From: a virus
Reading direction: 5' to 3' (one strand)
DNA: 24,732 nt
Virus record (IMG/VR): IMGVR_UViG_3300044825_003624
Span: 1-24,732 of that record
Part shown: in pieces, positions 1 through 24,732 of the stretch
Layout of the letters: each line of letters starts with the position of its first letter
How positions within the stretch are numbered: the stretch's first letter is position 1
The notes under the pieces: generated by a model
What the model was told of the DNA's origin: nothing
The model's database searches: none
Seen by the model: only the letters and a program-made list of their open reading frames with translations
Position numbers and translations under genes: made by a program

Positions 1-2
1 AT

Positions 3-773
3 TTATCTCGTTTGATTGTTGATGCGGCAAATGATGGTACGCGGACATACTGGTGGCGATACAATCATCCTCTCGCTGTTGCACAAAAGGGTGTTGAGTA
101 TGGTGTTGGTGGTATTACATCTCCAACGCAAAGGGCAGCAGCCGCTCTTGCAATTGCTGCTCCAGCTATTTCTGCAGCTGGTACCTATAACATTTTAAAT
201 CCCGGCCAACTTTTCCGTCCAACGGGTTACGCCCAAACATATTCCGAACCTGGCAGTGAAGATCGCCGTGAAACTGCACAACCTGCACAAGAGTTGTTCG
301 AACGTTTCTTTATGGGTCGTACAGGTGAACCATTAAAATATGAAACAGCACAAAAAGATATTCCCTCTTTGACCAAAGAACGTTACGCTAATTATCAAAA
401 CTTCTTATACAACGACAAAGGTTTGCTTGGTCTGGGCATTATCAAAGCAACTCCAGAAAACTTACAAGGTTATCCCGAAGCGCGTGTCCTTGGTTTCCCT
501 GTAAATATTCCAATGGCTGCTGGTTTTGCTGCAGGATCTATTGCGGCAAGGGAAGCAACGATTGCAGGCAGAACTAAAACGCCAGCAGGTAAAACAGTTG
601 CCCAGTTCTATCCCGCTAAACAACGCGGTATCCGTGGTGCTATTGGCGGTGCACTTGGTTCTATTGCTGGTGTTGCAGCAGGTAATGTTATTAACGAAGC
701 AATTGCATCTGCAAATCGTCCAAAACTTCCTACTACAAACGAGTATCAAAACTTAAGTACTGATAGAATTTAA
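3..773 (+). CDS. Ala/Gly-rich virion protein, 5' end outside the window (partial)
   Basis: The reading frame is open from the first full codon at position 3, so the gene almost certainly begins before the window; a TTG at 12 is only the first permissible start inside it. About 257 residues are visible. The N-terminal part is hydrophobic and Ala-rich, the middle is soluble and polar, and the C-terminal third has Gly/Ala stretches (MAAGFAAGSIAA and IGGALGSIAGVAAG) that look like glycine-zipper membrane segments. I do not recognise a family. Two similar Ala/Gly-rich genes follow, and the terminase genes lie downstream, which suggests an internal or ejection-type virion protein. That role is inference. 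Confidence 0.7.
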   Translation, partial: LSRLIVDAANDGTRTYWWRYNHPLAVAQKGVEYGVGGITSPTQRAAAALAIAAPAISAAGTYNILNPGQLFRPTGYAQTYSEPGSEDRRETAQPAQELFERFFMGRTGEPLKYETAQKDIPSLTKERYANYQNFLYNDKGLLGLGIIKATPENLQGYPEARVLGFPVNIPMAAGFAAGSIAAREATIAGRTKTPAGKTVAQFYPAKQRGIRGAIGGALGSIAGVAAGNVINEAIASANRPKLPTTNEYQNLSTDRI

Positions 774-797
774 ACAAATAAAACAACTGTATTTATA

Positions 798-1682
798 ATG
801 ACCCCTGAAGAATTAATGCGAGCGGGTCTGGATCCACGGGCGTATTATCCGGATTACGATATTGCTGCTCGGGCCAGGGCTGGGCTTGTTCCTGAAGAAG
901 TCCTGACTCAACGTGGTGCAACGACAATTACACCAAAGGTTTCTGTTCAGCAGCAAGCCAAGCAACGTGCACAGGAACTTGCCAACAAGACTCTGGCTGG
1001 AGCCCAAGATGTGATGGGCAGCCTTGGTGCTCTTCCTTTTGGTCGTCTTGGTTTAGCCGCTGGTGTAATCCCTGGCGTTACGACAGCAGCTGCTGAGCTT
1101 GCAGCAGGTCGTCCTGTGGGCGCTGGTGGTGCTCTTGGTGGTGCTGCCATTGGTGGTGTTACCGCTGCAGGTATTGCCCGTCTTCTGCCCACCACAGGCC
1201 GTTTTGGCATCGTCGGCAAAGCTGCTCGCTTAGGTCTGCCTTTCCTTGGTGCAGGGGCTGGTGCTCAACTTGGTGCTGAAGGTGCTGAATACGGTCGTCA
1301 ACAGCTAACTAATATTCCAACAAAAAACAAAGAAGGTGAATTTGCCTCTCAACTAGCAGCCGAACGTGCTCTCTCTGATCTTCAACTTTCTCAATTCCGT
1401 ACACGTACCGGGATTGAAACCAGTGTTGTTAAAGATTTGAGTAAGTTTGCTTCTGATCAAGCTTATCTGGATCTCCAACGCAACATGCCTCTGGTGAACC
1501 AAATGAAGAATGCCGACCTGGTTCGCCAACAGGCATTACTTGCTTCTCAGGGTAATCAGCTTGCACGCCTCAACATTCTGCAAACCGCTGGTAATCTTGC
1601 AATGGGTGCCCAGGGTCAAACAGGTGAAACTCTGCGCACCATGCTTACGTCCAACCCTTACGCTAACGCTGTTCTGCGATAA
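798..1682 (+). CDS. Gly/Ala-rich putative internal virion protein
   Basis: Encodes 294 residues from an ATG 24 nt after the previous stop, with no clear Shine-Dalgarno sequence. Residues about 70-160 are strongly hydrophobic with repeated small residues (for example GAGGALGGAAIGGVTAAG), a pattern of glycine-zipper membrane-inserting segments. The C-terminal 120 residues are polar, Gln/Leu-rich and probably helical. No enzymatic motif is visible. The architecture resembles phage proteins that sit inside the capsid and are ejected into the cell envelope; that is inference from composition and position. The stop is separated from the next ATG by only 2 nt, so the genes are probably co-translated. 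Confidence 0.75.
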   Translation: MTPEELMRAGLDPRAYYPDYDIAARARAGLVPEEVLTQRGATTITPKVSVQQQAKQRAQELANKTLAGAQDVMGSLGALPFGRLGLAAGVIPGVTTAAAELAAGRPVGAGGALGGAAIGGVTAAGIARLLPTTGRFGIVGKAARLGLPFLGAGAGAQLGAEGAEYGRQQLTNIPTKNKEGEFASQLAAERALSDLQLSQFRTRTGIETSVVKDLSKFASDQAYLDLQRNMPLVNQMKNADLVRQQALLASQGNQLARLNILQTAGNLAMGAQGQTGETLRTMLTSNPYANAVLR

Positions 1683-1684
1683 TT

Positions 1685-2260
1685 ATGGCCTCCTTTAATC
1701 TTGCTGGAAACTTTAATCCCATTGCGTTTGGCAAGGGTAGAGGAGGTTTTGAATTGGCCGGACGTTTTGCAAATGCTTTAAATCCACAACAAAAAACTTC
1801 TGGTTTTAACCCAACTACTCCAGAGGAATGGTTAAAAAAAGCGCGTGACCTTCAAAAACAAGGTTACTCAAAAGAAGAAGTTAATGCGGCAATGCAACCG
1901 TATGCTCCTACTACTGGAAGTCGCACACCGGAAGGTAACTTCATTGAGGGTGTACTTCCTCTGATGCAAGAGCAAATCAAGCAAAACATCTGGGCTAATA
2001 GTCCGGAAGGAATGAAAGCACAACTTGAACTTGCTCGTGAAGACGCCAGAGAAAAAGCAAAGCAAGGCTTGATGTGGAATACATTGTCAAAACTTCCTGA
2101 GCAGATGGCTAATGCATTTAGCCCTTATGGCGGCCCAATGGGTGCGGCAATGGCTTATCAAGGTGTTTCTCAAATTCCTTCTATTTATTCTCAAACTCTT
2201 CAAGCATATCCCCAGGTTCAAATACCTGGTTCCAGCACATCTCAATTCCGTTACTTCTAA
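1685..2260 (+). CDS. Putative virion protein, unknown function
   Basis: Encodes 191 residues, starting 2 nt after the previous gene. The N-terminal part is Gly/Phe/Asn-rich (ANALNPQQKTSGFNPTTPEE). A charged helical middle follows (EEWLKKARDLQKQGYSKEE and later QLELAREDAREKAKQG), and the C-terminus is Pro/Gln/Tyr/Ser-rich. No transmembrane segment as strong as those of the neighbours is seen. I recognise no family. Tight packing between hydrophobic virion-type genes suggests a virion-associated role, which is inference only. Confidence 0.7.
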   Translation: MASFNLAGNFNPIAFGKGRGGFELAGRFANALNPQQKTSGFNPTTPEEWLKKARDLQKQGYSKEEVNAAMQPYAPTTGSRTPEGNFIEGVLPLMQEQIKQNIWANSPEGMKAQLELAREDAREKAKQGLMWNTLSKLPEQMANAFSPYGGPMGAAMAYQGVSQIPSIYSQTLQAYPQVQIPGSSTSQFRYF

Positions 2261-2278
2261 TTGATGTAAAATAAATAC

Positions 2279-2830
2279 ATGGCATATTTTGGCGGTAGCA
2301 ATCCAGAAAGTTATTTAAAATCTTCTGGTTCTGGCGCGTTTTTAGGTTCGGGATCTAAACCAATGGCTTTTGGATGGGATGATGCATTATTGGGCGTAGG
2401 CACAGCTTTGAGTGGTGCCTTTGGCATGATGGGCGCCCAAAAACAAGCCAATACTCAAGCTGCTATTGCCAATGCTCAATTAGCTGCTCAAGCTGATGCT
2501 GTTCGCAATGCCCGCGAAATGCAAAAAGGCAGCATGGGCATGGGGATGTTTAATACTCTCTTTGGCTCAACAACAGGAGCTGATATTGCGTTTGGTCAAC
2601 AACTTGCAGCAAAACGTAAAGAATATAGTGAGCTTCTTCCTAAGCAAACAGGTTTAGAGCGTGAAAATATCCGCTGGCAAACAGCGTTTGGTACTTCACC
2701 CGAAGCACGTGCTTTATCCAGGCAAGAACGCATGGGGCGACTACAAGAAACCATTGCTGGATATATGGCACAACCAACAGGTATGTTTGGACCAATTGCA
2801 CGTATTAATATAGAATCACTGGCAGGTTAA
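2279..2830 (+). CDS. Putative internal virion protein with N-terminal hydrophobic segment
   Basis: Encodes 183 residues. Residues about 35-60 form a hydrophobic Gly/Ala segment (DDALLGVGTALSGAFGMMGA). An Ala/Gln-rich helix follows (QKQANTQAAIANAQLAAQAD), then a Met/Gly-rich stretch, then polar sequence with a QTGLERENIRWQTAFG helix. One hydrophobic segment followed by an Ala/Gln coil is reminiscent of small podoviral internal virion proteins such as those at the T7 gp14 position; no sequence identity to gp14 is claimed. No Shine-Dalgarno is seen before the ATG, and the leader is AT-rich (taaaataaatac). The stop is 2 nt before the next ATG. Confidence 0.7.
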   Translation: MAYFGGSNPESYLKSSGSGAFLGSGSKPMAFGWDDALLGVGTALSGAFGMMGAQKQANTQAAIANAQLAAQADAVRNAREMQKGSMGMGMFNTLFGSTTGADIAFGQQLAAKRKEYSELLPKQTGLERENIRWQTAFGTSPEARALSRQERMGRLQETIAGYMAQPTGMFGPIARINIESLAG

Positions 2831-2832
2831 TT

Positions 2833-3729
2833 ATGGGTGGCGGAAGAGGTACAACAGTTCAATATCAGGCACCACCGCCTGATAATAGTTTTTCGCAGTT
2901 TCTTCAATACCAACAAGAAAAAGAGCGTATTGCTGAACAGCGTGCTGCACAAGAACGTGCAGAAGAAAAAGCAAAAGAAGATGCACGTATTGCCGCTGGA
3001 CAAGCTGGTTACGGTGCCTTAAAGTCAGGAGTTGAATCTCAACTTCGCCAGGGTTTACTTGGCTTTGAAGATGCAACATCTCGTCTTCGTGATTATGGAG
3101 CCAAATATAATCTGGCCCCAGTTGAATCGGATATTGCTAAGTTAGGAGATATTTACACCAAAGAACTGCTCCCTGGTCGCCGCCAAACAGGCATTGGCGC
3201 AGCTTACGAAGAAATCCTTGGTCGTCAAGCAACCGAGGAAGAGAAATCAAAAGCAATGGAGCGGTTCAACCAAGGATATTACTCTTCGGTTCAAGACCTC
3301 CGAGATTCTCTTTACAAAGGTACCGAATATCAAGATAAATTCAATCAAAGTTATCTTGACAATTATTACGACACTAAATTTGGCAAACAAGAAGTTGACG
3401 AAAAAGGTAAAAAAACAGGCCGTCGCACTTTTACTTTTGCCTCCAATCTTCTTCCTTCTTTTAAAGATACCGCTGGCCTTGCGCAAAAAACAGGCGTCAA
3501 CCTTCCGAGTTTTGGTGAATCATTTACAGGAACAGCTGCGGAGTTGGAAGAACAAATTCAAAACGTACGTGATAGTAGACAGTTTCTTTATAGTGCCGGT
3601 TTGACTAATCTTCAAGGAGATATTGACAGGGAAACACAAAAGTTTAAAAATGAAGGAATGAAGGAAGTGCAAAAAATCCAATCCTTTGGAAATGTTGCAT
3701 CCAGCCTTGTTGCTGGATTCTGGGGTTGA
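2833..3729 (+). CDS. Putative virion structural protein with DUF4214-like motif
   Basis: Encodes 298 residues. The N-terminus is Gly/Pro-rich, then residues about 30-60 form a highly charged Ala/Glu/Lys coiled coil (EERAEEKAKEDARIAAGQ-like). Around residues 118-165 the sequence AAYEEILGRQATEEE, then a spacer and SLYKGTEYQDKF, has the pattern of DUF4214-type segments (Y-x-x-ILGR-x-A ... G-x-E-Y/F). The C-terminus returns to a helical, weakly hydrophobic segment (VASSLVAGFWG). DUF4214-like segments occur in large extracellular and virion proteins; their exact role is unknown. I take this as a virion protein from context. Confidence 0.75.
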   Translation: MGGGRGTTVQYQAPPPDNSFSQFLQYQQEKERIAEQRAAQERAEEKAKEDARIAAGQAGYGALKSGVESQLRQGLLGFEDATSRLRDYGAKYNLAPVESDIAKLGDIYTKELLPGRRQTGIGAAYEEILGRQATEEEKSKAMERFNQGYYSSVQDLRDSLYKGTEYQDKFNQSYLDNYYDTKFGKQEVDEKGKKTGRRTFTFASNLLPSFKDTAGLAQKTGVNLPSFGESFTGTAAELEEQIQNVRDSRQFLYSAGLTNLQGDIDRETQKFKNEGMKEVQKIQSFGNVASSLVAGFWG

Positions 3730-3754
3730 TGTAAATCTCCCTAGATTTCTTTGT

Positions 3755-3760
3755 TATAAT
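3755..3760 (+). promoter_or_regulatory. Possible -10 element (tataat) before the tiny-gene pair
   Basis: A perfect tataat lies in the gap between a virion gene stop (3729) and the first tandem tiny gene (3789). No convincing -35 box is seen at 16-18 nt spacing; the nearest candidate, ttgatg at 3726, is 23 nt away. This is one of few gaps in the region large enough for a promoter. Low confidence. Confidence 0.3.
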
Positions 3761-3788
3761 TACTTTAGTTCTGAATAAAAAAACTAAA

Positions 3789-3941
3789 ATGAACCAGGAC
3801 ACTTATTTTAATATTCGGAGTTTTGAAGAACTCCTCAATCGCCTGGAAGCCTCTAAGGGTCGCCAACAGCGTCAGAAATCGGTTGAAGGCCGCCGCGATA
3901 TCTTCGCACAAGGTCTTGCCGGTATGATGGGCAATTTCTGA
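3789..3941 (+). CDS. Tandem tiny gene, copy 1 (50 aa)
   Basis: An ATG-started frame of 50 residues beginning MNQDTYFNIRSFEELLNRLE and ending GLAGMMGNF. A near copy follows immediately. The two copies differ by 13 of 150 aligned bases; eight changed codons are synonymous and only two change an amino acid (I to V, F to W). That bias is good evidence that both are translated and constrained. The product is a short charged helix (EELLNRLE, then KGRQQRQK) plus a Gly/Met tail. I recognise no family. The position just upstream of the probable small terminase suggests a packaging or virion role, which is only inference. Confidence 0.7.
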   Translation: MNQDTYFNIRSFEELLNRLEASKGRQQRQKSVEGRRDIFAQGLAGMMGNF

Positions 3942-4114
3942 TTTAACCAGTAATTAAAATGGAAAACCAGGACACTTATTTTAATATTCGGAGTTTTGAA
4001 GAACTCTTGAATCGTCTGGAAGCCTCTAAAGGTCGTCAACAGCGCCAGAAATCGGTTGAAGGCCGTCGTGACGTTTGGGCACAAGGTCTTGCCGGTATGA
4101 TGGGCAATTTCTGA
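3792..4114 (+). repeat. Direct tandem repeat, two 150-nt units at 173-nt period
   Basis: Units 3792-3941 and 3965-4114 match at 137 of 150 bases by manual alignment and contain the coding parts of the two tiny genes. The 23-nt spacer holds the stop-to-start leader. Substitutions are concentrated at third codon positions. Confidence 0.85.
3959..4114 (+). CDS. Tandem tiny gene, copy 2 (51 aa)
   Basis: Encodes 51 residues, MENQDTYFNIRSFEELLNRL onward, ending in the same GLAGMMGNF tail as copy 1. It differs from copy 1 by one added Glu codon after the start and by VW in place of IF near residue 40. The leaders of both copies end in ttaaaatg or ctaaaatg with no Shine-Dalgarno. Function unknown. 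The conserved protein and drifting third positions suggest both copies are kept by selection, or that duplication is recent but followed by purifying selection. Confidence 0.7.
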   Translation: MENQDTYFNIRSFEELLNRLEASKGRQQRQKSVEGRRDVWAQGLAGMMGNF

Positions 4115-4134
4115 TTCTGAAAATTATCTAAGCC

Positions 4135-4383
4135 ATGACTAGCAGTGTACCTGCCGGACAAACCGATGTTGATGATTGGTTTGATCTAGATAAATACCGC
4201 CAAGCTGCTGGCGTGGCTTACGATTTTTCTAAGAAAAAGATGGAGACTGCTGGTGAGCAAGAACGAGAAACAATTGGTAGAGGCGCGTCGGAACAACGCA
4301 CTTCTGCAGAACAACAGCAGCAGTTTAAACAAAAAGACGAAGAGCGTGACTACGGTCAGGCCCAACGAGCTTATCGATATTGA
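4135..4383 (+). CDS. Small charged Gln/Glu-rich protein of the packaging region
   Basis: Encodes 82 residues, MTSSVPAGQTDVDDWFDLDK onward. The second half is a polar helix rich in Gln, Glu and Arg (EQRTSAEQQQQFKQKDEERD), typical of a coiled coil, with no hydrophobic segment. The 3' end overlaps the next gene by about 38 nt if that gene uses its GTG at 4346. The overlap and order suggest translational coupling with the probable small terminase. No family recognised. Confidence 0.6.
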   Translation: MTSSVPAGQTDVDDWFDLDKYRQAAGVAYDFSKKKMETAGEQERETIGRGASEQRTSAEQQQQFKQKDEERDYGQAQRAYRY

Positions 4384-4870
4384 GCTGTTTGATTCTTGGG
4401 TAGATAATCTCGATTCTGCTTCCCAAGAAGCATTCTGCTTGTTTGCCGCAGATAACTATTCAGTTATTGAAATTTATCTGTACGCTCGCTTCCTTGGTTA
4501 TAAAGGAGGTATTGTTGGCTGTGATCTTTGGGTAAAACATCATTACTCAAAACCTGATCACCGGAAAAAACTCCTGTATGAAATTGATGAAATGCAGGAG
4601 GACATCCGAAAGCTACGTGAAGACGTAGAAAGCGGCGTCGTAAAACGCGATGCAGGTGTTGCTCGTATTGCGTCAATGCAAAAAGAACTCCGTGGGACCA
4701 TTGCCCAGGTTGAACAATTTACAACCATGAAAGATCGCAAAGGTCTTTTAATGGCAGGAGCGGATAGGGCAATTCGTGAACTCATGTTTATTTTTAAAGA
4801 TGACCCAATTGAAATGCCCTTGGAAGAAGCATCCATGAGCGTATGGGCTCGTATGCAACTTGAAGAATAA
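4346..4870 (+). CDS. Probable terminase small subunit
   Basis: Encodes 174 residues from GTG at 4346, which I prefer because purine-rich aagacgaagag lies just before it; an in-frame GTG at 4253 would give 205 residues but overlap the previous gene by 131 nt. Residues about 1-70 are helical with a possible DNA-binding core (SVIEIYLYARFLGYKGG). Next comes a long charged coiled coil (LLYEIDEMQEDIRKLREDVE), then an acidic C-terminus (DDPIEMPLEEA) that could contact the large subunit. Small terminases recognise phage DNA and stimulate the large subunit. The assignment rests on helix plus coiled-coil architecture and on position two small genes before TerL, not on a diagnostic motif. Confidence 0.55.
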   Translation: MTTVRPNELIDIELFDSWVDNLDSASQEAFCLFAADNYSVIEIYLYARFLGYKGGIVGCDLWVKHHYSKPDHRKKLLYEIDEMQEDIRKLREDVESGVVKRDAGVARIASMQKELRGTIAQVEQFTTMKDRKGLLMAGADRAIRELMFIFKDDPIEMPLEEASMSVWARMQLEE

Positions 4871-4897
4871 TTAAATTAAAATATTTAAAAAGCATTC

Positions 4898-5050
4898 ATG
4901 CAAATGGGCGCCAGTACTAGTAGTGCGCAAAACATTCAGGCTCGGATGAATACTCTTCGCAGCGTAAATCAAGGTAGTGGTTCGGTTGGTCCACGCCGTC
5001 AAGGTACACCGCAGCAAACTACTGCTGTTCGCATGGTAGGTGACCGCTGA
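4898..5050 (+). CDS. Small hypothetical protein (50 aa)
   Basis: An ATG frame of 50 residues, MQMGASTSSAQNIQARMNTL onward, ending AVRMVGDR. It is Ser/Gln/Arg-rich with no hydrophobic segment. Its TGA shares an A with the ATG of the next tiny gene (tgatg), so the two are probably translationally coupled. It fills the gap between the probable small terminase and the large terminase. No family recognised; support is the open frame, the coupling and the lack of any other explanation for the gap. Confidence 0.55.
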   Translation: MQMGASTSSAQNIQARMNTLRSVNQGSGSVGPRRQGTPQQTTAVRMVGDR

Positions 5051-5211
5051 TGGCTTCCAAAATGCCTCCCCAACTTCTTGAACATTTCAAGAAAAAAGAA
5101 GCAAAACGCGAAGATGGGACAGAAATGTCCGACAAAGAAAAACGTAAAGCAGCTTTAGATAAAGCACGTAAATACCAGGAAAACAAAAGAAAGCAAGTTA
5201 AAAATAAATAG
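5050..5211 (+). CDS. Small Lys-rich conserved cyanophage-type protein (53 aa)
   Basis: Encodes 53 residues starting MASKMPPQLLEHFKKKEAKR and continuing with a DGTEMSDKEKRKAALDKARK helix. It is very basic and predicted helical. Short proteins of the form K-MPPQLL-x-HFK with a Lys-rich tail are, to my recollection, common beside packaging genes in cyanophages; function unknown. The ATG overlaps the preceding TGA by one base. A basic helix could bind DNA or capsid proteins, but nothing in the sequence proves that. Confidence 0.65.
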   Translation: MASKMPPQLLEHFKKKEAKREDGTEMSDKEKRKAALDKARKYQENKRKQVKNK

Positions 5212-5244
5212 GCTACTATTTATTGATCTCATTGCTTAATTGTT

Positions 5245-6771
5245 GTGCCCTCTTACGTACATCTAGCGCATCGCAGAAACGCAAAAGCTGTTGCACGTAA
5301 TCAACAAATTAAAGTACCACGTAACGCAGAAGCTCTGGCAAAAGCCAGAGAAGATTTTGCGTTTTTTTGTGAGTACGTTGCCGATAAACCTCCTGCACAA
5401 CACCATCGAGATTGGCATCGACACTTTGTTACCAACGAAGATAGTTCTTGTTTAATCAAGATCGCTGGTCCCAACATTGATCTTCTTGCTCCACGGGGTT
5501 CAGCAAAAAGTACTGTCCTTGGTTTATTAACTGCCTGGGCTATTGGCATTCACACGCAAGCTAAACTGCCTCTTCAGATTCTTTATCTTTCTTACACGGT
5601 TGATATTGCTCGATCTAAATCAGCAACCATTAAACGTATCATTGAAAGTAAACGATACCAAGAAGTTTTTCCTACGGTTCGTTTGATGAAGAATGTAACC
5701 AGTAATGAATACTGGTCAATTGATCACAGGTTTGCTGGCATTGATGTAACAGGCGATGAACAATTTACGCTTTGCGCTGCTGGCCTCAAAGGTTCGGTGA
5801 CATCTAAACGTTCACATCTTGTAATGATCGATGACGCTATTAAGTCTGCTGCTGATATTTCTAATCCTGACATTCGTAAAACAATGCAGGATAACTGGAA
5901 TGCGGTGATCGCTCCCACCATGTTTGAAGGTGCCCGGGCTATTTGCCTTGGTACTCGTTTTCGACATGATGATATTCACGCTACAACATTTAACGAACAG
6001 AATAATTGGACTCAGATTGTCCTTTCTGCAATTCAATCTAATCCTCAAACAGGCGAAGAGGAATCTTATTGGCCCGATATGTGGTCATTGGATTACTTGC
6101 GTGAAAAGAAAAGGCAAGCGCCTATCGCTTTTTCTTTCCAGTACATGAATCAAATTGTCAGACAAAACGAATTGTCTTTGGCACCTGAGTTAATTGTTAA
6201 GGCAGAAATTTCGACAGAATTTGACACACTTGGAATTGGGGTTGACCTTTCCGCTGGAACAAAAGAAAAGAATGACTATACCGTTATGATTCTTGGCGGT
6301 CGCATTGAAGACCGTATTCACATTATTGATTACCGTCGAATTCGCGTTATGGGAAATCTGGAAAAACTAGATGCCCTAAAAGAGCTTCTTAATGATTGGT
6401 CAATTCTTGGCAAAGATGAGAACGGAAATTATTTTCCGACGTATTCTACGTGTGATATTTGGTCGGAGGCCGTACAGTACCAGGCATCACTGGAAGCTGA
6501 CTTCAAACGGGTCTGTCTTAATAACGAGGGTCTTTACAACTTAATCTGGCATCCAGTTAAAGGATTCCGTGCAGATAAACTTGCCCGTTTTCGTGGCATC
6601 ATGGGCATGTTTGAAGATCGCAAAATTATCTTTAATCGTTTTCGTAATTTCACTGCAATGTTTGAAGAGCTAACCAATTTCGGCGTTAGTAGCCACGATG
6701 ACACGGTTGACGCGTTAGTATGGTTGGTCACGGGCCTCGCTAAAAAAGGCCAGTTACACATTGATTACTAG
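5245..6771 (+). CDS. terL: Terminase large subunit (packaging ATPase-nuclease)
   Basis: Encodes 508 residues from a GTG start giving MPSYVHLAHR. It packages DNA into the prohead through the portal and cuts concatemers. Walker A is APRGSAKST at residues 82-90, in the APRG-x-AKS form used by phage terminases. Walker B is HLVMIDD at residues 191-197, with D196/D197 as the expected metal and catalytic acids. The RNase H-like nuclease domain begins near GVDLSAG (D334), contains an IDYRRIRVMG strand, and ends with HDDTVDALVW (residues 484-493) carrying the late acidic residues. Length fits the family. No Shine-Dalgarno is obvious before the GTG. Confidence 0.93.
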   Translation: MPSYVHLAHRRNAKAVARNQQIKVPRNAEALAKAREDFAFFCEYVADKPPAQHHRDWHRHFVTNEDSSCLIKIAGPNIDLLAPRGSAKSTVLGLLTAWAIGIHTQAKLPLQILYLSYTVDIARSKSATIKRIIESKRYQEVFPTVRLMKNVTSNEYWSIDHRFAGIDVTGDEQFTLCAAGLKGSVTSKRSHLVMIDDAIKSAADISNPDIRKTMQDNWNAVIAPTMFEGARAICLGTRFRHDDIHATTFNEQNNWTQIVLSAIQSNPQTGEEESYWPDMWSLDYLREKKRQAPIAFSFQYMNQIVRQNELSLAPELIVKAEISTEFDTLGIGVDLSAGTKEKNDYTVMILGGRIEDRIHIIDYRRIRVMGNLEKLDALKELLNDWSILGKDENGNYFPTYSTCDIWSEAVQYQASLEADFKRVCLNNEGLYNLIWHPVKGFRADKLARFRGIMGMFEDRKIIFNRFRNFTAMFEELTNFGVSSHDDTVDALVWLVTGLAKKGQLHIDY

Positions 6772-6800
6772 ATTTAGAATAAGAAAAAAGTTTTGGCTCA

Positions 6801-7094
6801 GTGGGCCCAGAGTATCTAGCCCTTGTAATAACCGCAGTTGGTTCCGCTGTAACAGGCGGTAGCTGGGTTATGAATAAATTTCTAAACCGCGCTTATGAAA
6901 GGGTTAGAGATGTGCAAGATGACATAAGAAAACAAGACGAAAAAATTAAAACTTTAGAAGACAGCATTGCGCGAATGCCTTTGGAATATGTATTAAAAGT
7001 TGACTTTTTGCGCGAAATCCAAACAATGCATGACAACTTCAAGCAGATAAACATTAAGCTTGATAAGCTTATGGAAAAGCTTTTGGAAAAATGA
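6801..7094 (+). CDS. Small membrane/coiled-coil protein
   Basis: Encodes 97 residues from a GTG. Residues 5-24 (YLALVITAVGSAVTGGSWVM) form one strong transmembrane helix at the N-terminus. Residues about 30-97 are a charged coiled coil (VRDVQDDIRKQDEKIKTLED and later KLDKLMEKLLEK). One N-terminal helix with a coil fits an inner-membrane spanin or holin-accessory protein, or a small virion protein; no lysis cassette is nearby to decide. The last codons overlap the next ATG by 4 nt (atga), showing translational coupling with the AbrB-like gene. Confidence 0.65.
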   Translation: MGPEYLALVITAVGSAVTGGSWVMNKFLNRAYERVRDVQDDIRKQDEKIKTLEDSIARMPLEYVLKVDFLREIQTMHDNFKQINIKLDKLMEKLLEK

Positions 7095-7273
7095 GTTACA
7101 TCCTTGAAGTGCAAGAGGATGACAACGGTGAATTTTTTATCACCTTTCCCGATGAATTAATCGAAGAATTGGGCTGGGAAGAAGACGATATTCTTGAGTG
7201 GAATATTAAAGGAGATGGAGTTGTATTGAGTAAACTAAATGAAGCATCGGGCTACGAATTATTAGAGGATTAA
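7091..7273 (+). CDS. AbrB/MazE-like small DNA-binding-fold protein
   Basis: Encodes 60 residues, MSYILEVQEDDNGEFFITFP followed by DELIEELGWEEDDILEWNI and a final hydrophobic strand with VVLSKL. The pattern strand, (I/L)P/FPDEL, LGWxxDDxLEW, strand matches the swapped-hairpin AbrB/SpoVT fold found in many small phage proteins. AbrB-fold proteins usually bind DNA as dimers, acting as antitoxins or transition regulators. No toxin gene is adjacent, so an orphan regulator or a structural adaptation is possible. It is unusually acidic for a DNA binder. It overlaps the previous gene by 4 nt. Confidence 0.75.
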   Translation: MSYILEVQEDDNGEFFITFPDELIEELGWEEDDILEWNIKGDGVVLSKLNEASGYELLED

Positions 7274-7274
7274 G

Positions 7275-7586
7275 ATGTACGGAATTCAAGGTGGTTTCAT
7301 TGGTAATGCAGCCGGGATGCTTGCAGGTAATCCCTTTGGAGCTGACTTTGTAATTCCTCAGCAACGTCGACAGACTCCAGCGGGCGGCCCACAGCTTAAT
7401 CCTTTACAGCAAACACCGGTCCGTTTGTTTCCAAAGGATCAACCTGGTCGTGAAGGGGCGATCGACATTCAATTCAGGCAAGCCAATTTATTACCCGGCA
7501 TGTTTCCAATGGGCAATGCTGGGTTCTACATGGGACCCCAATACGGACAGCAACTTCCTCCTGGTTACGTCAAAACAGTATCCTAA
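7275..7586 (+). CDS. Small Gly/Pro/Gln-rich protein, possibly capsid-associated
   Basis: Encodes 103 residues with a good gagga element 6 nt before the ATG, although the preceding gene ends only 1 nt upstream. The N-terminus is Gly-rich (MYGIQGGFIGNAAGMLAGNP), the middle is Pro/Gln-rich, and the end contains NAGFYMGPQYGQQLPPGY. A very similar string, NASFYMGPQAGQ, occurs in the major capsid protein of this same window, which suggests a head-associated role or shared binding surface. No known family recognised. The stop overlaps the next ATG by one base (taatg). Confidence 0.6.
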   Translation: MYGIQGGFIGNAAGMLAGNPFGADFVIPQQRRQTPAGGPQLNPLQQTPVRLFPKDQPGREGAIDIQFRQANLLPGMFPMGNAGFYMGPQYGQQLPPGYVKTVS

Positions 7587-7729
7587 TGAAAAAGAAAAAG
7601 CTGGTCAAACAAGCACTTCAGCATCCGGAACTTTATACACCGGCTGAACTTGCTTTCTTTGATCGGTGGCTTATCGAAAAGAAACAAAAGAAAACTGCTA
7701 AGATCAATAAAAAGAAGGTTTATAGTTAA
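7586..7729 (+). CDS. Tiny Lys-rich protein before portal (47 aa)
   Basis: Encodes 47 residues: MKKKKLVKQALQHPELYTPA, then ELAFFDRWLIEKKQKK and a basic tail. It overlaps the upstream stop by one base and the portal ATG by one base (taatg at both ends), so it is locked in a translational chain. Short proteins of the form KK-x-L-(I/V)KQAL-x-HPELY-(S/T)-PAEL are, as I recall, a recurrent companion of portal genes in cyanophages. Function unknown. Confidence 0.65.
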   Translation: MKKKKLVKQALQHPELYTPAELAFFDRWLIEKKQKKTAKINKKKVYS

Positions 7730-10086
7730 TGGCTGTCGACGCAAAGGCCCGCTTAAAAGAAATCATTGATTCCTATCTAGAGAAGGATGGGGGTACTCTG
7801 ATTGACACTGGCGTCGTAGCCTCTCATCTTGCTCAGATGAAACTCTTTGGCATACGTCAAGGAGTTGAATTTTTTCCTGCACAAGATAATTTTGGCAATC
7901 AACGCAAGGACTTTATTGATCGTGTAATTAAATACAATCAAATTGATACGCGCCTGGATTCCATCTGGGATTATTTTTTGTGTGATGGCCAGGGTCTTTT
8001 TTACATTCGCCCTACCAAAAATAACTACCGAATGTATTATTTCCGGCGTCATGAGTACCGGACGTACTACAACCTAGACGGTGAGCTGGATGAGGTGGTG
8101 ATCATCTACAGCTATAAGGTGCGCCGTGGATTTGGTTTTGAACAAGAAATTCAAGCTGGGAATTTAACTGGTCCTGCCACCATGGGCCAAGGTGCAAAGA
8201 GATATATTCGTCTTTCAATCAAGCGAAAACAGATCGAAGAAACTCATTCGGAAGGTGAGATTTCTTTTGAGCAGCCTCAATATTCCGTACAAGGTAAAAC
8301 AAAAGTGTTTCGCAACACACTTGGTTTTATTCCTTGTGTTGAAATTTTTAATAATCCCAAGGGTTTTGCCACAGAAGGTGTTGGTGAATTTGACGCTTTA
8401 GCTAATCATATTTGTACGCATGATGAGATGGTTCGCACCATGCGTAAGAACGTACAGTTTTTCGGTAACCCAACTCTGCTTTCTTCTCGTCCCAAGACCG
8501 ACCTAATGGAGGCTGGTGGAGAGGCCGTGGTTCAGCGTCCATCAATTGCGGCAAACTCCGGCTTTACAGGTCTAAGTACTTTGAGCCAATCTCGTTTTAA
8601 AGCTGATCCAATTAGCCGTGGAGTTGATGGACAGATTCGAGTTCCACGCGTAATTGCAAACCTGGAGCCAAACGACCGTGTTGGTTATATTGTTCCAGAT
8701 GCTATTACCGGTGACCAGAATTCGTTTGCTCGTCAATATCGAGAAGAAATACGGACTGCCCTTGGTGGTGTAGATGAGCTTTCTATTTCTGCAGGCGTAA
8801 CCGCAACTGAATACAAATCGTTGTTTGGCCGTGTGTCTGCAACCTCTAAAAAGAAAGCAAATGCCATTTATACATATGGAATTTGCCGCTGTCTTGAATT
8901 AATTATTTATCAAGAAGAGCGTTTGTTCCGTGAAACGCTTGCTGCTGCAACAGGTCTAGAAAAACCCCTGGAACTACCAGAGGATGCATCAGATGAAGAT
9001 GTTATGGCATATGAAGAGGCCATGGCGCAATTTGATAATCAAGTCAAGCAATTAATGATGGCTTGCTTGAAAACACAACAAATTCCGCCCGGTGTTTTAG
9101 GCTTAATTCCGGATGGTGATGTAACCATGCTTTGGCGTTGGTTAGGTCCTGTCTATGAGGATTCAACCCAAGATATTCTCAACAACTCAATTGTTGTAAG
9201 AAACTTGCAAGAATTAGGTGTTGATAGCATTGAAGCACTGAAATACCTCTTCCCGTCTAAGACGGATGAGGAACGGGCCGAGATGTTATCTGGGTTCCCG
9301 TTCAGGATGGTGGGTGAATTGCAGAATGCTTATTCTCAATTTGCTCGCTTAGTGGGGGGGATGATGCAGACTCCTCACCCGCAATCACCGGATTTACCGA
9401 TGGCTGCGGATCCCAGGTTGGATTTAACTCCATATCTGTATCGAACTCTTGAAGCATTACAAAAGGAGATGAGTTATGCAGGACGCTACCGTCCAATCGA
9501 TCCCACAGACGAGCCCAGCACCAGTGGCGGTGGCTCCCAGCAGTTACGTGGTAACAACTCCACAGGCAGCCTCCCCGGCGCCGGTGGCGTATCAAGTGGG
9601 TACCAGCTACCCCCAAGCGGTACCTCAGGCGAGCCCCAGTTACCAATCCAACCCTATTCAGTACGCCCCCCAATCCCAACCGGCGGGGAATCCATGGGAA
9701 TCGGCGTTCAACAAGGTGGTGAACCTGCTGAGCGCACCAGTCCAATCCCCGTTCCAGGGTCAACCCTCGCTTCCAGCGACTCAATTTACCCCGGCCAATT
9801 ACGGACTGCCCAGCAGCCCAGTTATGCAACCATCGGCTCAGCCGACTTGGTCGCCCAGCCAGGATTACTCGCTCAGCTCTTCCCAAACTTACTTGACGGG
9901 CTCCTCGGCGGTGCAAGCGCATCAAGAGGTGAACGAAGCGATCGCGGATTATTACGGTCTGAGCGGCGAAACCCGTCAGGTCCTGGACGCGTTCGGGATG
10001 GAAGCTCCGGCAATTCTGAACCAGTACGCCCTGAATCTGGAGGGACTCCTGGACAGCGCCGTCGGCTGGGGAAGCCTCGCCGCTGA
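7729..10086 (+). CDS. Portal protein, with C-terminal tail overprinting the scaffold gene
   Basis: Encodes 785 residues. The dodecameric portal is the DNA channel and docking site for terminase. Family assignment rests on size, position after TerL and before scaffold and capsid genes, and portal-like N-terminal alpha/beta sequence (residues about 60-110, IKYNQIDTRLDSIWDYFLCD then a Tyr/Arg-rich strand region), followed by a central helical stem region (FARQYREEIRTALGG). After residue about 590 the sequence becomes Gly/Ser/Pro-rich with a basic end (GQRRRLGKPRR). That tail is read in the same DNA as the scaffold gene in another frame (9476-10086). A run of seven G at 9354-9360 lies inside the gene and could cause slippage. 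The tail may be a true extension or simply unconstrained read-through of an overlapping frame. Confidence 0.85.
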   Translation: MAVDAKARLKEIIDSYLEKDGGTLIDTGVVASHLAQMKLFGIRQGVEFFPAQDNFGNQRKDFIDRVIKYNQIDTRLDSIWDYFLCDGQGLFYIRPTKNNYRMYYFRRHEYRTYYNLDGELDEVVIIYSYKVRRGFGFEQEIQAGNLTGPATMGQGAKRYIRLSIKRKQIEETHSEGEISFEQPQYSVQGKTKVFRNTLGFIPCVEIFNNPKGFATEGVGEFDALANHICTHDEMVRTMRKNVQFFGNPTLLSSRPKTDLMEAGGEAVVQRPSIAANSGFTGLSTLSQSRFKADPISRGVDGQIRVPRVIANLEPNDRVGYIVPDAITGDQNSFARQYREEIRTALGGVDELSISAGVTATEYKSLFGRVSATSKKKANAIYTYGICRCLELIIYQEERLFRETLAAATGLEKPLELPEDASDEDVMAYEEAMAQFDNQVKQLMMACLKTQQIPPGVLGLIPDGDVTMLWRWLGPVYEDSTQDILNNSIVVRNLQELGVDSIEALKYLFPSKTDEERAEMLSGFPFRMVGELQNAYSQFARLVGGMMQTPHPQSPDLPMAADPRLDLTPYLYRTLEALQKEMSYAGRYRPIDPTDEPSTSGGGSQQLRGNNSTGSLPGAGGVSSGYQLPPSGTSGEPQLPIQPYSVRPPIPTGGESMGIGVQQGGEPAERTSPIPVPGSTLASSDSIYPGQLRTAQQPSYATIGSADLVAQPGLLAQLFPNLLDGLLGGASASRGERSDRGLLRSERRNPSGPGRVRDGSSGNSEPVRPESGGTPGQRRRLGKPRR

Positions 10087-10447
10087 TGTAATTCGCGGTT
10101 ACGCTAACTTTGCTGTTAACGAGCATCAAGAGAATCTTGCGTATAACGAGATCCTCACCAACCCTGATGTTCTCAGTGATTACACCCTGAAGTTCTTTGG
10201 TCCTGAAGGTCCGTACCCTGTGTACGAAAACGAAGGCCAACTGGAAACCCGTGGTTATCCCACTGGTTCGATTAGCCCTGGTTACGGTGAGTTCCCGGCT
10301 CCCCCTGCTGCTGCCGCTCCTCAAGCCCCCGAGAATTTCTGGGGCAGCTTCCAAGAGCAAATGGCTCGTGATCCCCAGAATGCATGGCGCGTTCTGAACC
10401 AGGCCCAACCTCAAGTTGTTGCTAACAAACTCTTCGTGATGGAGTGA
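9476..10447 (+). CDS. Probable capsid scaffolding protein
   Basis: Encodes 323 residues in the +1 frame relative to portal. The ATG follows a strong aaaaggag element at 9460-9467. The N-terminal about 80 residues are Pro/Gln/Ser/Ala-rich and disordered, then GNPWESAFNKVVNLLSAPVQ forms a helix. A helical middle follows (VNEAIADYYGLSGETRQVLD, then NLEGLLDSAVGWGSLAADVI), then NPDVLSDYTLKFFGPEGPYP, and a helical C-terminus. Disordered plus helical architecture directly upstream of the capsid region is what scaffolding proteins show; they template prohead assembly and are lost on maturation. The first 611 nt overlap the portal gene. Codon use is G/C-rich, as in the capsid gene. Confidence 0.7.
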   Translation: MQDATVQSIPQTSPAPVAVAPSSYVVTTPQAASPAPVAYQVGTSYPQAVPQASPSYQSNPIQYAPQSQPAGNPWESAFNKVVNLLSAPVQSPFQGQPSLPATQFTPANYGLPSSPVMQPSAQPTWSPSQDYSLSSSQTYLTGSSAVQAHQEVNEAIADYYGLSGETRQVLDAFGMEAPAILNQYALNLEGLLDSAVGWGSLAADVIRGYANFAVNEHQENLAYNEILTNPDVLSDYTLKFFGPEGPYPVYENEGQLETRGYPTGSISPGYGEFPAPPAAAAPQAPENFWGSFQEQMARDPQNAWRVLNQAQPQVVANKLFVME

Positions 10448-10452
10448 GGCAA

Positions 10453-11004
10453 ATGCGACCATTAGGACAAACTCGTCCCTTGCTCGCATACGGAGTTCCC
10501 GCCGCTGCCGGTTTGGCAGTTGGCGGGGCTCTTGCTGCTCAAGGTGAAGATCCTGGCAGTGCAATTCTTGGCGGTGCAGCCGCTGCTTTAGGCGCACGTG
10601 GTGGCTTAGGTGCCGCTCGACTTGCTGGTAAATATGCCCCTGCTATTGCTGAAAACCTCCAAGGTGCTATTGCTCCTGTTGGCCGTGCAGTTCGCGGTGC
10701 AATGAAAGATGTACCCCCTGGTGGCAAGCGTGCCGGAGCACTTGGCAAAGTACGTAACGCACTCGCGGGTGCATATCAAGCCGCTGGAGAAATTAATCCT
10801 GCCCTGGTTCAAAAAATGGCAGTTGCTGGTGCAGTTCCAGCCGCTGCCGCTGCCGCTGGTTTAGGTGGCGTAGCCGCTGGTGCAATTCCTGGGGCACTTG
10901 GTGTTCCTGGTTTCCAGCAATCTATGGGTGTTGATCCAGAGTCTTATGGCTCTAGCAATTCCCCTGGTGCTCGCTATAAAGCACCAACAATGCAGTATGT
11001 GTAA
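10453..11004 (+). CDS. Glycine-zipper hydrophobic protein between scaffold and capsid
   Basis: Encodes 183 residues from ATG 10453, preferred over the GTG at 10444 because ggag at 10441-10444 is well spaced from the ATG. Residues about 10-60 and 120-150 are nearly all Ala, Gly, Val and Leu (AAAGLAVGGALAAQ; AGAVPAAAAAAGLGGVAAGA), flanking a basic middle (MKDVPPGGKRAGALGKVRNA). This looks like a membrane-inserting or ejected virion protein, similar in composition to those at 798-1682 and 15682-16992. A holin is another possibility but the length and basic core fit less well. No family recognised. Confidence 0.65.
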   Translation: MRPLGQTRPLLAYGVPAAAGLAVGGALAAQGEDPGSAILGGAAAALGARGGLGAARLAGKYAPAIAENLQGAIAPVGRAVRGAMKDVPPGGKRAGALGKVRNALAGAYQAAGEINPALVQKMAVAGAVPAAAAAAGLGGVAAGAIPGALGVPGFQQSMGVDPESYGSSNSPGARYKAPTMQYV

Positions 11005-11041
11005 CTAAAAAGGTTATTAACTGCTAAAATTTGTGTTAGAT

Positions 11042-11057
11042 AAGACACACGTGTCTT
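11042..11057 (+). promoter_or_regulatory. Palindromic hairpin in the capsid gene leader
   Basis: The sequence aagacacacgtgtctt is self-complementary over six or seven pairs (11042-11048 with 11051-11057) and is followed by a T-rich stretch (tttatcttt). It lies between the upstream stop at 11004 and the capsid ribosome site at 11088. It could be a weak terminator, an RNA 5'-end stabiliser or an operator. No clear promoter boxes accompany it. Confidence 0.35.
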
Positions 11058-11102
11058 TATCTTTCACCCGATAAAAACACTGACACTGGAGGATAAACCA
11101 AA

Positions 11103-11111
11103 GTGTTCATT
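11103..11111 (+). CDS. Major capsid protein, exon 1 (three codons)
   Basis: GTG TTC ATT follows a ggagg ribosome site at 11088-11092 with 10 nt spacing. An in-frame taa at 11094-11096 means GTG 11103 is the only start possible here. Bases 11103-11111 can pair over nine positions with 11738-11746 (the intron guide), ending in the T-G wobble that marks a group I 5' splice site. Joined to exon 2 the protein would start MFIGAELYRPHP and be about 380 residues long. Unspliced RNA would stop after five codons (tag at 11118). Confidence 0.7.
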
Positions 11112-11959
11112 GATAGCTAGTTCAGATCCTGGTAGGTATTGCCCTTCAAGATTTGGTAAATAGCTCCGTGGTTACAGTTAAACTTTTCGGCGATCTTTCT
11201 ATACGACAGACCTGCCTCTTTTAAAGCTTTGATTTGAGCCACGTCATCCGAAGAAAATTTTCTTAAAGTTTTTTTCGGTTTCCCTTTGCTGGCAAAACCA
11301 TTGTTCTTGTAACAACCCGTTTTCCAGGCCCTTGTTAAATTTTCTTGTTTGGTAACGATTTCAAGATTATCAACTTGATTATTTCTCTTGTTGTTATCTT
11401 TGTGATCTACTTGCAGGGAAAAGTTATGTGTTCCATGTGAACGCAGATCTAAACCCAAAAATGCAACTGCCATCAAGACGTGAAGATGAAAACGCTTTCT
11501 CTTTCCGTTAACAAGAACTGAAATACGGTCATAAACACTGGTTGAACGAATGGGAATCTCTTGAAAATATTCTTGATTATCGGGATCAAGTTGTTTTTCA
11601 AAAGCTTTACCTTCTTCCGTTAAGTAAAGATTACCAAATCCTGGAACTAATTTTGGGTCCATGTTGTTTATAAACAGCTTTCCAAAAGATAGCATGCCTC
11701 AGCTGAACGCTCAACGTTGTCACCTCACCGAGCAATCGATGAGTGCAAACCGGATGAATTCAGGGAAGCCCTAACGTATAGTCGAGGGTAATCCTGAGCC
11801 AAGCCAATCAAGCGTGATTGGAAGGTGCAGAGACTACTGGGTGTAACACGATCTTGTTACGTAATACCAGATTCAGCGTCCGGCATCCCACAGGGATGAA
11901 GAGATAGTCCACCCCTCCAAGAAACTGGAGACCAGGAGAACGACTTTCCAAAGATTTTG
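11112..11959 (+). ncRNA. Group I intron (subgroup IA-like) in the major capsid gene
   Basis: The core is readable by eye. Guide 11738-11746 pairs exon 1 (P1). P3 is ccgga 11750-11754 with tccgg 11879-11883. P4 is tcagg 11760-11764 with cctga 11793-11797, inside aatcctgagccaagcc. P5 pairs ccct and aggg. P6a is a perfect ccaatca/tgattgg hairpin (11804-11821). P7 is agact 11831-11835 with agtcc 11906-11910 in the conserved gtgcagagact and aagagatagtcc boxes. P8 is catccc/gggatg (11884-11898). P9 is ctcca/tggag (11915-11930). About 40 nt between P7 and P3 fit the extra P7.1/P7.2 helices of subgroup IA. The 3' splice site is best placed after G 11959, by a weak P10 (ggt with atc) and frame; G 11953 is an alternative. 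The HNH gene occupies the P1 loop. Confidence 0.88.
11117..11695 (-). CDS. HNH homing endonuclease inside the capsid-gene intron, antisense
   Basis: Encodes 192 residues on the strand opposite to its host intron. The N-terminal part (residues 20-80) has the strand and helix pattern seen in intron HNH proteins (VYDRISVLVNGKRKRFHLHV). The HNH motif is VDHKDNNKRNNQVDNLEIVT, with H98 and N110 as the likely catalytic and metal residues. The C-terminus has a helix-turn-helix (LSYRKIAEKFNCNHGAIYQI, residues 163-182) for target recognition. Such enzymes cut intronless alleles to copy the intron. The start may be ATG 11695 or the in-frame ATG at 11662; ribosome-site evidence is weak for both. The gene ends six bases inside the predicted 5' splice site. 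Confidence 0.85.
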   Translation of the reverse strand: MLSFGKLFINNMDPKLVPGFGNLYLTEEGKAFEKQLDPDNQEYFQEIPIRSTSVYDRISVLVNGKRKRFHLHVLMAVAFLGLDLRSHGTHNFSLQVDHKDNNKRNNQVDNLEIVTKQENLTRAWKTGCYKNNGFASKGKPKKTLRKFSSDDVAQIKALKEAGLSYRKIAEKFNCNHGAIYQILKGNTYQDLN

Positions 11960-13093
11960 GGTGCGGAGCTTTACCGCCCCCACCCTGCTTACATTGCAGA
12001 AATGGCGGTAGAGCCTGTGGTCGTCCACGACTTTACTCGTCAACCCGGTCAAACTGTTCAGTTAGATCGCTACAAGTTCTGGGGTACCCCCGGCACGAAG
12101 GACAGCCGCGAGCGTGTGGCTGACCAGACGATCGGTACTGCCAACAGCCGCAACATCACCAAAGAGAAGGTGCTTGTTGTGCTGAAGGAGTACACCGGTC
12201 CTGCCGACCCGGGTGATCCGACTCAACCGAGCACCTTCAAGATTGCTCGTGAAACTCTGATTACCGCCCAGCGTCTTCTGCTGGACACCGGTAACCTGAA
12301 CATGTTCCACCAGTCGATCGGTAGCCTGACGCTGCTTGACGACTACCGCCGTTGGCGTGACCGCGTGTTCATTGATGAACTCGCCAAAGCCGAAGCCAAC
12401 GGTCAAGCCTCCTCTACTCAGGGTGGTTACTACTTCCCTGGTGCTAAGGCTAAAGATTCTACCGGTCGTATCACCTACACTTCGACCGAATACACCGCTG
12501 ATCTGCAGCAATTCTCGGTTCGTACCGACCTGCTGACCGTGGTGAAGGATCTGCGTAAGCGCAACGTGCCGACCTTCTCCGATGGTCTGTATCGCTGCAT
12601 TTGCGATCCTACCTTCATGATGCACCTGCGTCGTGATCCTGACTTCCGTGAGATTGCTCGTTACAGCGGCAATCCTGGTCAAGGCATGTACATGGGCAAC
12701 CCCATGATGCCTAACAACGCCAGCTTCTACATGGGTCCCCAGGCTGGTCAGGGTTACTTCCTGGCTGGTGAGCCTGTCATGCCGACTGGTGTTCAGTTCG
12801 AAGGTGTGAAGTTCTTCGAATCGACCAACTTCCCCACCAAGTCCATCACCACTTCCTTTGCTGGTACCGGCGGTACCTATGCTGCTCAGGAAGTTGCCCA
12901 GGGCTTCTTCTTTGGTCCTCAGGCCATTGGCGTGGGCATCGGTGGTCCGAACGCCCAGGTGCTCATCAACAACAACGACGACTTCAGCCGCTTCATCATT
13001 CTGATTTGGCAGCTGTACGCTGGTTTCGAAATCCTGAACAAGGACTTCGTGACCACCGCTTTCAGCTACGTGTCTGATGACGGTACCGTCTGA
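11960..13093 (+). CDS. Major capsid protein (N4 gp56-like), exon 2
   Basis: Encodes 377 residues beginning GAELYRPHPAYIAEMAVEPV after splicing to exon 1. The upstream in-frame TTG at 11957 would only act as a start in unspliced RNA and lacks a ribosome site. Family cues are the DFTRQPGQTVQLDRYKFWG N-terminal strand, the long helix-containing middle (ERVADQTIGTANSRNITKEK, then LLDDYRRWRDRVFIDELAKA), DGLYRCICDPTFMMHLRRDP, and a C-terminal NDDFSRFIILIWQLYAGFEI. It forms the icosahedral shell. G/C-rich codon use marks it as highly translated. It contains NASFYMGPQAGQ, shared with the small protein at 7275. Confidence 0.88.
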   Translation, partial: GAELYRPHPAYIAEMAVEPVVVHDFTRQPGQTVQLDRYKFWGTPGTKDSRERVADQTIGTANSRNITKEKVLVVLKEYTGPADPGDPTQPSTFKIARETLITAQRLLLDTGNLNMFHQSIGSLTLLDDYRRWRDRVFIDELAKAEANGQASSTQGGYYFPGAKAKDSTGRITYTSTEYTADLQQFSVRTDLLTVVKDLRKRNVPTFSDGLYRCICDPTFMMHLRRDPDFREIARYSGNPGQGMYMGNPMMPNNASFYMGPQAGQGYFLAGEPVMPTGVQFEGVKFFESTNFPTKSITTSFAGTGGTYAAQEVAQGFFFGPQAIGVGIGGPNAQVLINNNDDFSRFIILIWQLYAGFEILNKDFVTTAFSYVSDDGTV

Positions 13094-13126
13094 TAATTAA
13101 CCTACATAACATATAGGGAAAAATAA

Positions 13127-13924
13127 ATGACTTATCTGTCAGCTAAAAAAATCTACCCAGGCAACTGGGCAGAACCCCTGAACGGTTGGTACAAGAACAT
13201 TGATGCCGACTACGCAGGTACTGTTGACGGTTCCAAGGGTGGCCCCACTTCGGTGCTGGCCATTCCTGGCTACCGCTACTTCCAGCAGCGTGGTTACGTT
13301 GCTGTGACTCAGACCTCCGGCACCCCTCTGGTGACCGGCAACGTGATCGTTCCTTCCCCTTATCGCCAGGACGACACCCGTCCCGACATCACCGGCATGG
13401 TGATCTCTGGTACCACCACCCTGCCTGCTTACGTGTATCGCACTGCGATCTCCGTGGCTAAGGGCTGGGGCGACGGCCGCACCGCTTCCGGTGTGTATGC
13501 CGCCACCGGTAACGTGATCTCCTTCGGTCGTGACTCCAGCGGTCCTACCGCCGCTTCGGGTGTGGGTGAAGGTCCGATCCAGGCCAACCTGTCCTCCACC
13601 GTGTCGGGTGATGCCGCCACCAAGATCTACTTCTCTGGTGGTACCCAAGCCTTCGGTACTAATCCTTTCATCACCGCTACTGGCGCTGCCGGTGTGTCGG
13701 GTGGTGTGCTCTACTACGCCGCTACCACTGGCACCACCCTGAAGGTGTTTGCTAAGGGCGCTGCTAATGACACCAGCACCTCTGGTGGTATCTACATCTC
13801 TGATGCTGATTCCGCCGCTGGCCGCACTGGTTACCTGGTCGTTGAAGTCTGCTACGTGCAGCCTGATGACGCTCCTGGTTACGAAGATATTGACGGCTAT
13901 CTGCTCGGTCGTACTGTTAGCTGA
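13127..13924 (+). CDS. Probable capsid decoration or minor head protein
   Basis: Encodes 265 residues, 33 nt after the capsid stop with aggga before the ATG. The sequence is almost entirely beta-rich and Gly/Thr/Ser/Ala-rich (ITGMVISGTTTLPAYVYRTA, ANDTSTSGGIYISDADSAAG), with no enzymatic motif. It shares the G/C-rich codon use of the capsid gene, so it is probably made in similar amounts. A decoration protein, or another abundant surface protein, fits; tail tube is less likely. The family is not recognised with certainty. Confidence 0.65.
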   Translation: MTYLSAKKIYPGNWAEPLNGWYKNIDADYAGTVDGSKGGPTSVLAIPGYRYFQQRGYVAVTQTSGTPLVTGNVIVPSPYRQDDTRPDITGMVISGTTTLPAYVYRTAISVAKGWGDGRTASGVYAATGNVISFGRDSSGPTAASGVGEGPIQANLSSTVSGDAATKIYFSGGTQAFGTNPFITATGAAGVSGGVLYYAATTGTTLKVFAKGAANDTSTSGGIYISDADSAAGRTGYLVVEVCYVQPDDAPGYEDIDGYLLGRTVS

Positions 13925-13936
13925 TTGCGTTAAACT

Positions 13937-13959
13937 GGGATCAGAAAATTACTGATCCC
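13937..13959 (+). promoter_or_regulatory. Hairpin abutting the start codon of the HhH gene
   Basis: gggatcag (13937-13944) pairs perfectly with ctgatccc (13952-13959) across a 7-nt A/T loop. The hairpin ends one base before the ATG at 13961 and follows the preceding stop by 12 nt. There is no T tract, so it is not a standard terminator; it occupies the place of a ribosome site and could limit translation of the next gene or define an mRNA 3' end after the capsid operon. Confidence 0.5.
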
Positions 13960-13960
13960 T

Positions 13961-14371
13961 ATGCTTTATCAGCACAAAAAGACCGGAGCCCGTGTCAAAA
14001 TTGTAAGCGAATGGGATAACGGCGATTGGTACATGGTCGAAGACCAGGACGGTCGCCTTTATACTGCTTACAAAAATGAACTGTCTCCTGATGAGTCTGC
14101 TACTAAAAAAGTAAAAACTCTTCAGATTAAAGACAGGGCTGCAAATGAAGATCCACGCAGCTTCCCTCCGGACACACGCCTCAATATCAATTCAGCCACC
14201 GCCCAGATGATCGCTGATCATATTAAAGGTATTGGCCTGAAAACTGCCCGAGAAATTAAAGATCTTCAAATGTCCTTATCGGGTGAAAGGTTTAGTTCTC
14301 TGGAGCAACTAAGGCAAATCAAACGTGTTGATTGGGATGCAGTGCTTGCTGCAGACCTGGTACGTGTCTAA
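13961..14371 (+). CDS. Helix-hairpin-helix protein
   Basis: Encodes 136 residues. Residues 1-45 form a small beta domain (RVKIVSEWDNGDWYMVEDQD) resembling SH3-like or KOW-like modules. Residues 74-102 (LNINSATAQMIADHIKGIGL, then KTAREIKDL) match the ComEA-type helix-hairpin-helix with its LNINxA start and GIG hairpin, followed by FSSLEQLRQIKRVDWDAVLA. HhH domains bind DNA backbones without sequence preference. In this position it may act at the head-tail junction or bind packaged DNA; that is inference. A strong terminator follows directly. Confidence 0.75.
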   Translation: MLYQHKKTGARVKIVSEWDNGDWYMVEDQDGRLYTAYKNELSPDESATKKVKTLQIKDRAANEDPRSFPPDTRLNINSATAQMIADHIKGIGLKTAREIKDLQMSLSGERFSSLEQLRQIKRVDWDAVLAADLVRV

Positions 14372-14392
14372 TACTCATCTCCAAACGCAAAG

Positions 14393-14422
14393 CCCCTGGG
14401 AAACCGGGGGTTTTGTTGTTTT
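14393..14422 (+). terminator. Rho-independent terminator after the head genes
   Basis: cccctgg (14393-14399) pairs with ccggggg (14404-14410) around a GAAA tetraloop, with one G-T wobble, and is followed by ttttgttgtttt. This is the clearest terminator in the window. It closes the capsid-to-HhH block before the M23-like gene. Confidence 0.88.
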
Positions 14423-14443
14423 AAAATAAAAAATAAAAAGATA

Positions 14444-15181
14444 ATGGCTGGTTTTATTCCTGCTGGTGTTGTTGCCACAGCAAAGGAAGATCCATTTCCC
14501 AGAACAGGGGATCATCTTGACCTTCGCATTTATCCTCAATTTGGGAAAAATAAAGGCCGCGCAATTAATCCAGAATCAATTCGAACGGTAGCGCAAAACG
14601 TTTTAATCGGGCAAAATAAAATCCCCCTGGTACAGCAAACCAGAGAAGGATGGAAATGGAATTTTCCCATCACTTCTCGCTTTGGTCCACGCACTGCACC
14701 AACCGCAGGTGCATCTAGTTTTCACCAGGGTATTGACATTGGTGTAGGAGCAGGAACTCCTATTGCTTACAAGGGATATGGAAGCTATCGACCTGATCAC
14801 GGCTTTGGGTCTTTAATGGTTTCAGACCCGCAGGGAAATCCATACGAAATTAGATTACTTCATACGCGACCCGGTAAAGCTGCTTCGGTTGGATCGACTG
14901 CAGTTCCTGCAGCACCTGTACTCCCTGGTGCTACGGCCACAGCTCAACCTACTGCAAGTGATACAAGAACACGGGATATTCTTGAAGCATTTGTTTACGG
15001 CACGCAATATCAACAACCAAAAGCAAAAGAACCGAGCTTGAAAGATGCATTGTTTGCCGGTGTGATGCAACAAGCATTTACACCGCAACGCTCTTTTCTT
15101 TCTCGCTTTATTCAACAAGAACCATATTTGCAGGGGCAGGGTGCATCTATCAATGATTACCTAAGCGGTTTATTTGGTTGA
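14444..15181 (+). CDS. M23-like (LytM) peptidase domain virion protein
   Basis: Encodes 245 residues. Residues about 74-142 match the M23 fold: SRFGPR, then FHQGIDIGVGAGTPI with the zinc ligands H94 and D98 (HxxxD), a GFGSLMVSDPQGN turn, and EIRLLHT with H140 in the place of the second metal site. M23 enzymes cut peptide cross-links in peptidoglycan. The second motif is shorter than in typical active members, so loss of activity is possible. The C-terminal 100 residues are Ala/Pro-rich then helical (RDILEAFVYG, LKDALFAGVMQQAF), probably for attachment to the virion. No signal peptide, fitting a virion-borne enzyme. The AT-rich leader lacks a Shine-Dalgarno. Confidence 0.7.
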   Translation: MAGFIPAGVVATAKEDPFPRTGDHLDLRIYPQFGKNKGRAINPESIRTVAQNVLIGQNKIPLVQQTREGWKWNFPITSRFGPRTAPTAGASSFHQGIDIGVGAGTPIAYKGYGSYRPDHGFGSLMVSDPQGNPYEIRLLHTRPGKAASVGSTAVPAAPVLPGATATAQPTASDTRTRDILEAFVYGTQYQQPKAKEPSLKDALFAGVMQQAFTPQRSFLSRFIQQEPYLQGQGASINDYLSGLFG

Positions 15182-15220
15182 TTGTTTTAATTTATAATGA
15201 ATTGATAACAGGAATAAGCC

Positions 15221-15682
15221 GTGCAGCTTTCTGACTTTGATAAAAGTAGGGTCAGGTATCACCTGGGATACTTCACTGTTTCTGTTCCAGCGGGTGACTA
15301 CGCCCGTTTGGAAGAAGCAATGAATACAGTACCTGATTCGTATTTTTACGACAAAATTATTATTCAACTCGGTCGTTGTGATACCGCCGAGAAAAAGACA
15401 GAGGTTGCTACTTCGCCTTCTACACGTCTTGAAAGTATTGCTGGCGACGTTGATCGTACGATTCGTTCCAGTAATGCCAAAGAGGCCCTTAAGGTTTGGG
15501 ATGAGATTTATCTTTACGAAACAAATCGTTTAGCCAATATTCTTTACGTTCCAAACTACAAAGATCCCTTCCAGGCGCGTTACCGCTACGAACGCTCTGG
15601 TGCTGAATTTATTCAGGCTTTACCTGGTCCTGCTGATACCGCTGTCGGCTCTCGTATTTATCTTCGTGAGGTTTGTCGCTAA
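15221..15682 (+). CDS. Conserved phage protein, possible head-tail connector
   Basis: Encodes 153 residues from GTG, with agga 9 nt upstream. It is mixed alpha/beta and soluble: QLSDFDKSRVRYHLGYFTVS, YDKIIIQLGRCDTAEKKTEV, then a helix (LESIAGDVDRTIRSSNAKEA) and a Tyr/Arg-rich end. Size and position between head genes and virion proteins suit a connector or adaptor, but no diagnostic motif is seen and I hold that lightly. A tataat (15193-15198) lies upstream but without a clear -35 box. Its stop overlaps the next ATG (taatg). Confidence 0.6.
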   Translation: MQLSDFDKSRVRYHLGYFTVSVPAGDYARLEEAMNTVPDSYFYDKIIIQLGRCDTAEKKTEVATSPSTRLESIAGDVDRTIRSSNAKEALKVWDEIYLYETNRLANILYVPNYKDPFQARYRYERSGAEFIQALPGPADTAVGSRIYLREVCR

Positions 15683-16992
15683 TGAACAAGTTATTCCAAC
15701 AACTTTTACAGCAAGCTTCACGTAACGTTCCTGTTGGTTTTAACCAAGCGGTAAAGCGTATTGCACCAGTAGCTAGGGATATGACAAGCCCTGCAACCTA
15801 TCAGGGGCTTGCCGCCAGGGCTGAAAATGCATTGCGCCGTGGTTTACCATCACAATTCTCTGGTGCAAATTTTGGTCGCATACCAACACAAGCCATTGGT
15901 TTAATCAACCAAGTTGCTGATATGCCCCAAGGGGTTCAGCGTGCTGTGCAATCTGGAATGGCATCGCGTGCCATCCGTGAGATGGCTGGTGACATTCCTC
16001 GCGTTCCAGCAGCTATTCAACAAGCTGCCTCTGGTGCTCTCCGTGCTCCTGTCATTGGTGATGCAGTACAAGCTGGTCGAAATATTGCAACAGGTTTGAC
16101 GGGTGGCTTAGTAAGCCCCACAGGATTTGGTGGTCCATTTGCTCGGGATCCTGGTTTACGCCGTGAATTTCTTAAGCAATTTGGTGGCACTAGTCAAAGG
16201 GCTGCTGACGCACTTTCACGCAGTGCAGTTAACCCTTCAGCCGTTGGCGGTTTGATGCGCAACTTGGGAACTGTATCCTCTGTTTTTAATGCAATCCCTG
16301 GTCCAACTTGGGCAAAGACAGTTGGTCTCGGTTTAGTTGGCGCCGGTGGATCTGTAGGTGGTAGTCTTTTAAGCCTTGCTGGTTTAGAAGGTTCTAGCCC
16401 GCAATCCAGTGATCCTTTTGATCGGTGGCAACAGCTTGGTTATAGCTCTAAGCAAGACATGATGCAACGCGTCAGTCGCCAAGCTCAAATTGAGAATGCA
16501 GGTAAAGCAATTGGCACTGAACAGTTTGGCCCTGGGATTCCTACTGGTTTAATGGATAGAAGTGGCTCTGTTCTTCCGGGAGCAGTTCCACCTCCTGCCC
16601 CAGGGTTTTCAGGTTCTCCTGGTAGCTCATTCAGCGGGCAGCAAGCCGGACAAGCGACACCTCCTGCTGCACCCCCTCCACCAGGGGCAGCAGCGATGTC
16701 CAACGGGGCCGGTGTTCCCGCACAACGTCAAAATGTTCTTAACCGCTCACTGTCTCAGGAAGTACTTAACGCTGCTCAGCAGTACGCTGCTCCTACAAAT
16801 GTCCCTCTTTCTTCCTTCTATGAGAGCCAGCAGCAATTGGGTAGGAGCATGATGCAGAAAGGAAACCTGGTGAGCGAACTCCAAGCACTGGGTGGTGCAG
16901 CTGGAATGACTCCGGAGAATCTTCAGAAGTGGGCTCAGGCCAATCCGGAGCTTGCTTACCGGGAGATGTTGCGATTAAAGGGGAGGCAGTAA
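15682..16992 (+). CDS. Ala/Gly/Pro-rich putative internal virion protein
   Basis: Encodes 436 residues from ATG 15682, which overlaps the previous stop by one base; an in-frame TTG at 15673 is less likely. Residues about 85-130 are an Ala/Val/Arg helix (SRAIREMAGDIPRVPAAIQQ), and about 205-240 are hydrophobic (TVGLGLVGAGGSVGGSLLSL). Residues about 290-350 are Pro/Gly/Ala-rich and disordered (GAVPPPAPGFSGSPGSSFSG), and the C-terminus is helical. It sits between a connector candidate and a lytic transglycosylase, where podoviruses carry internal core proteins. The role is inferred; no family is recognised. Confidence 0.7.
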   Translation: MNKLFQQLLQQASRNVPVGFNQAVKRIAPVARDMTSPATYQGLAARAENALRRGLPSQFSGANFGRIPTQAIGLINQVADMPQGVQRAVQSGMASRAIREMAGDIPRVPAAIQQAASGALRAPVIGDAVQAGRNIATGLTGGLVSPTGFGGPFARDPGLRREFLKQFGGTSQRAADALSRSAVNPSAVGGLMRNLGTVSSVFNAIPGPTWAKTVGLGLVGAGGSVGGSLLSLAGLEGSSPQSSDPFDRWQQLGYSSKQDMMQRVSRQAQIENAGKAIGTEQFGPGIPTGLMDRSGSVLPGAVPPPAPGFSGSPGSSFSGQQAGQATPPAAPPPPGAAAMSNGAGVPAQRQNVLNRSLSQEVLNAAQQYAAPTNVPLSSFYESQQQLGRSMMQKGNLVSELQALGGAAGMTPENLQKWAQANPELAYREMLRLKGRQ

Positions 16993-16994
16993 CA

Positions 16995-17666
16995 GTGAGT
17001 AAACCACGCGTTGGTATTCTTCCTCACGAAGAACGCATGGCAATTATCCAAGGTGCCAGGAAACTGGGCCTGGATCCCTACGAATTTGGTGCATTTTTAT
17101 CCCTGGAATCAGGGCCAAATATGGACCCGAATATTGTGGGAGGTGCCGGTGGTCGCCATAGGGGTTTGATTCAGTTCGGTCAAAACGAACAACGCCTTTA
17201 TGGAATTGAAGGACCACAGACACGCGCTGGTCAAATGCCAAAAGTTCTGCAGTACTTTTCGGATCGTGGCTTTAAGCCAGGGATGGGTATTGCTCGTGCA
17301 TATGCCACTGTGTTAGGCGGAAATCCAAATGTTTCTTTAAATGCTAAAGATTCATTTGGAACATCCGTTTCTGGTGCACTTTCTCGTTTTCGGAAGGGTG
17401 GTGATCTGTATGCCAATGCACGACGAGTGTTAGGCGATATTCCACAGGACGGAGGCATGACCGAACCCATGCAAGCTGCCAGACCGCCTGCTCCACCACA
17501 GCAACCAGCGCCGCCTGTTTCTTCGGTTCTGTCTGGAATACTTGGCGTTGATCTGAACAGATCAGAAGAGAAAAAATCTCTTTCTCAGATGTTTGTTCAA
17601 AACGCCATCCAAAGCCTTCTTCCAGGTGTTGGAATTATTCCTTCTCTATTTGGAACCGTACGATAA
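16995..17666 (+). CDS. Lytic transglycosylase-like virion protein
   Basis: Encodes 223 residues from GTG 16995, chosen because ggagg at 16982-16986 precedes it at 8 nt; an earlier in-frame start would lie inside the upstream gene. Residues 27-75 match the lysozyme/SLT fold: LDPYEFGAFLSLESG with E38 as the likely catalytic acid, then GGAGGRHRGLIQFGQNEQRL. Residues to about 150 complete a small helical domain. Then comes a Pro/Ala linker (QAARPPAPPQQPAPPVSSVL) and a hydrophobic C-terminal segment (IQSLLPGVGIIPSLFG). It would cut glycan strands during DNA entry. It lies close to the M23-like gene, giving the virion two types of wall-cutting activity. Confidence 0.75.
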   Translation: MSKPRVGILPHEERMAIIQGARKLGLDPYEFGAFLSLESGPNMDPNIVGGAGGRHRGLIQFGQNEQRLYGIEGPQTRAGQMPKVLQYFSDRGFKPGMGIARAYATVLGGNPNVSLNAKDSFGTSVSGALSRFRKGGDLYANARRVLGDIPQDGGMTEPMQAARPPAPPQQPAPPVSSVLSGILGVDLNRSEEKKSLSQMFVQNAIQSLLPGVGIIPSLFGTVR

Positions 17667-17920
17667 TGGCAAATTTTGCTGACTATCTGGATTCCGATTA
17701 CCTTCCGGGAGAAGTACGGAGGGGCGCCTACGGAGACGCCTCTCCTTTCTCCGCATTGGAATATGAATTAAGTAAAAGAATTAAATTTAAACCAAAGTCT
17801 GATATCGCTGGTAAATATCTAGAAGAATTTATGCGGCTGTATCAAAATCCAAATGCACTTGCGGAAAGAGACATGAGGCTGCCAGGTGACTTTGTGGCAT
17901 TTGCTCAAATGGCTCAGTAA
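17666..17920 (+). CDS. Small hypothetical protein (84 aa)
   Basis: Encodes 84 residues, overlapping the previous stop by one base (taatg). The sequence MANFADYLDSDYLPGEVRRG continues with a LEYELSKRIKFKPKSDIAGK helix and an acidic/aromatic end. Soluble, no motif recognised. It is followed 3 nt later by the end of an antisense HNH gene, so it marks the 3' end of this operon segment as disturbed by that insertion. Confidence 0.65.
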   Translation: MANFADYLDSDYLPGEVRRGAYGDASPFSALEYELSKRIKFKPKSDIAGKYLEEFMRLYQNPNALAERDMRLPGDFVAFAQMAQ

Positions 17921-17923
17921 TAA

Positions 17924-18475
17924 TTATTTTGGTGCAAAAGCTTTTTCAAGCGGCCACCCTTTATTTAATCTTTTTTGCATTGATTGAGGAGATATTCCAA
18001 TTTTTTTAGCCCAATCGGCAATACATAAAGTTTCTCCGTTGAACGTATAAAGTCGTGTTGCGCGTTTGCCGCCACGATTTCTTGTTTGCTCTTTGTGCGT
18101 CGCCCACCTGCAATTGTCTTTACAATAATTTTTATTGTTATCAATTCTTTCAAGTTCCATCTTGGGATCCGGTTTTTCTCCCATGTCAGCGAAGAAGTTT
18201 TCAAATTTTTGCCATGGGGGATCGTAGGTGATGCCTCGGCCACCGTATCGCTCATAAGACGGATGTTTTTTATTGTTACAACGATTTTTCATTGCACACC
18301 ATGAGCCATATTCAGGTGTTTTATTTTTATGCCCGCCATGCTTAAAAGAGCCACATTCTTTAGAGCAAAAAGTGTAACCCTTTTCTTTCAATCTTTTTCT
18401 GTGCCAGGCTGCAGTATTGCCTTCTCTTGTATAGGTTTTCCCGCATTGAGCGCATTGAAAAGTTGTTTGTGCCAT
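17924..18475 (-). CDS. Free-standing HNH endonuclease, antisense
   Basis: Encodes 183 residues on the - strand. The N-terminus has a zinc-finger-like set of cysteines (CAQC at 8-11, C37 and C41). The middle has a conserved aromatic and Gly region (GSWCAMKNRCNNKKHPSYER, then YGGRGITYDPPW). The HNH core is ELERIDNNKNYCKDNCRWAT (residues 108-127). The C-terminus is a helix-turn-helix (IADWAKKIGISPQSMQKRLN). This is a phage HNH family that often occurs as free-standing homing genes. I find no group I core boxes in its flanks, so it seems to be an intergenic insertion, between the genes ending at 17920 and starting at 18525. Confidence 0.85.
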   Translation of the reverse strand: MAQTTFQCAQCGKTYTREGNTAAWHRKRLKEKGYTFCSKECGSFKHGGHKNKTPEYGSWCAMKNRCNNKKHPSYERYGGRGITYDPPWQKFENFFADMGEKPDPKMELERIDNNKNYCKDNCRWATHKEQTRNRGGKRATRLYTFNGETLCIADWAKKIGISPQSMQKRLNKGWPLEKAFAPK

Positions 18476-18500
18476 TAGAATAGGGATAGTTTTCGGAGGC

Positions 18501-18525
18501 CCCTATCAAAGTAACATAGATAGGG
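18501..18525 (+). promoter_or_regulatory. Hairpin covering the start of the next gene, with alternative pairing
   Basis: ccctatc (18501-18507) pairs with gataggg (18519-18525), so the first base of the GTG start lies in the stem and ggagg (18495-18499) lies just before it. A third copy, ataggg near 18480, can pair with the same ccctat instead. The two folds are mutually exclusive and could switch access to the start. The upstream copy lies beside the HNH gene start. Confidence 0.4.
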
Positions 18526-19310
18526 TGTTTAGTCAAACGGCCAGTACTAGTACGAACAAGCAGCCCGTATTTTCGGATCGTCCGTTATTTGATTCCGTTC
18601 GGGTAACAACGCAAACTGTTGGCAGTGCATCCAGCAATACATTGTTTGTGCAGGGTGGTCAGGCCCCGTCCATTCTCGTTGATATGGACGCTGAACTGAG
18701 CGATGACACCAACAACGGTGGTGTAGTTGACTCCATCACAATTGTCCGAAACGATAAATATCGTGATCCTGATTACACCATTAGCTCTGGTACTTCTGGC
18801 ACCGTAATTTCCCTGAACAGTGGCCAGATTGTTTTTATTCAAAACACTGGTGTTCTTGGTACCGCTCCAATGAGCGGCTACGGTTATTACACGTACACGG
18901 GTGCCACAACACTGACAGGTGTTAACACAAGCCTTGTGTTCTCCGGCGCAAGTGGCTTTACCTACAACGGTTCTAACTACGGTACGCAACCTGCTGTAAC
19001 CTTTGTTTTCTACCACACCCGTGGCACCACCACTCCTATCCCTGGTAGTGGTGACTATCGAATCCTTTTTTCCAAGACCGTCCCTGCCAACAGCGGCCAG
19101 GTAGATTGTGCAGACGCAATGCCTCAGCTTGCTTATCCGATGCCACAGGCAGGGAATACCACTGGATTAGGAACAACAGCTCCCCTGCGGAACAAGGGCA
19201 TCTACCTGGAGCGAGGCGATCGTATTTACGTTGGGGTCTTCCCTGACGGCCCTAACATTTCTGGTTACACCCCAGGTGCTCACGTTTATGCACAGGGTGG
19301 TTTCTTCTAA
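18525..19310 (+). CDS. Putative virion structural protein (beta-rich)
   Basis: Encodes 261 residues from GTG. The N-terminus is Ser/Thr-rich; the rest is beta-rich (SITIVRNDKYRDPDYTISSG, GYGYYTYTGATTLTGVNTSL) with a conserved-looking end RGDRIYVGVFPDGPNISGYT followed by GAHVYAQGGFF. This looks like a beta-sandwich virion protein, for example head decoration or tail-associated. No enzymatic residues seen. The ribosome site ggagg is 25 nt upstream, bridged by a hairpin that would bring it closer. Confidence 0.65.
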   Translation: MFSQTASTSTNKQPVFSDRPLFDSVRVTTQTVGSASSNTLFVQGGQAPSILVDMDAELSDDTNNGGVVDSITIVRNDKYRDPDYTISSGTSGTVISLNSGQIVFIQNTGVLGTAPMSGYGYYTYTGATTLTGVNTSLVFSGASGFTYNGSNYGTQPAVTFVFYHTRGTTTPIPGSGDYRILFSKTVPANSGQVDCADAMPQLAYPMPQAGNTTGLGTTAPLRNKGIYLERGDRIYVGVFPDGPNISGYTPGAHVYAQGGFF

Positions 19311-19312
19311 AG

Positions 19313-20878
19313 ATGAAGCCCAAAACCGGGGACGCGTTTGGATCTTTTGGCCAAGCAATAAATAAAGATCCATTTCGCCTGACACCGATTCGCACTGAAT
19401 TCTCTAAAGGCGGTGTCCCTGATTCAATTACCACCGCCAACAGAGAATCAGCCTGGTCTCGTTGGCGCCGTGGATATGAACTGGCTACGGCAAATATTTA
19501 CGATAACGACTTTTCCTATCCTTTTAAATACACAATTCCTGTTTCTAGTACAACTTCAGGTTCTATCGCAAATCCACAACCAACAGTTTCTGGCGCATTC
19601 GTAGGTTTTCCAACAAAAGATAAAGAGCTTGGAATGCATTGGGCTGGCTGGCGCTATGCAGGCTCCTTGCGCTGTGACAAAATTACAGACCCAGTATCGC
19701 TCCAGAAATTATTTATCGAATCCGTTACGGAAGATGCAGATTATTGGTATGTAAAACTTGCCGGTACCTGGAGCGCATCCAACCGACTTCCTCCTCCTTT
19801 CTTTGTTCAGATTGGCGGCGGTCCTTTTGGCATCACTCCCATTACAACTGAGATTCTTGAAGATCGTGTTATCACTCAAGACGGGCCAATTATTAATGCC
19901 GATACTATTGATCCGACAACACAAAAGCGTTATGGCTATGTCCAGGCTGTGCTTGTAAACACAGGTTCAACGACGGGAATCTTAAAGTTTCGCAAGGCAG
20001 GTTCTGTTTATGTTTCACCAGATAAAGAGCTATTAACACCGTCTCCAGTAGGTTTTACACCAGGAAGATTTTTAATTACTGGTGCGCGTTTTTGTTGCTC
20101 TTGCCAAGATTTTACGCGTCGCGATTATGCATTTACTGAGATAGGTGGAGATACAACAAAGAAAGTTTTTCCTCGCACTAGTATTGCAAACATTAAACCA
20201 GGAAGAAACGAGATAACAACACTGAGTGGCAAGGTAGACAACAGCGCTATGACCAATGCAAAAGTTAATAGACGTATGACGGTATACGCCCCATCCGGCT
20301 ATTCAGTGTCTTTGGGACAGGGTGGATCAGTCCAAGAAGGACAGAATGTCAACCGTGACAATCCAGGGGTTTACAGAGATTTTGGTGCAATTTATCTGAG
20401 AAAAACATCAACACCAGCAGAACCATCCTTACCTGGATCTGCGGCAGAAAGCATGCCAGGCTATGACGATTACAGTTCAGCTAATGGAAAAATTACATCT
20501 GTTAGCGATAACTGGACACCATTGCTAGATGAGTTTAGATATTGCAAGCACATCTACGCACTTAAATTCAAAGATGGAACATTCCCGCCAGAGCCATCCG
20601 ATTTTCCCGTGGGCATTGGATCAATGGCAAAGTGGGAACAAAAACTTGTAGATGAAACTGAATCTGATCAGCTTGAGTCTCGCGCTGCCAGACTGACACG
20701 TAAATCACTGGCCAAAATGGATGTACCACCATACAACTGTCAATCACCAATGATGATGCCAATGATGCAAAAGCTATTTAATATTCCATCTGATTTGGTC
20801 GTCATGGAAAATTTTGTCATGATTGACAAAGATGGCAATGAATACGTGCCAAGCCTTGATGAGAAACCTTCAACATAA
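19313..20878 (+). CDS. Large virion structural protein with CCSC motif
   Basis: Encodes 521 residues, 2 nt after the previous stop. It is rich in Tyr, Trp and Gly and predicted beta-structured; the N-terminal part has SAWSRWRRGYELATANIYDN. A Cys cluster, ITGARFCCSCQDFTRRDYAF (around residues 257-276), could bind metal or form disulfides; this Cys-Asp-Phe-Thr-Arg-Arg pattern is one I associate with large marine-phage structural proteins, though I cannot name the family. Later segments include HIYALKFKDGTFPPEPSDFP and a C-terminal helix with NCQSPMMMPMMQKLFNIPSD. A tail or head-tail protein is likely; no tail-sheath or tape-measure features are seen. Confidence 0.7.
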   Translation: MKPKTGDAFGSFGQAINKDPFRLTPIRTEFSKGGVPDSITTANRESAWSRWRRGYELATANIYDNDFSYPFKYTIPVSSTTSGSIANPQPTVSGAFVGFPTKDKELGMHWAGWRYAGSLRCDKITDPVSLQKLFIESVTEDADYWYVKLAGTWSASNRLPPPFFVQIGGGPFGITPITTEILEDRVITQDGPIINADTIDPTTQKRYGYVQAVLVNTGSTTGILKFRKAGSVYVSPDKELLTPSPVGFTPGRFLITGARFCCSCQDFTRRDYAFTEIGGDTTKKVFPRTSIANIKPGRNEITTLSGKVDNSAMTNAKVNRRMTVYAPSGYSVSLGQGGSVQEGQNVNRDNPGVYRDFGAIYLRKTSTPAEPSLPGSAAESMPGYDDYSSANGKITSVSDNWTPLLDEFRYCKHIYALKFKDGTFPPEPSDFPVGIGSMAKWEQKLVDETESDQLESRAARLTRKSLAKMDVPPYNCQSPMMMPMMQKLFNIPSDLVVMENFVMIDKDGNEYVPSLDEKPST

Positions 20879-20900
20879 AAAAGGCCACTTGCGTGGCCTT
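20875..20900 (-). terminator. Terminator hairpin between converging genes
   Basis: aaggccac (20881-20888) pairs perfectly with gtggcctt (20893-20900) around ttgc. On the - strand the stem is followed by a run of T (20875-20882 read in reverse), giving a good terminator for the excisionase-like gene; the + strand side is less T-rich, but the stem also ends the structural gene stopping at 20878. Confidence 0.8.
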
Positions 20901-20904
20901 GATA

Positions 20905-21105
20905 TCAAACCATTTGTTCTAGTTGTCTCTTAACTGCTTTAACATTCCATCGGTAGCTGTCCCTTGATCGAGTCTCTGGGAATGCCGCATAATGGGCACC
21001 GAGCTTCAGGGTCCCATCATCTCGATACTTAAAGAGAGTCTTCTTGTCAATTCCAAGAAGCTCTTCAAGTTTCTGGGCCGACACCCAAGTAGACTGCGCT
21101 GCCAT
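20905..21105 (-). CDS. Excisionase-like small DNA-binding protein
   Basis: Encodes 66 residues from the ATG at 21105 (a GTG at 21144 would add 13 residues). The sequence STWVSAQKLEELLGIDKKTL is a winged helix-turn-helix start. FKYRDDGTLKLGAHYAAFPE forms the wing region, and YRWNVKAVKRQLEQMV the last helix. This is the layout of small Xis/AlpA-type proteins, which bend DNA for recombination or regulate transcription. No integrase is in the window. It lies antisense in an otherwise + strand phage module, next to an HNH gene, and ends on a good terminator, so it may be an acquired gene with its own promoter. Confidence 0.7.
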   Translation of the reverse strand: MAAQSTWVSAQKLEELLGIDKKTLFKYRDDGTLKLGAHYAAFPETRSRDSYRWNVKAVKRQLEQMV

Positions 21106-21156
21106 GGAAGAAAATTGGCTTACAGAAATAGAGTAACAACCCACCCGACCCAGTCA

Positions 21157-21191
21157 AAAGCTTGTAACAAGTTTTAATCTTTTGTTTTTTC
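21157..21191 (+). promoter_or_regulatory. Hairpin with T-rich tail before the HNH gene
   Basis: aaagcttg (21157-21164) pairs with caagtttt (21168-21175), with one G-T wobble, around taa, then a T-rich stretch follows to 21191. It may be a terminator for + transcripts or an operator between the divergent excisionase-like and HNH genes. A taaaat at 21212-21217 could be a -10 element for the HNH gene; ggggg lies near 21203. Confidence 0.4.
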
Positions 21192-21237
21192 TTGTGCAAA
21201 TAGGGGGAATTTAAAATAGATTAACGGCATCAATAGT

Positions 21238-21600
21238 ATGTTCAACAGCGAGCAAGAACCCCTCGCCCTGCTAATTGAACTAACACCTAAACTTGCCAAG
21301 AAACGTTATCGACAATCAATATACGAAGCCTGGGATTACAGATGCGCTTACTGCGAAGCAGAGGCAACATCGCTTGACCATGTGGTACCAAGATTTAGGT
21401 CTGGATCTAGCAACCGCAATAATCTTGTTCCTGCATGCAGAAAATGCAATGCATCTAAAGCAAGCAATAAAGTAAAAGAATGGTTTGAGCAACAAGATTT
21501 TTTTACGCAGGCTAAGATGGATAGAATTAACTCCTGGGTAAAGCAAGAACCTATTGATGTTTTTGTTTATCAAGTCGATTCGTTAAGCTTGGCAAGTTGA
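21238..21600 (+). CDS. HNH endonuclease, McrA-like zinc type
   Basis: Encodes 120 residues. The HNH core is complete: C36-x-x-C39, LDHVVPRF with D47 and H48, then SNRNNLVPACRKCNASKAS with N62, and C67-x-x-C70 for zinc. A short helical N-terminus and a C-terminal tail flank it. It differs from the other two HNH genes here, which lack this paired CxxC pattern around the HNH core. It may be a mobile free-standing nuclease or a packaging-linked nuclease; its place far from the terminase genes and beside an excisionase-like gene favours the mobile option. The next gene starts 1 nt after its stop. Confidence 0.85.
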   Translation: MFNSEQEPLALLIELTPKLAKKRYRQSIYEAWDYRCAYCEAEATSLDHVVPRFRSGSSNRNNLVPACRKCNASKASNKVKEWFEQQDFFTQAKMDRINSWVKQEPIDVFVYQVDSLSLAS

Positions 21601-21601
21601 C

Positions 21602-24277
21602 ATGACAGTTACATACGACGCTAACAATAAGAAATGGACAATTACAGAAAGAGCAAAACAAGGTCTTAAACAGGTTAACTATCCAAGCACAAGTTATTAC
21701 TTAAATGTTTATATGACGCGAAACGTCGTTACAGGCGCAAATATAAGTACTGAAAAAGATCCAAAAGCAACAAAATCTGGCCCTGTAACGGGACCCTTAG
21801 AGGCGAATCTTTGGGATAGGGTTGGAGGCGATGTTCAAAATGTTGCATTCCGAGGAGCAAATTATAATGGTTATATATACCAGGCAATGCAAAAGTATAT
21901 AAGAGAGTCGGCAAATGTTAAAAGCAAATATGAAGAAGCGCAAAACAATGACTCAATAAATAAAAATGTTATTATTCCATACAACAACGAAGTTGACACA
22001 TACAACAGCAAACTACCAACTGTTAAAGCTGTCATTGGCTCAACCGCTGGGGGAGACTATGTTCAACAGCGTGATAGTTTAAAAAAATTAGGCATTGCTG
22101 GATTAGAAGATAACTTTAAAACTTTTTATCGCGCTGAAAAACTTCAGAGCTGGGATACAAAGCTAGGAGCAAAACCTCCTTATGGTGAGTTTGATCCAAA
22201 GTTTTATAAAGAGCAAAATCCAAATGTTGCTGAAACATGGAAAAAAGCAGTCGCAGAAGATGATATTGATATTACCGAAAGATATGGGGAAGAAGGTTTT
22301 TACCTACAACATTACACAAATCAAGGAAAAGCTGCTGGCTTACGTGGTAATCCTGTAGAGGATAAACAAGCTGTTAATCAATACCTGGAGAAAAAACCTA
22401 CTGATAAAGATTTACAAGATGTCCGTACATTGCAACTTGGTGTTGGTGACGTAGGTAATCAAACTGATCGTTTATTAAAAATTCCACGCATTGCAGAAGA
22501 ATGGGAAAAAGCAAAAAATGGAGATACATATTGGAAAGAATTAGCAAAAGAAAAGTATTTAGACTTGAATAAAAAAGATGAATTTGCAGCTCTGTTTCGA
22601 TTATCCGAACGGCCGGAAGATAAACAAGTAAGCTTTGATTACAACGTAAACCAAGGATATGGAATCACTGAATTAGAAGATGCAATTAATAAAGCTGCCG
22701 GTGAAAAAGCAACAGTAGACGTAAAACGTTTTGGTGCATTAACTCAGAGTGTTCTAAAAGATACCATAGAAGAAATTAAGAAGGCAAAAGCAAAAGAGCA
22801 AACATTGGGAATGCTAAATAATTTGGGCACCTTTGGTGAAATCATGGGTGTTAATCAAACTATTACTGATTCTTTGTTGGGCGAATCTGGCATTGGCGGT
22901 TATCTTTCTTTTGTTGGCGGTGATAAATATTCTGAATCTCTTGAAAAAGGTTTAAAAAATATTACCGGAGTTGGAAACAATGTTACGTACAACTGGCAGA
23001 AATGGTTTGATGATACTTTGACTAAAAAATATCAAGAAGACCTTGAGCTTGGTTATACAACAGACGAAGCAAAAGAAACAATTAAAATACAAAAAGAGTT
23101 CGCAACCAACTTCATAGAAAAATATTTAAAACCGCGTTTTGACGAATCAAGATCTATGGATGAATTTGTCGAATACCTTGATGTTCGACAAAGCGAAAAG
23201 AACCCATTCCAGACAGAAGACCTTGTTACTGCTTTAAATAACGTAGCTAATGTAAGGTCCCAATACTTTTTAGATCAACTTAAGCAAGCATCCGACAGAA
23301 CTTTTGATCCATCCTTTTACTTTAATCCAACAGGTGATGATGCCAGGAAGGAGGATTATGCAAAGCAATCACAGACTGTTAATGCTGACTGGGAAGCTGC
23401 AAAACAAGGTGACCCGTACTGGGCCCAACAAGCCTATCGCTTTGGTGTTGATATAAATGATAAAAATGCGTTTGCAAAATTACACTATCAAGTAAAGGGT
23501 CGTTTTTCTGATTACGATGGAGCAGAAGATATATTAAACGCAAGTAAAGTAAGCAACTATATTTACAACACTGTATTGCCAAGCTTAGAGCAGGAAGCAC
23601 TTAAGCAGGGATCTGTTTTTGGACAGTTTTTAAAACCTAAAGAATTTGCCGATGAGTTGCTTAAGGGCGTAGATTTTACTAATAAAGAAGAGTGGAATAA
23701 GGTTTTAAAAGCAACAGGACTTGATGATTTTAAGGGAACAATTGATGAATTAAAAGATACAATTATGGAAACATTGCAGACTGGATCTGCGCGTCAAATA
23801 CGTGAAAATATTAAATACTTAAACGAAAAAAGAAAAAAGCCAACGCAGGAATTACTTGGCTCTACTTATATTGAACGCCCGGAAGATTTTAAAAATACAC
23901 AAGAAAAAGGTACAACTGAACTATATAAAATCTTTCAACAAGCTGGATACCAGGGTAGTGAAGATGAGTTTTACGAAAAGTATTTCCCAGACGTAAATAG
24001 AGAAGAGCAAATTGCGTTAACCAAAGCCGGAACTACTGGCAAATTTGAACTTCAAAGTTTTGACTTTAGCGATCCATTTGCCGCCATGGGAACAATGGAA
24101 GGTTTCTTTGGTTCTGAAGATTCTGGAACGGCACCAAAAAGCACAACAAGTACAACAAGTAAAACAAGTTCAGATACAGATTTCTTTAAATTAGGATTTG
24201 AAGATGATGAGGATTATAAATCGGCCAGAGCCGAAAGTATTCTCGGTGAATTTACGTCTGCTTTTAAAGGTTTCTAA
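21602..24277 (+). CDS. Large repeat-containing putative virion protein (891 aa)
   Basis: Encodes 891 residues, charged and mostly helical, with no signal peptide. Around residue 197, FDPKFYKEQNPNVAETW leads to HYTNQGKAAGLRGNP, resembling the YL-x-x-NPDV...HY-x-x-x-G-x-x-EGR segments of secreted and surface proteins. A related unit recurs: EEWEKAKNGDTYWKELAKEK (about residue 299) with DLNKKDEFAALF, and ADWEAAKQGDPYWAQQAYRF (about residue 596) with DINDKNAFAKLH. The C-terminal 60 residues are Ser/Thr/Asp-rich and disordered (APKSTTSTTSKTSSDTD). It may be a tail, internal or adhesion protein. A/T-rich codon use contrasts with the capsid genes. No catalytic motif seen. Confidence 0.7.
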   Translation: MTVTYDANNKKWTITERAKQGLKQVNYPSTSYYLNVYMTRNVVTGANISTEKDPKATKSGPVTGPLEANLWDRVGGDVQNVAFRGANYNGYIYQAMQKYIRESANVKSKYEEAQNNDSINKNVIIPYNNEVDTYNSKLPTVKAVIGSTAGGDYVQQRDSLKKLGIAGLEDNFKTFYRAEKLQSWDTKLGAKPPYGEFDPKFYKEQNPNVAETWKKAVAEDDIDITERYGEEGFYLQHYTNQGKAAGLRGNPVEDKQAVNQYLEKKPTDKDLQDVRTLQLGVGDVGNQTDRLLKIPRIAEEWEKAKNGDTYWKELAKEKYLDLNKKDEFAALFRLSERPEDKQVSFDYNVNQGYGITELEDAINKAAGEKATVDVKRFGALTQSVLKDTIEEIKKAKAKEQTLGMLNNLGTFGEIMGVNQTITDSLLGESGIGGYLSFVGGDKYSESLEKGLKNITGVGNNVTYNWQKWFDDTLTKKYQEDLELGYTTDEAKETIKIQKEFATNFIEKYLKPRFDESRSMDEFVEYLDVRQSEKNPFQTEDLVTALNNVANVRSQYFLDQLKQASDRTFDPSFYFNPTGDDARKEDYAKQSQTVNADWEAAKQGDPYWAQQAYRFGVDINDKNAFAKLHYQVKGRFSDYDGAEDILNASKVSNYIYNTVLPSLEQEALKQGSVFGQFLKPKEFADELLKGVDFTNKEEWNKVLKATGLDDFKGTIDELKDTIMETLQTGSARQIRENIKYLNEKRKKPTQELLGSTYIERPEDFKNTQEKGTTELYKIFQQAGYQGSEDEFYEKYFPDVNREEQIALTKAGTTGKFELQSFDFSDPFAAMGTMEGFFGSEDSGTAPKSTTSTTSKTSSDTDFFKLGFEDDEDYKSARAESILGEFTSAFKGF

Positions 24278-24579
24278 TGGCTGAAAAACATCGCAAGGCA
24301 GCAGCAGCATCTAGTCGCTACAAAAAATCAGAGATGGCTTGTAATAAGCCCCAAAAAACTCCTGGCCACCCCACCAAGAGTCACATTGTTAAAGCCTGTG
24401 AGAACGGCCAGGAAAAGATCATCCGTTTTGGGCAGCAAGGCGTCTCCGGTAGTCCCAAGAAAGAAGGGGAGTCTGAGGCGTATCGGAAACGGCGTGAGTC
24501 CTTCAAGGCTCGCCACGCATCAAATATTAAAAAAGGCAAAATGTCTGCAGCATATTGGGCTGATCGCGTAAAGTGGTGA
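24277..24579 (+). CDS. Conserved marine-phage small basic protein (IIRFGQQGV family)
   Basis: Encodes 100 residues with an ATG overlapping the previous stop by one base. The core is KSHIVKACENGQEKIIRFGQ followed by QGVSGSPKKEGES, then a basic C-terminal helix RRESFKARHASNIKKGKMSA ending AYWADRVKW. To my recollection this C-terminal block is found in small proteins of many marine podoviruses and other phages, function unknown. The strong positive charge suggests nucleic-acid or virion binding. Confidence 0.7.
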   Translation: MAEKHRKAAAASSRYKKSEMACNKPQKTPGHPTKSHIVKACENGQEKIIRFGQQGVSGSPKKEGESEAYRKRRESFKARHASNIKKGKMSAAYWADRVKW

Positions 24580-24595
24580 CGCCTGCTTTTGTTCC

Positions 24596-24718
24596 ATGGC
24601 AAAACCCAAGTCAACCACAATCCGAATTGAAGCCAAGCCCAAGCTCACCCGCCAAGGCCAAGGCCGTAACTCCAAGCCCAGCCACGGTCGAAAGTTAAGT
24701 CGCGGCCAAGGGAAATAA
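24596..24718 (+). CDS. Tiny very basic protein (40 aa)
   Basis: Encodes 40 residues, MAKPKSTTIRIEAKPKLTRQ onward with a Gly/Arg/Ser/Lys-rich tail ending SRGQGK. It starts 16 nt after the preceding stop. There is one short beta-like segment (TTIRIEAKP) and otherwise a disordered basic tail. I recall similar tiny basic proteins from cyanophage genomes; function unknown. The final 14 nt of the window hold nothing recognisable. Confidence 0.6.
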   Translation: MAKPKSTTIRIEAKPKLTRQGQGRNSKPSHGRKLSRGQGK

Positions 24719-24732
24719 ATTAGTTATAGTGG

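Follow-up and report, generated by a model that had tools for sequence, protein, structure and literature searches.

Portal and candidate scaffold genes overlap by about 600 nucleotides in different reading frames in a large group of cyanobacterial viruses

The portal gene of the window, i.e., the whole 24,732-nucleotide stretch of viral DNA analysed here (IMG/VR record IMGVR_UViG_3300044825_003624), shares its last 611 nt with the following gene in a different frame, and the sequence comparisons described below indicate that the shared segment (9476–10086) is almost certainly genuine dual-coding DNA. The overall reading, which we regard as quite probable, is that a long flexible portal tail is encoded over the N-terminal half of a downstream head-assembly protein, probably the scaffold. 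That this double use of ~600 letters is old and widespread in a large group of cyanobacterial viruses is strongly supported by the relatives.

The portal ORF (7729–10086, plus strand, 785 aa) and the second ORF (9476–10447, plus strand, 323 aa), which is offset by +1 relative to the portal frame, have 9476–10086 in common. The single-frame core of the portal gene, delimited by the ORF and its phrog_20475 match, occupies 7729–9475 (plus strand, ~582 codons) and is followed by a C-terminal tail of ~200 aa at 9475–10086 (plus strand), which is open in all complete relatives and ends at the TGA at 10084–10086 (plus strand). The ribosome-binding site of the downstream gene, AGGAG at 9464–9468 (plus strand), lies within the portal gene; the ATG at 9476 comes 7 nt later, and a TGA at 9470, in frame with the second ORF, is found directly upstream of this ATG. 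Codons 1 to ~203 of the downstream gene overlap the portal, while its single-frame C-terminal part covers 10087–10447 (plus strand), where wobble variation is back to ~0.42. The initial annotation had placed the downstream start at a strong ribosome site within the portal frame, and the near-invariance of the context agrees with this: of 143 close relatives in which the 27-nt stretch TACAAAAGGAGATGAGTTATGCAGGAC could be read, 142 had it unchanged and the remaining one had a single change. No RNA structure signal was obtained at the start of the overlap (z = −0.43), and promoter and terminator scans gave chance-level hits only.

The out-of-frame overlap, first noticed in the window alone, was confirmed from the ORFs and in every complete relative. 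A +1 overlap of 446–638 nt was present in 82/82 non-redundant relatives with both genes complete, at 34–100% portal identity; this set, which takes in the isolate S-EIV1 and a Kovacikia plasmid copy, was drawn from 183 loci (some contigs counted repeatedly), in all of which the relative frame is identical. In the close relatives (IMG/VR contigs, S-EIV1 and one MAG contig), the portal runs 545–641 nt past the scaffold ATG, the exceptions being contigs that end within the overlap and L032 (= L107), where a stop in the frame occurs 9 nt before the contig end. Additional overlaps were checked by hand in L161 (359 nt), L241 (344 nt) and L152 (569 nt, from the ATG at 6820). The shorter overlap in the deep lineage of L161 (4528–5454) and L241 (6796–7743) results from a scaffold start ~100 nt further downstream. 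The downstream protein of L161 contains repeated units of the QLQIADQIAQVYQAQEQ type.

The closest isolate is Synechococcus phage S-EIV1, with 78% identity over portal residues 1–783. The same arrangement, with an overlap of 542 nt, was found at 35% portal identity in a sequence on a plasmid of Kovacikia minuta, and the overlap was present in all six IMG/VR relatives of that sequence as well as in all of the groups added by a capsid-based scan, mostly at ~44–66% portal identity. A relative without the overlap was not encountered in viral-contig scans by portal, capsid and alignment (7/8), in one genome-contig scan, or in tblastn searches of phages and plasmids. The overlap occurs both in phages of picocyanobacteria and in one sequence from a filamentous cyanobacterium, at portal identities as low as ~34%. 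The Kovacikia segment (L147, NZ_CP083583.1 704471–726222) lies on the 1.2-Mb plasmid pA and is a prophage or phage-derived, with relatives of the S-EIV1 genes for terminase, portal, scaffold candidate and capsid.

The identity of the first gene as a portal, as initially proposed, is supported by profile matches and gene order. The window portal matched phrog_20475 (head and packaging) with E = 8e-299, as did 15/15 members, and distant members provided the matches to the portal profiles phrog_64 (7/15, best 5e-10) and phrog_104 (4/15). The order terminase large subunit (5245–6771, upstream of the portal), portal, scaffold candidate and major capsid (from ~11104) is that of a tailed-phage portal. 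Sequence and profile searches of the PDB with the portal yielded no relevant match, and the AF2 model of the portal (pLDDT 35) was too poor for placing the tail.

The description of the portal tail as rich in Gly, Ser, Pro and Arg and low in structure was supported, and the relatives have a tail plan in common: a Gly/Ser/Pro linker, a PxPG element, a hydrophobic motif and usually an Arg/Lys-rich tip. In the window, the PxPG element is the PIPVPGS segment at 9742–9762 (plus strand), in which P674 is invariant and G677 nearly so in all clades. The hydrophobic motif SYATIGSADLVAQPGLLAQLFPNLLDGLLG (9820–9909, plus strand) is more conserved in the portal frame than in the other frame, with portal amino-acid identity of 0.89–0.93 against 0.59–0.69 over most of its length (0.92 against 0.64 at 9820–9855). 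It opens with D-[LIF], as DLVAQPGLLAQLFPN in the window, DLVQQRIYNPDFLSDFYG in marine groups and DILANPGLLSIYL in Kovacikia, and D706 of the tail is invariant down to 34% identity. The C-terminal tip (GGTPGQRRRLGKPRR, 10039–10083, plus strand) has an excess of K/R: the last 15 portal residues contain on average 5.5 K/R in the 82 representatives compared with 2.7 after synonymous shuffling of the other frame, although the tails of L147, L154 and L169 are without a clearly basic end.

Measurement of synonymous change in each frame over 9476–10086, which had been suggested as a check, revealed purifying selection in both frames of the overlap, as judged from sequence variation. The portal frame acquires a stop wherever AA, AG or GA follows a scaffold codon whose last base is T. 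Such a stop-creating synonymous T was used at 0/1,855 sites overall, where ~373 are expected from the 20% T used elsewhere, and at 0/1,473 sites in the 53 close representatives. Since the representatives are related, these counts are not independent, and the agreement across several groups at 34–60% identity is the safer statement. When synonymous codons of the second gene were shuffled in the window sequence, ~4 stops were expected and the portal frame stayed open in only ~0.5% of shuffles; in the reciprocal test with portal synonyms shuffled, ~3 stops were expected in the scaffold frame and none was observed. The third forward frame of the window sequence has 8 stops over the overlap. An antisense ORF (9302–10597) is open across the overlap in the window, but in only 5/37 close and 0/45 distant representatives, and because this long ORF is not conserved, the openness of the portal frame is not a mere matter of base composition. 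Chance openness from GC-rich composition was ruled out by the synonymous shuffles together with the non-conserved antisense ORF.

Third-position diversity of the scaffold gene is 0.256 in the overlap versus 0.420 after it, and that of the portal gene before the overlap is 0.463. The scaffold dNN/dNS is 0.42 (0.31–0.54). For the portal in the overlap, a dNN/dSN of 0.84 (95% interval 0.63–1.11) was obtained, which taken alone does not exclude 1 and is to be judged against the same frame read beyond the portal stop, where it is non-coding and gives 1.73 (1.21–2.62); this control is important, as an upward bias affects the raw portal ratio. At 9802–9909 conservation is higher for the portal residues than for the scaffold residues that share their nucleotides, and at 9782–9883 the second codon positions of the scaffold gene are more variable than its third positions. 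A strict division of function between the frames was not supported overall, as conservation in the two correlates positively (rho 0.31) and the swap is only local, at ~9802–9909. Inside the portal gene, a separate stretch at 9214–9243, ~240 nt upstream of the scaffold start, was nearly free of synonymous change across 53 relatives (codon heterozygosity 0.039, where the 0.1% permutation minimum is 0.16) and is mostly kept at the DNA level in the ~57–60% clade (TTAGGnGTTGATAGCATnGAAGCACTGAA), a putative nucleotide-level element.

Several other explanations of the overlap were weighed. A stop loss or sequencing error private to the window contig is vanishingly improbable: when the stop positions of relatives were compared, none had a portal ending near 9520, and the idea is refuted by the occurrence of the overlap in all complete relatives, which come from independent contigs and an isolate. 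The GenBank annotation of KJ410740, in which the downstream gene (AHV82225, 133 aa) starts after the portal stop, would make the overlapping N-terminal part spurious. This is highly unlikely, as the ATG annotated in S-EIV1 is not conserved, the window having CTC (Leu) there, while the ATG at 9476 and its ribosome-binding site are near-invariant, the N-terminus of the downstream protein is conserved, and, for the portal codons in use, the scaffold frame is kept clear of stops; the annotated start was rejected on the first of these grounds. Another proposal is that the portal frame is kept open only so that ribosomes clear the scaffold start, whether for translational coupling or to avoid polarity, with no role for the residues of the tail themselves. 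It accounts for stop avoidance and for the conserved start context, but it leaves unexplained the tail motif that is better conserved than the other frame, the lineage-wide hydrophobic motif and basic tip, and the portal-type wobble at 9782–9883, and we consider it unlikely.

A more serious contender, though still doubtful, accepts coding in both frames and takes the second gene for another head protein (internal, ejection or minor capsid) rather than a scaffold. No PHROG family or solved scaffold structure was matched, and clade 1 has an extra Ala/Gly-rich gene (10444–11004) between the second gene and the capsid gene, both of which would suit such a protein. Against it, the second gene of the distant clade directly precedes the capsid gene, so that no second scaffold candidate intervenes, and the mostly disordered N-half and helical, basic C-terminus predicted for the product are scaffold-like. 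From its position and its predicted disorder and helicity, the downstream product is fairly likely to be the scaffold.

For the initial scaffold call, position, disorder and a predicted helical C-terminus are in favour, and a family match is missing, as searches of PHROG and Pfam gave none and the PDB gave no relevant one. The candidate sits between the portal and the major capsid gene, from which it is separated in the window by the one small Ala/Gly-rich ORF. Its product is rich in Pro, Gln, Ser and Ala in the N-half, followed by predicted helices and a conserved C-terminus ending in ...NAWRVLNQAQPQVVANKLFVME; distant members have a conserved basic FR.KLL-like ending. In the low-confidence AF2 model (pLDDT 41), the N-half is disordered and helices are predicted at 145–228 and 288–321.

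In lambda C/Nu3 and herpesvirus UL26/UL26.5, a scaffold gene is nested in-frame with a head-assembly gene and shares its C-terminus. The likeness to the present case is that a scaffold, here a candidate, is nested with a head-assembly gene; the differences lie in the out-of-frame arrangement, in the portal as partner and in the lack of sequence relationship. In-frame nesting of the lambda C/Nu3 type was not seen, the offset being +1 in all pairs. The long out-of-frame overlaps of other viruses, such as the phiX174 genes, likewise show dual-frame coding with selection in both frames. In a survey of 12,609 virus genomes, the median overlap in DNA viruses was 15.6 nt per genome, and +1 overlaps had a median of 14 nt (PMC8903798); in another survey, the largest overlap common to families at 95% identity was 185 nt (PMC7017920). 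Compared with these, the present overlap of ~345–640 nt persists to ~34% protein identity. No report of a portal–scaffold overlap was found in the literature searched, outside which most subscription papers lay, nor, in the same literature, was an overlap this old found between head-assembly genes of tailed phages, although long viral overlaps are known.

The homologous genes of S-EIV1 (KJ410740, AHV82224/AHV82225) have a +1 overlap of 554 nt with the same start context and tail plan, but in the record they carry hypothetical annotations and the downstream gene is shortened to 133 aa, so that the overlap is unrecorded. Automatic gene callers generally disfavour such overlaps. The overlap could easily be missed by surveys of annotated genomes because the second gene is annotated in shortened form in the sole isolate. 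A portal tail of ~200 residues and a downstream protein more than twice its annotated length are predicted, and in this group the evolution of two proteins on a single sequence can be followed in a natural example that is both old and well sampled.

Under the dual-coding reading, one message would encode the last ~200 portal residues and, when read in the +1 frame from the strong internal ribosome-binding site, the first ~200 residues of the head-assembly protein that follows, which is probably the scaffold; a scaffold start inside the portal cistron would tie the expression of both to one message. The portal is the ring that admits DNA to the head; its C-terminus points inward, to the compartment that contains scaffold, coat and DNA, and the C-terminal barrel of P22/Sf6 portals sits inside the head. 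The large portal of the P22/Sf6 type has an extra C-terminal part, and the P22 scaffold binds the portal wing and crown (PMC13386823). Unlike the P22 barrel, which is structured, the window portal tail is Gly/Ser/Pro-rich and encoded over another gene. Such a tail may be a flexible linker with a short hydrophobic motif and an Arg/Lys-rich tip, present in ~12 copies pointing into the head. As its most likely role, we tentatively suggest that it could act as a tether, recruiting or aligning scaffold/coat at the portal vertex and/or touching the entering DNA, which is reasonable because of the inward orientation and of the scaffold binding in P22; that the tail touches scaffold, coat or DNA within the head is inferred by this analogy. 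It is rather unlikely, though conceivable, that the lumenal portal tail and the scaffold N-half, which share their coding bases, bind each other and evolve in concert. A single DNA segment would then specify both sides of the contact from which head assembly starts at the portal vertex.

Some minor observations were made on neighbouring genes. In L148, the beginning of the portal gene holds an inserted 230-aa ORF (5167–5859), upstream of which portal residues 1–34 match; the insert is possibly another intron or homing endonuclease. A group I intron (RF00028, 11690–11931, 88.6 bits) splits the major capsid gene of the window (11104–13093) close to its start and carries a homing-endonuclease-like ORF on the minus strand (11117–11695); in L145 the gene is uninterrupted (8591–9754). 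In S-EIV1 (L082, KJ410740 60784–62010), tblastn gave one plus-strand piece from ~60859, where the record has a minus-strand CDS and a short plus-strand CDS; on this alignment the annotation of the major capsid gene seems to be wrong. By sequence alone, two more ORFs of the window, at 17924–18475 (minus strand) and 21238–21600 (plus strand), resemble homing endonucleases of the HNH type.

Follow-up and report, generated by a model that had tools for sequence, protein, structure and literature searches.

Positions 11115-11938 of the 24,732-nucleotide stretch of viral DNA analysed here (IMG/VR record IMGVR_UViG_3300044825_003624, hereafter the window) very probably, with a likelihood of about 95%, represent a mobile, IA-type group I intron that interrupts, behind its fourth codon, the major capsid gene of an S-EIV1-like cyanophage. 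As judged from sequence comparison, this insertion has exact ends, a ribozyme fold whose outer helices covary and P1 and P10 pairings with both exons; it also carries a conserved antisense HNH gene, occurs at the same site in HNH-free versions and has a patchy presence among relatives. Its splicing and homing are inferred from these features. An earlier note on this DNA had proposed an IA-type group I intron in a cyanophage-like major capsid gene, an interpretation that is supported with respect to the type of intron and its host gene, but not for the splice sites and the guide sequence.

The capsid gene is preceded by a ribosome-binding sequence, GGAGG (11088-11092), with the same or a similar motif found upstream of the start in intronless loci. 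Exon 1 (11103-11114) is only 12 nt long, reads GTG TTC ATT GAT (MFID) and ends with a U (U11114), while exon 2 (11939-13093, same strand) completes a spliced product of 388 aa. The exon 2 product matched the profile of the phrog_1357 major head protein (E 3e-16), and the capsid protein displayed 86% identity with that of S-EIV1 across 378 residues. Among 50,697 records, S-EIV1 was the sole named phage with a capsid protein match, and it has no intron at the window's site, where its sequence is GAT ACC GAC. The proposed location of the ribozyme core, between the ribosome site with its GTG (11103) and the capsid frame, was borne out.

Comparison with the best 80 capsid loci kept revealed that 68 were intronless and unbroken across the site, and it is because these read through it that the intron can be delimited to 11115-11938 (plus strand, 824 nt, last base G). 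Intronless relatives read GTGTTCATTGAT-AACGACTTTCC across the junction, continuing straight from exon 1 to NDFPKILGAEL, and splicing is predicted to join MFID to the same sequence. The 68 loci start with the same GTG (one with ATG), followed by DNDFPKIL or a variant up to GAEL; relatives beginning at GAEL with a ribosome site of their own, suggested in the earlier note as possible counter-evidence, were not seen among them. A 5' end at 11111 combined with a 3' end at CAG|GAGAAC (MFIENDF) was rejected, as it replaces the D of intronless loci with E and as P1 and P10 fit better at 11114/11939. This alternative does leave a U.G within the nine-position pairing discussed below.

The Rfam group I model RF00028 matched positions 11690-11931 with 88.6 bits (gathering score 50, E 1e-21). 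Together with pair counts, this match supports P3 (11750-11756/11877-11883), P4 (11759-11764/11793-11798), P5 (11768-11772/11785-11789), P7 (11832-11836/11905-11909), P7.1 (11837-11840/11867-11870), P7.2 (11843-11847/11856-11860), P8 (11884-11889/11893-11898) and P9 (11915-11919/11926-11930), in agreement with the earlier description of a P3 to P9 core with P7.1/P7.2-type helices. The catalytic core as a whole (11750-11930), with the P7/P3 pseudoknot of group I introns, is further supported by covariation and RNAalifold. Covariation was assessed on 50 distinct core sequences, with slid pairings and shuffles as controls. Pairing was found in 98.5% of cells and two-sided changes at 10 pairs, against maxima of 41.2% and 2 pairs in the slid controls. 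Four of the five measures exceeded both controls, the fifth being unhelpful (21 further pair types observed versus 22.7 in shuffles). The covarying parts include the outer helices. The P2 hairpin (11724-11743, with a GCAA loop and its 3' strand at 11736-11743) showed two-sided changes at 4 of its 8 pairs, and its C-A mismatch (11728/11739) was unpaired in 35 of the 50 sequences; P7.2 contributed 3 such pairs. Two-sided changes were detected in none of P3, P4, P5, P7, P7.1, P8 and P10 across this set, so that support for these helices comes from the Rfam match and kept pairing. The occurrence of P7.1 and P7.2 is a mark of subgroup IA. Here, these helices lie between the P7 5' strand and the P3 3' strand (alignment columns 140-173) and read as nested, the assignment being to IA without a choice between IA1 and IA2. 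This P7.1/P7.2 rule is found in extracts of PMC3428280.

The internal guide sequence, CGUUGUCA (11715-11722), pairs with both exon ends, its 3' half with exon 1 to form P1 and its 5' half with AACG of exon 2 to form P10. The P1 5' strand, UGAU|AGC (11111-11117), faces 11716-11722, with a U.G at the splice site. All 98 complete introns keep 7/7 pairs in P1, with the exon-1 U opposite the guide G, 4/4 pairs in P10, and the terminal intron G. P10 was given unprompted by RNAalifold, and shows no covariation because its letters are invariant. Guide-like 8-mers average 0.12 in shuffled introns, 11% of which hold at least one, while the real intron holds two, the second (at 11389) being located inside the HNH gene. 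GAT|AACG occurs at the site in 74/74 intron-bearing rows, whereas in intronless rows (67 capsid loci of the kept set plus S-EIV1) GAT is found in 63/68 and AACG in 47/68. Intron ends were located by patterns containing these letters, but no copy was lost thereby: in the 20 copies without a 5' end only 0-662 bases precede the core, and one further contig (L093) stops at the intron 3' end.

With this guide in place, the observations reported in the earlier note can be sorted: the core, the IA helices and the position stand, but not the junction or the guide. The latter had been read as a nine-position pairing between exon 1 and 11738-11746, which is present in the letters (9/9 pairs in 76 of the 98 complete copies) and incomplete in the other 22; yet six of its nine positions belong to the 3' strand of the covarying P2. 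The junction proposed in the note, MFI-GAEL, ends exon 1 at ATT 11111 and resumes at GGTGCGGAG 11960, with an intron from 11112 to about 11960. It has almost no chance of being correct, since it loses eight residues (DNDFPKIL) and the intronless relatives place the ends elsewhere, 3 nt away on the 5' side and 21 nt away on the 3' side.

Most of the intron is occupied by a gene absent from the earlier note, which lies within the P1 loop on the minus strand (11117-11695) and encodes an HNH homing endonuclease of 192 aa. The protein matched phrog_59 HNH (E 2e-27), the HNH_3 domain above its cut-off, HTH_38 below its cut-off (24.4 of 27 bits), and 1u3e_M (E 6e-6, residues 54-185), an entry named 'HNH homing endonuclease' that we take to be I-HmuI of phage SPO1. 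An HNH domain, a C-terminal helix-turn-helix and sequence similarity identify it as an I-HmuI-type enzyme. Its frame is open in 86/86 copies, with a median dN/dS of about 0.11. A sense-strand endonuclease was rejected because the longest open sense stretches in these 86 introns reach just 48-105 codons. The HNH stop codon lies just 2 nt inside the 5' boundary of the intron, where a CTAG palindrome (11117-11120) provides both the antisense stop (11119-11117) and a capsid-frame stop, UAG (11118-11120), on unspliced RNA. Among endonuclease-bearing copies, 85 of 86 have CTAG and one CTAA, both stops being intact in all; the 12 endonuclease-free copies comprise 7 with CTAG and 5 with CTGG, which stop at codon 11. 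A scan confined to sigma-70-like promoters found none upstream of the gene, and the one minus-strand site of this type, inside the gene, compares with 2.0 expected by chance. GAGG is found only one base upstream of the predicted HNH start codon (ATG); across 56 sequences, invariance begins with the codon-12 methionine.

Pattern searches identified 118 IMG/VR copies of the intron, all at the window's capsid site, with 117 adjoining exon 2 and L093, whose contig stops at the intron 3' end, adjoining exon 1. Complete copies numbered 97, or 98 with the window intron; the HNH gene is present in 86 of these 98 and missing from the other 12, which measure 256-277 nt. On the capsid tree, built with FastTree only, 27 changes are required to explain where the intron occurs, and well-supported branches force 15 or more of them. 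This final tree leaves out the 90 nt closest to the site and six loci with a second capsid-gene insertion (L088, L091, L132, L140, L156 and L171), and retains L166, which has two stops in an unbroken alignment; a first tree, likewise from FastTree only and distorted by the second-insertion rows, gave 26 changes with 17 forced. Next to the site, divergence was lower for intron-bearing pairs (0.106, 0.113) than for intronless ones (0.169, 0.172), while distal values were equal (0.145, 0.143). This difference fits the co-conversion predicted for a homing intron, but the reduced flank diversity could partly reflect the demand of the guide on exon letters. Patchiness in close relatives, a single shared site and a conserved endonuclease frame are those of a mobile intron.

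Mechanistically, the capsid transcript would fold, exogenous guanosine would attack after U11114 and release exon 1, which would in turn attack after G11938 to restore MFIDNDFPKIL. Ribosomes engaged on unspliced RNA would halt at codon 6 (UAG) and would thus be kept off the ribozyme. The HNH protein, presumably produced from an antisense transcript, may cut or nick intronless capsid genes, with repair copying the intron in. That splicing depends on help, either from a phage or host helper protein or from translation clearing the RNA, is less likely but conceivable: extracts of PMC11878797 report that 4 of 9 tested genes in Bastillevirinae phages were spliced only in infected cells, and five of the six introns in one related contig, L290, match the Rfam model at no more than 21 to 55 bits. 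In the window intron, however, the core is complete and scores 88.6 bits, and covariation extending to outer helices is expected of a self-contained ribozyme. Such help would in any case refine rather than oppose the reading of a group I intron.

A passenger role for the antisense HNH gene, either dead or acting elsewhere and not moving the window intron, appears improbable. It would agree with the absence of the gene from 12 of 98 complete copies, with the 7 label changes of HNH-free copies on the first tree (10 rows) and with the lack of an upstream sigma-70-like promoter, but the open frames under low dN/dS, the patchy distribution and the lowered flank divergence all argue against it. Even more doubtful is a retained insertion with translation of the capsid protein initiated internally, for instance at TTG 11957, where the mechanical ORF list begins the gene. 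The 68 intronless loci start upstream of this codon, at GTG or, in one case, ATG; translation from it would remove the first ten residues, conserved out to marine relatives (MWIDNDFPKLLGAEL), and would leave the fold and the P1 and P10 pairings unexplained.

Several known introns resemble the mobile group I intron proposed here. That of the SPO1 DNA polymerase gene, with I-HmuI, similarly encodes an HNH endonuclease, but in a different host gene and, unlike the antisense gene of the window, in sense orientation. Among named phages, the nearest cores were those of Klebsiella and Vibrio phages (31 records, best 77% identity across 66% of a 271-nt query); the Vibrio matches fall partly in terminase-like genes, the remaining Klebsiella and Vibrio matches being unannotated. 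Cyanophage psbA introns have an akin core but interrupt a photosystem gene instead of a capsid gene; the core of the S-CBWM1 intron (matches H11/H12) is 71% identical over query positions 34-147, and the available text of PMC8557907 describes a 633-bp endonuclease gene within it. In the portions seen of PMC3428280, the DNA polymerase intron of cyanophage Pf-WMP3, with I-PfoP3I, shares with the window a cyanophage IA (there IA2) affiliation, an HNH enzyme (there a nickase), P7.1/P7.2 and a 4-bp P10, but differs by its host gene, its endonuclease in P6a and the absence of P2. The closest parallel is the capsid-gene intron of mycobacteriophage LittleE, whose splicing was proven by RT-PCR and protein sequence, according to extracts of PMC3706429, which also cite a capsid intron in Tuc2009. 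As in the window, the LittleE major capsid gene contains an intron of about 820 nt with a preceding U, a terminal G and a bottom-strand endonuclease, and sister phages are intronless. The combination of an intron in the capsid gene and an endonuclease on the opposite strand therefore already has a precedent, as far as these extracts go. LittleE belongs to a different phage group, and its endonuclease is LAGLIDADG-like in the text but HNH in a figure legend, that of the window being HNH; the window intron is distinguished by its codon-4 site and its many copies, some endonuclease-free. The view that a capsid-gene intron would by itself be notable is weakened accordingly, and what is notable lies beyond the window, in relatives whose homologous gene contains up to six introns.

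Group I introns were found in these related capsid genes at 16 sites with resolved exon-U and intron-G ends; their endonucleases belong to two classes and occur in sense as well as antisense orientation, and exons can shrink to 12 and 18 nt. Some of the genes contain four to six introns; the L290 contig has five complete introns, a sixth cut by the contig end, and one exon of 18 nt. Automatic counts per gene are lower bounds, since introns at contig ends were scored as none and short exons of L290 and L393, placed afterwards, were missed. Automatic junction placement was incomplete in parts of L290, L393, L313, L400, L405 and L456; junctions were not placed for L313 near residue 36, for L400, for the second of L405 and for the break at residue 283 in L456, and L408 has two near-equal junctions (residue 107 or 108). 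Several group I introns per gene likewise occur in Bastillevirinae DNA polymerase and terminase genes, with a maximum of three in the available part of PMC11878797, and in a Twort gene with three introns, known here by a title in its reference list; the related capsid genes reach four to six. By a narrow balance of probability, the S-EIV1-like major capsid gene gathers group I introns (16 sites, up to six), so that the most abundant virion protein would depend on up to six excisions per message, and the endonucleases would turn this gene into the point at which co-infecting relatives attack each other. As a possible parallel for capsid-gene endonucleases, gp210 of PhiPA3 reportedly attacks a PhiKZ gene.

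Since capsid genes are heavily expressed and conserved, each intron would load virion yield, and the antisense placement of the endonuclease in P1 may be a way to uncouple production of the enzyme from the very strong expression of the surrounding gene. Intron-bearing capsid genes are also easily mis-annotated in viral metagenomes, as gene finders lose the true start or split the gene. A single gene with zero to six introns, with or without endonucleases, in many environmental phages constitutes a natural series that could address the spread of introns, their cost and their possible role in phage-phage competition.

An Rfam search of the window returned a single above-threshold match in its 24,732 bases, the group I intron model RF00028, which was covered in full at 11690-11931 on the plus strand (88.6 bits, E 1e-21). 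The plus-strand reading frame lying 3' of this core, listed as 11957-13093, was assigned to the major head protein family PHROG 1357 (E 3.2e-16), and its product, compared with 50,697 phage records at E 1e-5, matched only that of Synechococcus phage S-EIV1, with 86.2% identity and the entire query aligned. Genes for a terminase and for a virion structural protein are among the others in the window, which belongs to no genome larger than this virus record. The ends of the intron were set by comparison with relatives, using the best 80 of at least 599 stretches confirmed in a capsid-protein search of IMG/VR. The 3' end of the intron is present in 12 of these 80 loci and absent from the other 68, which run uninterrupted across the site, typically as GTG TTC ATT GAT AAC GAC TTT CCA AAG ATT TTG GGT GCG GAG, MFIDNDFPKILGAE. 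In the window, 824 foreign bases, ending in ACCAGGAG, separate GTG TTC ATT GAT from AAC GAC TTT CCA. Because intronless relatives read through the site, exon 1 is placed at 11103-11114, the intron at 11115-11938, and the start of exon 2 at 11939, all on the plus strand, with a predicted joined capsid protein of 388 residues. The earlier note had proposed that exons join at MFI-GAEL, a junction that would drop the eight residues DNDFPKIL; intronless capsid genes place the ends elsewhere. In the GenBank record of S-EIV1 (KJ410740.1, 3971-5122), the capsid-frame start (GTG, 383 aa open) is unannotated; the record instead gives a hypothetical protein on the minus strand and a 3' fragment.

A core-pattern search of IMG/VR identified 118 stretches. 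Exon 2 of the capsid gene follows the core in 117 of them, the remaining contig, L093, being truncated there with exon 1 preceding. Complete introns, including that of the window, numbered 98, of which 86 carry an endonuclease gene and 12 do not. The internal guide CGUUGUCA (11715-11722, plus strand) is located directly upstream of P2 and pairs with both exon ends. P1 consists of four pairs between the 3' half of the guide and UGAU at the end of exon 1, the one at the cut being U.G, plus three that extend into the intron; the 5' half of the guide pairs with AACG, the initial four bases of exon 2, to form P10, a helix recovered by RNAalifold unprompted. P1 (seven pairs) and P10 (four pairs) are fully retained in 98/98 complete introns; being invariant, their pairs show conservation, not covariation. 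Shuffled introns contained a mean of 0.12 guide-like 8-mers, with at least one in 11% of shuffles; the window intron has two, at 11715-11722 and, within the endonuclease gene, at 11389. The site letters GAT/AACG were found in 74/74 intron-bearing rows, while the 68 intronless rows (67 best capsid loci and S-EIV1) have GAT in 63 cases and AACG in 47, with ACCG or AATG otherwise replacing the latter. Intron ends were located by patterns containing these letters, and no copy was missed on that account, because the 20 copies lacking a 5' end extend 0-662 bases ahead of the core, too short a stretch for an endonuclease-bearing intron, and the L093 contig stops at the intron 3' end. Six of the nine positions previously taken as the guide (11738-11746) fall in the 3' strand of P2; the nine-position pairing with exon 1 is complete in 76 of the 98 copies and incomplete in 22.

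Covariation was assessed on 50 distinct core sequences, drawn from 104 cores of 119 copies, in which 98.5% of cells are paired. Ten pairs changed on both sides, against a mean of 4.2 in 500 shuffles and 2 in every slid version; further pair types were the sole one of five measures not above shuffles (21 vs 22.7). Across the 50 sequences these double changes occurred in P2 (4), P7.2 (3), P6, P6a, and P9 (1 each), with none in P3, P4, P5, P7, P7.1, P8, or P10. The P7.1/P7.2 insertion described in the earlier note was found between P7 and P3, which places the intron in subgroup IA. The outer pair of P5 (columns 69/90 of the core alignment, window 11768/11789) is G-U in 44, A-C in 5, and A-U in 1 of the 50 sequences, mostly a swap between two wobble-like pairs. 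In one intron (L131), a different sequence stands in place of the outer helices between P7 and P3; judged by eye, it is able to form helices of the same kind.

The intron carries, on the minus strand (11695-11117), a gene for a 192-residue HNH endonuclease (phrog_59, E 2e-27), with an HNH_3 domain above cut-off, a C-terminal helix-turn-helix below cut-off, and a sequence match to 1u3e_M (E 6.1e-6), which we take to be I-HmuI. Among named phages, 222 records match this protein, all below 60% identity. The antisense frame is open in all 86 endonuclease-bearing copies (181-205 codons), its stop being located 2 nt from the intron 5' end. There, CTAG at 11117-11120 is used twice, as the capsid-frame stop UAG of the unspliced RNA and as the endonuclease stop, and both stops are present in 86/86 copies. 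Pairwise comparison of 56 distinct sequences in the antisense frame gave a median dN/dS of 0.11 (1,492 pairs with dS >0.1), and variable sites at codon positions 1/2/3 number 79/48/157 across 186 codons. Four of the other five frames gave values of 1.2 to 2.2, and we read the low value of sense shift 1 (0.18) as reflecting the third positions shared by this frame. The 12 endonuclease-free introns measure 256-277 nt, with a short sequence occupying the same loop; in two of them (L105 and L192), the short P1-loop hairpin TAGGCAATTTGCCT resembles both edges of the endonuclease insertion, as though the gene had been gained or lost at this point. Further HNH genes were identified by profile matches at 17924-18475 (minus strand) and 21238-21600 (plus strand), with no intron signature near either at the Rfam threshold. 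A small helix-turn-helix frame at 20905-21144 (minus strand) has a weak, below cut-off likeness to an excisionase family.

The capsid tree comprised 163 rows, 94 with the intron and 69 without; the 90 nt beside the site were excluded, and six rows with a second insertion were left out. Intron presence requires 27 changes on this tree, 15 of them forced by well-supported branches, versus about 51 with shuffled labels; it is therefore clustered, yet far from a single gain. The capsid sequences of L168 and L192 are identical, with an endonuclease in the former and none in the latter. At equal distal divergence (0.145 for 2,609 intron-bearing pairs, 0.143 for 2,128 intronless pairs), the 33-nt flanks diverge by 0.106 and 0.113 in intron-bearing pairs versus 0.169 and 0.172 in intronless ones. 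This fits co-conversion during homing, although the demand of the guide on exon letters may contribute.

The mobile group I intron of the window is well documented, and its host gene is an unusual one for such an element but has precedents. PMC3706429 describes, in mycobacteriophage LittleE, a capsid-gene intron proven by RT-PCR that, like that of the window, has a bottom-strand endonuclease, and cites a capsid intron in Tuc2009. Nuclear rDNA introns, too, are known to carry endonuclease genes in antisense orientation (PMC9548176), cyanophage introns occur in psbA and DNA polymerase genes (PMC3428280, PMC8557907, PMC7156551), and the PhiPA3 intron endonuclease is reported to act as a weapon (PMC11620839). 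Among the literature matches listed for S-EIV1, cyanophages, and group I introns, no published account of introns in S-EIV1-like capsid genes was found, and in five of the six papers mentioning both S-EIV1 and introns the relevant passages concern other genes or references.

Capsid-frame stop codons were detected in seven intron-bearing rows, six of which are explained by second insertions. Exon 2 of L166 has two such stops, yet its protein aligns full length in one piece. Both second insertions examined (L156 and L088) contain a LAGLIDADG_2 gene and match RF00028 below the gathering score (37.6 and 35.1 bits, respectively). More introns came to light in searches with these two genes, whose 21 and 14 loci all include capsid exons, and with capsid C-termini. 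With U as the last exon base, G as the last intron base, and a joined frame that stays open as criteria, junctions were resolved at 16 sites of the capsid gene, after or within residues 4, 6, 18, 22, 31, 48, 89, 107, 133, 138, 140, 144, 212, 235, 286, and 294 (window numbering), each of which was matched by RF00028 (E up to 1e-3) in one or more contigs. In L408 (1510-5294), five exons separated by four introns join into a single open frame of 380 residues; the residue-107 intron carries a sense LAGLIDADG_2 gene and the residue-286 intron an antisense LAGLIDADG_3 gene (4057-4911, minus strand), so that antisense placement is seen a second time in the capsid gene of this phage group, here with another endonuclease class. 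Four introns are found inside the first 49 codons in L393 (2415-5294), the exons before the last measuring 12, 42, 38, and 52 nt. L290 (1-4400 of an 82.6-kb contig) contains five complete introns, located at residues 18, 31, 89, 138, and 144, all with U and G ends, an 18-nt exon (DYRRWR), and a sixth intron at residue 4 cut by the contig end; all six match RF00028 (E 7.8e-18 to 0.0032, 77 to 21 bits), and the exons, once joined, give an open frame running from residue 5 as far as the stop. Up to three introns per gene have been reported in Bastillevirinae phages (PMC11878797) and, by a title in the references of that paper, in Twort, and Jug phages have many introns per genome, with terL in 2-3 fragments (PMC12363816). 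Three 80-locus capsid-similarity sets contained 12, 30, and 14 loci with at least one intron or cut intron, figures that describe nearest neighbours and are not prevalences, sets 1 and 2 sharing contigs and the queries for sets 2 and 3 coming from intron-bearing contigs. What a specialist would not expect is this intron load, seen in the capsid genes of relatives.
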